A stretch of DNA of 64,000 nt. Source: Actinomycetota bacterium. GTDB taxonomy: Bacteria > Actinomycetota > Geothermincolia > Geothermincolales > RBG-13-55-18. The translations under genes were made by a program, and so were the position numbers. Of the stretch, positions 1 to 64,000 are shown piece after piece. The notes beneath the pieces are model-generated. The model ran no database searches, was not told the origin of the DNA, and saw only the letters and a list, made by a program, of their open reading frames with translations. Every line of letters starts with the position of its first letter. Within the stretch, counting starts at the first letter, position 1. Where the stretch lies: positions 1 through 64,000 of the forward strand of contig JABLXL010000007.1 of NCBI GenBank assembly GCA_013178005.1, written 5' to 3'.

Positions 1-1
1 G

Positions 2-139
2 GTCAACGACTACGTGCCGGATGAATACAACGTCTCCACGCGGGTGGAGGCCACGAGCGGCCAGGTGATCTGCGAGCGCGCCATGTACGGGGACGGGAGG
101 ACGTGGGCCCACGACTCCATCGGGGTGGCCGCGCCTTGA
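2..139 (+). CDS. C-terminal fragment of an exported repeat-module protein (partial)
   Basis: The reading frame enters from the left edge and stops at 137-139, leaving 45 residues. The visible part contains VNDYVP, then RVEATSGQVICERAMY, then a Gly/Ala-rich end. This matches the end of the roughly 100-residue extracellular module seen repeatedly in the DUF362 fusion (33528-36272) and the multicopper oxidase (39777-45323), where each copy ends in a VxxERxMY motif. It is therefore probably the last module of a secreted or surface protein. What sits at the N-terminus cannot be seen. Confidence 0.7.
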   Translation, partial: VNDYVPDEYNVSTRVEATSGQVICERAMYGDGRTWAHDSIGVAAP

Positions 140-352
140 TTCCACGGAAGCGCTGTCGACATCACATTCCGCGAGCATAGACGGCGACGCGCCGGAAACG
201 TCCCCGAGATGCGGCAACGCGGGGGAGCTCACCGGGGTGACAGGCACTGGACGTTTGCGGCATTGCGCCACGCCCGGGGGCACCGACCATGACCCCCGAG
301 AAAAGCGACCCGCCAGGTCGCGACGATACCCTTCCGCTTTCCTTGGCTTTCT

Positions 353-829
353 TTATTTAAGCCGCTCGTCCACGGGATCCTTGGCGTCGCGCACCTGGTT
401 CACGCCGCGCTTGATGATGAAAGAGGTGGTCATGCCCGCCGCCACCAGGTTGCCTTGCTCGTCCCTAACCTCGGCCTGCCCCACGCCCGTGAACCGTCCC
501 TTGTGCAGCGCTCTCCCCTCCCCGTAGAGCACGCCTTCCTTGACGTTGGAGATATAGTTGATGCGCTGGTCGAGGGTGACCGCCGCCTCGTCCGTCTCCA
601 GCAGCGTCCCCACAGCGATGGAGCAGGAGGAATCGAGCAAGGCCGCGATCACTCCCCCGTGCAGGATACCGTAAAGGTTCTTGAGCTCGTCCTTGACCGG
701 CAGACGCAACCTCGCCCGCCCCTCCCCCGCCTCGACCACCTCCATCCCCAGGTGGCGGTAAAAGGGGGAGTCGTTGAGCAGCTTGAATATCCTCCGCCTG
801 ATCTCCTCCTGGCTCAACTCCTCGCTCAT
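353..829 (-). CDS. PaaI-type hotdog thioesterase
   Basis: A 158-residue protein of the 4HBT/PaaI hotdog family, which hydrolyses acyl- or aryl-CoA thioesters in the cytoplasm. The family signature is clear: a conserved LHGGV segment around residues 56-60, followed by an Asp/Ser-rich helix and the usual alternating strands. Length is typical. It lies 74 bases downstream of the ketopantoate reductase-like gene on the same strand, so co-transcription is possible. The substrate cannot be told from sequence, but the many CoA-ester enzymes in the window fit a clean-up or product-release role. Confidence 0.88.
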   Translation of the reverse strand: MSEELSQEEIRRRIFKLLNDSPFYRHLGMEVVEAGEGRARLRLPVKDELKNLYGILHGGVIAALLDSSCSIAVGTLLETDEAAVTLDQRINYISNVKEGVLYGEGRALHKGRFTGVGQAEVRDEQGNLVAAGMTTSFIIKRGVNQVRDAKDPVDERLK

Positions 830-903
830 GCGGAAAAGCCCTCCTTCGTTCCCTCGTCGCCCTCTAAGATATGGGTTCCCGGATACCCCCGCCCTGGCAC
901 GCC

Positions 904-1929
904 TCAGACCAGCTCCCGCAGGGGGCGCACCTCGATCATGTCCAGGTTGTCGAAGCTCAATGGGTACTTGCCCGCCTCGATGCCGCGGATGATCTCCGCC
1001 ACCTTGTCGTTCACCGGCGTGGGCACCCCCGCCTCGGCCGACTTCGCCTCCAGGTAACCGTTGAGCGTCTCCACCTCGCAGGGAATGCCCTTCCTTAGGT
1101 CCTGCAACATGGACGCCACCTGCTCGCGGGAGCGCGCGTAGACCATGCGGATGACGTTGACGGCGTTCTCCTCGCTCTCCCTGATCACGTCCAGGATGAA
1201 GTTGGGGTCCACGCCCTTTATAGGCTGCATGGTAACGCCCAGGGCCCTGGCGGTGTGCAGCGTTTCCACCATGACGGAAATGGCGGCCACTGTGGCCTTG
1301 TCGTTATCCAGGATGTCCCCGTAGGTGCAGTTGAGGGCGCTGCTCAGGCCGCTCATGGAGACGTTGACCATGAGCTTGCTCCAGCGCGTCCCCACCAGGT
1401 TATCGGTTATCTCCGCCGAACCGGCGTGATCCAGCACCCTTTTGACCTCCTGCACGCGCTCGGTCATGGAGCCGTCCATCTCACCGATATCGTAGGTCAT
1501 CTCCTCGGGAGCGTAGGTGAGCTCGGAAACGCCGGGGCCGATGAAGGTGGCCCCCCAGCCGATGGCGCCGCCGAGGGTCCTCTCCCTGCCCACCACCGAC
1601 GCGACCTTCTCCTCGGGCACGCCGTTCTGCAGGGTGAGGACCATGCTCCCCTCCCCGATGTGGGGAAGGATCTCCGGCAACGCCTTGTCATCGTAGACCG
1701 TTTTTGCCAGGTAGATCACAAGATCATATGGTCCTTCCATGCCGTCGGGGGTGACGGCTCGAACGGGCACGGTGAGGTCCATGTGGCCGACGATCCGCGC
1801 TCCCCTCTCGTTCAAGGCTTTCACGTGGGGCTCGTTCACGTCCACCAGGACGATATCCTCCCCGGCCCTGGCGATCAGGGCGCCGATAATCGTTCCCATG
1901 GCTCCGGCCCCTACCAGCGCTATCCTCAT
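904..1929 (-). CDS. 2-dehydropantoate 2-reductase (ketopantoate reductase) family protein
   Basis: A 341-residue NAD(P)-dependent dehydrogenase of the ApbA/PanE family. Residues 1-20 carry the Rossmann motif VGAGAMG, and the LVDV segment that follows ends the second strand. The C-terminal all-helical domain contains the family's RWSKLMVNVSM segment, with the Lys that in PanE contacts substrate. In PanE the reaction is NADPH reduction of ketopantoate to pantoate, feeding CoA synthesis. Many paralogues act on other 2-oxo acids, so the precise substrate is uncertain. The start has a good purine-rich site (gaaaggagggg-like) just upstream. Confidence 0.85.
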   Translation of the reverse strand: MRIALVGAGAMGTIIGALIARAGEDIVLVDVNEPHVKALNERGARIVGHMDLTVPVRAVTPDGMEGPYDLVIYLAKTVYDDKALPEILPHIGEGSMVLTLQNGVPEEKVASVVGRERTLGGAIGWGATFIGPGVSELTYAPEEMTYDIGEMDGSMTERVQEVKRVLDHAGSAEITDNLVGTRWSKLMVNVSMSGLSSALNCTYGDILDNDKATVAAISVMVETLHTARALGVTMQPIKGVDPNFILDVIRESEENAVNVIRMVYARSREQVASMLQDLRKGIPCEVETLNGYLEAKSAEAGVPTPVNDKVAEIIRGIEAGKYPLSFDNLDMIEVRPLRELV

Positions 1930-2327
1930 CCCTTTCCCCTCCTTTCAGGCCCGTGGGCGCCGCGCGCGAACACGCATCGCCTCTTTTCCGCTGAAACCGG
2001 GCTTTTCATCATGCTGCCGGGCGGAAAGCCGCCCGTCCACCGCCATTATAACCCCTCCCCCTTCCCCGAAGGCGGCGCTGGAGCGCCGGGCAAGCGCATA
2101 CCGACGCGCCCAGGGGCTCGCCAGGCAATGCCGTATCGTCCCGGTAGGCGCTTTTCGTATTGAAAAAGGTTGGAAGGCCGCCAGGCGGTGCGATTGACCG
2201 GGGGGCAGTGGTTGCCGGAGAATAGGTAAACCGTGAGGGAGGCCGAGTGATTTCCTCAAAGCCGGGCACACCCGCGCCGGGCTGGAGGACGCCGAAAAAC
2301 AACGCCGAGATGGAGAGGAAGGCGGGG
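1930..2327. other. Divergent intergenic region, no gene seen
   Basis: About 400 bases between the minus-strand reductase gene and the plus-strand MFS gene. It contains one clear hairpin at 2019-2037 (CGGGCGG-aaag-CCGCCCG) without a T-run. The last 80 bases would be coding if the MFS gene used its upstream GTG at 2247. No conserved promoter pair stands out. Confidence 0.5.
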
Positions 2328-3503
2328 ATGAGCGGCACGGACACGCGCGTGGACGAGAGGCTGTTCAAGCGGGATTTCGTCATGATATGCCTCGTCAATA
2401 TGCTGGCGTTTTTTTCCATTTACCTCGTTATCCCCATCCTCCCCGTGTTCCTGGAGGAGCGCGGCTACTCCAACTCCCTGGTGGGGGCGATCATGTCCAT
2501 GGCCACCGTGGCGGCCTTGCTGCGTCCGCTTTTCGGCCGATTCGCCGACCTGCGGGGGCGAAAGGCAACCTTGCTTGGCGGAACGTTGGTCATGGGGATT
2601 TCCACTTTTCTCTACGCCGCCTTCTCGACCGCCCTGCCGCTTTTCCTCATCCGCTTCCTCAACGGCTTGGGGTTGGCGGCCTTCCACACCGCGGCCTACG
2701 CCGTCATCGGCGACCTGGCGCCCGCCGCTCGCCGCCTGCAAGCCATCGCCTTTTTCTATATCTCCGTGGACGTCACCATCGCCGCGGCCCCCATAGCCGC
2801 CAAGGCCATGGAAGATTCCTTGGGGTACTCCCCCGTGTACGCGCTGGCCGGGGGCCTGGCGGTGCTGGCCTTTATCGCCTCGCTCCTGGTGCGCGAGACC
2901 CACGAGGCGCGGGAACCGGAAGCGCGGGAGAAACGCCGGTTGAGGCTGACCCCGCTCCAGAGGAACATCTACCTGGCCACCATGGGTTTCACCCTCACCT
3001 TCGGCACCCTCCAGACCTTCATCGTTCTCTCCTCGGAGAGCAAGGGCGTGGTGCAGGGAGAGCTCTTCTTCACCGTCTTTGCGGTAACCCTCATCGTCTT
3101 CAGGCTCGGGGTCGGGAGGCGCGCGGACCGCTGGGGCAGGAGGAACCTCATCCTGTCTTCGGCAGCCATAACCCTGGTCGGCCTGGGAACACTTTCCTTC
3201 TCCTCCACGCTCTTTCAGCTGCTGTTGGGGAGTTTCCTCTACGCCCTGGGCTTCGCTTACCTGCCCACCACCCTGTCGGCCCTCCTCTTGGACCATACCG
3301 ACGCCGCGGATCGCGGGGCGGCGCTTGGCATTTTCATGGCGGTATTCGACCTGGGAATCGGCCTGGGGGGCATCGCCCTCGGGCCCCTGGCCGACCTCTG
3401 GGGATACACGCCCATGTACCTCAGCGGGGGAGCGATCGCGATCGCCTGCCTGGTCCCGTTCCTCGCGCGTGCCGTCACAACGCGGGAGTCGAAGCCCGGC
3501 TGA
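2328..3503 (+). CDS. MFS transporter
   Basis: A 391-residue integral membrane protein with about 12 hydrophobic segments and a central hydrophilic loop (residues about 190-215). This is the layout of the major facilitator superfamily. The loop between TM2 and TM3 shows the signature GRFADLRGRKATLL, and a second copy, RRADRWGRRN, occurs in the second half. Start chosen at the ATG at 2328, behind GGAGAGGAAGGCGGGG, which gives the short cytoplasmic N-terminus usual for the family. A GTG at 2247 with its own GGGAGG would add 27 residues. Substrate unknown; the fold fits drug/proton antiport or metabolite efflux. Confidence 0.9.
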   Translation: MSGTDTRVDERLFKRDFVMICLVNMLAFFSIYLVIPILPVFLEERGYSNSLVGAIMSMATVAALLRPLFGRFADLRGRKATLLGGTLVMGISTFLYAAFSTALPLFLIRFLNGLGLAAFHTAAYAVIGDLAPAARRLQAIAFFYISVDVTIAAAPIAAKAMEDSLGYSPVYALAGGLAVLAFIASLLVRETHEAREPEAREKRRLRLTPLQRNIYLATMGFTLTFGTLQTFIVLSSESKGVVQGELFFTVFAVTLIVFRLGVGRRADRWGRRNLILSSAAITLVGLGTLSFSSTLFQLLLGSFLYALGFAYLPTTLSALLLDHTDAADRGAALGIFMAVFDLGIGLGGIALGPLADLWGYTPMYLSGGAIAIACLVPFLARAVTTRESKPG

Positions 3504-3713
3504 CAGGCCGGTATAAACCCATGGCCGTCTGGTCCATCCCGCTTCGTGACCTGGTTGGTTATGGCAACTGTGTCCCCTCGGCTAGAGGCCTTCGGGCCTC
3601 CCGCCAGAGCCGCTGGTGTTGTCCTATAATGAACGATACCAGTAAAACGACTGTGGAGGCGGTATCCAGCCTGCGGGAAGCCATCTTCAGGCGCGACAGG
3701 AAAGCGAGGGAGG

Positions 3714-4535
3714 ATGCGTTACAAGGAAGACCTTGCGGATATCAACGGCGTCGATATCTACTACCGGGAATACGATCAGGGTAACGGTGGAGGCGATCCT
3801 CTTCTACTTATCATGGGGCTCAGCGCCAACGCCGACTGGTGGGGAGAGAGTTTCGTGCGCGAGCTCTCCTCGAGGTTTAAGGTGGTCGCCTTCGACAACC
3901 GCGGCGCGGGGCGCTCAGGAAAACCCGAGGGCCCCTATTCCATCCCCCAGATGGCCGCGGACGCCGTGGGCCTCATGGACCATCTGGGTTGGCAATCCGC
4001 CCACGTGCTCGGGGCCTCCATGGGAGGCATGATCGCCCAGGAGCTGGCCCTGGACTGGCCGGAACGCGTAAGGCGCCTGGTCCTCTTGTGCACGAACTGC
4101 GGGGGGCGCGAGCAGGTGCTCGCCAGCCCGGAGATATACGCGCTTCTCAACATCCCCCGCAAGGGGCTTTCCCAGGAGGATATCGCCTGGGCCTCCCTCC
4201 CCCTGCTCTTTCCCCAGTCCTACATCGACGAGAACCCCGCCGCCATGCGCGACATCGTCAAGGCCTTTCTCGTGGCGCCCATCGAACCCAGATGTTTCGT
4301 CTGGCAGATGGCCGCCGTAACCTCCTGGTCCGACTATCGCCGCCTTAAAGACATGCGCCCGCCTACCCTCATCATGACCGGAAGCGAGGACGTCCTTATC
4401 CCCCCGGAGAATTCCCGTATCCTGGCCGACGCCATCCCCGACAGCAGGCTGGTGGTGATCCCGGGCGCCGGCCATGCCCTTCAGGTAATGTTCCCCCGCG
4501 AGGTGGCCGGTGAGGTCTTGAAGTTCATCACCTGA
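3714..4535 (+). CDS. alpha/beta-fold hydrolase
   Basis: A 273-residue single-domain alpha/beta hydrolase. The nucleophile elbow GASMGG places the catalytic Ser at about residue 102. Asp at about 226 (GSEDVLIP) and His at about 254 (GAGHAL) complete the triad. The oxyanion-side motif is MGLSANADWW, and DNRGAGRSGKP is the usual strand-4 loop. Length is standard for the esterase, haloperoxidase and 3-oxoadipate enol-lactonase-like group. No transmembrane or signal segment, so cytoplasmic. The substrate cannot be assigned. The gene stands alone, followed by an AT-rich region. Confidence 0.88.
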   Translation: MRYKEDLADINGVDIYYREYDQGNGGGDPLLLIMGLSANADWWGESFVRELSSRFKVVAFDNRGAGRSGKPEGPYSIPQMAADAVGLMDHLGWQSAHVLGASMGGMIAQELALDWPERVRRLVLLCTNCGGREQVLASPEIYALLNIPRKGLSQEDIAWASLPLLFPQSYIDENPAAMRDIVKAFLVAPIEPRCFVWQMAAVTSWSDYRRLKDMRPPTLIMTGSEDVLIPPENSRILADAIPDSRLVVIPGAGHALQVMFPREVAGEVLKFIT

Positions 4536-5088
4536 GTGGAAACCACCAAGGTATTTCAGATTGCTGGGAGTGCAGGACGGGGAAACGCCGTAAGGTCGTT
4601 TGCTCAAGCAAATAAAAGTCGGCCAAGCGGACTTCCTCCCTCAACCCTTATCTGCAAAAGAGCGGAACGGCGATAAGGCGCTTGGAAGCAGCATCATCAA
4701 AGTTGAAATATAAATGTATACTAAATATTTATTGTGTTATGGCTTAAGGCGCTTATTTCTCGGATAAATAGATCTGTTGGTTTTCGTTTGAACCGCGTGT
4801 CCCCCGACTTATATCGATTTTTTAATGCCAGACTTCGTCTCCACCTATCACAAGCATCATGCACACGACACGCAGCAATGCCGATTAAGCATAAGGATTT
4901 CCCTCTCCGGGCGCGTCGGCCAGACAAAAGGGACCTGGCATGGATTCTCCTTTTCGGAATCGCACTGGGTTGCGTGCCGCCCTCTCAACGGCTTATCGAA
5001 AACTGGTAAACGCACATGCCCGATGAAACGCCGAAAAGGGCGGGAAACGACCACAGAATAAAGTTAAAGTTTATATTTATAAATCGAC
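4536..5088. other. AT-rich gene-poor stretch
   Basis: From about 4690 the base composition becomes clearly AT-rich compared with its surroundings, with runs such as ataaatgtatactaaat. The short open frames here (4721-5061, both strands) have no recognisable protein features. The region forms the 3' flank of the group II intron and may be older acquired DNA or decayed sequence. No RNA gene or promoter could be assigned. Confidence 0.5.
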
Positions 5089-6558
5089 ATAGGTAGGCCC
5101 TCGCGGGCTGTCCCTGTCACACCACCGTGCGTACGGGTCCGTACACGGCGGTTCGGCAAGGTTAAGCGGAGCAGCGGGCCTCCAAGGTGATGAGTCCGAG
5201 TTCGGAGAGAAGGCATTCGGGAAGGCGAAGCTTAACGCGGGGCTGCGGCTGATGCGCCAGGGGCCATGGACGCTGCCGGCGGTCTTGGCCGCAAGGCCCC
5301 TGCTGATATCCCTGGCCCTGAGTTCCGCGTATCGTCTCTTGCCCCGCTTGAGCTGCTTCCAGATGAAGCACCGCAGTCTGCGCCTGATCCAGGAGTCGAG
5401 GTCGCGGAGGACCGACGGGGTCTGGCAGAAGCCGAAGTAGCCTATCCAGCCCCGCAGGTAGGTATTAAGGTCGGCCACCACCCGCTCCAGGGGTACCCCC
5501 CGGGTCCGGCGGGTGATCTCCTTTATCCGCCGGCGCAGGCGTTTGCGGGCCTTGGGCGATATGCTCCGCTTGGTCTTCTCCCTCCCGACGATGCGGAAGG
5601 AGAGAAAGTCCCGCTCGTGCGCCGGGGCCACCGCGCTCTTATCCCCGTTCACCCGGAGCTTGAGTCTCTTTGCGAGGAAGTGGGTGATTCCCTCCATGAC
5701 TCTCCTGCCCGCCCGCTCCGATGCCACGTAGATGTTGCAGTCATCGGCATAGCGGACGAAGGCGTGTCCCCTCCTCTCCAGCTCGCGGTCCAGGTCATCC
5801 AGGTAGATGTTGGAGAGCAGCGGGGAGAGGGGTCCTCCCTGCGGGGTGCCCATCTCGGGCGGGGATACGAGCCCTCCCTCCATCACCCCGGCCTTGAGGT
5901 AGGCCCGGATGAGTTTCAGGAGCACCTTGTCGTCTATCCTGCGGGCCACCCTGGCCATGAGCGCGTCGTGGCAGACGTTGTCGAAGAAGCGCTCGATGTC
6001 CAGGTCCACCACCCAGCTCTTCCCCTCTTCCACATAGGACTGGGCCTTGGCTACAGCCTGGTGGGCCGAGCGGTGAGGCCGGAAGCCGTAGCTCCCCTCC
6101 GAGAGGTGGGGGTCGAATACGGGGGTTAGGACTTGCAGGATGGCCTGCTGGATGAGGCGGTCGGCCACGGTGGGGATGCCTAGGTACCTATGGCCTCCGT
6201 CCGGCTTGGGTATGCCTACCCGCCTCACCGGCTGGGGCCGGTAGGTGCCTGTGAGCAGCTCCTCCCTTATCTCCTGCCAGCTCTGGCTGAGGAAGAGGGG
6301 CAGCTCGGCGGTGGTCATCCCATCCACCCCTGGGGCTCCCGCGTTCTCCATGACCTTCTTCAGTGCCTTCTTCATGTTCTCCGGGCTTACCACCACCTCC
6401 ATGAGTCCCGTTGCCTTTGCCGGGCGTTCGGGGCTGCGCTCCGCCGCGGGCGGTTCGTTCCCTTCCAGCGAGGGGTTGCGGGCTTCACCCTCCCCCGTCT
6501 CGCCGAAGGCCAGTTGTCCCTGGTCTTTCCGCCGCTTGCCGTCCCGCGAGTCACGCAT
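5077..6558 (-). CDS. ltrA: Group II intron reverse transcriptase/maturase, C-terminus frameshifted
   Basis: Intron-encoded protein of about 493 residues. It has RT0-RT7 fingers/palm blocks, the [15 protein letters not shown] block, [14 protein letters not shown], the catalytic FVRYADD motif and the maturase X domain (RRTRGV through LRGWIGYFG). It splices and reverse-transcribes its host intron. The ATG at 6558 is preferred over the GTG at 6570. After [11 protein letters not shown] the frame looks shifted: the +1 frame reads [16 protein letters not shown] and stops at 5162, which resembles the normal maturase C-terminus. The annotated frame instead reads on through domain V and past the intron end. 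A one-base deletion near 5205-5212 is the simplest reading. Confidence 0.9.
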
Positions 6559-6959
6559 CCTACTTGCCACTCCTTGCCGTTCGGCCCTTCGGTGGACGAA
6601 AAGTCCTCCTACTATGGCCTCTGCTGACTCCTGCGCCGCGGTCAGGGTCCCTCACGGTTCCCTCAGTCCCCTTGGGGGGACACGGCGCAGGCCTCCCGGG
6701 GTAAGACCGGCCGCCTTCCCCGCACACCCGCCGGATTTACGCCCGTGGCCCTTGACGGATATGGACTTCGCGATCTCTTGCTCGCTCGTCCGGCCACGCT
6801 CGCCTCGTATCCGGTTCCTGTTCGTCGGGTCGCGTTTTGCTCCTGCGCTTCCTTCAGACTCAACCTCGCGATTGAGCCCTTGCGCTTCGCTAGTCCTTCA
6901 CCTCCGTCAGGTTGGACAGGGGACTTTCACCCCCGAGCTGCCGGCCATGCCCGGCACAC
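5089..6959 (-). mobile_element. Group II intron, class C type, complete
   Basis: On the minus strand the intron begins at 6959 with GTGTGCCGGG, a typical group II 5' end. It ends near 5089 after ...CCTACCTAT; the 3' boundary is estimated to a few bases. A 34-nt domain V hairpin lies at 5121-5154 (GAACCGCCGTG...CACGGTGGT), with domain VI right after it. The 5' exon is a terminator-like hairpin at 6967-6985, and class C introns characteristically insert behind Rho-independent terminators. Total length about 1.87 kb with the RT inside domain IV. It appears structurally complete; mobility depends on the frameshifted maturase. Confidence 0.88.
5121..5154 (-). ncRNA. Group II intron domain V
   Basis: A 34-nt hairpin on the minus strand (GAACCGCCGTGTACGG then CCGTACGCACGGTGGT) with the length and bulged-stem shape of domain V, the catalytic core of the ribozyme. 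It sits just after the expected end of the maturase frame, as in other class C introns. Confidence 0.85.
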
Positions 6960-6966
6960 AAGGAAG

Positions 6967-6985
6967 AGGCCGGTTTTTCCGGCCT
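6967..6985 (-). terminator. Terminator hairpin used as intron target
   Basis: Seven-base stem AGGCCGG/CCGGCCT with a five-base loop, located 25 bases past the stop of the holin-X-like gene on the same strand. The group II intron begins 8 bases beyond the stem, so the T-tract normally following the hairpin has been separated from it. Confidence 0.7.
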
Positions 6986-7010
6986 TCTCCCGCGTTCTCC
7001 TTGGGCGTTC

Positions 7011-7616
7011 CTAGGCCCCGGCCAGCTCCTCGAGCCTGGCGAGCTTCCTGGCCCTACGGGCCTTCACCGCCTTTTTTATCACCCGGTAACCGATGTATGC
7101 CCCGATCACGTACGGGGCGTATTTCATGGCCTCTCCCAGCAGCTCCTGGGCCTGCTTCTGGCGTTCCTCCGCCTCCTGGCGCACGGCCTCCTGGAGCTCC
7201 TCTACCGCCGCTTTCACCTCCTCGCCCGTCTCCTTGAGCGGCTGCACTGCCTCCGTCCCCATCCTGGGAATCTCCTTGGCCGCCTTGCGCGCGATCCCCA
7301 CGCCTATGGCGGCGATGGCGGCGCCCAGGATAAGCGACCCCGCCACCACGATGAGCGCCGAGAGCCACAGGCGGTCAAGGGCGATGTTCACCAGGAGGAT
7401 TATCACGGCGATGATGTAGACGGAGGCCACCGCCGCCACGATGAGCCCGAACAGCGCGACGCCCACCCCAATGCCCATGCGTGTTCCGGCTTCCCGAGCC
7501 TTATCGCGCAACGCCGCGCCTTCCGGGCCCTTGAACCTCTCCAACTGCTCGCGCATCCTGCCGCTGAGCTCCACCATGCGCTGGAGCCTCTGCCTTATCT
7601 CCGGGATTTTACTCAC
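7011..7616 (-). CDS. Membrane protein, Actinobacterial Holin-X-like
   Basis: A 201-residue protein. Residues 1-45 form an amphipathic helical region. Two close hydrophobic helices follow (about 50-75, GVGVALFGLIVAAVASVYIIAV-type, and about 85-108). Then comes a long charged coiled-coil stretch and a last weak membrane segment (YAPYVIGAYIGYRVI). This double-hairpin-plus-charged-tail layout resembles the Actinobacterial Holin-X/phage holin superfamily III proteins, whose cellular role is unclear. Start chosen at the GTG at 7616, 8 bases behind GAAAGGAGG, rather than the ATG at 7649, which lies upstream of that ribosome binding site. Not part of a phage region here. Confidence 0.7.
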   Translation of the reverse strand: MSKIPEIRQRLQRMVELSGRMREQLERFKGPEGAALRDKAREAGTRMGIGVGVALFGLIVAAVASVYIIAVIILLVNIALDRLWLSALIVVAGSLILGAAIAAIGVGIARKAAKEIPRMGTEAVQPLKETGEEVKAAVEELQEAVRQEAEERQKQAQELLGEAMKYAPYVIGAYIGYRVIKKAVKARRARKLARLEELAGA

Positions 7617-7846
7617 CCAACCATCCTCCTTTCTCCCCTGGGAAGCCATGCGTGGAGGCGACCAGCAGGCAGGAAGATTCCTCGCGCCGGCTTCCCTTAA
7701 AGCCCCTCCCGTATATATATGCCGCCTTGGATGCCGCCGTTATGCCGTAGCCGCGCTCATTATATACCAAGCCTACCTTCTCAAGCACTTTTTCTCCGCC
7801 GCCGCCGCCGCCACCTCCCCTGCTGGACCGGAGATCGAACCAAGGT

Positions 7847-7874
7847 TTGCCATTCCGGCGTTTGCGGGTATACT
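7847..7874 (+). promoter_or_regulatory. Promoter of a leaderless gene
   Basis: TTGCCA at 7847-7852 and TATACT at 7869-7874 are 16 bases apart. The ATG of the next gene begins only 6 bases after the -10 box, so transcription should start at or next to the start codon. Confidence 0.65.
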
Positions 7875-7880
7875 TTGCTT

Positions 7881-8294
7881 ATGCCGCAAGCCAACTGGAT
7901 AATCCTCCTGCACTTTCTGTTGTTGTGGGGCAGCGTGATCACCGGTCTCGCCTCGCAATGGCGCATTCCCCTGCCCCTATACCTGTCCCTGCCCATGGGA
8001 GCCATGATCTGGCTGTTGGGGGTCTTTTACAACCTGAGCACGCTGCGCCGCCAACGGCTTAACGCGGAATCGCACCGCCTAGCGGTACAGAAACGCGTAT
8101 ACCACAGGATCGCGGCGCGAACGGTGATGAACCTCGGGGTGGTGGTCGCCTCCCGGTCCTGGCTGACCCTCATCGTGACCGCTCTGCTCATCCCCCTTTA
8201 CGCAAACGCAGCGAGACGAAGGCAGCAGTACCTCGATTACCTCCGCACGGGCATGTTGAGCGACGCCTTCCCGCACCGCGTTTCCAGGCGTTGA
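7881..8294 (+). CDS. Small integral membrane protein, function unknown
   Basis: A 137-residue protein starting at the ATG at 7881. It has hydrophobic segments at about residues 5-27 (WIILLHFLLLWGSVITGL), 33-55 (LYLSLPMGAMIWLLGVFY) and 85-105 (SRSWLTLIVTALLIPLYA). The basic C-terminal tail ends in a Tyr/Arg-rich stretch. The last third (NAARRRQQYLDYLRTG) faintly recalls the C-terminal region of isoprenylcysteine methyltransferase-like membrane proteins, but this is not enough to name it. There is no ribosome binding site; a promoter -10 box lies 6 bases upstream, so the mRNA is probably leaderless. Convergent with the glycosidase gene. Confidence 0.6.
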   Translation: MPQANWIILLHFLLLWGSVITGLASQWRIPLPLYLSLPMGAMIWLLGVFYNLSTLRRQRLNAESHRLAVQKRVYHRIAARTVMNLGVVVASRSWLTLIVTALLIPLYANAARRRQQYLDYLRTGMLSDAFPHRVSRR

Positions 8295-8326
8295 CGCCCC
8301 TGCGTTCCCGGGTTATCCAGAGGGGT

Positions 8327-9664
8327 CTATACTCCCGCGGCCCGCGGCCAGAAACGGGCCATCATGTCCAGGGCCAGGGCGGGCCAGCAGAAGTCGCGTA
8401 TCCTTCTCCCCTCGCCGCTGCGGGAATCGTAGTACTCGCAGAAACCCTCCCTCAGGACCATGCGCACCACGCGCCGCGTGAGCTCCCTGGCCTCATCCGG
8501 GTATCCGTATTCGGCCAGGCCGATGGAGAGCATCCAGGAGAAATTCACCCACACGCAATGACCGGACCACAGGTGGCGGTCAACCCATGGACCCGCCCCC
8601 GCCAGTTCCCGCTCGGGGTTGAAGGGCACGGGGTACGGTGTCCAGAACCCATCCGCGTCCAGCAGGTGCTCCTCGACCATCCTGCTCGCGCGCTCTCGCG
8701 AGCACAGGCCGGTGAACAACGGGAGCAATGACGCCGCAGTGCGCCTCCTCGCCAGGCGTGATCGCCGGTAGCCGAAACGGGGGAAATAGCACCCCCTCGC
8801 CTCATCCCAGCAACGGGCATCCAGCGCCTCCATCATCTCCTGGGCTTTCCTCCGGTATTCTCCCGCTTCCCCTTTTCTTCCCAACTCTTCCGCCAGGAAG
8901 GACATGCTGCGGCAGGCCCGGGCGGCCAGCGCATTAACGGTGAGGTCCTCGCACACGAACCGGCCGGCCGCCGCCAACCTACGGGGCTTCCAGCCCAGCG
9001 CGCGGTTGAAGGCATAGAGAAGGGTGGGATAGATCTCGGCGCGCATGGGGCTGGTCAGGCCGCGGTCCCGCAGCCCCAGTGCCTCGAAGAACTGGGGCGA
9101 GAGGTCCGTGCCCGTCTCCCAGGGGTGAAACACTACCACCAGGCCATCCCCCCGCAGTCTCCTCGACTTCAGGAGGTAATCCAGGCACCGTCGCAAAGGG
9201 GTCCAGATGCGCTTCAACCAGGCTGCGTCACCGCACCGCCGGTAAACCGTTTCCACGGCGAAATGGTAGACGGGAGGATCCACCATGAAGGAAGCCCCTC
9301 TCCCGTCGAACTCCCATTTAACCAGGCGCGTCTCGAGTCCCCTCAGCCAGCGGTGCGAACCGCGGTTGGGGAGCAGGACCTCGTGGGGAAGGTGTCCGTC
9401 CCCTGCCACCTGGCGCAGGAGCGTCTCCAGCTCTCGCTGCGCCCTGGAGCCGTCGAGCACGGACATGGCGACGGCGTGGAATCCGCTGTCCCAGGCGAAA
9501 AGGGATGGGTAGTGCAGGTGTGAGGGCATGTGGTAATAGGTGTCGCCCATCTCCACCTCGTTGGCGGAGAACACGCGCCGCGACTCTTCTGCCAGACTTT
9601 CCCAATCAGCCCGTTCGAGCGGCGCGTCGCGACTTGACCTCGCCTCCCCTCCCGTCGCGCCCAA
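8327..9664 (-). CDS. GH63/mannosylglycerate hydrolase-like (alpha/alpha)6-barrel glycosidase
   Basis: A 445-residue protein of the six-hairpin glycosidase clan. Early residues show LFAWDSGFHAVA, the WDSxFHA motif of MGH1/GH63/trehalase-like enzymes, with the acidic catalytic region PWETGTDLSP in the middle. Near the C-terminus are WVNFSWMLSIGLAEYGY and the Trp/Asp-rich end. Enzymes of this group hydrolyse glucosyl- or mannosyl-glycerate, or act on trehalose-like solutes. No signal peptide is visible, so a cytoplasmic role such as compatible-solute recycling is likely. No other carbohydrate genes are adjacent. Confidence 0.82.
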   Translation of the reverse strand: MGATGGEARSSRDAPLERADWESLAEESRRVFSANEVEMGDTYYHMPSHLHYPSLFAWDSGFHAVAMSVLDGSRAQRELETLLRQVAGDGHLPHEVLLPNRGSHRWLRGLETRLVKWEFDGRGASFMVDPPVYHFAVETVYRRCGDAAWLKRIWTPLRRCLDYLLKSRRLRGDGLVVVFHPWETGTDLSPQFFEALGLRDRGLTSPMRAEIYPTLLYAFNRALGWKPRRLAAAGRFVCEDLTVNALAARACRSMSFLAEELGRKGEAGEYRRKAQEMMEALDARCWDEARGCYFPRFGYRRSRLARRRTAASLLPLFTGLCSRERASRMVEEHLLDADGFWTPYPVPFNPERELAGAGPWVDRHLWSGHCVWVNFSWMLSIGLAEYGYPDEARELTRRVVRMVLREGFCEYYDSRSGEGRRIRDFCWPALALDMMARFWPRAAGV

Positions 9665-9705
9665 TCTATGCCGTTTCCTCCCGTCGCGCCAGGCTCTCGG
9701 GGCGC

Positions 9706-9933
9706 TCAGGTCTGAGGCGGCTTCTCGTACGCGGGAACCCCGTACACCTTTTCATAGGCCCGGCACCAGGGACACAGCTTCAGCTTCGCCTCCATCTTGA
9801 CCATCCAGTGAAAAAAGCCGCTCCCTTTCTCCCTGCCGAGCTTGCACACCGTGCACTTGTTCATGCACATATCCGCTCTCTTGCGCGTTTTCTCATCCAC
9901 CTGCGCCGGGACCGGTCCAGATGTCTCCGCCAT
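9706..9933 (-). CDS. Small Cys-rich protein, function unknown
   Basis: A 75-residue protein with two cysteine clusters: CMNKCTVCK at about residues 22-30 and CPWC at about 56-59. This could form a zinc ribbon or hold an iron-sulfur cluster. Start chosen at the ATG at 9933, behind AAAGGGGAG; longer in-frame extensions have no ribosome site and atypical composition. It follows the Cys-containing gene at 10080-11114 on the same strand with a 146-base gap, so the two may be functionally linked. Family not recognised. Confidence 0.65.
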   Translation of the reverse strand: MAETSGPVPAQVDEKTRKRADMCMNKCTVCKLGREKGSGFFHWMVKMEAKLKLCPWCRAYEKVYGVPAYEKPPQT

Positions 9934-10079
9934 GGTCTCCCCTTTCACATTCGCTCCGTGCGCCCGCGGCCTCGCGCCGGTCCCCGGCGCGCGCTCCCGG
10001 GCGCGTCGCTTACCTGCCTTCCCTACCCGAAGCCCCACCACCAGGCCACACACGCACCATAGCACCGTGGCATGGCAGA

Positions 10080-11114
10080 TCACGCCATCCTCACCAGCAC
10101 CGTGCCTCTCTCGGGGACTTCCCAGTCGAAGCGCCCGCCTTGCCCTCTGTAAACCGCGGCGACCATCCCCGCAACCATGGGCGCGTTGAAAGCATTTCTT
10201 ACCAGGTTCCCTTTTCCGAGCTCTTCCTCCCCAGGGTCATCACGTTCGGGAACCCCGAAGCCGCGCAGCTTCATGAAAGCGAGGTCGGAGAGAAAGGAGC
10301 CGGGGTATTCACGCGCGAGGCGCGAATAGAAGTCCACGGTGAACTCGTACACCATGCGCGGTATTTCCTCCCCTATCTCCCTCTCCAGCTCCCGCAACAC
10401 GGTGTTGACCCCCTCCACGTTGATGTATATGAGCCACTCTCCCGTGGCCTGATCGAAGATCTTGCCCTGCCCCAAGTCCCAGCGATAGTTCCCGATGCCC
10501 AGCGGCACGCCGCACTTCGCGCAACGTTCGTACCCGGCCCGGGCGGGCACCTCCGGCGTCTTCTCCAGCTCAAGCCGCTCTTCGTGGGGGACATTCTCGT
10601 CCGGGTAAAGCTCCGAGTACCACGCCTCCCCGATGCTCCCGTACACCGGTTTCGCCCGCTTGCCTTCCAGGCTCTCGAAGGCGCCGCACACGTCCCCCAC
10701 GAAGAGGACGGGATGGTAGACGGGAGAGGCCCTGCCGATGAACTTCTTCCCCGCCCGGTAGGACAGGAGCTGCGCCTTGGCCAACCCTATGGTGGCCGCC
10801 TGCCGGACCATGACGATATATCCCAACCTGCGGAAAGGGCGCAGCCTGACGATTCTTCCGGCGAGCCCGGACAGGACATCGTCCACGTAAAGCTTCGCGT
10901 CGCGGCGTTTGGCGTCGATGAGGATGTGGTCTATGGGGATTCCCAGGGCCTCCTCCATCCTCTCCAGCACCCCGGCGAAGGCATCCCTCTCGATGAAGAT
11001 CCCCCTGGCCCTGCCCATACGGCTCTCCAGGACGCCGTCCTCCCTCCAGCGGTGCATGAAGGCGATGCGGTTAGGGACGCCACAAGCCGAGCAACCGGTA
11101 AAAGACAGAAACAT
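10080..11114 (-). CDS. Protein of unknown function with paired Cys motifs
   Basis: A 344-residue soluble protein. The N-terminus has CSACG at about residues 8-12 and a second CAKCG pair near residue 200, next to an NYRWDLGQGKIFD segment. The four cysteines could bind one metal if the two halves fold together. The C-terminal 140 residues, with the segment EWLIYINVEGVN and an end in VLVRMA, vaguely resemble V4R-type small-molecule-binding domains, but not enough to assign. Start taken at the ATG at 11114, behind AGGGGGTG. RNase P RNA lies just upstream on the same strand. Confidence 0.65.
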   Translation of the reverse strand: MFLSFTGCSACGVPNRIAFMHRWREDGVLESRMGRARGIFIERDAFAGVLERMEEALGIPIDHILIDAKRRDAKLYVDDVLSGLAGRIVRLRPFRRLGYIVMVRQAATIGLAKAQLLSYRAGKKFIGRASPVYHPVLFVGDVCGAFESLEGKRAKPVYGSIGEAWYSELYPDENVPHEERLELEKTPEVPARAGYERCAKCGVPLGIGNYRWDLGQGKIFDQATGEWLIYINVEGVNTVLRELEREIGEEIPRMVYEFTVDFYSRLAREYPGSFLSDLAFMKLRGFGVPERDDPGEEELGKGNLVRNAFNAPMVAGMVAAVYRGQGGRFDWEVPERGTVLVRMA

Positions 11115-11175
11115 TTTCGCACCCCCTAGGACCCCGACTTCCAATTATGTCCGCTCAACACCCCCAAAGCGGCGG

Positions 11176-11566
11176 TGAGAGGGAGCCGGCCTGTAAGCCG
11201 GATTCTGTACCCGGACGAAGCCGGGCGGTGGTCATCCATCTAGGACCGCCGTTGCCGGCGGCCTCCAGCGGCCTACCCGAGCCTCTAGCGCCGCGGGCCA
11301 CGGCATCGGCTCCTATTTGGCCTTGCTCCGGGAGGGGTTTACCAAGCCGGCCCCGTCACCGGGACCGCTGGTGGGCTCTTACCCCACCTTTTCACCCTTG
11401 CCGGCCGGCACCGCATGCGTTGTAGCGCCGGCAGGCGGTTTCCCTTTCTGTGGCACTTTCCGTCGGGTCACCCCGCCTGGGCGTTACCCAGCTCCCCGCC
11501 CTGTGGAGTCCGGACTTTCCTCGCGCGCGCCCTGAAGCGCGCCCGCGACCACCCGGCCGACTCCCT
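11176..11566 (-). ncRNA. rnpB: RNase P RNA, bacterial type A
   Basis: On the minus strand this stretch has the conserved core of bacterial RNase P RNA. The P4-forming GAGGAAAGTCCGGACTCCAC comes early. AAAGTGCCACAGAAAG and GTGAAAAGGTGGGGTAAGAG follow. CCGCTGGAG, TAGATGGATGACCACC and ACAGAATCCGGCTTAC come near the 3' end. The last of these pairs back with the 5' region to complete P4. It cleaves 5' leaders from tRNA precursors with RnpA. Ends are set by the outer helix (GAGTCGGCCGG at the 5' end, GGCCGGCTCCC at the 3' end) and are good to a few bases. Confidence 0.95.
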
Positions 11567-11619
11567 CATACAGCATTATCCGCCGCGCTCACCGGGGGCG
11601 TCAACCGCGCGAAACCCCG

Positions 11620-11901
11620 CTACCCGCGCTGCTTCTTCTCCTCCTCCTCGGCCATTTCGATGAACTCGGCCCAGTTCTCGCTCATCTTGGCCTCGCTCTC
11701 GAAACGGCCCATGGGGGTGATGACCGGACGCGGTCCGCTCCCGTCCCACTCCTTGTCCACGGGCTCGAAGGAATGGCCGGTGACCTTTCCCTCCTCGTCG
11801 AAATGGAACCATACTCTCTGGGCGGGGTTCTCGTCCGGCGAGAGAAAGGCCTTCATGGTGAAAAGGTGCTGCGTCTTGAGGTAATCGCGCACGGCAGACA
11901 T
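11620..11901 (-). CDS. Small conserved-looking hypothetical protein
   Basis: A 93-residue acidic protein starting at the ATG at 11901 behind GGGGAGGTGTGTC. The first half is MSAVRDYLKTQHLFTMKAF, followed by a two-strand segment (RVWFHFDEEGKVTGHSF) and a charged C-terminal helix ending in EEEEKKQRG. It has no membrane segment and no known motif. Codon use matches neighbouring genes, supporting a real gene. Function not recognised. Confidence 0.65.
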   Translation of the reverse strand: MSAVRDYLKTQHLFTMKAFLSPDENPAQRVWFHFDEEGKVTGHSFEPVDKEWDGSGPRPVITPMGRFESEAKMSENWAEFIEMAEEEEKKQRG

Positions 11902-12275
11902 GACACACCTCCCCATCGAACACTAACCCAAGCGAAACATCCTGGCCGATATGAAAAATGATAGCATAGCGCGTGGAAAGCCATTTTCCGGCGTTAAGCC
12001 ACCGTCCGGAGCCCGGGTTCGCGATCGCTTCCGGCTCGGAAGGCGCCCGGTGAAACGGCGCGGTGTTCAGGGCGCCCGTGGTCGACGAGGTCTCCGACCT
12101 CAAGGGTGGTCATGGGTTTACCTGAATAAGCCTTGGGTGGCGCCCAAATCGCCCGTGGTCGGGGAGTTTGCCGCCGGCTATGTACGTGTCGCAGTGTCAA
12201 CGTCAACCAGGCCCTGTGACCCGGTGTCTCCCTGGCCGCACAGGAAAACCCGGGGCGATGGCGGTCGCGGCGGCA
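11902..12275. other. Intergenic region, no gene seen
   Basis: About 370 bases between two minus-strand genes. Open frames exist but lack ribosome sites and plausible protein sequence. No repeats, tRNA-like fold or terminator with a T-run could be recognised. Confidence 0.45.
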
Positions 12276-13250
12276 TCAACCCTCTCCGCCGCTTACAGAG
12301 AGGCGCGCCTCCAGGTCCGGACCACCGCACATGGACACCAGCCGGCACACGGTGCGGTAAAGGAGGTATTCCTCCACCTCGCGCGGGAAGGAAAAGAAGC
12401 GCAGGTCGTCCAGCAACGCCGGATGGTAGCCGAATCCCACGGGAAAGTCGGTGCCGTACATGATGCGTTCTGGGTAATCCTCGAAAAGGCGGTAGAAGTG
12501 GGCGTGGTTCCGCTCCACCTCTTCCACCTCGAGGCTGGAGGCCAGGGGAGGCAGGTCCTCGCGCCCGCCGCGGAGCTCCTCGTACATGCGCATGCAGGAA
12601 ATGGTGTTGGTCATGTCCAGCCAGAAATTGGAATAAGTTTCCAGCAACCTGTGGGCCAGCTCGAAGCGCGGGAACAGCGAATGCACCGCCACCACCTGCA
12701 TGCGTGGATACTCCCGGATCACCGCTTCCATGGCCTCCAGGTCCATGTACATGCCGTAGAAATCGTCAAAGCCCGTATGCACCAGCAACGGTCTGCCGTG
12801 CTCGTTCAGCACCTCGAAGAGGGGGCGCATCTCGGGGACGAAGGCGGGGAACCTCTGCGCGAAGGGGTGGAGCTTCATGCCCAGGAAACCGTACTCCTCG
12901 ATGCAGCGGCGCGCCTCCCCCTCCTTGTCGGGCGTCTCGATGTGCAGGGAACCGAAGGGTATGGCCTCCTCTATCTCCGCGCAAAGTTCGCGGTTGAAGC
13001 GGTTGAGGTCGGCGGTCTCCTCCTCCCAGAGGGGGAAAACCAGGTTGAAGAAAAAGGGTATCTCCGATTCACGCAGGTCCGCGAGTATTTCCTCCCTGGA
13101 GATATCCTCGCTGATGGGAAACCCTGGCGTGAAGCCCTTCACCCAGCGCACCAGGCCGCGCATGCGCCGGGGCGGGAGAATATGGACATGGGGATCGATC
13201 CAGGGGATGCCGTTTTCTCCCATCCTGGTCTTGCCGCTCTCCCACCTCAT
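12276..13250 (-). CDS. TIM-barrel amidohydrolase (amidohydrolase-2 family)
   Basis: A 324-residue metal-dependent hydrolase or decarboxylase of the amidohydrolase-2 family. Metal-site motifs are in order: DPHVHI near residue 19, GMKLHPF, LVHTGF, VVAVHSLFPR and the terminal Asp in YGTDFPVGF. The family includes ACMSD-like decarboxylases and lactonases; the exact reaction cannot be assigned. Start at the ATG at 13250, nine bases after GGAGGGAG. A TATAAT at 13330-13335 (minus strand) could be its -10 box. No obvious operon partners. Confidence 0.85.
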   Translation of the reverse strand: MRWESGKTRMGENGIPWIDPHVHILPPRRMRGLVRWVKGFTPGFPISEDISREEILADLRESEIPFFFNLVFPLWEEETADLNRFNRELCAEIEEAIPFGSLHIETPDKEGEARRCIEEYGFLGMKLHPFAQRFPAFVPEMRPLFEVLNEHGRPLLVHTGFDDFYGMYMDLEAMEAVIREYPRMQVVAVHSLFPRFELAHRLLETYSNFWLDMTNTISCMRMYEELRGGREDLPPLASSLEVEEVERNHAHFYRLFEDYPERIMYGTDFPVGFGYHPALLDDLRFFSFPREVEEYLLYRTVCRLVSMCGGPDLEARLSVSGGEG

Positions 13251-13590
13251 CGGTCATCTCCCTCCGTCGCTCTCCATCGGTCGCGCTCCGTCCCGCGCTC
13301 CGCCGGATACCCGGCCGCCCGTATGCTAGATTATATCCCAGGGACCGCCCCGCGCACCTGTCCCGCCCGCGATCCCTCTGCTAGGATAAGCGTGGCGGAG
13401 CGATGGGCGTCCCCGAAAAGCGGTGACCGGGGCCGGGGGGCGGAGGGACTCCGCCGAAACGGTCGCGGCGGAATCGTGGCCGCTCCTCCGTACCCATGGT
13501 GACATGGGAGAGCGGATACGCGGTGGGTTTTTCGCGGTCGAGGGACCGTGAGTATCCCATGGCCTCATAGAGGAAAGACCGTCACGGGGG
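13251..13590. other. Divergent intergenic region with promoter-like -10 and a hairpin
   Basis: Between the amidohydrolase and the lipoprotein gene. On the minus strand TATAAT at 13330-13335 is a plausible -10 box for the amidohydrolase, with a weak -35. A GGCGGAG/CTCCGCC hairpin lies at 13439-13455. No riboswitch class could be matched with confidence. Confidence 0.4.
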
Positions 13591-14871
13591 ATGGTGACCA
13601 TGCCTATGAAACGGAAAAAGTTGGGCGGAGCGGCTTCGCGGCGCGGGGCGCGCACGAGGCGCGGCGTTTCGCGGGCCCGACCGCCCCTCGTGGCGTTGGC
13701 GCTCATGGCGGTGGCGATCCTCTCCCTCCCCAACGCGGGAGGCTGTGGTGGCGGTGGGGGCTACCGCGACCTCATCGAAACCCTCGAGGCGAGGGCGGGA
13801 ACCATAAGCACCCTGCGTTACACCTGCGTAACCGAGGACGGCGAGCGCCTTTACCGCGAGGAGTTCGAGCTCGCCTTCCCGGACAGGTACCGCTACCGGG
13901 TGTATGAAGACAGGGGCGGCTCGGCCAGACTGGCAAGCGCGGTCGAGCAGCGCGGGGAAGCGTTCTTCCGCACGCGCGCCACCTATTCTGAATCCGGCGC
14001 GCTGGAAAAGGTGGAAAGCGAGACAGCCTTCAACGTGCCTCCCCTGCGCAACGGGGGAAAGTACCTCGGCCTCTACCACCTTATCGGAAACGCCGACTAC
14101 TTCCATTCCATCCTCTCCCTCCTCGAGGGCGGCAGCCTGGAGCTCAGAGGAAAGGAGGAAGTCGAGGGCGCGCCGGCCTACCGCCTGGATTCCGCAGCCG
14201 GGCTGACCCCCCGCATGCAGATATGGCTGGACGCGGAAACCGGCCTGCCCCTGAGGAAGGACCTCTTCCTCGGCGAGGAGAGGAAGGTGGTCTTCCGCTT
14301 CCAGGGATACGAGGAGGATTTCCCCTATCCCGAGCTGCCTTTCCTGCCCGATACAAGGACCCTGTTCGGGAACGAAGGCGCCGCCGTAAACCCGTTGGAG
14401 AGCGACGGCGGGTGCCGTTCCCTGGACCTTCCCGACGCGGCCTCCCTGGTCGGCTTCGACCCCCTTATCCCCACCCTGGAGGGTTTCGAGCTCACGGGAG
14501 CGCGCTGGCGCGACCCGGCGGCCTCCGCGCCCGCATCCGGAGGCCAGTCCATCCAGTATCCGGAGGGCTTCCGCGAGCTGTACCTGCTCTACCGCGACGG
14601 CATGCGACAGGTGGAGATAAGGGAAAGCCCCTATGACCCGGATTTCGCCTATTACACCATGGGGCTGGGCACCCTCACCGGCGCCTACCTGGCCCAGCAG
14701 GAGACGTTCGGGGAAGAAGCCGGTGGCGCCTCCTACACCGCGGCGCTGGACTGCCAGGAGATGCACCTCGTGGCCGGGGACCTGGAGATCACCGCGACCG
14801 GGGACCTGTCAAGGGACGCCTTCGCAGACCTCGCCGCCCAACTCGTCGAGCTGGCTTCGAGCCGGGAATAG
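13591..14871 (+). CDS. Lipoprotein with LolA/LppX-like fold
   Basis: A 426-residue predicted lipoprotein. A basic N-terminus is followed by a hydrophobic helix (LVALALMAVAILSL) and a lipobox-like NAGGC at about residue 52, then Gly-rich linker. The first domain (about 55-270) has alternating strands typical of LolA/LppX-like proteins, with the EEFELAFPDRYRYRVYEDRGG region and later LWLD-like strand MQIWLDAETGLPLRKD. The C-terminal domain resembles the DUF4367/RsiX-type end (ELYLLYRDGMRQVEIRES). Such proteins sit on the outer face of the membrane and may bind lipids or sense the envelope. Several Met codons (13591, 13600, 13606) could be the start. Confidence 0.75.
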   Translation: MVTMPMKRKKLGGAASRRGARTRRGVSRARPPLVALALMAVAILSLPNAGGCGGGGGYRDLIETLEARAGTISTLRYTCVTEDGERLYREEFELAFPDRYRYRVYEDRGGSARLASAVEQRGEAFFRTRATYSESGALEKVESETAFNVPPLRNGGKYLGLYHLIGNADYFHSILSLLEGGSLELRGKEEVEGAPAYRLDSAAGLTPRMQIWLDAETGLPLRKDLFLGEERKVVFRFQGYEEDFPYPELPFLPDTRTLFGNEGAAVNPLESDGGCRSLDLPDAASLVGFDPLIPTLEGFELTGARWRDPAASAPASGGQSIQYPEGFRELYLLYRDGMRQVEIRESPYDPDFAYYTMGLGTLTGAYLAQQETFGEEAGGASYTAALDCQEMHLVAGDLEITATGDLSRDAFADLAAQLVELASSRE

Positions 14872-14932
14872 CCGTCGGCGCGGGATCGCGCCCGCATGAA
14901 GCTTGTGTCAAGGCGGGTATGGTGGTTATCCT

Positions 14933-15853
14933 TCAGCGGCTGGGCTCGATGGCGCGCAGCGACCATCCCAGGGGGGTATGGTACGGACGCTCACCCCGCA
15001 GGGCCGCCTCCACCCGCTCCACCGCCTCGTCGGAAAACGCGTCCAGCATGCGCTCGCCCGCCTCCGGCGTGGCAGCGCGGGGCTCGCCGATATAATTAGA
15101 GGGATGTTTTTCCGTCACCCAGGAGAGCATGAGCCCGACGTAGGCCACGTCGTCCCCCATCTCCCCCAGGCCGATGGCGCGCAAGCATTTTCCAAGCGCT
15201 CCCAGCAACAGGTTGGGCCACCTGCGGGTGTTGATGGAAACGCGTGGAAGGTCCTTCCAGGACGGCCGTACCCTGTCCGGGCATGCCCTCAACATGAGGG
15301 AGGTCTCGTTGAGGCCGGCGTGGCTGTCCTGGGGGTCCCCGCACGCTCCCTCGCCGGAGCCCAGCCTGGCGAGCAACTCGGGATCCAGCTCCACCATGCG
15401 GCGGAAGAAGGAGAGGAAGGGGGCCACCACGTGGAAGCCGCGCTTTTCGTACATGCGCTTGACCGCCTTGGCGGTGGCGATCTGGTGGCGGGGGCCGCCG
15501 TGGTTGTCGGTGATCAGCAGGTAACTGAAACCCCGGTCCGCGAGGAAGGACGCGACTCCCCTGACCAGGAGGTTAACAGCCCTGCTGTCGATCTCCACGG
15601 ATCCCGGTATGGTGTCGCTGCCCATGTAACAGGAGGGCAGGAGGACGAAATCCAACTCCGGATGCTTTTCCGCCAGCTTGCGGAGGGCGCGTTCCCTCAC
15701 CTCCTCGGCCATCCACACGTCGGTTCCGAGGGGAAGGTGGGGGCCATGCACCTCGATGGGGCTCAGGGCCAGGACGAACAGGGTTTTTTTCGGATCCAGG
15801 GCATCCACCTCCGGACCCGTCATCTCCACCAGCTCGAGCCGCCTTCCGCCCAT
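14933..15853 (-). CDS. Creatininase-family amidohydrolase
   Basis: A 306-residue protein of the creatininase/MftE-like family, binuclear metal enzymes that open cyclic amides or cleave peptide-type bonds. Metal ligands are visible: the EVHGPHLPLGTD block near the N-terminus, NHGG in the middle and HAGLNETS with its conserved Glu. Start set at the ATG at 15853. There is no ribosome site, but TATAAT lies 6 bases upstream, indicating a leaderless transcript. The ATG at 15904 is an alternative. Mycofactocin partner genes are not present, so the substrate is unknown. Confidence 0.85.
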   Translation of the reverse strand: MGGRRLELVEMTGPEVDALDPKKTLFVLALSPIEVHGPHLPLGTDVWMAEEVRERALRKLAEKHPELDFVLLPSCYMGSDTIPGSVEIDSRAVNLLVRGVASFLADRGFSYLLITDNHGGPRHQIATAKAVKRMYEKRGFHVVAPFLSFFRRMVELDPELLARLGSGEGACGDPQDSHAGLNETSLMLRACPDRVRPSWKDLPRVSINTRRWPNLLLGALGKCLRAIGLGEMGDDVAYVGLMLSWVTEKHPSNYIGEPRAATPEAGERMLDAFSDEAVERVEAALRGERPYHTPLGWSLRAIEPSR

Positions 15854-15859
15854 AGGAAG

Positions 15860-15865
15860 ATTATA
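15860..15865 (-). promoter_or_regulatory. -10 box of leaderless creatininase-family gene
   Basis: TATAAT on the minus strand, 6 bases before the ATG at 15853, with a weak -35. The spacing puts the transcription start at the start codon. Confidence 0.5.
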
Positions 15866-15988
15866 ACACCCCTCCCTGTCTCGGTCGCGGGCAGCAATTT
15901 CCATGGCATCCGGTCTCTGATATCGAGCACGATGCCTTATATCGGTCGGTTTCTCGATATTCGAGACCTGACCCCAGACGGCTTCTAT

Positions 15989-17815
15989 TCATCCTCGCGG
16001 GACCACGGGCAACTCCACGCGGGACGCTTCCTCTCCGCCCCGGTAAACCTTCCAGGTGGGAGCGGGCGTCAACTCCGGCGTGCGGAAGTTGTCCTTGTCG
16101 GCTCCGGCAAGGGATATGCGTATCCTGTGGCCTTTCTCGAAGACGTGCGAAAGGGGAAACAGCACGATGGTCAATTCCACCTTCTCGCCCGGCGTAAGCG
16201 GCTGCGCGTCCGCCCGCGTGCAGGGATGGTAGGGGAGCTCAGGAAGCCAGGGCCTTGCGCCCAGCTTTCTCAGCGAGGCCCTCAACTGGCCTTCCGTCTT
16301 GTATTGCGCGTAACCGTCCTCGGCCACGTCCTCAAGGTAAACGAAGAAATCCCCGTCCGCGGCGGTGCTGGAAACATGGAGGTGAAGGACGGGGTGGCCG
16401 GTCACCTCCAGGTCCTCCTCCAGGGGCGCGCTGGTGTAGGTGAGGCATTTCTCGTCCTCGCCGGAACGGTCCCCGTACTCGCTGGGCTTCCCGGTCATCG
16501 CCAGCCAGCGCGTCTTCTTCCCGCTGCTGGTCGTGTAGTCGACGGTGTACTCATCCGTTCCCCCGGCGGCGGGTTTGAGGTCCTCGAGGCCGCCCCCGGC
16601 ATCGAAGTACCAGCTCTGGACCTCCTGCCCGGAGGGTGGCCATTCCTCCAGGAAGCGCCACTCCCCGCTGCCGGTGGTGTGGATATAGTAAGGCGGCTCC
16701 TCGTCGATGCCGTTCTCGATGCCCTTGAGATAGCGGTCGAAGAAACGCACGCACTCCACGGCGTAGCCGTCGAACCCCTGGGTATGGTCGTAATCGCCGA
16801 TGAGCGTCTTGCTCCTGTTGGACAGCGTCTCCTGGAAACTTATGGTATCCGTGCAGTAGCAGTCCAGCCAGCCTCCCATGTTATAGACGGCGACCCCGGA
16901 GGCCTCTATCTCCTCCAGGTGCCCGGAGGGGCTGGCGACATCATATCCCATGGGGACCCCCCAGGGAGAATCCGCCAGGCTGTCCCGGAAGGTCATCTGG
17001 TTGGCAAGTTGCACCAGGTCGGTATTGGCCTCATGCTCCCTGGTGGCCTCCGCCAGCATGCTTCCGTCAACATCCTCGTCGACGGGCTTGCTGGGATAAA
17101 CCCCGACCGCCGGCGCATTGCGGTTCCCGTTGAGGAGCTTCATGGCCGCGTCATAGACCTCCACGAAATTGAAATCGAGGATGCCCCCGGGGTAGACGAA
17201 ATCGTAGAGGTCGAGGGCGGAATAGCGTGGGATGATGCACTTGAGGTGGGGATTGCGGTTGGAGGCGTTCATGAACTGTATTATGGCGAGATACGACTGC
17301 CCCATCATGCCCACGTTGCCGTCGCACCATTCCTGCGAGGCTAGCCAGTCCACGAGATCGCTGCCGTCCTGGACCTCGATGGGCGAGAAGATGCCGAAAC
17401 GCGTTCCGTAGGAGGCGCCGGTGCCACGGATATCCGCGCACACGATGGCGTAGCCGTAGGAGACGATGGTGCGATAGGGGGAGTCGGGATTGGTCATGAG
17501 GTCCTGGACCTCGCCCTCCTTTACGCTGGCGCGGTGATACGGGGTCATGATAAGCACCGCCGGCACCTTGGCCTCGGGCCCCCCCGTGGGGCGGTACACG
17601 TCAACGGCGATCCTGGTGCCGTCCCGCATGGGAACGTAGACGCTCGTCGTCTCCCAGGAGGAGTACAGCGGCTCGGAGTAACCGCGGTACTCTCCCGGCC
17701 TGCTCACCTTTTCTTGCTCGGCGGCCTTCCCGCACCCAACCGCCACGGGCAGCAATAGGAGCAACGCCATGATCAAGAGGATAATCGCGCGTGATCTTGA
17801 CCGCATGCCTTTCAT
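15989..17815 (-). CDS. CocE/NonD-family acyl hydrolase (X-Pro dipeptidyl-peptidase-like), lipoprotein
   Basis: A 608-residue protein. A lipoprotein signal (IILLIMALLLLLPVAVGCG, Cys at about residue 26) leads into a CocE/PepX-type catalytic domain. The oxyanion segment is MTPYHRAS, the nucleophile elbow is GQSYLA, and GDYDHTQG carries the likely Asp/His. The last 230 residues form the jelly-roll X-Pro peptidase C-terminal domain, ending in HRIRISLAGAD. The family includes cocaine esterase, glutaryl-7-ACA acylase and X-Pro peptidases. An anchored position outside the membrane suggests peptide or ester scavenging. Start at the ATG at 17815 behind gggaggggg. Confidence 0.88.
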   Translation of the reverse strand: MKGMRSRSRAIILLIMALLLLLPVAVGCGKAAEQEKVSRPGEYRGYSEPLYSSWETTSVYVPMRDGTRIAVDVYRPTGGPEAKVPAVLIMTPYHRASVKEGEVQDLMTNPDSPYRTIVSYGYAIVCADIRGTGASYGTRFGIFSPIEVQDGSDLVDWLASQEWCDGNVGMMGQSYLAIIQFMNASNRNPHLKCIIPRYSALDLYDFVYPGGILDFNFVEVYDAAMKLLNGNRNAPAVGVYPSKPVDEDVDGSMLAEATREHEANTDLVQLANQMTFRDSLADSPWGVPMGYDVASPSGHLEEIEASGVAVYNMGGWLDCYCTDTISFQETLSNRSKTLIGDYDHTQGFDGYAVECVRFFDRYLKGIENGIDEEPPYYIHTTGSGEWRFLEEWPPSGQEVQSWYFDAGGGLEDLKPAAGGTDEYTVDYTTSSGKKTRWLAMTGKPSEYGDRSGEDEKCLTYTSAPLEEDLEVTGHPVLHLHVSSTAADGDFFVYLEDVAEDGYAQYKTEGQLRASLRKLGARPWLPELPYHPCTRADAQPLTPGEKVELTIVLFPLSHVFEKGHRIRISLAGADKDNFRTPELTPAPTWKVYRGGEEASRVELPVVPRG

Positions 17816-18076
17816 TTCCCCCTCCCTCGTGTCGATCCGCCTTGCGCGCGGCGCCGGAGAAACGCCGCGCCGCCGGGACGCCGCCACGTGGCGCGCCAAC
17901 CGGGCAAAGGATTCCTCGTCCGGGAAACACAGTCATCCCCGGTAACCTATATACCCATCACACCATGAGTTATTCTCCCTCTCCGGGTGCCACGGCCGAT
18001 TTCCCGGAGATACCATCCACTCGCGCGACCGCGTAAGACTCGGCCGCCGCTTAATAGCGGATGGGAGGGCTTTTTA

Positions 18077-18138
18077 CGCGCCGGCGACGGATATCCCGCC
18101 AACCGGCGGGCTCGCGCGCGATCGCGTCGGCCATGATC
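18077..18138. repeat. REP-like palindromic repeat, copy 1
   Basis: Carries CCCGCC-AACC-GGCGGG, a perfect 6-bp hairpin, inside a unit that recurs 106 bases downstream. The first 52 bases match the second copy except for one loop base, and the last 10 match partly. Confidence 0.8.
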
Positions 18139-18182
18139 ACATCGTCGCTCGTCAGCCGATCCAACGCGGCGGGGGTGCCATG

Positions 18183-18244
18183 CGCGCCGGCGACGGATAT
18201 CCCGCCAACTGGCGGGCTCGCGCGCGATCGCGTCAGCAATGATA
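18183..18244. repeat. REP-like palindromic repeat, copy 2
   Basis: Direct repeat of 18077-18138; the hairpin is kept and the loop is AACT instead of AACC. Confidence 0.8.
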
Positions 18245-18552
18245 TCCGCGTGGCTTTGCGCATCGAGGAAAGCCGGGGGCGCGTTTTCTTCCCTCCGGGT
18301 CTCGAGGTGGCGCCTCGCCGCGCTATAGGTACCGCTGCAAGCCTTTCCCCCTGGGCGAGGGCGACGGCTCGCCTCGCCGCAACGCTGTTCCCAGCGAGAA
18401 AGGCCAGCGGTTCCACGGCCTTCGCGCAGGAGGTCTTCATTACGCGAAGCCCAGGGGTTATCCTTTTACCTGACCGAATCGCCGGCCGGATCGTGTACGG
18501 GAGAGGCGCACCGGGGGAGGGCGCCCCGCCTACGGAAAAGGATGTGGTAGCG

Positions 18553-19965
18553 ATGGCATTCGACTACGAGGAAATAGACGGGATAATAAACGCTGGCTCC
18601 ATGGCCATCGTGGGCGCATCGGCCAAGCCGGTCAAGTTCGGCTCCCTCTTCACCGCCACACAGCTCGGCTTCGGCTTCAAGGGCAAGGTATGGCTGGTCA
18701 ATCCCGGGGAGAAGGAGATCCTCGGACACCCCGTGTACCCCGACCTCGCTTCCCTGCCGGAGGCGCCGGAGCTCGTGTACCTCACCATTCCCGCCCACCG
18801 CTCCATGGACACCCTCAGGGAATGCGCCAGGCTGGGGGTGAAGGGGGTTATCATCATGGCCGCCGGTTTCCGCGAGGCGGGCGAGGAGGGGGCGGCCCTG
18901 GAGGAGGAAGCCCTGCGCCTGGCCAGGGAAGGGGGCTTCCGCATCGTGGGCCCCAATTGCTTCGGGATCTACAACCCGCGCAACCGCCTGGCGCTCCTGC
19001 CCGGACACGATTTCTCCCACACCCCGGGAGACGTCGCCTACATCTCCCAGAGCGGAGGTTTCTCCGCGCACGTGGGACGCCAGTGCAAGGGCCTGGGGAT
19101 CGATTTCAGCGCCATCGTAAGCTACGGGAACGGAGCCGACTTGAACGAGGCGGATTTCCTGCGCTACTTCGCGGCCGACCCCCAGACCAACATCATCGCA
19201 GCCTACCTCGAGGGGGCCAGGGACGGCAGGCTTTTCATGGAAGCGCTTTCCGAGGCCGCCGCCCGCAAACCGGTGGTGATCTGGAAGGTGGGCAAGAGCG
19301 AGTCCTCTTCCCGCGCCGTCACCTCCCATACCGGGTCGCTGGCGGGATCGTCCGTTATCTGGGAGGGGCTGCTGCGCCAGTGCGGCGCCATCGAGGTCTC
19401 CGGGATCGACGAGACGTGCGACGTTCTCCTCGCCCTCAAACACCTGGGAAGAAAGCCGGGGCGCAGGCTCCTCATCGCGGGCGGAGGCGGCGGCCTGGGG
19501 ACATACGCCGCGGACCTCGCGGAAGAGGAAGGCCTGGAGGTGCCGCCCCTGGGCGGCGAGACCTCCTTCCGCCTGCGCGCCGTCCTCACCGCGCCCGGCG
19601 CTTCGGTGGGTAACCCCATGGACATAGGCACCCCCCTGGTGCTTCCCGAGGTGTTCGAGGCCTCGATGCGCGAAGCCGCCGCGGATCCCGGCACGGACAT
19701 CCTCATCTTCGACCTCGCCCTCAACTTCGGCTACGGGCTGGGCGGAGAGCCGGGGCTGAACGCCGCCGCGGACACCCTGCTGCGCGTGAGGCGGGAGATC
19801 GGTAAGCCGGTGGTCCTTGCGCTGTACACGCGGGCCATCGGCATCGAGGACATGCATTTCGAGGAGATCCTGCGCCGCCTGCGTTCGCGCCTGCTGGAAG
19901 GCGGGGTGCCGGTATTTCCCTCCATGCGGCGCGCCATGCGCGCCCTCACGCTGATCAACCGGTAG
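18553..19965 (+). CDS. ADP-forming acyl-CoA synthetase, alpha-type subunit
   Basis: A 470-residue protein with a CoA-binding Rossmann domain (MAIVGASAKPVKFG near the N-terminus) and succinyl-CoA-synthetase-like flavodoxin domains. FRIVGPNCFGIYNP and YISQSGGFSAHVG are alpha-subunit signatures. The SHTGSLAGS segment carries the His that is phosphorylated in related enzymes. The ATP-grasp (beta) part is missing, and no beta gene lies next to it. Such enzymes make ATP from acyl-CoA in fermenting organisms, or activate acids. Start at the ATG at 18553, where homology begins. The last seven codons are duplicated just downstream. Confidence 0.85.
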   Translation: MAFDYEEIDGIINAGSMAIVGASAKPVKFGSLFTATQLGFGFKGKVWLVNPGEKEILGHPVYPDLASLPEAPELVYLTIPAHRSMDTLRECARLGVKGVIIMAAGFREAGEEGAALEEEALRLAREGGFRIVGPNCFGIYNPRNRLALLPGHDFSHTPGDVAYISQSGGFSAHVGRQCKGLGIDFSAIVSYGNGADLNEADFLRYFAADPQTNIIAAYLEGARDGRLFMEALSEAAARKPVVIWKVGKSESSSRAVTSHTGSLAGSSVIWEGLLRQCGAIEVSGIDETCDVLLALKHLGRKPGRRLLIAGGGGGLGTYAADLAEEEGLEVPPLGGETSFRLRAVLTAPGASVGNPMDIGTPLVLPEVFEASMREAAADPGTDILIFDLALNFGYGLGGEPGLNAAADTLLRVRREIGKPVVLALYTRAIGIEDMHFEEILRRLRSRLLEGGVPVFPSMRRAMRALTLINR

Positions 19966-19973
19966 CCCTCACC
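19940..19973 (+). repeat. Partial 3'-end duplication, copy 1
   Basis: 34 bases covering the end of the synthetase gene, including its stop codon; they recur 76 bases downstream with two changes. Confidence 0.8.
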
Positions 19974-20015
19974 CCTGAAGAAGGATAACCAGAATGGAAG
20001 AGATTACGGTGATAA

Positions 20016-20049
20016 GCGCCCTCGCACTGATCAACCGGTAGCCCTCACC
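20016..20049 (+). repeat. Partial 3'-end duplication, copy 2
   Basis: Near-exact copy of 19940-19973, including the codons for LINR and the stop. Confidence 0.8.
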
Positions 20050-20178
20050 TCCCATTCGCTGGAGAGGATAGAACCCTTTTATCGCCGGCTGCCGCCAGGC
20101 CTCGAGCAATCCACACCGCGGTTCAAGGCCCAGTCGGAAGGCTGGCGCCAGCCCGTGGAGCGTTATAGCAAAAACAAC

Positions 20179-20208
20179 TTGACATATGGTTCAGGTATAT
20201 GCTACACA
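20179..20208 (+). promoter_or_regulatory. Promoter of the HTH regulator gene
   Basis: A perfect TTGACA at 20179-20184, an 18-base spacer, and TACACA at 20203-20208. Several CAAC and ATATG repeats surround it and could be an autoregulatory site. Confidence 0.5.
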
Positions 20209-20267
20209 ACATTACGCAACATGAAACAACGTGATATGCATAAGGTATTCAGGATCAGGAGGGCACG

Positions 20268-20705
20268 TTGAGGAATTACCTGAACACCATCCACGTCGCC
20301 AAGACGCTGGGAGTCAACGTGCAGACGGTGCGCCACTATATCCGCAAGGGAGAGCTCCAGGCGGCCAGGGTGGGCAAGCGTTACGTGGTCACCCAGGAAG
20401 ACATAGACGCCTTCCTGGAGAGGAGGAAGGAGAAGCGCGCCCTCGAAAGCCTCGAACTCACGGAGAAAGGACGCGAGATGGTGCGCAGGATAAAGTCGGA
20501 CGCGGAGAGGATCCTGGTTTACCTCAGGGAATGCCCGGGAGCGTGCGCCGGCGAGATCTCATCCTCCCTGGGGCTGGAAATGGAGGAAGTTGAAAGGGCC
20601 CTGCGGCGCCTGGAGGGGAAAGGCCAGGCCTTCTGCGGACAGGGCGGCGGGGAGTTCGATCGCATGCGCGACCCCTGGTATGCGGGAACCCGCGCGGGGG
20701 ATTGA
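20268..20705 (+). CDS. Excisionase/MerR-type helix-turn-helix DNA-binding protein
   Basis: A 145-residue protein. Residues 5-55 form the excisionase-family winged HTH (YLNTIHVAKTLGVNVQTVRHYI, then the wing RVGKRYVVTQEDIDAFL). The second half (about 65-130) looks like a small winged-helix module (ILVYLRECPGACAGEISSSLGL). The start is TTG at 20268, seven bases after AGGAGGG. A TTGACA promoter lies about 85 bases upstream. Likely a transcription regulator rather than a phage excisionase, because no integrase or att site is present. The SCP2-like gene 81 bases downstream on the same strand may be its target. Confidence 0.82.
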   Translation: MRNYLNTIHVAKTLGVNVQTVRHYIRKGELQAARVGKRYVVTQEDIDAFLERRKEKRALESLELTEKGREMVRRIKSDAERILVYLRECPGACAGEISSSLGLEMEEVERALRRLEGKGQAFCGQGGGEFDRMRDPWYAGTRAGD

Positions 20706-20786
20706 CAGAGGAAGGTCCGCCTCGAGCGAGCGGGTTGCGGAGTCGGATCGTTCCATAGCCCAAGAAAGGAGAAAGGGGGAAGAGAG

Positions 20787-21326
20787 ATGGCGGAAAACAC
20801 CGTCGGCATCCAGGAGTACCTGGAGTCCTACATCCCGTCACTGGTGGGAAAGCGGCTGGGCGAAAAGCCCCTCCCGGACATGGAGGGCACCCAGTTCACG
20901 CTGCAGCTGACCTTCAAGGGGGAAAAGAGCCTGGTTTACGGGATCACCATCAAGGACGCCAAGGAGATCAGCGTGACCCCCGGAGGGGTGGATAACCCCA
21001 TGTTGCACGTGATCATCGGCGAGGACTTCATACGTCCCCTGGTGGACATGGCCTCCTCGCTCACCGGGCGCAAACAATACGACGCCGTGAGCCAGGCCAA
21101 GGGCACCGTGGACCTCGAGATCACCATGCCCGGCGACTGGGTGATGCCCGTGACCGCCGTCTTCAACGGCGCCTCGCAGCCCAGCCTCAAGATCATGGGC
21201 AAGTCCTCCGACCTCGCCCAGGTGGCCACGGGGGAGATCAACGGGCCCATGGCCTTCATGCAGGGAAAGATAAAACTCGAGGGCGACATGGCCTTCGGAC
21301 TTTCCCTCGCCAACCTCATGCCCTGA
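20787..21326 (+). CDS. SCP2-like sterol/lipid-transfer domain protein
   Basis: A 179-residue soluble protein of the SCP2 fold. The core (about 30-140) has the strand-rich pattern TLQLTFKGEKSLVYGITI, the VTPGGVDNPMLHVIIGEDF block and the final GKIKLEGDMAFGLSLANLMP, which corresponds to the C-terminal SCP2 helix. These proteins bind fatty acyl-CoA or other lipids. The ribosome site is agaaaggagaaaggggg upstream of the ATG at 20787. Placed after the HTH gene and near an acyl-CoA ligase, it may carry acyl substrates. Confidence 0.85.
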   Translation: MAENTVGIQEYLESYIPSLVGKRLGEKPLPDMEGTQFTLQLTFKGEKSLVYGITIKDAKEISVTPGGVDNPMLHVIIGEDFIRPLVDMASSLTGRKQYDAVSQAKGTVDLEITMPGDWVMPVTAVFNGASQPSLKIMGKSSDLAQVATGEINGPMAFMQGKIKLEGDMAFGLSLANLMP

Positions 21327-21623
21327 TAACCGCCTCATCCACCGCCTGCACCGCGGGGGCGGGCGCAGACGCAGCCTCTCGGCAGACGCGCCCGTCCCCA
21401 CCGACCCTCGGCCCCCTTCGGCGGAGCTAGAACAGGATGTGCATATAGGTTGCCTTATATCGCGGTATCAGGAATGCAAACGCCGCTCTTCGGATGCGCC
21501 TGCCGATAAGGACGAGCCATTTTTACCGCATCGCGTTGTTGTCGCGGACATCGACAACCGGCGCACGTCCCCACCCGACCCTCGACCCGGTTCAATTTTT
21601 CACGGCGCCGGGGTCAAGACACT

Positions 21624-23276
21624 TCAGACGTCCCGCAGGCGGTCTTTCATTATCTTCCCGCCGGGGTTCATGGGCAGCGGGAGATCGGAGACGACCACGT
21701 AATCGGGCACCTTGTAGTCCGCGATCTTTCCGCGGCAGAACTCCAATACCTCATCCGCGGTGACGCTGTGCCCGGGCATGGGGAACACCACCGCCTTTAT
21801 CTTCTCCCCCAGGACCTGGTCGGGCACCCCGACCACCGCCGCCTGCAGGATCTTGGGGTTCATGAGGATGAGGTTCTCCACCTCCACGGAATACACGTTC
21901 TCGCCTCCACGCAGGATCATGTCCTTCTTGCGGTCCACGATGGTGTAGAAGCCTTCCTCGTCCACCACCACCACGTCTCCCGAGCGGTGCCAGCGCCTTC
22001 CCTCCTCGTCCACGATGAAGCTCTCGCGCGTCTTCTCGGGAAGGTTCCAGTAACCCCTGCACACCCCGGAGCCGCTGATCAGCAGCTCCCCCGGCTCTCC
22101 CACCGGGACCTCACGCAAGCCCTCGTCCACCACCTTGAAAAGCGTCGGGGGAGTGGGCCACCCGATGGAAGAACCCCGCTTGATGACCTGTTCGGGAGGG
22201 AGCAGGGACCCCGCCCCTATGGAGGTCGTCTCCGTCATGCCGAACCCGTTTCCGATCCTGGCGTGGGGGAAATCCCTCAGCATGAGCTCGCCCAGCTCCG
22301 GGGGCATGGGCGATCCCCCCTGGAACATGACCTCTATGTTTCCCTTCTCGACCAGCTCTCGGTAGTTGGGCTGCATGCGCAGCAGCCAGAACATGGCCGT
22401 GACTCCGACGAAGAAGTTGACCTCCTCCTCGATCATGGACTCGATCACCTTGTCCGCCTGGAAAACGGGGAGCACCACCGCGCACGCTCCCAGCAGGCAC
22501 AGGTTGAAAAGGGTGTGCAGGGCGGTGACGTGGAAAAGCGGCACCGAGATCATCTGCTTTATCTTATAAATATCTTCCATGGTATATTTTTCCGGAATAA
22601 GGTAGGGCATGCAGGACAACAGGGCCATGGCGTTGGCGACCACGTTGCGGTGCGTGATAATGCTCCCCTTGGGTTTTCCCGTGGTGCCCGAGGTGTAGCA
22701 GATGCTGCAGATGTCCCTTTCGCTCACCTCCACCCCGATATAGCTTGGGGCCTCGCGCGCCAGGAAACTGGTGAAAGGGGGGTTCCCGTCAATTCCCTCG
22801 TTGCCGGTAACCACTATTCCCTCCAGGCCTTCAAGCCTCCCCTTCAAAGGCTGCACCCGCTCGTAGAGGTCCCTTTCCACCACCACCAGGCGAGCCCCGG
22901 AATCGCGCAGCTGGTATTCTATTTCGTCCGTCTCCAGCCTGGCGTTGATCACCACCGATATCCCGCCCGCGGCGGCGATGGCCAGGTAACTGATGCAGAA
23001 CTCGGGATTGTTGAGCAGGATCATGGACACGCGGTCTCCCTTGCGGATGCCGTGGTCCTCGATGAGCGAGGCGGCCACTTTGCGCACCGCTTCGCCCAGG
23101 CGCCGCCGCGTGTACCTCTCCCCCAGGGCGGGAAAGACGAAGACCTCATGGTCGGCGTACTTGGAAAGTCCGTCGAGAAATATCGAGTAGAGATTCTGGT
23201 ACCTGCACGCATAGGCGCTCTCCAGCGCCCCGTCGAACCATTCGTCGATTACGCCTTCGCGCGGCCAGCCCTTCAT
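21624..23276 (-). CDS. Acyl-CoA ligase (AMP-forming, ANL superfamily)
   Basis: A 550-residue adenylate-forming enzyme. The P-loop-like motif YTSGTTGKPKGS, GNGFGMTETT (A5), the SGDVVVVDEEGFYTIVDRKKD motif (A7/A8) and a C-terminal Lys (PGGKIMKD) are all present. It activates a carboxylic acid to acyl-AMP and then acyl-CoA. Length and motifs match medium/long-chain fatty-acid or aromatic acid ligases. Starts are possible at 23276 (ATG ten bases after GGAGG, preferred) or 23282. The TetR gene at 23564-24190 lies upstream on the same strand and may regulate it. Confidence 0.9.
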   Translation of the reverse strand: MKGWPREGVIDEWFDGALESAYACRYQNLYSIFLDGLSKYADHEVFVFPALGERYTRRRLGEAVRKVAASLIEDHGIRKGDRVSMILLNNPEFCISYLAIAAAGGISVVINARLETDEIEYQLRDSGARLVVVERDLYERVQPLKGRLEGLEGIVVTGNEGIDGNPPFTSFLAREAPSYIGVEVSERDICSICYTSGTTGKPKGSIITHRNVVANAMALLSCMPYLIPEKYTMEDIYKIKQMISVPLFHVTALHTLFNLCLLGACAVVLPVFQADKVIESMIEEEVNFFVGVTAMFWLLRMQPNYRELVEKGNIEVMFQGGSPMPPELGELMLRDFPHARIGNGFGMTETTSIGAGSLLPPEQVIKRGSSIGWPTPPTLFKVVDEGLREVPVGEPGELLISGSGVCRGYWNLPEKTRESFIVDEEGRRWHRSGDVVVVDEEGFYTIVDRKKDMILRGGENVYSVEVENLILMNPKILQAAVVGVPDQVLGEKIKAVVFPMPGHSVTADEVLEFCRGKIADYKVPDYVVVSDLPLPMNPGGKIMKDRLRDV

Positions 23277-23563
23277 CGCCATCACCCCTCCAGATCGGAC
23301 CCCAACAACCGCGGTCGGCCGCAAAGCCCTCATAACAACAACGCGAAACCGAGGCGTCATCACATACCGAACCCCATGCTACCAGCAGGCGCGCCGGACC
23401 ATCAAGCGGGCCACGGCCGGCCCATCGGTCCGTTCCACCAGGGAATCGCCTGCCGAAGAAATATGATCGCCGGGGCCGACGAAGGCGCCTGGCACCACCC
23501 CGGCCGTCTCTTAACTCGAGATCACGTCGCGGCGCGCCTTTTTTCTTCGGACCCCTACAATCC

Positions 23564-24190
23564 TCACGGCTCGCCTGCGTCCCCGGACCCGGGGGCGATG
23601 AGGTCGAAAGCCTGGCGCAACAGCTCTTGCATGGGAACGGCGCCCTCGCCCTGCAGCCATATCTTCCTAGCCGCGTTCCAGGCCCCCACCGCGACGGCCG
23701 CGATGAGGTCGGGCCTGGGGTCCGCCGCCGGGTCGACCCCCAACCTCTGCGCCAGGGCTTCGGAAATGGTCCGCTCGTACTCGGGCACGATGACGTTGCG
23801 CTCGTAATCGCCGATGCGGCGCGATTTCGACGCCAAGCGATGGCGCATAAGAAGGCGCTCCTCCTGCTGGCCGGCGAGCTCCTCGAAACGGAGGGCCGCC
23901 TCGAACAGAGCGCGCAGGGGGGGCTCATCGGGGGGGCGCGAGAGGATGAGCTCGGATATCCTCTCCAGGCCCGAGCGCCAGTCGCCGAAGAGGACGGCCT
24001 CCTTGGAATCGAAGTAGCGGAAAAAAGTGCGCGGCGACACGTCGACCGAGTCGGTTATATCCTCGACGGTGGTTTCATCGTATCCCTTGCGTTGGAAAAG
24101 ACGGAGCGCGGCGGATTCCAGGGCCTCCCTGGTCTGTTTTTTCTTCCGCTCCCTCCTGCCGAGGATGCGCTCGATCTTGTCTTTGCCCAT
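23564..24190 (-). CDS. TetR-family transcriptional regulator
   Basis: A 208-residue regulator. The N-terminal HTH is typical (REALESAALRLFQRKGYDETTVEDITDSVDVSPRTFFRYFDSKEAVL, residues about 16-62), followed by an all-helical ligand domain. YFDSKE-type spacing is standard. Start at the ATG at 24190: a perfect TATAAT lies 6 bases upstream and there is no ribosome site, so it is likely leaderless; a GTG at 24223 is the alternative. It is divergent from the aldo/keto reductase gene and followed on the same strand by the acyl-CoA ligase, both candidate targets. Confidence 0.9.
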   Translation of the reverse strand: MGKDKIERILGRRERKKKQTREALESAALRLFQRKGYDETTVEDITDSVDVSPRTFFRYFDSKEAVLFGDWRSGLERISELILSRPPDEPPLRALFEAALRFEELAGQQEERLLMRHRLASKSRRIGDYERNVIVPEYERTISEALAQRLGVDPAADPRPDLIAAVAVGAWNAARKIWLQGEGAVPMQELLRQAFDLIAPGSGDAGEP

Positions 24191-24196
24191 GGCAGG

Positions 24197-24202
24197 ATTA
24201 TA
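24197..24202 (-). promoter_or_regulatory. -10 box of leaderless TetR gene
   Basis: TATAAT on the minus strand six bases before the ATG at 24190; the -35 is weak. Confidence 0.55.
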
Positions 24203-24241
24203 GCAAAGGTGCCATTCAGCCACCTTGGCAAAAATAGCATA

Positions 24242-24257
24242 ATGTCATTCATGTCAT
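24242..24257. promoter_or_regulatory. ATGTCAT direct repeat, possible operator
   Basis: ATGTCAT occurs at 24242-24248 and 24251-24257. A third copy at 24359-24365 abuts the -10 of the aldo/keto reductase promoter. All lie between the divergent TetR and reductase genes. Confidence 0.4.
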
Positions 24258-24342
24258 GGGACTTCTGGTTGCGTGGTGGTTGAGACAGCGAGAGATAACA
24301 AGTATGAGCGAGAGGTTCCAGATCCCCGTAATTATAGCATTA

Positions 24343-24371
24343 TTGACATCTGGCATTTATGTCATTATTGT
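24343..24371 (+). promoter_or_regulatory. Promoter of the aldo/keto reductase gene
   Basis: TTGACA at 24343-24348, exactly 17 bases of spacer, then TATTGT at 24366-24371; the start codon is 41 bases downstream. An ATGTCAT element fills the end of the spacer, which would let a bound regulator block polymerase. Confidence 0.65.
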
Positions 24372-24411
24372 GATGATGAAGCGGTTGCTACGAAAAGAGG
24401 AGGAGGGCGTT

Positions 24412-25437
24412 ATGGAAAAGAGCATTTCCACACATATTCCCAAGCGCACCCTGGGCCGTACCGGGATCGAGATCACCCCCATTGGCCTTGGAACCTGGCA
24501 ACTTGCGGGCGGCAGGGGCATGGACAGCCTGGTCTGGCAGGGCGTCTCCGACCAGGAGACGGACGAGATCGTAAAGACCGCCCTCAAGGGTGGGATAAAC
24601 TGGTTCGACACCGCCGAAGCCTACGGCATGGGGAGATCCGAGAGGAGGCTCGCGCTGGCCCTGAAAGACGCTGGCGTCGGGGACGACGAGGTGCTCATCG
24701 CCACCAAATGGATGCCCCTGATGCGAACGGCGGCTTCCCTGGCGGAAAACATATCCAGGCGAAAGGATTGCCTTTCCCCTTATTCCGTGGGCTTGTTCCA
24801 GATCCATCAGCCCATAGCGCTTTCCACCGTAAAGGCACAGATGGACGCCATGGCCGACCTCGTTGAACGGGGTCTCATCCGCGCCGTCGGTATCAGCAAC
24901 TTCCCCGCCCCCATGATGCGCCGCGCGCACGCGTTCCTCGCCGACCGCGGGATTCCCCTGGCCTCCAACCAGGTAAAGGTCAGCCTGCTCAACCGGCACA
25001 TAGAGACCAACGGCATCCTCAAGGCCGCCTACGAACTGGACGTGACCATCATCGCCTGGTCTCCCCTGGAAATGGGCATTTTAACTGGAAAGTTTCACCA
25101 GGACCCCGGGCTGTTGAGGAGCCGCCCGCCGGGAAGGAGGTTGTTCCTCCGCGCGAGGCTGGAGCGCAGCCGAGAGCTCGTGGCGGCCCTGGAGGAGATC
25201 GCCCGCGCCAACGGCGTCACCCCCGCCGTGGTCGCCTTGAGCTGGCTGGTCAACTTCTACGGCGACACGGTGGTCGCCATTCCGGGAGCCACCAAGGTCA
25301 GCCAGGTAGAGCAGAACGTACAGGCGAACGAGCTCAGGCTGACCCCAAGGGAGATGGAGCGGTTGGATGAGCTCTCCGCCAGGTTCCGGCACCTTGTCCC
25401 CGTGCCCGGCCGGGGCTGCAGCCGTAACCCCGTTTAG
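24412..25437 (+). CDS. Aldo/keto reductase
   Basis: A 341-residue NADPH-dependent oxidoreductase of the AKR superfamily with a TIM-barrel. The catalytic tetrad is visible: Asp and Tyr in NWFDTAEAYGMG, Lys in IATKWMP and His in LFQIHQP. The cofactor-binding end has IPGATKVSQVEQN. Start at the ATG at 24412 behind AGGAGGAGGG. The longer open frame upstream (from 24256) overlaps the promoter and is not coding. It reduces carbonyl compounds such as aldehydes or ketones; the exact substrate is unknown. Regulation by the divergent TetR protein is likely. Confidence 0.92.
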   Translation: MEKSISTHIPKRTLGRTGIEITPIGLGTWQLAGGRGMDSLVWQGVSDQETDEIVKTALKGGINWFDTAEAYGMGRSERRLALALKDAGVGDDEVLIATKWMPLMRTAASLAENISRRKDCLSPYSVGLFQIHQPIALSTVKAQMDAMADLVERGLIRAVGISNFPAPMMRRAHAFLADRGIPLASNQVKVSLLNRHIETNGILKAAYELDVTIIAWSPLEMGILTGKFHQDPGLLRSRPPGRRLFLRARLERSRELVAALEEIARANGVTPAVVALSWLVNFYGDTVVAIPGATKVSQVEQNVQANELRLTPREMERLDELSARFRHLVPVPGRGCSRNPV

Positions 25438-25855
25438 CCTCCTGGCGCGCACGCCTCGCCGCCGGCAGGCTCCGGCGCGCGGGAGCGGCACGGCGCAGGG
25501 CGTCGGTTACGTGATCCCGGCACCGCCGGCAATCGCGCAGGGACAGGGAACGTCGCGCCGGGCTACGGCGTGCGGTTCCGACCGCCGGACCGCTCCGGCA
25601 AAGAGAGACGGGGGCAGCGGGCTTGCGGCGCATATTCCCCTGAAGATGAACGCAATACGTGGGGGATTACCCGATCCCGGAAAGGGTTTCGCGGAGCGTC
25701 ACTCCATCACCGGGTCGCGCGCCGCCGCGCGGTCCCGCCACGGAAGGCTCGGTGATAATGACTGCGGTAATGGTGGTCCCGACGACCGATGGTTTATGCT
25801 ATCACTTGATATCGCGCGCCCACGCATCCCGGGTGGAGAGGAGGTTGATGCGGGC
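25438..25855. other. Intergenic region, no gene seen
   Basis: About 420 GC-rich bases between two plus-strand genes. The long open frame through it is an upstream extension of the DUF362 gene with improbable composition. No repeat, terminator with T-run or clear promoter was recognised. Confidence 0.45.
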
Positions 25856-26950
25856 ATGAGGGAGAAGGTCCTGGTGCTCGAGGCGAGTTACGACGAGGAC
25901 GTGTTGGCCCAATGCATGAAGGAGATTCTGGAAGCCTTCCCCCTTGATTTGGAGGGGAAAACGGTCCTGGTCAAACCGAACCTGCTCGGCCCGTGGCCGG
26001 GTGAAAGCGGCATCATAACCCACCCCCTGGTGGTAAAGGCTATGGTGGAGGCGGTGAAGGAGAGAGGCGGCCTGGTGCAGGTGGGCGACAACCCGGGGCT
26101 TCGAGGTTACGGGTGCGTCGGCAGGGTATGCAGGGAAACCGGCATGGAGGAGGTAGTGGGCCGGGAATGGACGAACATGGCGGCCTCGCCGCGCCGCGTG
26201 TCCCTGCGGTCCCGCTTCGTCGAGGAGGTTTCCATATCCTCCCAGGTACTCGACTGCGACGTGCTCATTTCCATGCCCAAGTTCAAGACCCACGTGAGCA
26301 CCCTCATCACCGGCGCGGTGAAAAACAGCTTCGGGTTCCTGGTGGGGGCGGACAAGGCGCGCATGCACGCGGCGGCGCCACGCTTCCGGGACTTCGGCGA
26401 GCTGCTGGTGGACATATACCAAGTCCGCGTGCCCGACCTGGTGGTCATGGACGCGGTGACGGCCATGGAGGGGAACGGCCCCTCGTGCGAGGATATCCGG
26501 GACCTGGGGAGGATACTCGCCGCGCGCAACGGGGTGGCCTTGGACGTGGTTATGGCCTCCATGATGAGAATGGACCCCTCGCTGATCCCCACCCTGGCCG
26601 TGGCGGCGCAAAGGGGGCTGGGGCCCGCCGCCCTGGAGGATATAGAGGTGTCCGGCCCCATGGAGGTGATACAGGATTTCAAACGCCCCTCGACGGTGCC
26701 CCGCATGTCCTGGACGGCCCCTTTCCACCGCGCGGTGTTCGCCCTGCTTTCCCACCGCGCCCTGGGGGTGGACCGGCGCCGCTGCACGGGCTGCCGCACC
26801 TGCGAGGAGGGTTGCCCGGTGGGGGCGATACGGGTCGAGCGGTACCCCAGCTTCGACGCCTCGAAGTGCATCAACTGCTATTGCTGCTACGAGCTGTGCC
26901 CGGAGCACGCGGTGAGGCTCAACCGCCTGTTGCGCCTGGTCCAGAGGTGA
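25856..26950 (+). CDS. DUF362 protein with C-terminal 2x[4Fe-4S] ferredoxin domain
   Basis: A 364-residue protein. The DUF362 domain (about 1-285) includes VLVKPNLLGPWPG and the conserved DCDVLISMPKFKTH and GAVKNSFGFLVGADK segments. The C-terminal 60 residues hold two ferredoxin motifs: CTGCRTCEEGCPVGAI and CINCYCCYELCPEHAV. DUF362 proteins are common in anaerobes and are thought to be redox partners, but their reaction is not established. Start at the ATG at 25856 behind GGAGAGGAGG. Convergent with the 4-hydroxybutyryl-CoA dehydratase gene. Confidence 0.9.
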   Translation: MREKVLVLEASYDEDVLAQCMKEILEAFPLDLEGKTVLVKPNLLGPWPGESGIITHPLVVKAMVEAVKERGGLVQVGDNPGLRGYGCVGRVCRETGMEEVVGREWTNMAASPRRVSLRSRFVEEVSISSQVLDCDVLISMPKFKTHVSTLITGAVKNSFGFLVGADKARMHAAAPRFRDFGELLVDIYQVRVPDLVVMDAVTAMEGNGPSCEDIRDLGRILAARNGVALDVVMASMMRMDPSLIPTLAVAAQRGLGPAALEDIEVSGPMEVIQDFKRPSTVPRMSWTAPFHRAVFALLSHRALGVDRRRCTGCRTCEEGCPVGAIRVERYPSFDASKCINCYCCYELCPEHAVRLNRLLRLVQR

Positions 26951-26952
26951 CC

Positions 26953-26980
26953 TCGCGGGGAGCCGACGCTCTCCCCGCGA
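26953..26980. repeat. 75-bp-period hairpin repeat, copy 1
   Basis: TCGCGGGGAG, an 8-base loop, then CTCCCCGCGA: a perfect 10-bp stem right after the DUF362 stop codon. Confidence 0.8.
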
Positions 26981-27027
26981 TCACGGTTGTCTATTCTGCT
27001 TCGAAATCCCGTGTGGCAATGAGAACG

Positions 27028-27055
27028 TCGCGGGGAGCGCACTCCCTCCCCGCGA
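27028..27055. repeat. 75-bp-period hairpin repeat, copy 2
   Basis: Same 10-bp stem and 8-base loop length as the copy at 26953, exactly 75 bases later; only the loop differs. Confidence 0.8.
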
Positions 27056-27102
27056 TCTTAACAGGCAAGTTCACTCAAGGATTCTGTTGGTCAACGCGAC
27101 GT

Positions 27103-27130
27103 CTCAGGGGAGCTCACGCCTTCCCCGCGA
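27103..27130. repeat. 75-bp-period hairpin repeat, copy 3 (degenerate)
   Basis: Keeps GGGGAG, an 8-base loop and TCCCCGCGA, with changes in the left arm; again 75 bases after the preceding copy. Confidence 0.6.
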
Positions 27131-27142
27131 CGGCGACCCGCC

Positions 27143-28567
27143 TCAGTCCTCGATGCCCGCCAGGCGCTTGGCAATCTCCTTCTTCTCCTGGATGTCGTAG
27201 GTGCCCAGGATGGCGATGTCCTCCATGATCGGAGACCCGCCTCCGTGCACGCCCGCGTACTGCATCACCCCGGCCATGGAGGAGCAGGAGAAGTCGCTGA
27301 TCCACGCGAAGCACTTGTACACGTTCTCCGCGCTCACCCCGTCCGCGCGCATGATGTACTTCTTCACCAGCTCGCCCACCTCGGGGCTGGCGTACTCCTC
27401 GCTGTAGGGCAGGGTGGCCGGAAGGCCCCCGGCGATCTCCGCCAGGAGGTCGTACTCGTGGTAGAGGTTCACGCCCGCGTGCTTGCGGGCCACGTTGCAG
27501 AAAACCACGTCCGGCATCTGGGTGCCGGAGGGGGTCTTGGTGGACTTGACCGCCGCGGCGATGCCGCAGCCGTAGACCAGCTCCGCCACGCTGATCAGCT
27601 CGGCCAGGGCGTGGCGCACGTGCTGCTCTCTCTCGATGCCGTTGTACTCCGCCGCCAGGGCGGTGGTGCCCATGATCACGTCGGACATGGCCGGCTTGCA
27701 CCCGGTGTAGGAGTGGCGATGGTAGAGGGAGAAGAGCAGTGCGAGCTGCCCCCCGAACTCCGTCTCGCCGTTAAGGAAGACCCGGTCCCAGGGCACGAAG
27801 ACGTCGTCGAAGATGGTCAGGGACTCGATCTCTCCCTTGCCGGAGAGGGCCGTGGCCACCTCGGGCACGCGGTCGCGGTAGCGCGCGCCGCGGCAGACCA
27901 GTTTCACTCCCGGCCAGTCCCCGGGGACGGCGAAGGCCACCGCCCAGTCGCCCTCCTCTGGGGTGAGGAAGCGCGTGGGGGTGACGATGATCTCGTCGGC
28001 CAGGGGGGCGAAGGAGTTGTGGGCCTTGGCCCCGCGCACCACGATGCCGTCCTTGCGCCTTTCCACCACCCGCAGGTAGAGGTCGGGGTCGGTCTGCTCG
28101 TGCGGCCTCCGCTTGCGGTGGCCCTTGACGTCGGTCTGGGCGCAGCAGCCCACGATGTCGTTGGCCTGCCAGAACTTGAGGTACTCCAGGAAGCGCTGGT
28201 GGTACTCGGTGCCGTGGACCTGGTCACACTGGTAGGTGATCACCGACAGCGCGTTCATGGCGTCGATGCCCATGCAGCGCGCAATGCATCCCCCCACCAG
28301 GCGGCAGGACATGCGGGTCATCTCCTGCTTGGCCAGCAGGTCCTCCGGGCTCTGGTGGATGTGGCAGAAGCGGCTGATGGTCTCCCCGGTGAGGTGCGAC
28401 TTCGCGGTGGTGAGGTGTTGCACCTCCTTGGCGTGGGCGAGCTCGATGGTCAGGTCCATGATATCGGTTCCCGGGAGGTTCTCCCTCCCCAGCACCTCGC
28501 CGCCCATGTAGACGTTGGGCTTCATGGCCTTGAGGCTTTCGTGGTATTCGTCGACCGTGCGGATCAT
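27143..28567 (-). CDS. abfD: 4-hydroxybutyryl-CoA dehydratase / vinylacetyl-CoA delta-isomerase
   Basis: A 474-residue member of the HpaB-like flavoprotein family. The [4Fe-4S]/FAD enzyme 4-hydroxybutyryl-CoA dehydratase uses three Cys and one His as cluster ligands (C99, C103, H292, C299 in the Clostridium enzyme). Here GGCIARC gives C94 and C98, and YHRHSYTGC gives H283 and C290, with identical spacing. This separates it from plain HpaB mono-oxygenases. It converts 4-hydroxybutyryl-CoA to crotonyl-CoA in 4-aminobutyrate or succinate fermentation. Start at 28567, eight bases after GGAGG. It is divergent from a TetR gene across a palindromic operator. Confidence 0.88.
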   Translation of the reverse strand: MIRTVDEYHESLKAMKPNVYMGGEVLGRENLPGTDIMDLTIELAHAKEVQHLTTAKSHLTGETISRFCHIHQSPEDLLAKQEMTRMSCRLVGGCIARCMGIDAMNALSVITYQCDQVHGTEYHQRFLEYLKFWQANDIVGCCAQTDVKGHRKRRPHEQTDPDLYLRVVERRKDGIVVRGAKAHNSFAPLADEIIVTPTRFLTPEEGDWAVAFAVPGDWPGVKLVCRGARYRDRVPEVATALSGKGEIESLTIFDDVFVPWDRVFLNGETEFGGQLALLFSLYHRHSYTGCKPAMSDVIMGTTALAAEYNGIEREQHVRHALAELISVAELVYGCGIAAAVKSTKTPSGTQMPDVVFCNVARKHAGVNLYHEYDLLAEIAGGLPATLPYSEEYASPEVGELVKKYIMRADGVSAENVYKCFAWISDFSCSSMAGVMQYAGVHGGGSPIMEDIAILGTYDIQEKKEIAKRLAGIED

Positions 28568-28599
28568 CGTCATCCCCTCCAAAATAATCGTTTCAGTAA

Positions 28600-28639
28600 T
28601 TGCTTCTTTATTATAGTTTGCCTATAATAATAATGTCAA
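28600..28639. promoter_or_regulatory. Overlapping divergent promoters with palindromic TetR operator
   Basis: A perfect inverted repeat, TTATTATAG-tttgc-CTATAATAA, at 28608-28630 contains a -10 box for each direction. On plus: TTGCTT (28600-28605), 17 bases, TATAAT (28623-28628) for the TetR gene. On minus: TTGACA (28634-28639), 18 bases, TATAAT (28610-28615) for the dehydratase gene. A bound dimer would cover both -10 boxes. Confidence 0.75.
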
Positions 28640-28673
28640 TTTCATAACGTATCTATGATATTGAGGTGTATCA

Positions 28674-29336
28674 ATGGGGAATGACTACAAGGCAAGGGAC
28701 AAATTCTCGAGTATTATTGAAGCTGCCCTCAAGGTTTTCGGGGAAAAAGGTTATTACAACGCCACCATCTCGGAGATCGCCCGCACCGCGGGGGTCTCGG
28801 AGGCGACCATCTACGAGTATTTCGGGAGCAAGGAGGACCTGCTCTTCGCCATCCCCAAGGAGATAACCACCCATGCGGTGGAGTTCCTGGAGGCCATCGG
28901 CCCTTACATCAAGGGGGCGGAGAACAAGATAAGGACCATCGCTTACGGGTACTTCAACCTCTACCGCGATAACCCCGACTATTCCTCCCTGGTGCTCCTG
29001 GACCTAAAGCATAACCGCAAGTTCATGGAGGCGGAGGGCTACCAGGCGGTGAAGAGGTCGGCCGGGTACCTCCTCTCCTGCATCGAGGAGGGTATAAGCT
29101 CGGGTGAGTTCAGGAAGGGCCTCGACCCCTACCTGGTGCGCTCCATGATCCTGGGGACCATAGAGCACGTTTTCTTCCGCTGGCACCTGAGGGGGCGGAA
29201 GGACGAGCTCCGCGACTTCGTGGAGCCCATGTTGGACATGCTCTTCGAGGGGATCAGGAGCGAGCCCGAGCCGCGCGCCTACCAGATAAACATCACCCTG
29301 CCCCCCGCCGGCGCCGGACGGGGCCGAGACGACTAG
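28674..29336 (+). CDS. TetR-family transcriptional regulator, likely of the dehydratase gene
   Basis: A 220-residue regulator with the N-terminal HTH ALKVFGEKGYYNATISEIARTAGVSEATIYEYFGSKEDLL (residues about 17-57). The C-terminal part is FadR/AcrR-like (KIRTIAYGYFNLYRDNPDY, then IEHVFFRWHLRGR). Such proteins commonly sense acyl-CoAs. The ribosome site GAGGTG precedes the ATG at 28674. The gene shares its control region with the 4-hydroxybutyryl-CoA dehydratase gene, whose palindrome overlaps both -10 boxes, so autorepression and repression of the dehydratase are expected. Confidence 0.92.
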   Translation: MGNDYKARDKFSSIIEAALKVFGEKGYYNATISEIARTAGVSEATIYEYFGSKEDLLFAIPKEITTHAVEFLEAIGPYIKGAENKIRTIAYGYFNLYRDNPDYSSLVLLDLKHNRKFMEAEGYQAVKRSAGYLLSCIEEGISSGEFRKGLDPYLVRSMILGTIEHVFFRWHLRGRKDELRDFVEPMLDMLFEGIRSEPEPRAYQINITLPPAGAGRGRDD

Positions 29337-29394
29337 GGCAGGCAACCGACCTCGCACCGACAAAAAAGCGCACCTGCCGTTCATCTGAGCAACC

Positions 29395-29830
29395 ATGGAC
29401 CTCCTTGGTTTATCCCGGGCACACCGTCAAGATCCTAGTGCCGGCTTTGCCGACGAGACGAGCCCTCCTCGAGGAGGCGAAGCGCTGCATGCCCTTCTCC
29501 ATCCTGGCCCTGCATGCCGAAGACGGCACGGAGCTCTTGAAGCACCTCGATACCTCCACGGAAGAGCATCTCATCACCCATTACTTCAGCCATCCCACTG
29601 CCCCAAGGAAAACGCCTTCGTGGAAAGGAAGATTCAGAACGACGAGTACGATCTGTGGGTTTTCGAGGAGGGATATATGGATGAGATGCTCAATCGTACC
29701 CTTTGAAGAATGGAGCTACGTATACAATGACGTGAGGCCACACTTGAGCCTAGGCTACCTCATCCCCATTGAGTTCTTGAGCCAGTGGATGGAGGAGGAT
29801 TATCTTGCGGGGGCTTGTCCGCCATGGAGT
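29395..29830 (+). pseudogene. Remnant of a DDE (rve-type) insertion-sequence transposase
   Basis: Three pieces of an integrase-core transposase lie in alternating frames. One frame has the region HAEDGTELLKHLD, matching the DNGSEF block, and HYFSHP. The next frame has CPKENAFVERKIQNDEYDLW with the catalytic Glu. The first frame resumes at EEWSYVYNDVRPHLSLGYL and IPIEFL. Joining needs one frameshift near 29590 and a one-base T insertion near 29702 of opposite sense. The N-terminal HTH and first Asp are missing, and no terminal repeats were found, so the element is dead. Confidence 0.8.
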
Positions 29831-29916
29831 AAACCAGGACACGCGCTTGTAATCCAATCCCCGAACATGGATAATAAGGCGACTGTTAGTGGCATGCTAT
29901 CTAGAGGGAGGACGAG

Positions 29917-30357
29917 ATGAGAAAGGTTTTCATCCTGCTGTTGTCGCTATGCATCGGCGTTGCCGCGCTTGTGGTCGTGGGCTGCGGGGGCGGCGGTTCG
30001 TCCGACTCGCCCGAGCAGGTGGTGGAGAAGTTCGTCAAGGCCACCATGGCCGGGGACGCCGACACCGCCTATTCCCTCATCTCCGAGGACAGCAAGGACG
30101 AGATCGAGAGCAAGGAGGAGCTGGTGGAGGGAGTCGGCGAGGGAGTCTCCGATTACTCCGTGGGCGGCGCCAGCGTATCCGGAGACACCGCCAAGGTGGC
30201 CACCAGCCTTACCCTGAAGGATATCGACTTCGAGATGAAGTTCGACATGATCCTGGTCAAGGAGGGCGGCGCCTGGAAGATAGACCTGGCCCAGACCCAG
30301 ACCGAGATGGAGAAGGCCTTAGAGGAATTTATGAAAGAGTTCGAGCCGGAAGAATAG
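29917..30357 (+). CDS. DUF4878-like lipoprotein
   Basis: A 146-residue predicted lipoprotein. The signal is MRKVFILLLSLCIGVAALVVVGCGGGG with lipobox Cys at about residue 23. It is followed by a compact cystatin/NTF2-like domain: PEQVVEKFVKATMAGDADTAY (helix), strands with SGDTAKVATSLTL, and GGAWKID near the end. This matches the DUF4878/lumazine-binding-like layout. Located outside the cell membrane; function unknown. The ribosome site is gagggaggacgag before the ATG at 29917. A terminator hairpin follows at 30385. Confidence 0.8.
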   Translation: MRKVFILLLSLCIGVAALVVVGCGGGGSSDSPEQVVEKFVKATMAGDADTAYSLISEDSKDEIESKEELVEGVGEGVSDYSVGGASVSGDTAKVATSLTLKDIDFEMKFDMILVKEGGAWKIDLAQTQTEMEKALEEFMKEFEPEE

Positions 30358-30762
30358 CCGCTTGAACGCGAGGGGAACCTTCACAGCCCGCGGCCCCCGC
30401 CGCGGGCTTCACCATTTTAGGGTAGGGCTATACGCAATATGGCCGACGTATTAACCGTTACAACTGGAATGCTGACACCATAGCTTATCTCATCCCCCTA
30501 TCGGGGCCGGTAGGCTTCCGGCCGGACTTACCGTTCGACCTTCCGCGCAACGGCGTCAAGGTTGACCACGGTCATCGCCCCTGCATCACGCAATTGATGC
30601 GGCGGTCTCCATTCCGCCTTCTGGATAACGATACCGGGGTAGGTTAAAGGGCCGCTCCTTCTGCCAGCCGGCGATGGGAGATGAGTCCGTGCCATATGGG
30701 AGATCAAGTCCGTGCCAAAAGCCTCCGAGAAGCGCGAGCGCTTGCCGGACACCGATTCTGTT
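30358..30762. other. Intergenic region with terminator and short repeats
   Basis: About 400 bases between convergent genes. It contains the hairpin at 30385-30408. Two near-copies of GGGAGAT..GTCCGTGCCA are 24 bases apart around 30674-30717. The short minus-strand open frame at 30528-30752 has no ribosome site or recognisable domain. Confidence 0.5.
30385..30408 (+). terminator. Rho-independent-type hairpin
   Basis: AGCCCGCGG, loop CCCCCG region, CCGCGGGCT, 28 bases after the DUF4878 lipoprotein stop, followed by a short ATTTT. Confidence 0.6.
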
Positions 30763-32199
30763 TTAAAACGCCGGAGCCGCTTTCAAGGCCCGGTAATCCA
30801 GGAGGGAGCGCAGGGCGCGGGCGCAGCGGGAGGCGGAAGGGTAAACCGGCACCCCGCTTTCCACCAGGGCGCGTATGGAGGAGCTGCCCGTGCCCAGGAA
30901 CGACATCACCACCAGGGGCTTGCCGGCATCCCCCGGCACCGCCGCCAGCTCGGCCAGGAAGGCCCTGTAACCCTCGTCCCAGGCGTCCTCCATGGCCTGG
31001 AGGTCGGGGAAGCGCTTCTTGAGGTTGACCATGAAATCCGGCGCCCCGAATATTCCGTAGATGACCGCGGCGTCGACTTCCCCCGACTCGTAGGCCGTCT
31101 CGAGGAGCTGCTTGAAGATGAATATGTTGGTCTCGAAGGTGAGGTCGATGGGATTGCCGGTGTAGGTCAGCGGGCCGGTCATGGCGTCGAGCCTGGCCCT
31201 CAACGCCTGCGAGAAAGCCGGTACCTTCAAACCCGCCTTCTCCAGGTGGTAGGCCAGGGAGGATCCGGGCCCGCCGGAGTTGGTTATCACCGCCACGCGG
31301 TCTCCGGCTGGCAAAGGCTGCATGGAAAGGACCCACAGGAGGTCGAGCATGTGGTCGATGTCGTCGGCTCGGATCACCCCCGCCTGGGCGAAGAGCCCCT
31401 CGTAGAGCTCGTCGGGGCCCGAAACCGCCCCGGTGTGGGAAAGGGATGAGCGCGACCCCGCCTCCGTCCCCCCCACGTAGATGGCGACCACCGGCTTTTC
31501 CTCCACCAGCCTGCGCGCCGCGGCGATGAACTCGCGGGGTCGGCGGACGGCCTCGACGTAGAGCCCCACGGCGCGGATGTCCCCCTCGTCCCGGAAGTAT
31601 TCCAGGCAGTCCACCAGGTCCATGTCCGCCTCGTTGCCCACGCTTATGGTCTGGCCCATTCTAATCCCCTGGGCGCGGAGATACGGGTTGATCATGGCGG
31701 TATAGGCACCCGATTGCGAGGCGAAGGCGATCCTTCCTCCCATGGGCGGGTTCACGATGGTGGTGGTGTTGAGTGAACAGGTGCTGTTCATGATCCCCAC
31801 GCAGTTCGGCCCGAGGAAACGCATGCCGTACCTTGAGGCTATCTCCTTTATCTCCCTCTCCCGCCGCCTGCCCTCCTCTCCGGGCACCTCCTTGAAGCCC
31901 CCCGAGATGATGATAGCCCGCCGCACCCCCGCCCTGCCACATTCTTCCATCACCTCGGGCACCACCTCCGTGGGAAGGACCAGCTGCGCGAGGTCCACGG
32001 GCTTTCCCACCTCCGCCATGCTGCGGTAGGCGGGGATGCCCATCACCTCGGCCTCGCTGCGGTGGATGGGATAGACCTCCCCACGGAAGCCGGTCTCAAG
32101 GATGTTGGCGAGCTGGATGGAGCCCATCTTCATGGGGTTGTTGGATGCCCCGTAGATGGCGATGGACGAGGGATTCATCAACTGCTTCAACGGGTGCAT
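30763..32199 (-). CDS. ADP-forming acyl-CoA synthetase, alpha-type subunit (second copy)
   Basis: A 478-residue protein built like the one at 18553-19965 but only distantly similar. It has a CoA-binding Rossmann domain (SIAIYGASNNPMKMG), the alpha-subunit FLGPNCVGIMN and FASQSGAYTAMI segments, and SLSHTGAVSGPDELY with the likely phospho-His. ITNSGGPGSSLAYHLEKAG begins the second ligase domain. The ATP-grasp beta part is absent. Start at the ATG at 32199, six bases behind GGAGGT; the longer frame lacks a site. Role: energy-conserving cleavage of acyl-CoA, or activation of organic acids, probably with a beta subunit encoded elsewhere. Confidence 0.85.
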   Translation of the reverse strand: MHPLKQLMNPSSIAIYGASNNPMKMGSIQLANILETGFRGEVYPIHRSEAEVMGIPAYRSMAEVGKPVDLAQLVLPTEVVPEVMEECGRAGVRRAIIISGGFKEVPGEEGRRREREIKEIASRYGMRFLGPNCVGIMNSTCSLNTTTIVNPPMGGRIAFASQSGAYTAMINPYLRAQGIRMGQTISVGNEADMDLVDCLEYFRDEGDIRAVGLYVEAVRRPREFIAAARRLVEEKPVVAIYVGGTEAGSRSSLSHTGAVSGPDELYEGLFAQAGVIRADDIDHMLDLLWVLSMQPLPAGDRVAVITNSGGPGSSLAYHLEKAGLKVPAFSQALRARLDAMTGPLTYTGNPIDLTFETNIFIFKQLLETAYESGEVDAAVIYGIFGAPDFMVNLKKRFPDLQAMEDAWDEGYRAFLAELAAVPGDAGKPLVVMSFLGTGSSSIRALVESGVPVYPSASRCARALRSLLDYRALKAAPAF

Positions 32200-32376
32200 G
32201 GCGGGACCTCCATTCCTTACCACTTCCGGCACGATCGCGGCGAAGCCTTGCTTCCCCGCATCAAGCGGCCCCAGGCCAGACCGCGATTCGTCAAATTCCC
32301 TGGCTTCAAGGCAGTTCCTGCCGTCAACCCAAAGGGCTCGAATTGCCCCTGACGTCCGCCTGGCGCCTTTGGCGCC

Positions 32377-32865
32377 TCATTCTTCCGGGGAGAGGGCGTT
32401 CTCCACCGCCTTCAGGGAGACCTTCTTGCTGACCGAGGCGCCGCTCTCCAGGTCCACGTCAAGCGACTGGGCGGAGACCACCCGCTCGAAGATATCCCTT
32501 ATGTCCTCCTGCGTCTCCTCCGCCATCTTTCCTGCATCCACCAGCTCTATGGCCTCGATGCGGCCCCCCTCCACCGTCACCTCCACCGACGCCTTGACGT
32601 GGAACAAGCTGTAGGATCCGGCGTAGACCCCATCGGCGAGCCGCGAGGGGTCAACCTCCCCCACGGTGAGCGACCGCGCGGCCTTGAGGAAGCGCCAGGC
32701 GTACAGTCCCCCCATCAGGCCGGCCACGGCCAGAAGGGCCACCAGCGCCACGGCCATCCAGAAGACGGCTTTCTTGCGGGCGCTCTTTAAGCCGGGTTCA
32801 CGGGGTGCCTCCGGCACCCCAGTTTCCCTCGCCGCTTCAGCCGCGCCAGACCCTTGTTCTTCCAT
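32377..32865 (-). CDS. Membrane-anchored FMN-binding-domain protein
   Basis: A 162-residue protein. A charged N-terminus is followed by one transmembrane helix (AVFWMAVALVALLAVAGLMGGLYAW, residues about 32-56). An extracytoplasmic FMN-binding domain follows (DGVYAGSYSLFHVKASVEVTV through the end). In RnfG/NqrC proteins FMN is held covalently by Thr/Ser in an S(T)GAT motif; here the matching site reads SGASVSKK. Start at the ATG at 32865 behind GAGG. Divergent from a flavodoxin gene, which points to membrane-linked flavin electron transfer. Confidence 0.82.
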   Translation of the reverse strand: MEEQGSGAAEAARETGVPEAPREPGLKSARKKAVFWMAVALVALLAVAGLMGGLYAWRFLKAARSLTVGEVDPSRLADGVYAGSYSLFHVKASVEVTVEGGRIEAIELVDAGKMAEETQEDIRDIFERVVSAQSLDVDLESGASVSKKVSLKAVENALSPEE

Positions 32866-32904
32866 GCACACGTCCTCGTTTGCTCCGCTTTTCCTGCCAT
32901 CTAC

Positions 32905-32910
32905 ATTATA
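32905..32910 (-). promoter_or_regulatory. -10 box of the FMN-binding protein gene
   Basis: TATAAT on the minus strand about 40 bases before the start codon at 32865; no clear -35. Confidence 0.35.
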
Positions 32911-33028
32911 GCCCCAAGCGTTTCTCCGCGCGGCGGGGGGGCGGCGCGGCGGGGGGAGCGGTTTCGCTCCCGCGCCGCGGGACATGATAGAATCTTTCCG
33001 CAAGGCAGGTCGAGCGGGAGGTGCGCGT

Positions 33029-33523
33029 ATGAAGGTCCTGGTAGCCTATTTCAGCCAGACCGGAAAAACCAAGTCGGTCGCGGAGGCCATCTTCGAGAGC
33101 ATCGACGGAGAGAAGGAGCTGAAAAAGCTGGATGAGGTGGATAGCCTGGAGGGATACGATCTCTCGTTCATCGGCTTCCCCATCATCGCCTTCGGACCCG
33201 CCAAGGAAGGCAAGGAGTTCCTGGAGCAGAAGGCGGCGGGAAAAAAGGTGGCTCTCTTCATCACCCATGCCGCCCCCGAGGACCAGGAGGGCGTGGAGGC
33301 CTGGTTGGACAAGTGCCGCGAGGCCGCGTCCTCGGCGGAACTGGTGGGTTTCTTCCACTGCCAGGGGGAATTGTCGGAGGCCATCGCCAATGCGCTGCTG
33401 AAGAGCGACAACCCCATGATGAGGTCCTTCGGGGAGCGCCGTTCCGAAACCATCGGCCAGCCGGACGAGACACGCCTCCAGCGCGCCCGCGAGTTCGCGC
33501 GCGAGGTTATGGACAAGCTGTAA
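33029..33523 (+). CDS. Flavodoxin family protein
   Basis: A 164-residue flavodoxin-like protein. The N-terminal FMN phosphate loop is KVLVAYFSQTGKTKSVAEAI. The LSFIGFPIIAFGPAKEG and VALFITHAA segments form the central strands. Residues around HCQGELSEAIANALLKSDNP resemble flavodoxin/NAD(P)H reductase-like proteins of anaerobes. Start at the ATG at 33029 behind GGGAGG. It is the divergent neighbour of the membrane FMN protein and probably transfers electrons in the cytoplasm. Confidence 0.88.
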   Translation: MKVLVAYFSQTGKTKSVAEAIFESIDGEKELKKLDEVDSLEGYDLSFIGFPIIAFGPAKEGKEFLEQKAAGKKVALFITHAAPEDQEGVEAWLDKCREAASSAELVGFFHCQGELSEAIANALLKSDNPMMRSFGERRSETIGQPDETRLQRAREFAREVMDKL

Positions 33524-33527
33524 GCGC

Positions 33528-36272
33528 CTAAAGGCCGCAACCTGGCGAGCAGGTGCCGCCGGCGCGGCCGGACCAGTAGGTGGAGCGCTCGCAGCATACG
33601 GGCTGGTCCGCCACCACGCGCAGGGAAAGCGAGCCCTCGTAAAGGTCGCCCACCCTGAGCGTCTTGCGGGATCGTGCGGGCACGTCCATGTTGCCGATCT
33701 TCCGTTGCCCTGCTTCCGTGAGGGCATAGACCACGGCGGTGGCATTGTCCTCACCGGGGTTGTACACGAGCAGCCAGGTGTCGAACCCGAAGGCGGTGCA
33801 CCCCTCGGGAAGGAACGTCTCTCGAGCCGGCACGGGCAGCCCGTGGCACTCATGACCCGCCCTGCCGCCCGGCGTCTCCCAGTACATGGACCGCGATGCC
33901 ACCACCGGCACCTCCGACTCCACCCGCATGGAGAGGTCACAGCCGGGCAGAAAATCGTTCACGCGCAAAGTGGCGCGGCTCCGGGGCGCCACCTTAACGA
34001 GCAGCGGATCGATCCCTCCTCCCGTGAAATCCATCCTCACCGCAACCTCCGCCGTCTCCTCCCCTGGATTGAGGAGCAGGAGCCAGGTCTCGAAACCCGA
34101 GTGGGTGGCCCCCTCGGCCAGATACCATTTATTGCCAGGTGCGGTCACGCCCATGGAGCAGGTCCCGGAGCCCCGGCCCGGGCCGTAGAGGGATACCTCG
34201 GCCACCACGGGCTCCCCCGCGCTCACTACGGTGGAGACGTTGTCCGCCGCCACCCAGTCGTTGACCCTGACGTTGACGCGCGAGCGGGCGGGCACCGCCA
34301 CCGCTCCCCGCGTCTCCCCCGACCTCTCCCCCAGGAAGCGCAGGTCAGCGACGGTATCCCGCTCCCCGGGGTTAAGGACGGTGACCCAGGTCTCGAAACC
34401 GTAATCGGTGCACCCCTCGGCCAGGTACCAATCCCGCGATCCCGCCGTGGTCCCCGTCGCGGTATGCCCTTCCCGGCGCTGGTCCCAGTACATGGCCCTC
34501 TCCACCAGGACGGGAAGATCCGAACCCACCCTCACTCCTGAGCTCTTGGCCCAGATGGTGGCGGAGGCGTTGATGGTGAGGCGCGAGTCTGCGGGGACGG
34601 TGACCGGTTCTGCGTTGCGCGGCCCTTCCTCGGTGTAGTAGGACACCTTCACCACCGCGTCCTCGTGGTTGGGATTCGCGACCAGGACCCAGGTCTCGAA
34701 GCCGTAATCGGTGCACCCCTCGGCCAGAAAGGTCTCGTAGGGCATGGGCGGGGGAACGTCGGGCCCGGAGCCCTTATATACGTTCATCACGGACTCGTCC
34801 ATGGTCACGCGCTTGCCACCGGCGACGAGCACGTCGCGGCTGGCAGCCAGCATCTGGTGAAACTGGTTGTCGCCTTCGGGGTCATGTCGCGGGTTGCCGG
34901 ATATGGGCATGAGCACGTACTTCCCGCAGTAATAGTCCAGGGCGACGGGATCCCGGCTGGCGATCAAGCGGTCCAGCCTCACCGAGCGGTCGTAGGGCGC
35001 GTTGGGCCCGCCCGAGGGGCACACCCATATGGCGTCGGAGATGTTCAGATCGGGGTAACGAGCCACCAGCATCAGCTTGGCCAGTATCCCCTCGCTCACC
35101 ATGGGGCCGTGGGGAGGGTTCTGCGTGCCCTGGTAGAGGTCCTGCACCCCCATGAAGTGCTTGAGGGCGTTGGTCACCCCGGGGCCACCGTGGTCCTTGA
35201 GCACGGGGAGGTTGATGAACTTCACCCGCTCGTTGTCGTAACCCGCGCCCGTCCACTCCCCGTGCCGCAGCGATATCCGCGTGCCGTAAACGGTGGTGAA
35301 CTTGGGGTATCCCAGCTGGATCTCCGGCACGTAGACGTAACCGTCGCGCATGTCGCCGGAATCGAACTCCCCTACCGAAATGGTCTGGATCGCGGTCCAA
35401 TCGTAAACGGAGACGCGGTGGCTGTCCGCAAACATCAGGGCCACGTCGTTGAAGGACTGCCCCCTGTCCTCGGCGTTGCAGGCGTCCGGGTTCCGGTTGT
35501 CGGGAAGGTTGTCCATGTAGGAATCCCATTGCCCGTTTTCCACTATCACCACCTCCCCGGTGAACCCGTCCGGGTGGTGCACGATGGCATTGACCAGTCC
35601 TTTGACCACGTCGGTGTTAGTTCCGCCCCGGTAACGCCATTCTCCGTTCACCTTGATGAGCACGATATCGTCGGAGGCGACGATGCCATCCGGTCCCGAG
35701 GCCTTACTTACGCCGGAGCTCCTGAAGAAATCCAGGCCGTTGCGGGCCATGACGTCTATGAGCATGTCCACCCCTCGCTCGGAGTTCACGGGGATGCCCT
35801 CGGCCACGAAGATATCCGAGGCGTCCGGGGAATCGGAGCGAAGTTCCGGAAGGGCAAGGCTGGAGGCGGCGGCCTTCATGGTGTCGGTTAAGCGAGAGCC
35901 GCCGATCCCTCCCAGGAGGGAAACCGCGAGCAGCGCCGCCAGCGAGAGGAGAAACGCTCCCTCCAGGACCCGCGTCGCGCGCCCTTGGGCCTTTATGGCC
36001 GCTCTTCCCCAAAGCCTCGCTCGCGCCTGCCCGCCCAAGCGAGCGGCGAACGGAATAACCCCGCCGCCTAAGAGAACGTAGGTGTTGGCCAGCGCCGCCC
36101 GCTGGCAGGGATACGCCAGTCGCGAGGGCTTGCGGCCGGAGCGGACGATCAGCCAGACCAGGGAGACGATGCCCAGGAGGTATGCGCTTCCCGGCAAGAG
36201 GCGTTTAACCCTCGACGCCGCCTTTATCCTCGCCGGCTTGAAAAAACGGTCTCCCCTGTCTTCAACCTTCAC
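33528..36272 (-). CDS. Membrane-anchored DUF362 protein fused to four extracellular modules
   Basis: A 914-residue protein. It has N-terminal hydrophobic segments (about 25-43, 60-80 and 103-124) and a DUF362-like domain at about 170-490 (VVIVENGQWDSYMDN, LPVLKDHGGPGVTNALKHFMG, VRLDRLIASRDPVALDYYC). Four modules of about 100 residues follow to the C-terminus. Each begins with F/YLAEGxTxxGFETWxxxxNP and ends in a VxxERxxYW-like strand, the same module family seen at the window start and in the multicopper oxidase. Start set at a GTG at 36272 behind GAGAGGG; a GTG at 36308 is possible. No ferredoxin motif, unlike the DUF362 protein at 25856. Function unknown; probably surface-exposed. Confidence 0.82.
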   Translation of the reverse strand: MKVEDRGDRFFKPARIKAASRVKRLLPGSAYLLGIVSLVWLIVRSGRKPSRLAYPCQRAALANTYVLLGGGVIPFAARLGGQARARLWGRAAIKAQGRATRVLEGAFLLSLAALLAVSLLGGIGGSRLTDTMKAAASSLALPELRSDSPDASDIFVAEGIPVNSERGVDMLIDVMARNGLDFFRSSGVSKASGPDGIVASDDIVLIKVNGEWRYRGGTNTDVVKGLVNAIVHHPDGFTGEVVIVENGQWDSYMDNLPDNRNPDACNAEDRGQSFNDVALMFADSHRVSVYDWTAIQTISVGEFDSGDMRDGYVYVPEIQLGYPKFTTVYGTRISLRHGEWTGAGYDNERVKFINLPVLKDHGGPGVTNALKHFMGVQDLYQGTQNPPHGPMVSEGILAKLMLVARYPDLNISDAIWVCPSGGPNAPYDRSVRLDRLIASRDPVALDYYCGKYVLMPISGNPRHDPEGDNQFHQMLAASRDVLVAGGKRVTMDESVMNVYKGSGPDVPPPMPYETFLAEGCTDYGFETWVLVANPNHEDAVVKVSYYTEEGPRNAEPVTVPADSRLTINASATIWAKSSGVRVGSDLPVLVERAMYWDQRREGHTATGTTAGSRDWYLAEGCTDYGFETWVTVLNPGERDTVADLRFLGERSGETRGAVAVPARSRVNVRVNDWVAADNVSTVVSAGEPVVAEVSLYGPGRGSGTCSMGVTAPGNKWYLAEGATHSGFETWLLLLNPGEETAEVAVRMDFTGGGIDPLLVKVAPRSRATLRVNDFLPGCDLSMRVESEVPVVASRSMYWETPGGRAGHECHGLPVPARETFLPEGCTAFGFDTWLLVYNPGEDNATAVVYALTEAGQRKIGNMDVPARSRKTLRVGDLYEGSLSLRVVADQPVCCERSTYWSGRAGGTCSPGCGL

Positions 36273-36475
36273 CGGGACCCTCTCTCGACGCGGACGGTCA
36301 GACCTCACCCCTGCGTCAACACAAACGGCCTGTGTGCTTGCTCTTAATTATCGCTAAACAAATCTTTTCCCTTATAGCCAGATGTCATTGACATATCCGC
36401 AACGCATCGTAGCAAGGGTAACGTCCGGGAGCCTGCATCGCGTAAGCGATTGCGCCGGAGGTTCGTATGCGTAGG

Positions 36476-39223
36476 TCAGGGGGCGTAAGTTATGTCCAGC
36501 CTAACCGTCACCACGTTGCCGGGCATGGCGGCGTCGCGGAACTGCACGAACACCCGACGCTTTCCCGGCGCTCCTTGCGCAAGGGACCAGGGCATGTTGA
36601 TAGCCTTTCCGTCCCTGCACGGCATCCACTCCGCTCCCGCGAAGTCGCGGCTGTTGGACACGCGGAAGTCCATGAGCCCGGCCCCGTCGTCGTGGGCGCG
36701 CAGGCTCAGGGAGACCTCGAGGTCGGTGGTTACGACGGCTCCTCCGTCGATCAGCGCCTCGTCCACCACCGGCTTTACCTTGTCGGTTCCCGCCACGTAC
36801 ACCCGCACCGGCACCGTGGCGCCGCCGGGGATGTCCGCCTTCACCGTCACCATCCGCAGCCCGGAATCGGTGTCGTACTGCTCCATGATGGAGCCGTTCT
36901 GAACCCCGTAATATTTACCCCCCGAGAGCCTCTTCATGGGAAACTCGATGCGGCAGCCTAAGAGACTTAGCACCGCCCCCGGCTGGTTGAGGGTGTTTTT
37001 CACCTTGCAGGTCACGTCGCTGTGAGGCCCGGTCCCGTCCAGGGGCAGCGCCTTGTTGAAGGTTCCCTCCCCGTTCACTATGGGCGGGCGCGGATATGCG
37101 GGGTTGGCGGAGCCGTCCTGCTCCATCCACTGCAGCACCGGTCGGTTGGCGCGGTACTTAGTGTAGTCGTTCACCGCCCCAGCACCCACCTGCAGTCCCG
37201 ACCAACCCGGTATGGACCACTTATCGTCCGGGTCGCCGGAGGCTCCGGGGAAACCCCACCCGGTCAGCTCTCCGCCGGACGCGGTGATGAGGCGGAAGCC
37301 GGCGTAGTCCTCGGAGGTCTTGTCCAGCAGAAGCGACTTCCCGTCCACGGGCGGCTCGGCGCCGCAGGTGTTGATGGAAACCAGCTGCCCGGTCGAATCC
37401 CCATACGGAGCCCAGTTAACGCGGTTGATCGCGTCGTTGTGGGTATGCCCGGAGGCCACGAAATCCACCTCGTGCTTGCGCAGCAGGCAAAGAAGGGCCT
37501 GCGATCCCTCTCCCTGCCCCGCCGGCATGGGGAGCAGGCCGAACTGGTTGGCGTTGTCATAGGCCTCGGGGGGAGAGCCCGCGGGGCGCAGGGGATCGTG
37601 GTGTATGAAGGCGCCCTTGAGCTCTTTTCCCTCCGCCTCGGCCCTGGCCAGCTCGGCCTCCACCCAGGCCAGCTGTCCCGTGAAACCGTCTCCGCCCGGG
37701 TCGTGCCCCCAGGGCCACGGCTGCCAGGCCCAGGGGTCGCCGCCGCCGCGGAGCTGGCCGTGCCACTTGTGGGGGAAGATGACCTTGATGGGCAGGAATA
37801 TATTGGTAAGGTCAACCAGGAAACCGTTGCGGTCATCATAGTCCTTGGCCATCTCGGGGTAGAGCCCGGTGGCTATGCCCCACACGATGGGGTTAACGCC
37901 CTCGGGGTTGAAGGGATCCGGCCCGTCCGCGTCCGCCTTGTCCCAGTCCATGCTGTTGAGGGCCAGGAAGGCTGCGTCCCCGTATTCCCAGGAATAGTAA
38001 AGGGGTCCGAAGAGGTCCTGCCAGATCTCCTGGCCGTCGTCGCGGGCCAGGGCATGCCCGTCCCAGCAGTAGCTGTCGTGGTTTCCGGGCACGCAGAACA
38101 CGGGCACGTTAAGCGCCAGCAGCTCGTCGTACCACCAGGTGTACTCGAAGCGGTACTCGCTGCCCAGCTCCCCGTTCACGTCCCCCCAGAGCCAGGTGTC
38201 CTTGGGATAGGTGCTGAAGTTCTTCTGGGCGAAGACGGAGTCGCCGGTGAAGACCACGAAGTCGGGGTCGATGAGGTTGATGGCCTGGAGCTCCTCCTGA
38301 AGGTAGATGGCCCCCTCGTTGGCCTTGCCGTCCTTGTCCAGGTCCATGGGGAAGCCCGGGTAACCCACGAAGGAGAGGTCGATGCGGCCGGGAGTTCCGG
38401 GGCGCGGTTCCCGCAACTCGAATGAATTGTAATCCAGGTTCAGCCCGTTCCTGATCTCGGGGCCGTAGACGTGGGTGTCGGTGATCTGGACGATCCTTAT
38501 GTCCTCCCCGAACTCCTCTATCACCTGCACGGCATGGGGTTGCGCGTCCTCCACGCGAAACGCGGGGTCGGCGTCGGGCGCGACGCAGCGCACGTGCAGG
38601 TCGTAGAGGTCTAGGGGGACGCTGAGGGGTATCTCCACGGTGATGTGGTCCACCTCGAATCCCGCCTGCCCGAAGACCTCCGGCCAGCGCTTGCTCGGCC
38701 CCCTGCTTACCTCCTTCACGGCCAGGCGCCGCTTGTTGACCACCCGGTGCACGGGGTTGGTGTAGGTGCCGTACGAGGGACCCTCGTAACGGTACCAGGA
38801 TGCCGGGGGGTCCTCCGCCGTGCCCGGCTCGGCGCTGCTGTAGTTCTGCACGTTGGCGGCCACGGAGGTGGTCAGCCAGACCTCCCAGTCCGCGGGATCG
38901 TCCACCTGCGAAAGCTCCGGCCTGGGCGAGCCCGCCACGCTCTTGCGCCAGTCCCACTCGATGACCAGATCCGATCCTCTTTCCCTTATGGCAGGATATC
39001 CCAGGGTGGGATAGATGAGCTGGTTGATCCTCTTGGCGACCTCCGGCAGGGAGCCCGCCGGGTTGAATCCTTGCGCCTGGCCCAGCGCCCTGGAGGGCGC
39101 TGGGGCGGCCGCCGCCAACCCGCCCAGGATCAAAGCCAGGGAGGTAACCAGGATCGCAAGAGCCTTCGCGGCGGAGGCCCTTGAACCCGTGCGGTGACGG
39201 CTCGTGGATCTGGCGGCGCTCAC
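36476..39223 (-). CDS. Secreted calcineurin-like metallophosphoesterase
   Basis: A protein of about 915 residues. A signal peptide (ALAILVTSLALILGGLAAAAPA) is followed by an N-terminal beta domain and then a calcineurin-like phosphoesterase domain. Metal-site motifs in order are QITDTHVYGP, FTGDSVFAQ, VPGNHDSYCW, AFIHHDPL and ASGHTHND. C-terminal domains look beta-rich. It probably hydrolyses phosphate mono- or diesters outside the cell. The start is uncertain: the GTG at 39223 (nine bases after GGAGAAG) gives a normal signal peptide, while ATGs at 39328 and 39412 would add 35-63 residues before it. Confidence 0.85.
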   Translation of the reverse strand: MSAARSTSRHRTGSRASAAKALAILVTSLALILGGLAAAAPAPSRALGQAQGFNPAGSLPEVAKRINQLIYPTLGYPAIRERGSDLVIEWDWRKSVAGSPRPELSQVDDPADWEVWLTTSVAANVQNYSSAEPGTAEDPPASWYRYEGPSYGTYTNPVHRVVNKRRLAVKEVSRGPSKRWPEVFGQAGFEVDHITVEIPLSVPLDLYDLHVRCVAPDADPAFRVEDAQPHAVQVIEEFGEDIRIVQITDTHVYGPEIRNGLNLDYNSFELREPRPGTPGRIDLSFVGYPGFPMDLDKDGKANEGAIYLQEELQAINLIDPDFVVFTGDSVFAQKNFSTYPKDTWLWGDVNGELGSEYRFEYTWWYDELLALNVPVFCVPGNHDSYCWDGHALARDDGQEIWQDLFGPLYYSWEYGDAAFLALNSMDWDKADADGPDPFNPEGVNPIVWGIATGLYPEMAKDYDDRNGFLVDLTNIFLPIKVIFPHKWHGQLRGGGDPWAWQPWPWGHDPGGDGFTGQLAWVEAELARAEAEGKELKGAFIHHDPLRPAGSPPEAYDNANQFGLLPMPAGQGEGSQALLCLLRKHEVDFVASGHTHNDAINRVNWAPYGDSTGQLVSINTCGAEPPVDGKSLLLDKTSEDYAGFRLITASGGELTGWGFPGASGDPDDKWSIPGWSGLQVGAGAVNDYTKYRANRPVLQWMEQDGSANPAYPRPPIVNGEGTFNKALPLDGTGPHSDVTCKVKNTLNQPGAVLSLLGCRIEFPMKRLSGGKYYGVQNGSIMEQYDTDSGLRMVTVKADIPGGATVPVRVYVAGTDKVKPVVDEALIDGGAVVTTDLEVSLSLRAHDDGAGLMDFRVSNSRDFAGAEWMPCRDGKAINMPWSLAQGAPGKRRVFVQFRDAAMPGNVVTVRLDITYAP

Positions 39224-39776
39224 AGCGCGCTTCTCCGCGCCCCCGGCAGGCCTCTCTCCTCCTCTCACGCCCCTCTCGCGACGCGGCGGGAAGTTCCCCG
39301 GCCCGGCCCGGCGCGTTTCCGCGCGCATGGCAATCGAACTCGACGAGCCGGAACCCACGTAACGGACATGATCTCTTGCGGGCCCGGAGCCCGCCCTCCC
39401 CCCAGGACGCATCCCCCATCACTCCTTCGTCAGCCGGATCCTCCCTCAACCTGGATACCATTATAGTACAGACCGCCTTGGGCTGGTTACCGAATCCTCT
39501 TTACGCTCCGACCCTCGAACGACCCCGCACAGGGCTTCCGTATAAAGGGCGGCAGCGGAGAGACCGGAACCGTCATGGGCCGAAAGGACACCTGCCCTCG
39601 GATACGTGAAGGCGGCTCCGTTAGAAACCCTCGCTCGCGGGAACAATGGGATTTCAACAGGTTACGAAACATCGGGGACGATACGGTTAGATCGTTCTTT
39701 TGAGCGCCCGGGAGCGAGCCAGCTTAGTTCGAACCTCCGCTTTCGGGATGACTCGCGTAAAAAGCGGAGGTGCGAG
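39224..39776. other. Divergent control region between phosphoesterase and multicopper oxidase
   Basis: About 550 bases; up to 190 of them may be extra N-terminal codons of the phosphoesterase. The plus-strand open frame from 39606 is not the true oxidase start. The last 45 bases form a hairpin that pairs with the oxidase ribosome site. Confidence 0.5.
39734..39770 (+). promoter_or_regulatory. Hairpin sequestering the multicopper oxidase ribosome binding site
   Basis: CCTCCGCTTT at 39734-39743 pairs perfectly with AAAGCGGAGG at 39761-39770 (10 bp, 17-base loop). The right arm contains the GGAGG of the ribosome binding site six bases before the ATG. Confidence 0.6.
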
Positions 39777-42700
39777 ATGAGAATACACAAGCTGGCGAGT
39801 TGGGTCTGCCTGCTGTTCGCGGCTACCCTTGTCCTGGGGCCGCTGCCCGCCCTTGCGGAAGGGCGGCGACGGAGCGGGGCCGCGGGGGATTCGGCGGATT
39901 TAACCTACCTCGCTCCGGAAGGGGCGCCGAACGTCACGGCCGCCGGCAGCTCGATCGCCGGGGCGCAACCAGCGGGAGCGCTTGAGACGGACGTGGAGGC
40001 GGACGGATATAGCGCGGCCCAGACAACGCCGCCCGAACAACAGGCACGCATATCCCAGGAGGAACGCGAGGCGGCGGCGGACCGCGCCAAGGCAGCGGGG
40101 CTGGATTTCAAAGCCGCCATGAACGGAGACCATGTCCTCGATCCCAATGCCACACCACACTATTTCGGTCCCTATCCCAACTATGCCCTAAGCCCCCTTC
40201 CCGAGGCCGTCACGGAAACAAAGCTGGCGGAGTTCTATTTCGCCGAGGGCACCGCGCGTCCCGGTTTCGAGCCCTATATATGCATACAGAACACCGGCGA
40301 CAGCGTCGCGGACATCAAGGTCACCTACATGCTCGGGGACGGCAACACCCAGGAGCAGGCTTTCAGCGTCCTCGGAAATTCCCGTTTTACGGTGATCGTG
40401 AAGAGCCTGCTGGGCGAGGGAGAGGACGTCGCCCACGACTTCTCGGCCAAGGTGGAATGCACCAACGGCCGGTATATAGTGGCCGAGCGCCCCATGTACT
40501 TCAACTACAAGGGGGCCTGGACCGGGGGCCACGACGTGGTGGGCGCCACGGCCCCTGCACCGGCCTTCTACTTCGCCGAGGGCACCACCCGCCCGAACTT
40601 CGAGCCCTACATCTGCATCCAGAACCCGGGGGACACGGACGCAGCGGTCACCATCACTTACATGCAGGGAGACGGCTCGGTGCAGCAGCAGTCCTTCGAC
40701 GTCATGGGCAACTCCCGCTACACCGTCAACGTCAAGGATTTCCTGGGAGAGGGCGAGGACGCCTCCCACGATTTCTCTGCCAAGGTGGAATGCACCAACG
40801 GCCAGGACATCGTGGCCGAGCGCCCCATGTACTTCAACTACAAGGGGGCCTGGACCGGGGGCCACGACGTGGTGGGCGCCACGGCCCCCGCGCAGACGTT
40901 CTACTTCGCCGAGGGCACCACCCGCCCGGACTTCGACCCTTATATCTGCATTCAGAACCCGGGGGATGCGGACGCGGAGGTAACCATCACCTACATGCTG
41001 GGGGACGGTTCACTGGCAACCCAGCTCCTGACCGTGCCCGCGCACTCACGCGCCACGGCGCAGCCGCGCGATAAGCTGGGCACCGGCGAGGACGTCGCCC
41101 ACGATTTCTCGGCCAAGGTGGAATGCACCAACGGCCAGGACATCGTGGCCGAGCGCCCCATGTACTTCAACTACAAGGGGGCCTGGACCGGGGGCCACGA
41201 CGTGGTGGGCGCCACGGCCCCCAACACCGCTTACTATTTCGCCGAGGGCACCACGCGCTCCGATTTCGACCCCTACCTGTGCATCCAGAACCCCGGCCTC
41301 GTGGATGCCGAGGTGGCTATCACCTACATGAAAGGCGATGGCACTAACGCCGTCCAGAACGTGAAGGTTGGCAAGGGCTCGCGCGTCACGGTCACGCCGC
41401 GGACTGTGCTGGGCACGGGCGAGGACATCGCCCACGACTTCTCCGCCGTGGTGGAATGCACCAACGGGCAACAGATCGTCGCAGAGCGCCCCATGTACTT
41501 CAACTACCAGGGGGCCTGGACGGGAGGGCACAACGTGGTGGGCTTCTCCTTCGAGACCGTGATCAGCGTCACCGAGGGCACGGGGATGAGGAAGTTCGTG
41601 GATAAATTGCCCGGCATAGGCGCGGCCAATGCCAACAACCTGGGGCAATACGTCCCCGTGGCTGTGCCCGACAGGACAACCTACCCAGGATCGGACTATT
41701 ACGAGATCGAGCTGGGCCAGTACACCGAGCAGCTCCATTCCGACCTGCCGCCCACCACCCTGCGGGGCTACCGGCAGACCAACACCAACGACCCCAAGGT
41801 GAAGAAGTTCACTTACACGGGCCCCATGATCGTCGCCCAGAAGGATCGCCCGGTGCGCATAAAGTTCACCAACAACCTGCCCACGGGAGAGGGCGGGGAT
41901 CTTTTCCTGCCCGTGGATCCCACGGTGATGGGGGCGGGGATGGGACCCGATGGCATGAGCATGTACACCGAGAACCGCGCCACCATCCACCTGCACGGCG
42001 GCTATACGCCCTGGATCAGCGACGGCACCCCCCACCAGTGGATAACCCCCGCGGGGGAGAGCACCCCTTATCCCAAGGGCGTCAGCGTGCAGTACGTGCC
42101 CGACATGTGGTTCGACGCCGGTGGCAACCCGGTGCCGGAGGGCACGCCGGGGGCCTCAAACGACCCTGGCCCGGGCTCCATGACCTTCTACTACACCAAC
42201 CAGCAGAGCGCGCGCCTGATGTTCTACCATGACCACGCCTTCGGCATAACGCGTCTTAACGTTTACGCAGGCGAGGCCTCTCTCTACATGCTGCAGGACC
42301 CCGTGGAGCAGGACCTGGTGAACCAGGGGATCATACCCAAGGACCAGATACCCCTCATGGTGCAGGACAAGACCTTCGTGCCCGACGACATGCAGCTCGC
42401 CATGCAGGACCCCACCTGGAACAAAGAGAAGTGGGGCGGGAAGGGCAACCTCTGGCTGCCCCATGTATATATGCCGAACCAGAACCCCGCCGACCCAGGT
42501 GGGCTCAACGCCTTCGGACGCTGGTCCTACGGGCCTTGGTTCTGGCCGCCCACGCAGAACATCGCCCACGGGCCGGTGCCCAACCCCTACTACGACCCGG
42601 TTAACGCGCCCTGGGAGCCTCCCGAGATACCAGGGACCCCCAACCCCTCCATGGCCATGGAATCCTTTATGGACACCCCGGTGGTCAACGGCACCGCCTA

Positions 42701-45323
42701 TCCTTACCTGGAGGTGAGCCCGAAGGCCTACCGACTGCGCATCCTCAACGCCGCCGACGACCGCTTCTTCAACCTCCAGCTCTACCAGGCGGACCCGGAC
42801 GCCATCACCCCGGACGGAAGGACCGGCACCGAGGTGCGGATGGTCCCCGCCGTGCCGACCCCCGGATACCCGGAGGGATGGCCGACGGACGGCAGGGAAG
42901 GCGGCGTGCCCGACCCCGCACTGGCCGGACCCGAGATGATACAGATCGGCAACGAAGGCGGTTTTCTGCCCGCCCCGGTGGTGCTACCAAATCTCCCCGT
43001 CGACTGGAACACCGACCCCACCACCTTCAACGCGGGCAACGTCAGCCAGGGAACCCTCATCCTGGGGCCTGCGGAGCGGGCCGACGTCATCGTGGACTTC
43101 TCGCAGTACGCGGGCAAGACCCTCATCCTCTACAACGACGCCCCCGCAGCTTTCCCGGCGCGCGACCCGCGTTACGACTACTACACCGGCGCCCCGGACC
43201 TCACCGATACCGGGGGCGCGCCCACCCCCCTCGCGGGATACGGCCCCAACATCCGCACGGTCATGCAGATAAGGGTGGCGGATTCCAAGCCGGCGCCGGC
43301 CTTCGACCTGGCGAGGCTCGAGGCGGCTTTCGCCTCCACCGCCACCAGACAAGGCGCCTTCGCCGCGTCCCAGGAGCCCATCATCGTGCCCAGCGCCGCC
43401 TACAACTCGGCTTACAACAAGTCCTTTCCCGAGGACCCCTACGCGCGCATCTACGACACGTCGCTCACCTTCTTCAACGGCCCGCTGCCAGGCCTGAAGC
43501 TGACCAGCGGGGGCAGCGGCTACACCTCGGCTCCCACCGTGACCATCACGGGCGGGGGCGGCACCGGCGCCACCGGTGAGACCCAGATATCTGGTGTCAC
43601 GGACGTCACCCTGACCAGCGGCGGAGCCGGATATACCTCCACTCCCGCGGTGGTCTTCACCGGCGGGGGCGGCAACGGGGCCGCGGCGTCCGCGCAGGTC
43701 TCAGGCGTGACCTCCATCACGGTCACCAACGGAGGCGGGGGATACACCTCGCCGCCCATCGTGCAGATCACCGGCGGGGGCGGCTCGGGCGCGACCGCGG
43801 AGGCACAGATCTCCGGCGTGACCGCCATCAACGTCACCGACGGCGGCATGGGATACACTGTGCCTCCAGATGTAACGCTGGTGGGAGGCGGCGGGAAGGG
43901 AGCCACCGCCACCGCGGTCATCGCCGGCGGATCCGTAGTCGCGGTCAACGTGACCAACGGCGGCAGCGGTTACACCAGCCCGCCCAGCGTGGTATTCAGC
44001 GGCGGAGACGGCATGGGCGCCATGGCCATGGCCGAGATACAGCTCGGCGCGGTCACAGGGATCGTGCTCACCAACGGGGGCAGCGGCTACACCGACAACC
44101 CCGACGTTACCCTGCTCAGCGGAGGCGGGGTGGGCGCGGCGGCCACGGCCACGGCGGCGCCGGGCGAGGTCACAGGCATCGTGCTCACCGACGGCGGCTC
44201 GGGATATACCTCGCCGCCCACTGTCACCTTCACCGGCGGCGGGGGCGCGGGCGCCACCGCCACCGCAACGGTGCAGCCGGGCTCGGTCACCGGTATCAAG
44301 CTGACCAGCGGCGGCAGCGGCTACGTCTCCGCCCCGACCGTTGCCCTCTCGGGGGGAGGCGGCACCGGCGCTTCGGCCGAGGCGGTGGGAATTACCATTC
44401 CTTTCCAGGCCAAGGCCATCCAGGACGAAATGGGCGAGGCATATGACACGGAGTACGGCAGGATGAGCGGGTTCCTGGGCCTGGAGCTCTCCAACCTCGG
44501 CGGTCTGAACCGCGGGTTCATCCTCTACCCCTTCCTGTCTCCGCCCGTGGACATCCTCGTGGACAACCTGAGCGTCTCGCAGCCGGTCGCGGGGGACAAC
44601 ACCCAGATCTGGAAGATCACCCATAACGGCGTGGACACCCACACCCTGCACTGGCACCTGGTCAACGTGCAGGTCATCAACCGCGTGGCATGGGACAATA
44701 TCATCATCCCGCCCGACCCCAACGAGCTGGGATGGAAGGAAACGGTGAGGGTGAACCCCCTCGAGGACATCATCGTCGCCATCAGGCCGGTGGCACCTGA
44801 CCTGCCCTTCGAGGTCCCCAACAGCATACGCCCCATCGATCCCACTATGCCGCTGGGCAGCACCCTGCGGGGAGGTCCAGGTGGGCTCTTCGATACCAAC
44901 GCCAACCCGGTGGTCATCACCAACGAGCTGGTCAACTTCGGCTGGGAGTACGTGCTCCACTGCCACCTGCTCTCCCACGAGGAGATGGACATGATGCACG
45001 CCATGCCCTTCGCTACGGCGCCTCGGGCGCCCACTGATCTCACCGCCACGGTTGACGCATCCGGGGTGATCCTGGCGTGGAGCGACAACTCGGTGGCTGA
45101 GACGAGCTACGTGGTCGAATGGGCAGAGGATCAGGGAGGTCCATGGAACGTGCTGGCCGAGTTGCCGGCAAACACCGTCACCTACACCGACACTTCCACC
45201 TTTACCGGAACCAGGTACTACCGCGTCTTCGCGAGAAACACGGTGGGGAGCTTGGTGCCCGCCTTCCCGACCGCGAACGCCGACTCGGCGACCTCGAACA
45301 CGGCCAGCGCAACGCTGCTCTGA
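39777..45323 (+). CDS. Giant secreted multicopper oxidase with repeat modules and an inserted Gly-rich repeat domain
   Basis: An 1848-residue exported protein starting at the ATG at 39777 behind GGAGG. The signal peptide ends near residue 27 (PLPALA). Four modules of about 110 residues follow (beginning near 153, 265, 375 and 486), each starting YFAEGT and ending VAERPMYFNYKGAWTGGH. The oxidase part keeps all four copper motifs: HLHG (738-741), YHDH (817-820), HTLHWH (1622-1627) and HCHLLSHEEMDMM (1728-1740). Between the second and third cupredoxin regions sit eight Gly-rich repeats of about 37 residues (about 1240-1539). A fibronectin-III-like domain (about 1745-1845) ends the protein. Likely oxidises metals or phenols at the cell surface. 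Confidence 0.92.
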   Translation: MRIHKLASWVCLLFAATLVLGPLPALAEGRRRSGAAGDSADLTYLAPEGAPNVTAAGSSIAGAQPAGALETDVEADGYSAAQTTPPEQQARISQEEREAAADRAKAAGLDFKAAMNGDHVLDPNATPHYFGPYPNYALSPLPEAVTETKLAEFYFAEGTARPGFEPYICIQNTGDSVADIKVTYMLGDGNTQEQAFSVLGNSRFTVIVKSLLGEGEDVAHDFSAKVECTNGRYIVAERPMYFNYKGAWTGGHDVVGATAPAPAFYFAEGTTRPNFEPYICIQNPGDTDAAVTITYMQGDGSVQQQSFDVMGNSRYTVNVKDFLGEGEDASHDFSAKVECTNGQDIVAERPMYFNYKGAWTGGHDVVGATAPAQTFYFAEGTTRPDFDPYICIQNPGDADAEVTITYMLGDGSLATQLLTVPAHSRATAQPRDKLGTGEDVAHDFSAKVECTNGQDIVAERPMYFNYKGAWTGGHDVVGATAPNTAYYFAEGTTRSDFDPYLCIQNPGLVDAEVAITYMKGDGTNAVQNVKVGKGSRVTVTPRTVLGTGEDIAHDFSAVVECTNGQQIVAERPMYFNYQGAWTGGHNVVGFSFETVISVTEGTGMRKFVDKLPGIGAANANNLGQYVPVAVPDRTTYPGSDYYEIELGQYTEQLHSDLPPTTLRGYRQTNTNDPKVKKFTYTGPMIVAQKDRPVRIKFTNNLPTGEGGDLFLPVDPTVMGAGMGPDGMSMYTENRATIHLHGGYTPWISDGTPHQWITPAGESTPYPKGVSVQYVPDMWFDAGGNPVPEGTPGASNDPGPGSMTFYYTNQQSARLMFYHDHAFGITRLNVYAGEASLYMLQDPVEQDLVNQGIIPKDQIPLMVQDKTFVPDDMQLAMQDPTWNKEKWGGKGNLWLPHVYMPNQNPADPGGLNAFGRWSYGPWFWPPTQNIAHGPVPNPYYDPVNAPWEPPEIPGTPNPSMAMESFMDTPVVNGTAYPYLEVSPKAYRLRILNAADDRFFNLQLYQADPDAITPDGRTGTEVRMVPAVPTPGYPEGWPTDGREGGVPDPALAGPEMIQIGNEGGFLPAPVVLPNLPVDWNTDPTTFNAGNVSQGTLILGPAERADVIVDFSQYAGKTLILYNDAPAAFPARDPRYDYYTGAPDLTDTGGAPTPLAGYGPNIRTVMQIRVADSKPAPAFDLARLEAAFASTATRQGAFAASQEPIIVPSAAYNSAYNKSFPEDPYARIYDTSLTFFNGPLPGLKLTSGGSGYTSAPTVTITGGGGTGATGETQISGVTDVTLTSGGAGYTSTPAVVFTGGGGNGAAASAQVSGVTSITVTNGGGGYTSPPIVQITGGGGSGATAEAQISGVTAINVTDGGMGYTVPPDVTLVGGGGKGATATAVIAGGSVVAVNVTNGGSGYTSPPSVVFSGGDGMGAMAMAEIQLGAVTGIVLTNGGSGYTDNPDVTLLSGGGVGAAATATAAPGEVTGIVLTDGGSGYTSPPTVTFTGGGGAGATATATVQPGSVTGIKLTSGGSGYVSAPTVALSGGGGTGASAEAVGITIPFQAKAIQDEMGEAYDTEYGRMSGFLGLELSNLGGLNRGFILYPFLSPPVDILVDNLSVSQPVAGDNTQIWKITHNGVDTHTLHWHLVNVQVINRVAWDNIIIPPDPNELGWKETVRVNPLEDIIVAIRPVAPDLPFEVPNSIRPIDPTMPLGSTLRGGPGGLFDTNANPVVITNELVNFGWEYVLHCHLLSHEEMDMMHAMPFATAPRAPTDLTATVDASGVILAWSDNSVAETSYVVEWAEDQGGPWNVLAELPANTVTYTDTSTFTGTRYYRVFARNTVGSLVPAFPTANADSATSNTASATLL
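43490..44390 (+). repeat. Eight Gly-rich coding repeats inserted in the multicopper oxidase
   Basis: Tandem units of about 111-117 bases encode a pattern GGSGYTSPPTV-x-xGGGGxGA-xA. They differ at the base level but keep the protein pattern. Confidence 0.85.
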
Positions 45324-45776
45324 GATATACGACCAACGGTACAGGATACCCGCTCCAAAAGGGGCGGGTATCCGCTTTCAGCGCGGGCATGCCTGTTCCC
45401 CGTTGAAGGTCCAGGCATGCATTTCCTGAAGGTCTATTAAGGAGCCGATCGATTATCGCAGGATAGTCCCGCGGCGGGCGCCGCCATGCCCAACCTTGCG
45501 ACGTCCGGGTAAGATTGCTATACGATCGAGGCCCCCCTGCATGCCGTGAAGCGGAGGCACGCCCTGTATGAGGAGCAGATGCCTCGCACGACCATCGGCG
45601 GCTTATCTTCCGTCAAGAAAGAGCCGGTCGGCCCCGGCCGGGATCACGCTCTCTCCCGCCAACCACCCCATAGCCGGGATTTGGATATGGCGGGGGTCAT
45701 GTTCCCGTCAGCGCCACGGGTTATACTGGCTGAAGCGATGCTCGCAACACCTGCCATCGCGAACGGAGGGTGTCGT
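45324..45776. other. Intergenic region with two hairpins and promoter-like sites
   Basis: After the terminator at 45344 a second hairpin occurs, GCATGCCTG (45387-45395) with CAGGCATGC (45412-45420). TTGCGA, a 17-base spacer and TATACG lie near 45497-45525, and a TATACT is at 45722-45727. Any could drive the exonuclease gene. The frame from 45546 to 45776 is only an upstream extension of that gene. Confidence 0.45.
45344..45373 (+). terminator. Terminator of the multicopper oxidase gene
   Basis: GGATACCCGC, a 10-base loop, then GCGGGTATCC: a perfect 10-bp stem 20 bases after the stop codon, followed by GCTTTCA. Confidence 0.7.
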
Positions 45777-46595
45777 ATGAGGAGCCATCCAGGAGACCGG
45801 GGAACGGTCTTTTGCGCGGTTGACGTGGAGACCTCGGGCCTTTTCATGGGCAGCAGGCTGGTGGAGATAGGCGCGGTGAGGTTCTCCGCGCAAGGAGCGC
45901 TGGACGAATTCCACACCCTGGTCGACCCCGGAGAGCCCATACGGAAGGACGCGACCGACATCCACGGAATAACCGACGCGATGGTGAAGGGCTGCCCCCA
46001 TCCCGACGAGGTGATGGAGGAATTCCTCGACTACCTGGAGGGCGCCGTCCTCCTGGCCCACAACGCCCGTTTCGACGTGAGCGTCATAGGATCGGAGCTG
46101 GCCCGGGCCGGCCTGGATCCTCCATCAAACCACGTTGTGGACACGGTGCTCCTGGCGAGATCCGCCTTTCCGGGTCTGCCCGACTACCGGCTTGGAACGG
46201 TGGCTAGGTGCCTGGGGATCGTCCAGGACCAACAACACCGCGGGCTGCCGGATGCCCTCGTGGCCATGCATATCTTCCTGCGTTCTCTCGACGGCTCGCC
46301 GGTCCCTCGGCGCGTGGAGGACATACCCGGGTACCTGGGCCATTTTTCCGACATCTCGCCGAGGCTGGAACTGGAGCTGAGAGGCACCGCCCGCGACCTT
46401 ATGGTCCTGGCGAATAGGAAGGCGGTGGTGGAGATGATCTACGACGGCGGATCCTCACCGGGCATGCCGCGCATGGTGACACCGCTCCAGGTGTGGGGCG
46501 GCGAGGACTATGGGTATTTCCGCGCCTACTGCCATCGTTCCGGCACGGTGAAGACCTACCGCATCGACCGCGTGCTGGAGCTCCGCCTGCCGTAG
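45777..46595 (+). CDS. DnaQ-like 3'-5' exonuclease fused to a WYL-like domain
   Basis: A 272-residue protein. The exonuclease domain (about 10-180) has the DEDDh motifs: FCAVDVETSGL (D16, E18), AHNARFDVSVIG, and HRGLPDAL near the end, as in DNA polymerase III epsilon and related nucleases. The last 55 residues (VVEMIYDGG, TPLQVWGGEDYGYFRAYCH, YRIDRVLEL) match the strand pattern of a WYL domain, which usually senses nucleic acid or nucleotides in regulators. Start at the ATG at 45777 behind ACGGAGGG. It may be a DNA-damage or defence-related nuclease; no known system surrounds it. Confidence 0.82.
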   Translation: MRSHPGDRGTVFCAVDVETSGLFMGSRLVEIGAVRFSAQGALDEFHTLVDPGEPIRKDATDIHGITDAMVKGCPHPDEVMEEFLDYLEGAVLLAHNARFDVSVIGSELARAGLDPPSNHVVDTVLLARSAFPGLPDYRLGTVARCLGIVQDQQHRGLPDALVAMHIFLRSLDGSPVPRRVEDIPGYLGHFSDISPRLELELRGTARDLMVLANRKAVVEMIYDGGSSPGMPRMVTPLQVWGGEDYGYFRAYCHRSGTVKTYRIDRVLELRLP

Positions 46596-46646
46596 GGAGC
46601 GGCGCTAAGCCGCATGGGGTATGGAACCCGGGTCGTATCTTGACCC

Positions 46647-46725
46647 GGGTCGTGTCTTGACTTTTTTGTTCCGGGAAGACTTTGGGTGTTTGTTTTCCGC
46701 CCCGGCGGAATGAAAAAGTAAAGAG
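46647..46725. repeat. Palindromic element L1 (right end truncated)
   Basis: First copy of the left cluster. It starts with the arm GGGTCGTGTCTTGACTTTTT and loses the last 7-9 bases of the right arm after AAAAAGTAAAG. A partial arm also lies just before it at 46628-46642. Confidence 0.85.
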
Positions 46726-46743
46726 AGGATCGGGTATGAACCC

Positions 46744-46829
46744 GGGTCGTGTCTTGACTTTTTTGTTCCGGGAAGACTTTGGGTGTTTGTTTTCCGCCCC
46801 GGCGGAATGAAAAAGTAAAGACACGACCC
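46744..46829. repeat. Palindromic element L2 (86 bp, complete)
   Basis: Arms of 20 bases, GGGTCGTGTCTTGACTTTTT and the inverse of GGGTCGTGTCTTTACTTTTT, with one mismatch. Inner TTCCG/CGGAA extends the stem. The apex has a CCGCC/GGCGG mini-hairpin. Confidence 0.9.
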
Positions 46830-46866
46830 CACGCCCGGGTATGCGACCGGGTCGTGGTATGCGACC

Positions 46867-46952
46867 GGGTCGTATCTTGACTTTTTTGTTCCGGGAAGAC
46901 TTTGGATATATGGCTTGCGCTGCGGCGGAATGAAAAAGTAAAGACACGACCC
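46867..46952. repeat. Palindromic element L3 (86 bp, variant apex)
   Basis: Same arms with one change (GTATCTT). The apex differs from L2 around 46913-46921, weakening the CCGCC/GGCGG pairing. Confidence 0.9.
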
Positions 46953-47037
46953 CACGTTCACATATAATTGAACGTGATCGAACGGCATGTTCGGCAAAAC
47001 GACCGGTTGGGATTCCGCGCTCATCAGGAGGTGCAAG

Positions 47038-48081
47038 ATGACGGTTTCCGGCAACGGAAAGACGCTTTCGGAGGTCATGCGCGATCTCGAGGCGATCCCC
47101 TTCCGCCCGCGGCCCCTGGGCGGGAGGGCCAGCACATGCCTTGGTTTCTCCGCCGATGCCCTGCCCATGTTGCTCGACACCCGCCGCGCCACCGCCTGCA
47201 AACTCTACCCCTATCCGCACTCCTTCCGCTCCGTCACCTTCACCTCGCTGGACGGCACCCCGCTGGCGGGCAAGCTGGCCCTTCACGGCGACGGCACACC
47301 GCGGCCGGGCCTCGTCTTCTGCCACGGAGTCTTCGGGAGCAAGAACCAGAATTACATCCGCAGCGTGGCCGTAAAGGCGCACCGGGAATGGGGCTATAAC
47401 GTCCTGGCCCTGGACACGCGCGGTTTCGGGGAGAGCCGCTACCTTAGCGACGCCATGGTAACCGGAGGCTGGAAGGAGGGCGAGGATGTCATCGCCGCCG
47501 CCCGCTTCCTCGGCGGTTTCGCCCAGGTCACCACGGTGGGGGTCTCCGGCTACAGTATGGGCGCTGCGGCCGCCATGATCGCCGCGGGCATGGACGGGGG
47601 GGAGCATATAACCGGAGGGGTGCTGGCATGGAACGGCACCTCCGATACCCGCGGCATGATAGAGTTCATCTCCAGGCCGCCCATGCCATGGCAGCCCTTC
47701 TTCATCGCCTACCCCCTTTTCAAGGCATGCCTGGTCCTCAAGCTCTCCGGATGGAAGGGATACGAGCACATAAGGGATTTTACCTCCATGTTCTCCGCCG
47801 CCTGCAGAGATTATTACGGCGTTGACGAAGACGAAGCCTACCGCAAGGCTTCACCGGGAAGCTATGTGCATGGCATCCGCATACCCACCGTGCACATCCA
47901 CGCCCAGGACGACCCCATCGTTCCGGTTCGTGAGGCGGAGATGAACAGCGACGCCGCACGGGACAACCCGCATTTCCGCGTCTGGATACTGCCGCGCGGA
48001 GGTCATTGCGCCTTCACGGCCGTGGACAGGGCCTGGTACGAGGGAGTGCTGCGCGGTTTTTTCTCCGCCTGGGCCTCCTGA
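47038..48081 (+). CDS. alpha/beta hydrolase flanked by palindromic repeat clusters
   Basis: A 347-residue hydrolase of the YheT-like group (large alpha/beta hydrolases). The oxyanion motif is CHGVFGSKNQNY, the strand-4 loop DTRGFGES, the nucleophile elbow GYSMGA (Ser at about 181) and the catalytic His in RGGHCAF near the end, with Asp in AQDDPIVP. Probably an esterase of the cytoplasm. Start at the ATG at 47038 behind AGGAGGTG. Matching clusters of three 86-bp palindromes lie on both sides, within 86 bases upstream and starting 8 bases after the stop. Confidence 0.88.
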   Translation: MTVSGNGKTLSEVMRDLEAIPFRPRPLGGRASTCLGFSADALPMLLDTRRATACKLYPYPHSFRSVTFTSLDGTPLAGKLALHGDGTPRPGLVFCHGVFGSKNQNYIRSVAVKAHREWGYNVLALDTRGFGESRYLSDAMVTGGWKEGEDVIAAARFLGGFAQVTTVGVSGYSMGAAAAMIAAGMDGGEHITGGVLAWNGTSDTRGMIEFISRPPMPWQPFFIAYPLFKACLVLKLSGWKGYEHIRDFTSMFSAACRDYYGVDEDEAYRKASPGSYVHGIRIPTVHIHAQDDPIVPVREAEMNSDAARDNPHFRVWILPRGGHCAFTAVDRAWYEGVLRGFFSAWAS

Positions 48082-48088
48082 TGAACCC

Positions 48089-48165
48089 GGGTCGTGTCTT
48101 GACTTTTTTGTTCCGAGACCACGAAGGATGTTTGTTTTCCGCCCCGGCGGAATGAAAAAGTAAAG
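48089..48165. repeat. Palindromic element R1 (right end truncated)
   Basis: Counterpart of L1, truncated at the same place (AAAAAGTAAAG); the apex reads GAGACCACGAAGGATG instead of GGGAAGACTTTGGGTG. Confidence 0.85.
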
Positions 48166-48185
48166 GTACATCCGGGTATGAACCC

Positions 48186-48271
48186 GGGTCGTGTCTTGAC
48201 TTTTTTGTTCCGGGATGAGGTTGGGTGTTTGTCTTCCGCCCCGGCGGAATGAAAAAGTAAAGACACGACCC
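48186..48271. repeat. Palindromic element R2 (86 bp, complete)
   Basis: Counterpart of L2 with identical arms and a slightly changed apex (GGGATGAGGTTGGGTG). Confidence 0.9.
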
Positions 48272-48326
48272 CACGCCCGGGTACGACCCCACGCCCGGGT
48301 ATGCGACCGGGTCGTGGTATGCGACC

Positions 48327-48412
48327 GGGTCGTGTCTTGACTTTTTTGTTCCGAGACCACGAAGGATATTTGTCTTCCGCCCCGGCGGAATGAAAAAGTA
48401 AAGACACGACCC
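48327..48412. repeat. Palindromic element R3 (86 bp, complete)
   Basis: Counterpart of L3 with perfect consensus arms. The linker before it holds an extra 18 bases relative to the left cluster. Confidence 0.9.
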
Positions 48413-48507
48413 CACGTGCGGGTATATTCCACCACCTCCAGGGAAAAATAACAGCGGCATAAGAGACGGCACACAGTCAACGGCACGGTCAGGCACGGAG
48501 GTGAGAC

Positions 48508-48996
48508 ATGTCCAGGGAGAGCAAGGTGCTGAAGGTTGGTGACAGGGCTCCGGAGTTCAGGCTTCCGGATGCCGCTACGGGCGAGGAGGTTGCCCTTTCC
48601 GACTTACTGGACCGTCCCTTGATGATCTACTTCGGCAGGGGCACCTGGTGACCGCACTGCCGCGAGTATATGGGTCATATACAGGACATCCTGCCGGAAC
48701 TGGAAAAACGCGGCGCGCGTGCGGTGGTCATCCTTGCCGAAAAGTTGGAACGTATCCGGGAATACCTCAGGAAAAAGCCTTTTCCCTTCCCCGTGCTCTC
48801 CGACGCGAGGCGCACGGTGGTCAAGGAATACGGCGTCTACGTGCGGGTCAATTTTGAGTCAGTGCACATCGCGCGCCCCGCAAACTTCGTGCTGGACAGC
48901 GGGGGAATTATAAGATACATCTTCATCGCGAGTATCCAGACGGAGTACCCACCCGACGAGGAAATACTGGCGGCCATCGACGAGGCCGCAGGGTAA
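48508..48996 (+). CDS. Peroxiredoxin-like selenoprotein (in-frame TGA read as selenocysteine)
   Basis: A 162-residue AhpC/TSA-type protein with ATG at 48508 behind cacggaggtgag. The frame is open from ATG to TAA except for one TGA at 48649-48651 (codon 48). The surrounding sequence reads IYFGRGTW-U-PHCREYM. Relatives in this family have a catalytic Cys in the matching RGxWCPxC motif, so the TGA stands exactly at the peroxidatic position and leaves the second Cys of a UxxC pair. Downstream codons continue the thioredoxin fold (VVILAEKLERIREYL, FVLDSGGIIRYI). A SECIS-like hairpin follows at 48666. It would reduce peroxides. The alternative is a recent nonsense mutation. Confidence 0.82.
48666..48682 (+). 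promoter_or_regulatory. Bacterial SECIS-like hairpin
   Basis: GTATATG-GGT-CATATAC forms a perfect 7-bp stem whose loop starts with G. The loop begins 21 bases after the TGA, inside the usual bacterial SECIS window. Confidence 0.65.
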
Positions 48997-49180
48997 GGCG
49001 GTTCGTCCCCCAGCCATACCGAACCCGGCAAACCCTTTGACGGTGCCGTATCTTGGGTTTATATTTTAGGCATACATTGCCGGGGGAAGCGTCTGGTATG
49101 TGGGTCACGACACCAAGCGAGGACGCCTGCGACCGGGAGCTTCCCACGTTATGGGGGAACCGCTGGAAACGATTGGGGGG

Positions 49181-51079
49181 ATGGCCATGTTCTCGCGTCA
49201 TGAACGACTCGTGGGTACCACCTTGACCGTGTTATGTGCGGTATCGCTTCTCGTGCTCATCCCGCTCGCGGGCTGCTACCAGCCGGGCGGGCCGGTGCCC
49301 GAAACACCACATCCCGGGGTGTCGCGCGCCTGGACGCAGGAGGAGGTCGACGCGGTGGTGGTGATGGAGGAGCAGACTGTGGCCGCTCCACTGCCGGAGG
49401 AATGGGGCGCACCAGACGCCTGCGACGAGATACGTTTCCTGCGCTTCCGTCCCGCCGACGGCTCGACCCTGTACCCCACGGACCCGGGTCGGGTGAACCC
49501 GCAAACTACCGACGCCATGCTGGTCATGCTGCCCGGAATCCTGGAGGGCGCCAACGGTTTCGAGTACCTTGGCCGCCAGATGGTCTACATGGCCAGGGTC
49601 CAGGACGGCCTGGACCTGGAGATATGGGCGGTGGAGAGGCGACCCAACCGGCTCGAGGACCTCTCGGTGGCCAATTACCTTGAGGGGGAGCTCGACGCCG
49701 GCAACATCACCGCCATCGAGGCGGCGCGCAAGGCCATCGATTACTACTACTTGGGCGAGGAGGTGAACGGCCGCGTGTTTAAGGGGTGGCTCAAGGACCC
49801 CGACGTGCCCTTCCTGGCCGAGTTCGGGCTGGCCCTGGCCACCGAGGACGTCTTCAAGGTCATCGAGGCCATGGTGCCCGACCCCGCGGTGAGGAAGGAA
49901 AAGGTTTTCGTGGGCGGCCATTCCCTGGGCGGCATCATGACCTCCATGTTCGCGGGGTGGGATCGCGACGGCGACCCCTCAACCCTGGACGACGCGGGCT
50001 TCAACAACTGCGCCGGGCTCTTCGGGTTCGACACCACCGTGACCCCGGTAAGCGCCATGGTGGATCCCATCTTGAAACAGCTCCCGCAGGGCATCCAGGA
50101 CCTGGTAAGCGACATCTCGGCGGAAAACTACGGCACGCTGGTCAAGGCGTTGCGGGAGGACCCCCATTCCAACCGCATCCTGCCCTTCCCCATGATCGAC
50201 GCCGAGGCCATGAGCCTTCTGGAGGCGGTAGCCATGCTGGCCTACTACGACCCCGACTCCGAGTGCACGGTCATGCGCGAGGTGCCCTTCTCCGATTCCG
50301 CCCATATCCTCCTGCGCTTCCTGCACTCCAGGGACTTCCAGACCTTCATGGACGGCGTTCCCCAGATCACCGACTTCCGCTACACCAACGAGGCCATGCT
50401 GGGGATCGTTTTCGACGACAACTTCGCCCCCCTGGGGATGATCCAGAACAGCATGGGTTTCCTGGAGGGCGGCACGGTGGTGAAGAAGAGCTTCCCCCAG
50501 AGCGACTTACTCATGAGCATTCCCCTCCTCTCCGACCTGGTGGGCTCCATGCTCGGAAAGGGGCCGTACTTCATCGCCAACGACGCCGGGCCGTCACCTT
50601 TCGAGCTGGGGAAGGGCCCCCTCTACCGCTGGGCCAACTTCGACGAGGTGGGCAGCGAGGATGACCCCCTCTTCCAGGATACGGGAGGCGCCACCACTTA
50701 CACCACCACCGAGAACGAGGTAAGCGACATACGGGACGTGGCGAGGGTTATCTTCAAGGGGCCCCTCAACCTCACCGAGTGGTACTTCTCCACCCGCCTG
50801 GTGGCGGATATCGTGGCCGCGCTATTCCCCTTCGGAAGGGACTATGGCATCAATTTCCTCCACGGCGACAAGTTGGAAAGCATGCCCAAGATCGAATTCA
50901 TCGCCGAGCAGGGGGTGCTGAGCGGAGGGACCTTCATGTTCCTTCCCATCCCCGGAGAGCGCGAGCTCATCAAGGGCTACAACCACATGGATGTGCTCAC
51001 CGCCTGCGCCAGCGCTCCCCAGCGCAGGGAGAACGAAGTCATCCGCCCACTGATCGAATTCGTCAAAGAGAACCTGTAG
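49181..51079 (+). CDS. Large lipoprotein alpha/beta hydrolase
   Basis: A protein of about 632 residues. A lipoprotein signal (LVGTTLTVLCAVSLLVLIPLAGCY, Cys at about residue 31) precedes an extracytoplasmic alpha/beta-hydrolase domain. MLVMLPGILEGANGFEYLG is the oxyanion region, VFVGGHSLGGIMTSMFAG the nucleophile elbow, and KGYNHMDVLTA near the C-terminus supplies the probable His. Between them lies a long lid-like region. Starts at 49181 or 49187 are both served by GGGGGG. An esterase or lipase at the cell surface is likely; the substrate is unknown. Confidence 0.82.
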   Translation: MAMFSRHERLVGTTLTVLCAVSLLVLIPLAGCYQPGGPVPETPHPGVSRAWTQEEVDAVVVMEEQTVAAPLPEEWGAPDACDEIRFLRFRPADGSTLYPTDPGRVNPQTTDAMLVMLPGILEGANGFEYLGRQMVYMARVQDGLDLEIWAVERRPNRLEDLSVANYLEGELDAGNITAIEAARKAIDYYYLGEEVNGRVFKGWLKDPDVPFLAEFGLALATEDVFKVIEAMVPDPAVRKEKVFVGGHSLGGIMTSMFAGWDRDGDPSTLDDAGFNNCAGLFGFDTTVTPVSAMVDPILKQLPQGIQDLVSDISAENYGTLVKALREDPHSNRILPFPMIDAEAMSLLEAVAMLAYYDPDSECTVMREVPFSDSAHILLRFLHSRDFQTFMDGVPQITDFRYTNEAMLGIVFDDNFAPLGMIQNSMGFLEGGTVVKKSFPQSDLLMSIPLLSDLVGSMLGKGPYFIANDAGPSPFELGKGPLYRWANFDEVGSEDDPLFQDTGGATTYTTTENEVSDIRDVARVIFKGPLNLTEWYFSTRLVADIVAALFPFGRDYGINFLHGDKLESMPKIEFIAEQGVLSGGTFMFLPIPGERELIKGYNHMDVLTACASAPQRRENEVIRPLIEFVKENL

Positions 51080-51724
51080 GGGCGAGGAGAACGACCGGAC
51101 TGGAAAAGGGATCGAGTCGGATCTGCTCCGGGATGAAGAGTCCGTGAGGAACGGACATGGTTTTTCACGGATGGAAACGTCCAGCGAGCTTGCGTCTCAT
51201 GCTCGCCCCAGCAACCTGGCGGGTGTGGCGAGCAGCGCCGCGTATTTCCCAGGCCATCCGCATTCGAGTTGGTTCCTGCAAGCAGACATGCAAGGCCGGA
51301 TGGCCGCGACACCCATATACTGACCATCTCCCCCGCCTTGGCCGTTCGCGCATAGATCCAGTGTGGGGAAACCAAACCACCGCCAGGCGAAAAGATTATC
51401 CTACCCAAGCCGACGCGCATACAGGCCAGGTGAGCAGCGAGAAGCAAGGGCGAGCGTCTTGCCTCCAACAAGCTTCCTCCTCCCACTCCCCTGCGCGGCC
51501 GGGATGTCGCGCGTGCCGACCAGGCGAATGCCGACCGGCCAGGATGAGCGTCATGCCTTCGATAGGTTTCCTTCTCCCATCTGCCTGTGCGACCGGTGGG
51601 CGGGCGCGCCGACCCGGTGAGTGCTAGAATCGATGCCGGAGGCAAGCCTTGGGGCTGCGCACCCACAGCACCGACCAGGTGGGGGGTTACTAAACCGCGG
51701 CCGTTGCGTGGCGAGGAGGGGATT
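51080..51724. other. 645-base region without a gene, imperfect tandem repeats
   Basis: No open frame with ribosome site and plausible protein. Segments from about 51454 and 51548 (GAGCGTCTTGCCTCC versus GAGCGTCATGCCTTC) are roughly 70 percent alike over about 78 bases, a degenerate 94-base-period duplication. GGCCAGGTGAGC-like words recur at about 51424, 51537 and 51611. Confidence 0.5.
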
Positions 51725-53446
51725 ATGTTAGATGTGCTCATCAGGGGCGGAAGGATAGTGGATGGCACCGGCTCCGCCGCCAGGAGGGCGGACGTGGCCG
51801 TGAAGGGAGGCAGGATCGACGAGGTCGGAGACCTGCCGGGCGCCGACGCAGTGAAGGTCATCGAAGCGGACGGGAAGGTGGTCTCGCCCGGCTTCATAGA
51901 CATCCATTCCCACAACGATCTCTATGTCATCCGCGACGACTTCAAGGAGCTCTTCGAGCCCTATATAAGGCAGGGCATCACCACCAGCGTGGTCTCCAAC
52001 TGCGGGTGGTCGCCGGCGCCATGGCCGCGGGAGAACGGCACCCTGTTCCATTCCACCCTGCAGACCATGGGGGTTTCCAGGAGCTTCCAACCGGAATGGG
52101 AGACCTGCGGAGAGTTCTTCGCCTGGCTCGAGCGAAGGGGTCTCCCCATCAACTTCGTGCCCCTCTCGGCCCACGGCCCCATCCGCATCGCGGCGATGGG
52201 CGAGAGCGCACGTTTCTGCACGGAAGACGAGCTCGCGCAGATGAAGAAACTCCTGTGCAGGGATATGGAGGACGGGTGTCGAGGTTTTTCCACCGGCTTG
52301 ACATACTTCCCCGGCATGTTCGCCCACACCGACGAGATCGTGGAGCTGGCCAAAGTGGCCAACGAGTACGGCGGACGCTACGTCACCCACGTGCGCAGCC
52401 TCACCTCCACTTTCGCCCGTTCGGTGGAGGAGGCCGTGGAGATAGCCCAGCGCAGCGGTTCTTCCCTGCAGGTCAGCCACTTCATGGCCGTGCCGGACCT
52501 GGGACGGCTGGGAGACATCCTTTACGAGATCGTTGGCATCCTGGAGAGGATAAACAGGGTGGTTTCCCTGCCCGGCGTTCCCAACGCTCAGCTCAAGCAG
52601 GGGTACCAGGTGGTGAACCGCGCCCTCGAGAAGGGGATGGACGTTGGGCTTGACTTCATCCCCTACGTCATGGGCAACACCACCGTGACCCAGCTCTATC
52701 CGCCCTGGGCGCTGGCGGGGGGAACGGATGCGCTCCTGCGCCGACTCGCTGACCCCGGGGAGCGCGCCAGGATCAGGAAGGACGTGGAGACACTGAAGGA
52801 CCGCTGGCCGCAGTGGGAGCCCGGCTCATGGGCCACCAATTACCTCAAGTGCCTGAGTTATAAGATGCTCACCATCCTCTCCGTGGGCAGCGCGAAGAAC
52901 AGCGACTTGGAGGGCAAGCGTGTGGTCGACCTGGCGAAGGAAGCGGGAAAGCATCCCTTCGACTTCCTCGCCGACCTGACCATCGAGGAGGAAGGGGCGG
53001 TTGTCTTCATCATGGGCATCTCCCCGGGTCCCTGGTCGGAGAAAGTGTTCCTGCAGGGGCAGGATCATCCCCAGCTCTCGGTGGGAGCGGACGTGCTCTT
53101 CCCGGAAAAGGGGGCGCCGCCGCAGACCGCCTACGGCACCTTTCCGCGCATCTTACAACATTACGTGAGGGAGCTGGGGCTCTATAGCCTGGAAAACGCC
53201 GTGCACCGCTGCACGGGACTCGCGGCCTCCCGCTTCGGGTTGACGGACCGCGGGGTCATAAGGAGGGGCGCCGCCGCGGACCTGGTAGTGTTCGACCCCG
53301 AGACCGTCCGCGATAACTCCACCTTCCGCGACCCCAGGAGGTACCCCTCCGGCATCGATTACGTGCTGGTGAACGGCGCGGTGGCGCTGGAAAACAACTC
53401 CTATCACGCGGACGCGCTCGGAGGCAAGGTGCTGGCCGCGGGTTAA
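51725..53446 (+). CDS. N-acyl-D-amino-acid deacylase-family amidohydrolase
   Basis: A 573-residue metal-dependent amidohydrolase of the D-aminoacylase type. Residues 1-60 form the beta-sandwich start (MLDVLIRGGRIVDGTGS, GKVVSPGFIDIHSHND with the first metal His pair). The family's Cys ligand lies in VVSNCGWSP, and further His ligands in YVTHVRS and QVSHF. The C-terminus returns to the sandwich (GAAADLVVFDP, VDYVLVNG-like). These enzymes release D-amino acids from N-acyl forms; dihydropyrimidinase-like activities are the alternative. Start at the ATG at 51725 behind GAGGAGGGG. Confidence 0.88.
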   Translation: MLDVLIRGGRIVDGTGSAARRADVAVKGGRIDEVGDLPGADAVKVIEADGKVVSPGFIDIHSHNDLYVIRDDFKELFEPYIRQGITTSVVSNCGWSPAPWPRENGTLFHSTLQTMGVSRSFQPEWETCGEFFAWLERRGLPINFVPLSAHGPIRIAAMGESARFCTEDELAQMKKLLCRDMEDGCRGFSTGLTYFPGMFAHTDEIVELAKVANEYGGRYVTHVRSLTSTFARSVEEAVEIAQRSGSSLQVSHFMAVPDLGRLGDILYEIVGILERINRVVSLPGVPNAQLKQGYQVVNRALEKGMDVGLDFIPYVMGNTTVTQLYPPWALAGGTDALLRRLADPGERARIRKDVETLKDRWPQWEPGSWATNYLKCLSYKMLTILSVGSAKNSDLEGKRVVDLAKEAGKHPFDFLADLTIEEEGAVVFIMGISPGPWSEKVFLQGQDHPQLSVGADVLFPEKGAPPQTAYGTFPRILQHYVRELGLYSLENAVHRCTGLAASRFGLTDRGVIRRGAAADLVVFDPETVRDNSTFRDPRRYPSGIDYVLVNGAVALENNSYHADALGGKVLAAG

Positions 53447-53597
53447 AGCGACTTATCCTTTGGCGGCAGGCTCCTTCGCCAGGCGCAGGAAACAATGTCA
53501 CCGGAGAAAGACCGGGACGGCAGAAGGCATTCCATACAAGCTTCCTTGGAATTAAAAGGAAAACACCGGCACGGCCACGCGTAAGATCCAAACAGGA

Positions 53598-53620
53598 GAA
53601 GGCGCCGAAAAAGCGCCTTC
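53598..53620. terminator. Terminator hairpin between convergent genes
   Basis: GAAGGCGC, loop of seven with AAAAA, GCGCCTTC: a perfect 8-bp stem between the amidohydrolase and the minus-strand acyl-CoA ligase. Confidence 0.6.
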
Positions 53621-53652
53621 GCAGAAGCAGAGAAAAAGTCGCCCTTGCCCGG

Positions 53653-55377
53653 TCACACCTCCATTTCCTGCGCCAAGTCCCGCAGCTCGCGCCGCAGGAC
53701 CTTGCCCGCTTGGCTGGCCGGCACGGCCTCCACTATGCGCAGCGCCCTGATCTTCTTGTACGCAGCAAGCTCGGAGTTGGCGTATTCCAAAAGCTCCGCT
53801 TCGCTCACCGAAGACCCCGGGACCAGTTGCACGAAGGCCACCGGCAGCTCGCCGTAGCGTTCGTCCTTCTTGCCCACCACCGCCGATTGCGCCACCGCCG
53901 GATGCGCGTTCAGCACCTCCTCCAGATCACGGGGGTAGACATTGTAGCCCTTGTATATGAGCATGTCCTTCTTGCGGTCCACGATGTACAGGTATCCGTC
54001 TTCGTCCATCCTCCCCATGTCGCCGGTGAGCAACCAGCCGTCCTCTTTGAACATGAGGGCCGTTTCCTCGGGATTGTTCCAAAACCCCTTGGTGACCTGG
54101 GGACCACGCACGCACACCTCTCCCACCTCACCGAGGTCCATTTCCCGGGTGTGGTCCTCGGGATCCGCTATCCTCACCTCGGTGTCCGCCACCGGCAGAC
54201 CCACCGACCCCACCTTGAGTGCATCCCTCTCCGGAGGAGTTATGGTGACGATGGCCGTGGCCTCCGAAAGGCCGTAAGCCTCGCAGATCACTCCGGGAAA
54301 TTTATCCAGCAACCTGCGCATTAGGCTGAGCGGGATGGGCGCCCCGCCTGAGGCCACCAGCCTGATGCCGGACATATCCGTCTCCGCGTAAAGGGGATGA
54401 TCCACCATGGGCACGAAGAGCTGGGGGGCGCCCCCGAAAAGGGTGGCGCGGTACTTGCCGATGGCCCGCAGGAATTCCTCCGGGTCGAATCGCGGGAAAA
54501 CCACCAGGGTATTGCCCGCCATGAGCTGCATGTTCAGATAGCCGAAGGCGCCCATGGCATGGAACCACGGCGGCACCACCAGGGACACTTCCCTGCCGCG
54601 GCGGAAAGGATGGTTCTCGTCTGCATCCCCTTCTTCCCGCCGCAACCCGATGATCCCGTTCTCGTATTGGACCTGCCCCCCGGAGAACCAGTAGGAGAGC
54701 TGGCAGGAGTTGACGACGGCGTTGTAGTGGGTCACCATGATGCCCTTCGGAGTGCCCGTGGTTCCCCCCGTGTAGGAGATGTGCGCGAGGTCCTCCTTAA
54801 CGTTGAACGCGATCTCGGGGGGTTCGGCGGGATGATCCGCGACCAGGGCGGTGAAGTCGATGACCCCTTCCCCGAAAGCCCCCTTGGATAGCTGTTTCTC
54901 AGGAGCGCTCAGGGGCGGGTAGCAATCGGCGAGGCTGACCTCTATCGCCCTCTTCACCCCCGTCTGCGGCAGCACCTGGCTGGCGACGGCCCAGAAGAGG
55001 TCGAGCCCCACGAAGGTCTCCACCCCGGCGTCGTTCAACTGGAAGACCAGCTCCCGTTCGGAGAGCAGGGGGCTTACGGGAACGAACACGGCGCCCGCCT
55101 TGAGCAGGCCGTAATAGGCGATGGCGAACTGGGGCGAGTTGACCAGGTGGAGGGCCACCCGGTCCCCTTTCCCCACCCCGAGTCCCGCGAGGGCGGCCGC
55201 GAAGCGGTCCGAAAGCTGGTCCAGCTCTCTGAAGGTCATCTCCATGCCGGCGAAGACGATGGCGTTCCGCTCCGGCCACTGCTGGGCGGCGGAACGTAGG
55301 ATCTGGAAAGCCGGCACTTCCGGATAGTCGAGGTTGCGAGCGACGCCCTTGGGCCAGCGACTGAAGTTCTTCTCCAT
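53653..55377 (-). CDS. Long-chain-type acyl-CoA ligase (AMP-forming)
   Basis: A 574-residue adenylate-forming ligase. SYTGGTTGTPKG (P-loop-like A3), CEAYGLSEAT (A5), GWLLTGDMGRMDEDGYLYIVDRKKDMLIYKGYNVYP (A7/A8) and the C-terminal Lys in SQAGKVLRREL are intact. It makes acyl-CoA from a fatty or other carboxylic acid. It is a second ligase, separate from 21624-23276. Start at the ATG at 55377 right behind GGAGGGGAAGG; the 55419 frame is longer but lacks that site. It is the most downstream gene of the minus-strand run that includes the FKBP and GNAT genes. Confidence 0.92.
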   Translation of the reverse strand: MEKNFSRWPKGVARNLDYPEVPAFQILRSAAQQWPERNAIVFAGMEMTFRELDQLSDRFAAALAGLGVGKGDRVALHLVNSPQFAIAYYGLLKAGAVFVPVSPLLSERELVFQLNDAGVETFVGLDLFWAVASQVLPQTGVKRAIEVSLADCYPPLSAPEKQLSKGAFGEGVIDFTALVADHPAEPPEIAFNVKEDLAHISYTGGTTGTPKGIMVTHYNAVVNSCQLSYWFSGGQVQYENGIIGLRREEGDADENHPFRRGREVSLVVPPWFHAMGAFGYLNMQLMAGNTLVVFPRFDPEEFLRAIGKYRATLFGGAPQLFVPMVDHPLYAETDMSGIRLVASGGAPIPLSLMRRLLDKFPGVICEAYGLSEATAIVTITPPERDALKVGSVGLPVADTEVRIADPEDHTREMDLGEVGEVCVRGPQVTKGFWNNPEETALMFKEDGWLLTGDMGRMDEDGYLYIVDRKKDMLIYKGYNVYPRDLEEVLNAHPAVAQSAVVGKKDERYGELPVAFVQLVPGSSVSEAELLEYANSELAAYKKIRALRIVEAVPASQAGKVLRRELRDLAQEMEV

Positions 55378-55616
55378 CCTTCCCCTCCCATGTGGACGAT
55401 TGTCGCGAAAAGGCTGCAAAGAAAAAGTTGACCCCTGCGATATCTAATCTCACATGAGAAGGCCGCTTAATGCCAGTCGAAATTATAATTCGTCGCCGCC
55501 GGGCGTTATCGTGCCCCTTTCGGTTTTCCGGCAGTGGGCGCGGGAAAGCACTCGCAACAGCGGAGGGCACGTACTCCAACGCCGGCCGCCGGCCGGTGGG
55601 GCGACACGATGATGGC

Positions 55617-56042
55617 TCAGGCGACGTCCTGGATGGTCACCTCGAAACGGAGGTTGACGCCCGCCAGGGGATGGTTGAGATCGATCTCCACGTTTTCGTC
55701 GTCTATGGAAAGGACCTTGAAGTTGATCAGCCCTCCGGTGTCCGTCCGCCCCATGTAGGTCATGCCCACCTCCAGGTCCGCGGAGCCCTCGAAGCGCTCG
55801 CGCGGGACTTGGTGCACCAGGTTTGGATCGTGAAGCCCGTAGGCGTCCTCGGGCTTTACCAGAACCTCCTTGCTATCCCCCGGCTCCATGCCCGCCATCT
55901 CCCGCTCCAGGCCCGGGATTATGCTCCCCTCCCCGAAAACGAAGCTCATGGGATCGTTTTCCGCGCTGGCGTCGATGAGCGTTCCCGCCTCGTCGTAAAG
56001 CCGGTAGTGAAAGGTCACCGTCTTTCCAAGACCAACTTGCAT
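55617..56042 (-). CDS. FKBP-type peptidyl-prolyl isomerase (SlyD-like)
   Basis: A 141-residue SlyD/FkpA-like prolyl isomerase. The N-terminal strand KTVTFHYRLYDEAGTLIDAS, the SFVFGEGSIIPGLEREMAGMEPGD segment with the conserved FKBP core, and the inserted flap with KPEDAYGLHDPNLVHQVPRERF match the family. The end NHPLAGVNLRFEVTI is diagnostic of SlyD-type FKBPs. The His-rich metal-binding tail of E. coli SlyD is absent. Start at the ATG at 56042 behind AAAGGAG; cytoplasmic chaperone role. Confidence 0.93.
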   Translation of the reverse strand: MQVGLGKTVTFHYRLYDEAGTLIDASAENDPMSFVFGEGSIIPGLEREMAGMEPGDSKEVLVKPEDAYGLHDPNLVHQVPRERFEGSADLEVGMTYMGRTDTGGLINFKVLSIDDENVEIDLNHPLAGVNLRFEVTIQDVA

Positions 56043-56080
56043 GGCGCAACTCCTTTCTGCTCCATCCCTGCAGAAACAAA

Positions 56081-56107
56081 AGGCCCAGGCCTTTCGGGCT
56101 TGGGCCT
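56081..56107 (-). terminator. Terminator hairpin upstream of the FKBP gene
   Basis: On the minus strand AGGCCCA pairs with TGGGCCT, extended by GCC/GGC, then TTTTGTTT. It sits between the GNAT and FKBP genes and either ends the GNAT transcript or acts as a leader attenuator. Confidence 0.6.
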
Positions 56108-56239
56108 CACGCTGTCTCTTTCGATCAAACCTCAAACGACCTTGATCCAAATATAACATATGGGCGTTCCGCGACGCGAGCCGTTACGTCATCGGTTTTA
56201 GGAATCCATGGATGAAAAGAGCGGGGCCTTCTTCTTGCT

Positions 56240-56905
56240 TCAGGTCGTCATTGCAGCGGAGGTTGTCTGCCGCGCGAGAGGGTTGGACCAGAACATGTGG
56301 TATACCACGACCCTGCCAAGGTCACGCACGCTGAGGGTTTCGTAGCCCAGGCTCTCGTAGAAGCTGCGGTTCTTCTCGCTCCCGGTGTTGAGGTATATAC
56401 CCGTAACGGAGGGATCGCCTTGCGCCAGCTTCTGCGCATACATCATCAAGGCTTTTCCCACCCCTTTCCCCTGGTGCGCGGGATGAACGCCCAGAGCCTC
56501 GAAGGTTATGAACTGCTCCCGCAGGCCTCTGGGCGGTCTGGATGCGGCCATGATGCGCAAGGTGCGTATGGGATGGCGCAAGTACATGGCGCCCAGGCGG
56601 TGGAGTTCTGGAAGAAACAACAGAAGCGCGTTACTCTTGCTCACGCGACGTCGCGGGTCCCGTAATATACCGACGCCCACAACATGCCCCTCCTCGAGGG
56701 CGGCCAGTATCGGCCTCGCGGCCTCCATGTACATTTGCAGGAATATGCGATCAAGTGCTTTCATGCCGCGGATTACCGAGTAGCGGTCGGTGTCCAGATG
56801 GTATGCGGTGGTCTCCTCCGTCTTGAACGCCTCCGTCAGAACATCCGCCGCTTCCGGTATCAGCTCGCCGGAAAGCCTTTCCACCAAGAGCTCTTTGCGG
56901 GCCAT
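56240..56905 (-). CDS. GNAT-family N-acetyltransferase
   Basis: A 221-residue acetyltransferase. The central acetyl-CoA-binding motif is FEALGVHPAHQGKGVGKALMMYAQKLA (residues about 135-162). IYLNTGSEKNRSFYESLGYE follows, the typical motif B with the conserved Tyr. N-terminal residues add a helical extension (VLTEAFKTEETTAYHL). Substrate unknown. Start at the ATG at 56905; a GTG at 56914 is possible with GGAGAGG four bases upstream. Transcription ends before the FKBP gene at a hairpin. Confidence 0.88.
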   Translation of the reverse strand: MARKELLVERLSGELIPEAADVLTEAFKTEETTAYHLDTDRYSVIRGMKALDRIFLQMYMEAARPILAALEEGHVVGVGILRDPRRRVSKSNALLLFLPELHRLGAMYLRHPIRTLRIMAASRPPRGLREQFITFEALGVHPAHQGKGVGKALMMYAQKLAQGDPSVTGIYLNTGSEKNRSFYESLGYETLSVRDLGRVVVYHMFWSNPLARQTTSAAMTT

Positions 56906-57220
56906 GCGCACCAATCCTCTCCATCTCCCTTTCGCCGCTTATCCACACCGCTTTTCTAACCCCGGAGACGCTTACATAAGTCATCACGTCCGCGCGTTCA
57001 GCCTTAAGATAGCACGCGTTCCGCTGAGATTGCATGCGCGAGAACGAGAATCGGAGGAGCCGTGCCGCACAGATGAAGGTTAGGGAACGGTTGGTGGACA
57101 AGGCTTTGACTGTGACTAACGGCGGTAAAAGATGTTAAAGTTCAGGTGAAGGGAGCCTTTTCCCGGACAAGGCGGAAGCCCTTGGGACAAACGGACGCTC
57201 GCGACCATGGGAGGTGGACG

Positions 57221-58561
57221 ATGAGCAAGTGGGAGGACATGTACAAGGCCAAGCTCACCACCCCGGAGGACATCGCCGGAGAGATCAAGAGCGGGGACCA
57301 CGTCTTCGCCAGCGGCGCTTCTTCCACGCCGGTGGCCATACTCGACGCCCTCTTCGACCGAGCCCTGGCGGGGGAGATCGAGGGAGTGCAGCTGGGAAGT
57401 TTTATCATGCTGGCCAACGTCTTCAAGGTGCTCAAGCCGGAGCTCCAGCGCAACATCCTCATCGACAACTACTACGCCTCGCCCCTCGACCGCAAGGCCC
57501 TGGCGGAGGGGCTCATGACCCACACGCCCTACCACTTCCACCGCGTCACCCGCCAGGCGGTGGACGACTCCGGATACCGCAAGCTCATCGTGCAGGCCGG
57601 CCCCATGGACAAACAGGGCTACCTGAACCTGGGGCTCTTCGCCAACTATATCGACGTGGTGGACGAGCTGGACGCGTTGTACGTGGAGGTGAACGACCAG
57701 CAGCCCATCGTGCACGGCCCCAACTGGGTGCACATATCGCAGGTGGACAAGCTCACCGAGAACCACCATTCCGTGTTCGCGCTTCCCCCCGACCCCATCA
57801 CCGAGAGGGACCAGGCCATCGCGGAGAACATCATCGACCTCATCGAGGACGGCTCCACCATCCAGCTGGGCATCGGGGGCACCACCAACGCCATCGGGGA
57901 GCTGCTCACGCGCAAGAAGCACCTGGGCTGCCACACGGAGATGATCGGGGACGCTTACATGAAGCTCTTCGAGGCGGGAGTGCTCGACAACACGAGGAAG
58001 AACTTCCATCCCCACCAGATGCTCTGTTATTTCGTCTTCGGCTCCCAGGACCTCTACGACTGGGTGAACGACAACCCCATGATCTACCTCTCGCCCATAA
58101 GCTACAACAACGACCCCTGGGTGATCGGGAAAAACGACAACCTGATATCCATCAACACCACCCTGGAGATCGACATCACCGGCCAGTGCGCCTCGGAGTC
58201 CTTCGGGCCCATCCAGTACACCGCCACGGGGGGGCAGGTCGATTTCACCCGCGGGGCCTGGATATCCAAGGGCGGAAAGGCCTTCATCGTCACCCACTCC
58301 GTGGTGGAGGACAAGGAGACGGGGGAGCTCAAGTCCAAGATCGTTCCCCAGCTCATGCCGGGAGCGGTGGTCACCCTCACCCGCACCGACGTCATGTACG
58401 TGGCCACCGAGTACGGGGTGGTCAACCTGCGGGGCAAGAGCCTGCGCCAACGTGCCCAGGCGCTCATCGGCATCGCCCATCCCGATTTCCGCCGCGAGCT
58501 CAGCAACTACGCCAAGGAGGTCAGGTACTTTATCTTGCCGGAGCACGACCCCCTGGGGTGA
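57221..58561 (+). CDS. 4-hydroxybutyrate CoA-transferase-like protein, copy 1
   Basis: A 446-residue family I CoA-transferase of the acetyl-CoA hydrolase/transferase type (4-hydroxybutyrate CoA-transferase, AbfT/Cat2-like). IKSGDHVFASGASSTPVAIL binds CoA. IQLGIGGTTNAIGELL leads to HTEMIGDAYM, whose Glu is the catalytic carboxylate. YSLPISYNN-like YLSPISYNNDPWVIG and the Gly-rich GGQVDFTRGA end the domain. It moves CoA between acetyl-CoA and 4-hydroxybutyrate or similar acids, matching the dehydratase at 27143. Start at the ATG at 57221 behind GGGAGGTGG. Confidence 0.9.
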   Translation: MSKWEDMYKAKLTTPEDIAGEIKSGDHVFASGASSTPVAILDALFDRALAGEIEGVQLGSFIMLANVFKVLKPELQRNILIDNYYASPLDRKALAEGLMTHTPYHFHRVTRQAVDDSGYRKLIVQAGPMDKQGYLNLGLFANYIDVVDELDALYVEVNDQQPIVHGPNWVHISQVDKLTENHHSVFALPPDPITERDQAIAENIIDLIEDGSTIQLGIGGTTNAIGELLTRKKHLGCHTEMIGDAYMKLFEAGVLDNTRKNFHPHQMLCYFVFGSQDLYDWVNDNPMIYLSPISYNNDPWVIGKNDNLISINTTLEIDITGQCASESFGPIQYTATGGQVDFTRGAWISKGGKAFIVTHSVVEDKETGELKSKIVPQLMPGAVVTLTRTDVMYVATEYGVVNLRGKSLRQRAQALIGIAHPDFRRELSNYAKEVRYFILPEHDPLG

Positions 58562-58760
58562 GGGCATTCCGGCTGGACGCGTCGTCGTTGTAGAAGATAT
58601 GAGTCAGGATCCCCTGGGGTTGAGGGCGTTCCTGTAATCTTGGGATGACGACTAGTTCATATCTGCACTACCTCATGGGATGAGGGCATTCCTGCTGAAC
58701 CCATCGTTACGATCGAAGATGCGAGTCACGATTTTTAGGGTCAGGGCGCTCCGTTTCCCG
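58554..58760 (+). repeat. Degenerate 61-bp tandem repeat
   Basis: TGGGGTGAGGGCATTCC, TGGGGTTGAGGGCGTTCC, TGGGATGAGGGCATTCC and TTAGGGTCAGGGCGCTCC begin at 58554, 58615, 58676 and about 58736, a strict 61-bp period. Units 1 and 3 also share GAAGAT..GAGTCA.GAT. The first unit overlaps the gene's stop codon. Confidence 0.75.
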
Positions 58761-59029
58761 CGTCCCGCCGCTCCGCTTACCAGGTTGGGGAATCGCTGCT
58801 TTCAACCCGGCGTCAAACGTTTTTCCTATCCCGCCTCCGCTCCCGACTCTGGACAAACGCATTCCGGGACGGGACCTCCGGCACCTCCCCCTTCACGGCA
58901 GAATTACACTACCGCTGGTAAATTGTGACTACTCATGTTCAATAATGCTAGAGTCTCTTTTGGAGCGGGCGAAAGCAGCAACTAGGGTAACAGCGTCGAA
59001 GTCCAACTACGGAATCAAGGAGGCAGGAG
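58562..59029. other. Spacer between the CoA-transferase copies
   Basis: Holds the 61-bp repeats up to about 58760, then a less GC-rich stretch with no gene, ending in the ribosome site CAAGGAGG of the second copy. Confidence 0.6.
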
Positions 59030-60370
59030 ATGAGCAAGTGGGAGGACATGTACGAAGCCAAGCTCACCACCCCGGAGGACATCGCCGGAGAGATCAAGAG
59101 CGGGGACCACGTCTTCGCCAGCGGCGCTTCCTCCACGCCGGTGGCCATACTCGACGCCCTCTTCGACCGCGCCCTGGCGGGGGAGATCGAGGGAGTGCAG
59201 CTTGGCAACTTCATCATGCTGGCAAACGTCTTCAAGGTGCTCAAGCCGGAGCTCCAGCGCAACATCCTCATCGACAACTACTACGCCTCGCCCCTCGACC
59301 GCAAGGCCCTGGCGGAGGGGCTCATGACTCACACGCCCTACCATTTCCACTCCATGACCAGGCAGGCGGTGGAGGCAACGGGCTATCGCAAGCTCATCGT
59401 GCAGGCCGGCCCCATGGACAAACAGGGCTACCTGAACCTGGGGCTGATGTCAAACGTGCTCGACGTCCTCGGCGATATGGAAAAGGTCTATGTGGAGGTG
59501 AACGACCAGCAGCCCATCGTGCACGGCCCCAACTGGGTGCACATATCGCAGGTGGACAAGCTCACCGAGAACCACCATTCCGTGTTCGCGCTTCCCCCCG
59601 ACCCCATCACCGAGAGGGACCAGGCCATCGCGGAGAACATCATCGACCTCATCGAGGACGGCTCCACCATCCAGCTGGGCATCGGGGGCACCACCAACGC
59701 CATCGGGGAGCTGCTCACGCGCAAGAAGCACCTGGGCTGCCACACGGAGATGATCGGGGACGCTTACATGAAGCTCTTCGAGGCGGGAGTGCTCGACAAC
59801 ACGAGGAAGAACTTCCATCCCCACCAGATGCTCTGTTATTTCGTCTTCGGCTCCCAGGACCTCTACGACTGGGTGAACGACAACCCCATGATCTACCTCT
59901 CGCCCATAAGCTACAACAACGACCCCTGGGTGATCGGGAAAAACGACAACCTGATATCCATCAACACCACCCTGGAGATCGACATCACCGGCCAGTGCGC
60001 CTCGGAGTCCTTCGGGCCCATCCAGTACACCGCCACGGGGGGGCAGGTCGATTTCACCCGCGGGGCCTGGATATCCAAGGGCGGAAAGGCCTTCATCGTC
60101 ACCCACTCCGTGGTGGAGGACAAGGAGACGGGGGAGCTCAAGTCCAAGATCGTTCCCCAGCTCATGCCGGGAGCGGTGGTCACCCTCACCCGCACCGACG
60201 TCATGTACGTGGCCACCGAGTACGGGGTGGTCAACCTGCGGGGCAAGAGCCTGCGCCAACGTGCCCAGGCGCTCATCAGCATCGCCCACCCCGATTTCCG
60301 CCGCGAGCTCAGCAACTACGCCAAGGAGGTCAGGTACTTTATCTTGCCGGAGCACGACCCCCTGGGGTGA
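59030..60370 (+). CDS. 4-hydroxybutyrate CoA-transferase-like protein, copy 2
   Basis: A 446-residue protein nearly identical to the gene at 57221-58561, in the same orientation 1809 bases later. From about residue 155 to the stop the two DNA sequences differ at only two bases that I can see. The differences cluster in residues about 104-152: HRVTRQAVDDS versus HSMTRQAVEAT, and FANYIDVVDELDAL versus MSNVLDVLGDMEKV. CoA site and catalytic Glu (HTEMIGD) are the same. It begins with its own CAAGGAGGCAGGAG, so it can be expressed separately. Recent duplication with gene conversion is the best explanation. Confidence 0.92.
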   Translation: MSKWEDMYEAKLTTPEDIAGEIKSGDHVFASGASSTPVAILDALFDRALAGEIEGVQLGNFIMLANVFKVLKPELQRNILIDNYYASPLDRKALAEGLMTHTPYHFHSMTRQAVEATGYRKLIVQAGPMDKQGYLNLGLMSNVLDVLGDMEKVYVEVNDQQPIVHGPNWVHISQVDKLTENHHSVFALPPDPITERDQAIAENIIDLIEDGSTIQLGIGGTTNAIGELLTRKKHLGCHTEMIGDAYMKLFEAGVLDNTRKNFHPHQMLCYFVFGSQDLYDWVNDNPMIYLSPISYNNDPWVIGKNDNLISINTTLEIDITGQCASESFGPIQYTATGGQVDFTRGAWISKGGKAFIVTHSVVEDKETGELKSKIVPQLMPGAVVTLTRTDVMYVATEYGVVNLRGKSLRQRAQALISIAHPDFRRELSNYAKEVRYFILPEHDPLG

Positions 60371-60459
60371 GGGAAACAACTTTCCCTCCAAGTTCTCGTT
60401 CGTCCGCGGCTCGCGCGACCCACCGGGGTTAGGGCGCTCCGCTCCTTTCCCTGCGCCAT

Positions 60460-63021
60460 TCAGGTATAGGGGTGGTGCATCAAGTGGGTCACGAGCTTCA
60501 GGGTCTCGAACCACATCACGGACAGGATGCCCGCGCCCATACAAATCGATATATTGAGCGCGTCAAGATAGGCCAGCTTGAAAAGGTTCCGCATGAAGGG
60601 AGTGTAGAGCACGACGGCCGTCAACGCGACCGCCCCCAGCACCACCCACCACAACGCCGGGTTGGGCCGCTTCCTTACATGCCAGAAGGTGTGCTCCCAT
60701 GAGCGATTAGCCAGTATCAACCCCAGGTTCGCCGTCACCAGGGTGGTAAAAGTCACGGACCTGACCTCAGTCTCCCCCATACCCCTGAGATGGGCGAGGG
60801 AGAACATCATCCCCACGACTAACAGAACGCTCAAGCCCTGCAGCAAGGCGATGGCGATGTTGCCGAAGTTGAAGATGCGCTGTTCGGGGCGACGCGGCGG
60901 CCTTCGCATGATATCCCCCTCCTCGGGCTCGGCCTCGAAGGCCAGGGAACATGCGGGGTCTATGATGATCTCCATGAAAGCTATGAGCATGGGGGAGAAA
61001 ACCAGGGGCATCTTGAATATCACGGGGATGATGGACATGCCGGCGATGGGCACGTGCACGGCGATGACGTAGGACATAGCCTTTTTCAGGTTATCGTATA
61101 TCCTGCGTCCCGACCTCACCGCCTTTTCGATGGAGGAGAAATCGTCGTCCAGGAGGACGAGGTCCGCGGACTCCCGCGCCACGTCGGTGCCCCTAGCTCC
61201 CATGGCCACCCCGATATCGGCGGCCTTGAGGGCGGGGGCGTCGTTGACGCCGTCACCGGTCATGGCCACCACCTCGCCGTTTGCCTTCAGGGCCTTAACG
61301 ATGCGGAGTTTCTGTTCGGGAACGGCGCGGGCGAACACGCTCACCGTTCTCATGCGCTCCCTCAACTCGTCGTCGTCCATGGCGTCCAGCTCCGGACCGG
61401 TGATGACGCCGCCGTCCCCCTCCAGCCCGATCTCGCGCGCCACGTGCATGGCGGTGGCCGCGTGGTCCCCGGTGATCATGATCACCCTGATCCCGGCGTT
61501 GCGGCATTCCCGGATGGACGCGGGAACGGTGGGGCGTATGGGGTCCTCGAGCCCGATTAAGCCCAGGAACTCGAAGGCGAAGTCGTGCTGGTTGCTGGGA
61601 AGATATTCCAGAGTGAAGGAGGACCTGGCCACCCCAAGGACGCGCAGCCCCTCTCCCGCCATCTCCTCCACTTGCCTCAACAGCTCCTCCTTCCGCTCCT
61701 TTCCGAGATGGCAGAGGTCGGCTATGGCCTCGGGGGCGCCCTTGGCGGCTATGACGTATTCCCTGCCGTCAGGCGACCTCCATACGTGGGAGAGGGCCAG
61801 GAGTTCCGCCGATAAAGGGTACTCCCTTTCCAGGGTCCAGTCAGCATGCAAATGCTCGGTGTCGCGGAGGGCGCTCTCGCCGAGCCCGGCGATGGCTTTC
61901 TCCACCGGGTCGAAGGGATCCCTCTGGGAGGCCAGTACGCTATACTCCACCACCTCGTGGAACTCCTCCGGCAGGTCACGGCCCCCATCCTCGCTCACCT
62001 CCCGATGCCCGCCCGCGGCGGTCATCACCTTCTTCACCCTCATGCGGTTCAAGGTCAGGGTGCCCGTCTTGTCCACGCAGAGCGCGCTGGCCGCTCCCAG
62101 GGACTCCACCGTGGGTATGCTGCGCGTGAGCACCCGGTTCCGGGACATGCGCCAGGCGCCAAGGGTGAGGAAGACGGTGAGGATCACCGGAAACTCCTCC
62201 GGCAGCATGGCCATGGCCAGCGCGATGCCCACCAGCAACCCCTCCAGCCAGACGCCACGCGTCGCGCCATAGACCACGAAAACGAGTGTACACAGTGCGA
62301 GGCCTAACAAGGCCAAGCCCAACACCAGGCGCCGGGTCTCCTTTTGCAGGAGGGTGGGCTCGGGCTCGATCTCCTCCAGCGCGCGCCCGATCTTGCCCAT
62401 CTCCGTCTCGAGTCCCGTGGCCATGACTCGGGCGACGCCATGCCCTTTCACCACCAGGGTGCCCGCGAAAACGGAGGGCAAGTCGTCCCCTCCCGGCCGC
62501 CCCAACGCCAGGTGGCCCTCGCAGGGCAGCTTGCGGACCGGCGCCGACTCCCCCGTGAGCAGGGACTCGTCCACCATGAGGTTGGAGCACGCGATCACCA
62601 CGCCATCCGCGGGCACACGGTCGCCCTCCGCGAGGATCACGACATCGCCGCGCACCACCTCCACCCCGGCGATGCGGACCTGGCGCCCGTCGCGGACGAC
62701 CAGGGCGCGCGGACTGGAGAGGTCCCGAAGCGCCTCCAGGGCTTTCTCCGTCCTCTGCTCCTGGAAGAAGGTGATGCCCATGATAAGGAGGACGAAGCTC
62801 ATGAGCACAAGGGCTTCCTGCAGGCTGCCCAACACGAGGTAGATAGCGCCCGCCCCCACCAGGAGCATGAACATGGGCTCCTTGATGATATCGAGGGCGA
62901 TGCGGAAAAGGGTGCGTTTCCTGGCGGAGGGTATGGCGTTGGGCCCCTCCTCCTCCAGCCTCCGAGCCGCCTCCTCCTCGCTCAGGCCCTCCAGGCCGGC
63001 CAGGTCGATCTCATTCGTCAT
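60460..63021 (-). CDS. Cation-transporting P-type ATPase
   Basis: An 853-residue P-type ATPase close to the P2 (calcium-type) group. In order: actuator motif LLTGESAPVRK, TM4 motif MLPEEFPVIL, phosphorylation site CVDKTGTLTLNRM, nucleotide-domain segments (IAAKGAPEAI), and hinge MTGDGVNDAPALKAADIGVAMG. Ten TM helices are expected; the C-terminal four are visible. TM4 has PEEFP instead of the calcium-pump PEGLP, so the ion is uncertain. Start at the ATG at 63021. A degenerate copy of this start region lies 121 bases upstream. The C-terminus converges on the second CoA-transferase. Confidence 0.92.
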   Translation of the reverse strand: MTNEIDLAGLEGLSEEEAARRLEEEGPNAIPSARKRTLFRIALDIIKEPMFMLLVGAGAIYLVLGSLQEALVLMSFVLLIMGITFFQEQRTEKALEALRDLSSPRALVVRDGRQVRIAGVEVVRGDVVILAEGDRVPADGVVIACSNLMVDESLLTGESAPVRKLPCEGHLALGRPGGDDLPSVFAGTLVVKGHGVARVMATGLETEMGKIGRALEEIEPEPTLLQKETRRLVLGLALLGLALCTLVFVVYGATRGVWLEGLLVGIALAMAMLPEEFPVILTVFLTLGAWRMSRNRVLTRSIPTVESLGAASALCVDKTGTLTLNRMRVKKVMTAAGGHREVSEDGGRDLPEEFHEVVEYSVLASQRDPFDPVEKAIAGLGESALRDTEHLHADWTLEREYPLSAELLALSHVWRSPDGREYVIAAKGAPEAIADLCHLGKERKEELLRQVEEMAGEGLRVLGVARSSFTLEYLPSNQHDFAFEFLGLIGLEDPIRPTVPASIRECRNAGIRVIMITGDHAATAMHVAREIGLEGDGGVITGPELDAMDDDELRERMRTVSVFARAVPEQKLRIVKALKANGEVVAMTGDGVNDAPALKAADIGVAMGARGTDVARESADLVLLDDDFSSIEKAVRSGRRIYDNLKKAMSYVIAVHVPIAGMSIIPVIFKMPLVFSPMLIAFMEIIIDPACSLAFEAEPEEGDIMRRPPRRPEQRIFNFGNIAIALLQGLSVLLVVGMMFSLAHLRGMGETEVRSVTFTTLVTANLGLILANRSWEHTFWHVRKRPNPALWWVVLGAVALTAVVLYTPFMRNLFKLAYLDALNISICMGAGILSVMWFETLKLVTHLMHHPYT

Positions 63022-63080
63022 ATCACGTCCTGCATCCGCTTATAGGCCCAAAGCCGATGATAGCGCACGAAGCGAACCTA
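62996..63080. repeat. P-type ATPase start region, copy in use
   Basis: 85 bases spanning the first codons and leader of the ATPase; a diverged copy follows at about 63117-63201. Confidence 0.65.
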
Positions 63081-63116
63081 AGATGGAGATTCGCCCTTAT
63101 TGGATTTTTCTCCATG

Positions 63117-63201
63117 CCGGCCAGCTCGGTTTCGCCCGCCATATCGCGCCCCGCATCCGCTCACGGGCTCAACGCCGGCGGCAACACCCGAAGCGAAGCG
63201 A
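63117..63201. repeat. Degenerate copy of the P-type ATPase start region
   Basis: On the minus strand an ATG at 63142 begins MAGETELAGMEK, similar to MTNEIDLAGLEG of the ATPase, with a matching leader (CATATCGCGCC..GCATCCGCT). The frame ends after about 39 codons. Confidence 0.65.
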
Positions 63202-63221
63202 GTGTAAGCGAAGGCGTTGCC

Positions 63222-64000
63222 CTATAACAGGTTTTCCACGAAATCGCGGATGCGCGCCTCCACCTGGGCCCGGTCGTACCAGCGGGAGTCGGTGTGGTCG
63301 GCCTCGATGATCAGCGCCGGCTTGCCGGTACGCCGCGTGAACTCCTTCGCCAGGTCGTACTGGCCAAGCGAGTAGGGCTTACAACTGCGGTTGGAGTGCA
63401 TGATCATGCCGTCCACGCCGTAGCGTTCCGCCAGGGACTCTATCTTTTCCGCCATCCTCTCCAGGTTGATGTTCAGGTAGACCTCGGTGTATATCCTGGC
63501 CATGCTCTCCAGGGGCCTCTCGGCGTCCACCCCCTCGAAGGTCCAGGCGCTGGTGTAAGTGTCCGCCACCAGGCAAGTCTCCAGCTCCATGAACAGCTTT
63601 CCCAGGTTGCGCATCTCGTACCATATGGGGATGTTGTCCCATAATATGCGGTATCTCTCCGAGGGCAGGATGCCGATACCCTCCTCTATGCGCTGTCTCA
63701 TCTCGTCCAGCAGGGCCTGGTAGAAGTCCACCACCTCCTGGGTGCCCCGCAGGGTGACGATGGGGGCCATGAGGATGAAGGCGTCGAAACAGGTCATGGG
63801 GGCGGGACGGTGCTCGTTGCAGGCCAGCACGTCCTTCCACAGGGCGGAGGCGAAGAGCGACCTTGCCGCTACTTCGACGAATCGCGGCTCGTCGTACTCT
63901 TTGCCGGTGATTTTTTCCAGGAAGGAGATGTACTCCTTCATCTGGCGCACCGAGTAATCCTCGATGTGCGGCGGAAGGTCGCCGCGCACGAAAGGGGTAT
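63222..64000 (-). CDS. 2-hydroxyacyl-CoA dehydratase component (HgdB/BcrC-like), partial
   Basis: The last 259 codons of a minus-strand gene that continues past the right edge (before VRGDLPPHIEDY the frame reads TPF). The C-terminal half of the HgdB/FldBC/BcrC family is visible: HSNRSCKPYSLGQYD with a cluster-ligand Cys, and PALIIEADHTDSRWYDRAQVEARIRDFVENL at the end. These heterodimeric [4Fe-4S] proteins dehydrate 2-hydroxyacyl-CoAs, or reduce benzoyl-CoA, after ATP-dependent activation by a small activator ATPase. The activator and partner subunit should lie beyond the window. Confidence 0.9.
   Translation of the reverse strand, partial: TPFVRGDLPPHIEDYSVRQMKEYISFLEKITGKEYDEPRFVEVAARSLFASALWKDVLACNEHRPAPMTCFDAFILMAPIVTLRGTQEVVDFYQALLDEMRQRIEEGIGILPSERYRILWDNIPIWYEMRNLGKLFMELETCLVADTYTSAWTFEGVDAERPLESMARIYTEVYLNINLERMAEKIESLAERYGVDGMIMHSNRSCKPYSLGQYDLAKEFTRRTGKPALIIEADHTDSRWYDRAQVEARIRDFVENLL

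Follow-up and report, generated by a model that had tools for sequence, protein, structure and literature searches.

Y1 transposase genes flanked by TIRs that start with GGGGWSAS have been described as TIRYTs, and some of their families form dimers or clusters (Di Nocera et al. 2013, PMC3733652). TIRYTs were judged in that work to be probably less productive, and Y1 transposases of this type have previously been thought to generate fewer repeats than RAYTs. Most TIRYTs were assigned to TnpAY1 subclass 2.1, whose proteins carry an HTH at the C-terminus; REP-like repeats were not found near the genes of this subclass (Quentin et al. 2018, PMC6006769). In a full-text literature search, no other paper used the terms TIRYT or TIRtron. 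The REPINs and BIMEs of RAYTs were described by Bertels and Rainey 2011 (PMC3116915) and Nunvar et al. 2010 (PMC2817692). For the IS200/IS605 family, a replication-related orientation bias is known (PMC6006769).

The locus compared here with these systems lies in a window of 64,000 nucleotides, the whole stretch of DNA that was analysed, in the genome of an Actinomycetota bacterium (3.61 Mb in 98 contigs, assembly 97% complete). The first-pass annotation had proposed six palindromic elements of 86 bp in two clusters. These were recovered at 46647-46952 (cluster L) and 48089-48412 (cluster R), where all six elements are arranged head-to-tail in the same orientation (Table 1). The left-arm core (15 nt, up to three mismatches) matched the window 14 times, compared with 0.75 matches expected from shuffled sequences, and the right-arm core 12 times, compared with 0.03. 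Chance is therefore no explanation for the six elements. The proposed order of one right-truncated copy, one full copy, a linker and a further full copy was found in both clusters, which carry the same linker, GGGTCGTGGTATGCGACC; in cluster L this linker is probably the remnant of an arm. One-arm relics similar to that preceding cluster L also precede other clusters of the genome. The two clusters are indeed direct repeats (89% identity across 231 nt, spacing 1442 nt). However, the apex of L1 equals that of L2 and the apex of R1 resembles that of R3 (94%), whereas the copies most similar to L3 and R2 are found in other parts of the genome. The clusters are thus related, but did not simply arise by duplication of one block.

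Table 1. Position of the repeat elements and of the enclosed gene in the window.
Feature	Position	Strand	Description	Basis
One-arm relic GGGTCGTATCTTGACCC	46630-46646	+	just upstream of cluster L	direct reading
Element L1	46647-46732	+	right arm lost after AAAG ending ~46724	BLAST match 46647-46724
Element L2	46744-46829	+	full 86 bp	
Linker GGGTCGTGGTATGCGACC, cluster L	46849-46866	+		direct reading
Element L3	46867-46952	+	full 86 bp	
Alpha/beta hydrolase gene	46987-48081	+	between the clusters	Pfam Abhydrolase_1, 43.4 bits, above cut-off
Element R1	48089-48174	+	right arm lost after AAAG ending ~48165	
Element R2	48186-48271	+	full 86 bp	
Linker GGGTCGTGGTATGCGACC, cluster R	48309-48326	+		direct reading
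Element R3	48327-48412	+	full 86 bp	

Other features of the window were also recorded. A peroxiredoxin-like gene (48508-48996, plus strand) has an in-frame TGA at 48649-48651 within the motif GTWUPHC, which probably encodes selenocysteine. The orthologue in the same-genus genome G001 has a TGA at the same place, and the host genome contains selB (380 bits, above cut-off). On the minus strand, group II intron domains (RF02001, RF01998) were matched at 6584-6875, adjoining an open reading frame of 497 amino acids (5077-6570), and a bacterial RNase P class A RNA was found at 11178-11564 (311.6 bits).

The arms and their pairing were analysed in 43 distinct full copies taken from the host genome. 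Each arm of the 86-bp hairpin measures 27 bp, and not 20 bases as had been read before, while the conserved mismatch noted in the arms was confirmed: pair 13-74 is G.A in 31 of the 43 copies. Pairs 21-66 (T.G in all 43) and 22-65 (G.T in 39) form an almost invariant tandem T.G/G.T wobble. Pair 8-79 varies in a compensatory manner, with A-T in 18 copies and G-C in another 18. These counts reveal a paired-arm constraint, under which both the stem and its mismatches are kept. In 42 of the 43 copies, the strand shown is the one with the more stable fold, with RNA and DNA parameters alike, because a G.T pair is tolerated on one strand and becomes C.A on the other. The consensus foot reads GGGTCGT, and the GT[AG]G tetranucleotide is absent from it. 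The apices vary, and no consistent stem-loop pairing and no conserved loop were seen in them among the 86-bp copies.

The elements belong to a large family. A search for the arm 20-mer with up to two mismatches yielded 276 sites in the host genome, so the arms are not confined to this locus; the reversed pattern, serving as control, gave none. In the stretches examined, copies within about 4 mismatches of the arm were aligned, and 69 paired elements in 32 clusters were found, 66 of them 85-87 bp in length. Single-arm copies are dispersed in the genome as well. A cluster holds one to eight elements, always in uniform orientation. None of the 32 clusters has elements inside genes predicted by a simple codon-usage gene caller; 17 lie between tandem, 6 between convergent and 3 between divergent genes, and 6 at contig ends. 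Elements often follow closely on a stop codon, and the one at C1:92837 starts right at one. Copies of one cluster had more similar apices (identity 0.89) than copies of different clusters (0.72; 0 of 2000 permutations), which suggests that clusters grow locally. Contigs C22, C42, C65, C72 and C93 end inside or beside element clusters, and the repeats therefore probably broke the assembly.

A transposase partner outside the window had been suspected for a MITE- or REP-like family, and a gene whose TIR matches the element arms was indeed found. The host genome has two Y1_Tnp genes, on contigs C61 and C45, both flanked by inverted repeats. The TIR of the C61 gene reads GGG[T/C]CGTATCTTCACTTTTTCCTCGCTTTGCTT, and five copies of the outer 20-mer, matching at 18-20 of 20 positions, surround the gene in inverted orientation between the sides. 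Two of them lie to one side, and two and a further one on the flanks, with 19-20 outer nucleotides that match the element arms. The outer 20-mer of the element arm is identical to this TIR except for position 13, and in some copies C replaces T at position 4. Intermediates are also present. The one-arm copies at C1:144120, C10:20066 and C2:51064 have the exact GGGTCGTATCTTGACTTTTT of the element and continue with the full interior of the C61 TIR, CCTCGCTTTGCTT, and the hybrids at C16:7851 and C72:8777 combine one arm of the element type with one of the TIR type. The elements thus show features expected of MITEs moved in trans, as they share their ends with a transposase gene of the host and have no capacity to encode a protein. 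However, the arm interior of the 86-bp elements (TTGTTCCG/CATTCCG) differs from that of the C61 TIR (CCTCGCTTTGC), and for this reason the real partner could be a second transposase that was lost or is missing from the assembly (97% complete, 98 contigs).

The C61 protein scored above the Y1_Tnp cut-off and has the motifs NHYH and YIVLNP; a C-terminal HTH_23 domain at 254-287 reached 22.3 bits, just under the cut-off of 24.6. Judged by these motifs, it bears the marks of an HUH/Y1 transposase of the TIRYT kind, TnpAY1 subclass 2.1. Its TIR starts with GGGGTCGT or GGGGCCGT, in agreement with six or five of the eight positions of GGGGWSAS. The closest protein is the Y1 transposase on contig C16 of the same-genus genome G002 (66% identity), whose TIRs read GGGGTCAG, also GGGGTCGT, and include GGGGTCGTATCTTC.

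Coupling between TIR and transposase was also apparent across related genomes. Pairs of inverted 18-mers starting with GGGGWS[AG] spanned the gene at 13 of 31 Y1 loci, but at none of 28 control loci around other genes. In 15 loci, TIR similarity and Y1 similarity were correlated (Mantel r 0.75, 0 of 5000 permutations), a co-divergence to which common descent of Y1 gene and TIR contributes. The TIR families are moreover species-specific. The TIR of the second resident Y1 gene, on C45 (GGGGTCAAGGCTGGCCATCGG), has 53 copies in the host genome and none in 19 relatives. One of the Y1 genes of G002 has a TIR that supplies the commonest 18-mers across 814 kb of that genome; this TIR occurs there 89 times and was absent from the 19 other genomes searched. 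Genomes G001 and G007, whose Y1 proteins are 81% identical, have a TIR in common that is carried by the G007 Y1 gene and occurs 61 times in G007 and 6 times in G001; it has 10 copies in G004, in whose 78% complete assembly no Y1 gene was found. In these comparisons, a TIR is abundant mainly where the matching Y1 gene resides. The C45 gene (L054, C45:27000-34000) encodes a Bac_DnaA_C-like tail, and upstream of it two direct repeats of 97 nt (L054:947-1043 and 1147-1243, 98% identical) lie 200 nt apart. On C34, the cluster of eight elements has a C45-type TIR copy directly beside it. In G049, which belongs to another class of the same phylum, four copies of GGGGTCAGGTCTTTACTTTTT were seen at L102 and further places, together with a Y1 gene.

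The element arms themselves were absent from both same-genus genomes, G001 and G002. A scan of 84,980 species genomes with exact 18-mers returned only 31 single chance matches and no repeats. In relatives from other genera, pairs with similar ends occur occasionally, with a spacing of 86 bp in G006 and 158 bp in G012. A comparison of sites in related genomes had been suggested before, and the element proved absent from the orthologous regions of four clusters, including cluster R, in G002. A clean, base-precise empty site did not emerge, as the four aligned intergenic regions of G002 are too diverged for the target to be read; C1:92837 came nearest.

The orientation of the clusters is random with respect to transcription and follows the replication strand. 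Relative to tandem flanking genes, 8 clusters point in the same direction and 9 in the opposite one. With respect to GC skew, 22 clusters are oriented against it and 5 with it (p 0.0015), or 13 to 2 when counted by contig (p 0.007), in one test on a draft genome. Skew was computed over ~60 kb per contig where available, with elements masked, from third-codon positions with the mean taken of the two gene strands, which removes gene-strand effects. Gene-strand bias alone gave no signal (8:8). Four short contigs that were left out of the count agree by raw skew, and most exceptions, as noted post hoc, are copies with diverged arms or lie on mixed contigs. Two families of single TIRs in G002 showed no replication polarity (13:14 and 14:14), although these occur in both orientations and so test something different.

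This polarity points to single-stranded DNA rather than RNA, and favours events at the replication fork over an RNA function. A family of structured RNAs, or of terminator or mRNA-stabilising hairpins acting after transcription, had been considered for the elements. Such a role would agree with a hairpin that is near-perfect on one strand by virtue of its G.T wobbles, with the compensatory pair 8-79 and with the intergenic placement, often just past stop codons. Nevertheless, we regard it as improbable in view of the orientation data, the absence of the elements from both same-genus genomes, the variable apices without a conserved loop and an Rfam scan that gave no match near the elements. An equally improbable account is that of passive repeats, which would spread by replication slippage, gene conversion and recombination in the absence of a transposase. 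The higher apex identity within clusters and the uniform orientation fit this account, but it covers the growth of clusters and leaves the 32 dispersed sites unexplained, as well as the match to the TIR of a Y1 gene in the host genome and the parallel TIR families in relatives.

The clusters were also thought to form a composite mobile unit that jointly carries the hydrolase gene, given that direct-repeat clusters bracket a single gene. This is contradicted by synteny. The hydrolase orthologues of G001 and G002 (88% and 86% protein identity) have the same peroxiredoxin gene immediately downstream, and no cluster lies between the two genes, from which it follows that the hydrolase is no part of the element and predates the arrival of the clusters. 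In addition, 30 further clusters are independent of the hydrolase gene, and the nearest relatives of L3 and R2 lie elsewhere in the genome. A composite transposon was thus rejected as extremely unlikely. The spacer between hydrolase and peroxiredoxin in G002 contains copies of that genome's own GGGGTCG-type repeat, indicating that the spacer was used independently.

With two inverted TIRs ~46 nt apart in a total of 86 bp, the elements have a MITE- or REPIN-like structure. We consider it quite probable that they are non-autonomous TIR dimers of this kind, with the C61 Y1 enzyme as the likely actor in trans; in all probability they are passengers with no coding role, which this transposase copies or moves. 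The enzyme would recognise the outer ~20 nt of the element in trans, and would cut the ends and rejoin them in single-stranded form at the replication fork. The family may be mobile to the present day. Single insertions would seed new intergenic sites and would then be multiplied locally into head-to-tail clusters, either by tandem duplication or by repeated insertion.

The polarity could stem either from strand-specific insertion or from loss of copies that place the stabler hairpin on the lagging-strand template. Somewhat short of an even chance, in our estimate, is the more specific reading that the elements are asymmetric hairpins of the TIRYT (subclass 2.1) type, in which fixed mismatches lead to unequal folding of the two strands and the replication fork orients insertion or survival. 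If the leading strand is G-rich, as this reading assumes, the weaker, mismatched hairpin strand would lie on the lagging-strand template. Should it be true, subclass 2.1 enzymes would be tied to single-strand transposition at the fork. The replication-strand polarity provides a testable mechanistic statement.

Among known systems, IS200/IS605 elements (IS608, ISDra2) have the HUH/Y1 chemistry in common with the proposed trans-acting enzyme, whereas the elements described here carry no gene inside, and subterminal hairpins and guide sequences were not demonstrated for them. REPINs and BIMEs likewise combine a single hairpin with inverted arms, high copy number, intergenic placement and a cognate Y1 gene. 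In contrast to these, our elements have no GTAG or GT[AG]G foot, and the repeat is the TIR of the transposase, not a REP with a hairpin of its own. The likeness to TnpAY1 subclass 2.1 lies in the motifs NH[YF]H and Y[IV]xLNP and in the C-terminal HTH_23 or Bac_DnaA_C-like domain, yet a dispersed repeat family belongs to each of the two subclass 2.1-like genes of the host. To the TIRYTs, or TIRtrons, our system corresponds in having a Y1 gene flanked by long TIRs, which in TIRYTs start with GGGG[T/A], and in the dispersed copies with many dimers and clusters. It differs in a C61 TIR start that departs from strict GGGGWSAS, in a high copy number and in asymmetric dimers stacked head-to-tail. Within one genus, each species has a separate TIR family that corresponds to the Y1 gene of that species; copy numbers range from tens to hundreds, and the enzymes diverge in step with their end sequences, which would explain a prominent class of intergenic repeats. 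The element family is an abundant addition to the TIRYT kind, to which it contributes stable mismatches and a polarity relative to replication.

Follow-up and report, generated by a model that had tools for sequence, protein, structure and literature searches.

An in-frame UGA codon in Candidatus Geothermincolia predicted to encode selenocysteine in a peroxiredoxin-like UxxC protein

The locus studied here raises the question of whether a single TGA triplet within an otherwise open reading frame marks a broken gene, a reassigned codon or a selenocysteine (Sec) residue, and, in the last case, what kind of redox protein would be made. The frame lies in the window, a stretch of 64,000 nucleotides analysed as a whole, and is open on the forward strand over 48508–48996 except for the lone TGA, which falls in the motif RGTW-TGA-PHC. 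An earlier note on this DNA had described it as a probable selenocysteine peroxiredoxin with the TGA at the catalytic Cys. Translation through the TGA gave 162 residues followed by TAA, in agreement with the note, and the ordinary ORF list contained just a 108-aa fragment starting at 48670, as had been anticipated. Standard gene calling splits or loses genes of this type, and no NCBIfam model scores above its cut-off to rescue them. The features of the locus are listed in Table 1; a GGAGG/GAGGT-type site also precedes the start codon in most orthologues.

Table 1. Features of the selenoprotein gene in the window
Feature	Position	Strand	Basis or remark
Selenoprotein gene, Prx-like UxxC redox protein (predicted)	48508..48996	+	162 aa, TAA stop; Pfam AhpC-TSA E 2.5e-28
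Shine-Dalgarno-like GGAGGTG	48497..48503	+	Direct sequence reading; 4 nt upstream of ATG
TGA codon, predicted selenocysteine, residue 48, N-terminal in UxxC	48649..48651	+	Conservation and sel machinery
Cys51 codon, second residue of UxxC; sole Cys codon of the protein	48658..48660	+	Translation; alignments with peroxiredoxins
Putative SECIS hairpin GTATATG-GGT-CATATAC	48666..48682	+	154/154 cells paired; RNAalifold: only this helix
Pro124 codon, thioredoxin/ResA cis-Pro site = peroxiredoxin catalytic Arg site	48877..48879	+	39-homologue alignment; PDB alignments

Orthologues were found in 20 genomes of the class Candidatus Geothermincolia (Actinomycetota), the source genome included, with Candidatus Solincola as the nearest named relatives. 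Codon 48 is TGA in 18 of the 19 orthologues from other genomes, the exception being TGT (Cys) in the genome G017. The TGA-bearing orthologues thus span 19 genomes, the 18 others sharing 55–83% identity with the window protein, and three more distant paralogues of the same class (L058, L059 and L060) likewise carry TGA at this codon, giving a set of 22 distinct TGA-bearing sequences (19 orthologues and three paralogues). Apart from this codon the reading frame is unbroken, and substitutions fall mostly at third codon positions upstream and downstream of the TGA alike, which indicates that both halves of the gene are under coding selection; the coding potential that had been claimed for both sides was therefore borne out. 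Pseudogene formation, a sequencing error or a chance nonsense mutation could account for a single TGA in one sequence, and such an origin is scarcely credible here: TGA occupies this codon in 19 orthologues from 19 genomes and in three paralogues, with a coding pattern of substitution on either side, and the conservation of the TGA refutes this explanation.

The source genome (G000; 3.6 Mb, 98 contigs, 97% complete) carries on contig C49, in this order, selD, a gene that is TusA/YedF-like by sequence, selA, selB and a tRNA-Sec with a UCA anticodon, and the inference that the organism makes selenoproteins was upheld by this gene set. The scores were 380 bits for selB, 595 bits for selA and 377 bits for selD. 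The selD gene has an in-frame TGA of its own in SG-U-AAK (L067 1995–1997), and behind it lies a hairpin in keeping with the bacterial SECIS model (GGGTCC-GGA-GGACCT, with its loop 17 nt away from the TGA). Across the class, selA was detected in 27 of 31 genomes, including all 19 with a TGA-bearing orthologue, and the use of selenocysteine is thus widespread in the class; of the four genomes without detectable selA, three have no copy of the selenoprotein gene and one, G017, has the Cys version. Our literature search, which covered few subscription papers, returned no paper pairing Geothermincolia with selenocysteine. A genome-wide reassignment of TGA, for instance to Trp or Gly, would likewise keep the frame open. 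This explanation is refuted and its probability is negligible, as L022, L024, L030 and other relatives within the class terminate the same gene with TGA, the genome carries the UCA tRNA-Sec together with selA, selB and selD, and the only non-TGA orthologue encodes Cys, neither Trp nor Gly. The in-frame UGA at codon 48 is thus almost certainly decoded as selenocysteine, as judged from the sequence comparisons.

A hairpin with a 7-bp stem and a 3-nt loop (GGT) is present, as the earlier note had reported, and its loop begins 21 nt after the TGA. Its arms (48666–48672 and 48676–48682) can pair in all 22 TGA-bearing sequences, and two stem pairs show double changes: four sequences have C-G in place of U-A, and two have G-C in place of A-U. 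These counts come from related sequences and so lack independence, and the other five of the seven pairs are invariant. In the first exchange, a substitution of Val for Ile (ATA to GTA) is matched by a synonymous change of a Tyr codon (TAT to TAC), and in the second, a substitution of Val for Met (ATG to GTG) is matched by a synonymous change of a His codon (CAT to CAC). Moreover, the Ile codon in the stem is ATA in 18 of 18 cases versus 41 of 212 elsewhere in these genes, so that codon choice in the stem runs counter to usage in the remainder of the gene. The published bSECIS model specifies a loop of 3–9 nt with G within the first two loop bases, a stem of 4–16 bp and a distance of 16–37 nt from the UGA (PMC13188914), and the hairpin agrees with it in loop size, stem length, loop G and spacing. 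With the published limit set at no more than −7.5 kcal/mol, its energy was −3.7 kcal/mol in isolation versus −8.6 kcal/mol with flanking bases (48652–48690). Single-sequence folding was rejected as proof of a SECIS element, with z-scores of about 0 for the hairpin of the window gene; 1.7% of synonymous shuffles reached an equal model hairpin, and an Rfam scan of the gene with E up to 10 gave no match. Taken from the window sequence alone, the hairpin is within chance, and its significance comes from conservation.

In the G017 orthologue, where codon 48 reads TGT, the stem-loop no longer folds while much of the peptide is kept. Searches of this genome found no selA, no selB above the cut-off (the best match lay in the EF-Tu range) and no tRNA-Sec above the cut-off. 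With the assembly at 82% completeness and the sel genes of the source genome in a single cluster, one gap could hide all of them, given the same gene order. In the maximum-likelihood tree the Cys version is nested within the Sec clade with support of 97/96, and from this position Sec is likely to be ancestral, with Cys having replaced it in the G017 lineage. The genome ties together the absence of the machinery, the codon change to Cys and the broken SECIS, and would serve as a clean example of selenoprotein reversion.

What kind of protein is encoded was then read from its alignments. The product matches Pfam AhpC-TSA (PF00578) with 99 bits against a gathering score of 26, and the read-through translation aligns with structurally characterised PrxQ/Bcp and ResA proteins. 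The AlphaFold model of the window protein (pLDDT 89.5) fits Bcp/PrxQ structures best, with ResA slightly lower. The proposal that the TGA occupies the peroxidatic position of AhpC/TSA relatives stood for the superfamily only: when the protein is aligned with peroxiredoxins, it is Cys51 that matches the peroxidatic Cys, and the TGA, three residues earlier, matches the Thr/Ser of TxxC. In the thioredoxin fold, this Thr/Ser site is where CxxC has its N-terminal Cys, a residue lost in peroxiredoxins, and a cis-Pro is found in thioredoxins and ResA-type proteins where peroxiredoxins carry Arg (PMC2757866). Among 39 homologues, Pro124 was present in 26 of 26 with UxxC or CxxC, and Arg in 11 of 11 with S/TxxC or S/TxxU. 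The UxxC motif occurs in 20 of the 22 TGA-bearing sequences (WUPHC in the window). The other two belong to the same selenoprotein clade and are without the resolving Cys: L038 (G016), of UxxW type with the motif UPNW, keeps Pro124, and L058 (G020), of UxxA type with the motif UPNA, has Asn there. L058 also carries a second, partial copy of the gene at 3438–3605. With Sec at the first CxxC site and Pro124, the Prx-like scaffold bears two marks of the thioredoxin type. As U replaces the Thr and Pro the Arg of peroxiredoxins, the protein is assigned to the Prx-like UxxC proteins and not to the strict (TxxU) selenocysteine peroxiredoxins, and is best read, on these sequence features, as a Prx-like UxxC thiol:disulfide oxidoreductase. 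Of the designation selenocysteine peroxiredoxin, the first word was thus sustained by TGA conservation, the SECIS element and the sel genes, and the second was not, given UxxC in place of TxxU and Pro124 in place of Arg.

We propose with good confidence that the locus encodes a small UGA-decoding selenoprotein with a peroxiredoxin-like thioredoxin fold that would act as a Sec-dependent thiol:disulfide oxidoreductase. The sequence comparisons show that codon 48 is translated as Sec, with the stem-loop behind the UGA as the SECIS element for SelB and tRNA-Sec(UCA). The selenolate of Sec48 would then attack a disulfide, a peroxide or some other oxidised sulfur species being a less likely target, and the mixed selenylsulfide would be resolved by Cys51 in the manner of the thioredoxin/ResA CxxC motif; these two steps would make the protein a Sec-dependent thiol:disulfide oxidoreductase, which may be re-reduced by a cellular thiol reductant. 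In L038 and L058, which are without Cys51, Sec would need an outside thiol for its resolution, and a CxxC-type cycle would not be obligatory. Thiol:disulfide chemistry rather than peroxidase chemistry appears reasonably probable from the active site. A selenocysteine peroxidase, in which Sec48, or Cys51 aided by Sec48, reduces hydroperoxides on a PrxQ-like fold, is the competing explanation. It would draw on the best fold and sequence matches, which are PrxQ/Bcp proteins, and on the Pfam AhpC-TSA assignment; Cys51 aligns with the peroxidatic Cys, and Arg123, which is invariant, adjoins the usual peroxiredoxin Arg position. However, Sec replaces the Thr/Ser of TxxC and Pro124 replaces the catalytic Arg, which is kept in all S/TxxC and S/TxxU homologues, and a peroxidase working through Cys51 is further opposed by the two members that have lost this residue. 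A peroxidase function is therefore considered unlikely, and it is just as improbable that the peroxiredoxin label was functionally right in spite of the different residue position.

Returning to the oxidoreductase reading, we compared the window protein with the families already described. Prx-like UxxC selenoproteins were described from the Sargasso Sea survey in 2005 (PMC1088965) and were counted in the GOS survey (PMC2398784), and a 2026 review lists them under the name of Prx-like thiol:disulfide oxidoreductases (PMC13188914). The window protein shares with them the PF00578 domain, UxxC rather than TxxU, the existence of Cys homologues and a bacterial SECIS right behind the UGA. It differs in forming a separate clade, which in this analysis was found only in Geothermincolia, the survey proteins being compared by description, and in the RGTWUPHC motif, the RP at the cis-Pro site and the presence of some UxxA/UxxW members. 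On sequence, it belongs to the known Prx-like UxxC kind, as a separate new branch. The selenocysteine peroxiredoxins (Prx, PxxxTxxU; PrxU NF040737) share the fold superfamily, and the window protein scored 26 bits with their model against a cut-off of 270; its Sec is at the Thr position and not at that of the peroxidatic Cys, and Pro stands for Arg. With the ResA/CcmG-type oxidoreductases it has in common a CxxC-type motif and the Pro at the cis-Pro site, and its GTWUPHC lines up directly with GTWCPHC of a ResA variant. In contrast to the ResA/CcmG type, a secretion signal or N-terminal anchor is not apparent in its sequence and its C-terminal half is PrxQ-like; the ResA model NF002854 gave 49 bits against a cut-off of 170. 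The model of the SelL-related redox protein (NF040769) matched weakly in 23 of 23 members scanned, with 42.9 bits for the window protein against a cut-off of 120, and in the NCBIfam scan as a whole the window protein exceeded the cut-off of no model. It is quite possible, though we hold it at slightly less than even confidence, that the clade is a distinct, undescribed subfamily of Candidatus Geothermincolia, which no NCBIfam family model covers. In such a subfamily, with its UxxC, UxxW and UxxA members, the chemistry would depend on Sec48 by itself, and Cys would have taken the place of Sec a single time, in a lineage with no detectable selenocysteine machinery.

Gene neighbours differ among L051, L053, L054 and the window, with no conserved operon context among these four, so the neighbourhood offers no clue to function. 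An alpha/beta-hydrolase-like ORF directly upstream of the selenoprotein gene is flanked by two repeat regions (window 46603–46966 and 48045–48426) with six copies of a repeat of about 144 nt and a 231-nt direct repeat (89%). Elsewhere in the window, matches to group II intron D1–D4 were found at 6584–6875 (−) and an RNase P RNA of class A at 11178–11564 (−).

Several further loci related to selenocysteine were observed. The source genome has a second tRNA-Cys (GCA) with a tRNA-Sec-like build at L002 1501–1590 (−) (G000:C33:22273-22362), of a type also found at L104 (G002) and L105 (G016), and a canonical tRNA-Cys is present in L110. The L002 tRNA has an 8-bp acceptor stem (GGGAGGCA/TGCCTCCC), a long variable arm, U73 and an encoded CCA, and scored 65 bits with the Rfam tRNA-Sec model; it was rejected as a second selC, since ARAGORN reads it as tRNA-Cys (GCA). 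By sequence, this type resembles the selC* tRNA-Cys, which has been reported from other phyla, not from Actinomycetota (PMC7609411); a literature search on tRNAReC found nothing. A separate TGA-bearing UxxC group with the motif GDWUPYCNGQL occurs in other Actinomycetota families (L061, L062, L063 and L064), its proteins being about 231–249 aa long with a C-terminal extension, and the two that were scanned both fell below the NCBIfam cut-offs. Finally, L065 and L066, from other Actinomycetota, are candidates for selenocysteine peroxiredoxins of the T/SxxU type, with the motifs DWTPVU and DFSPVU and Arg at position 124.
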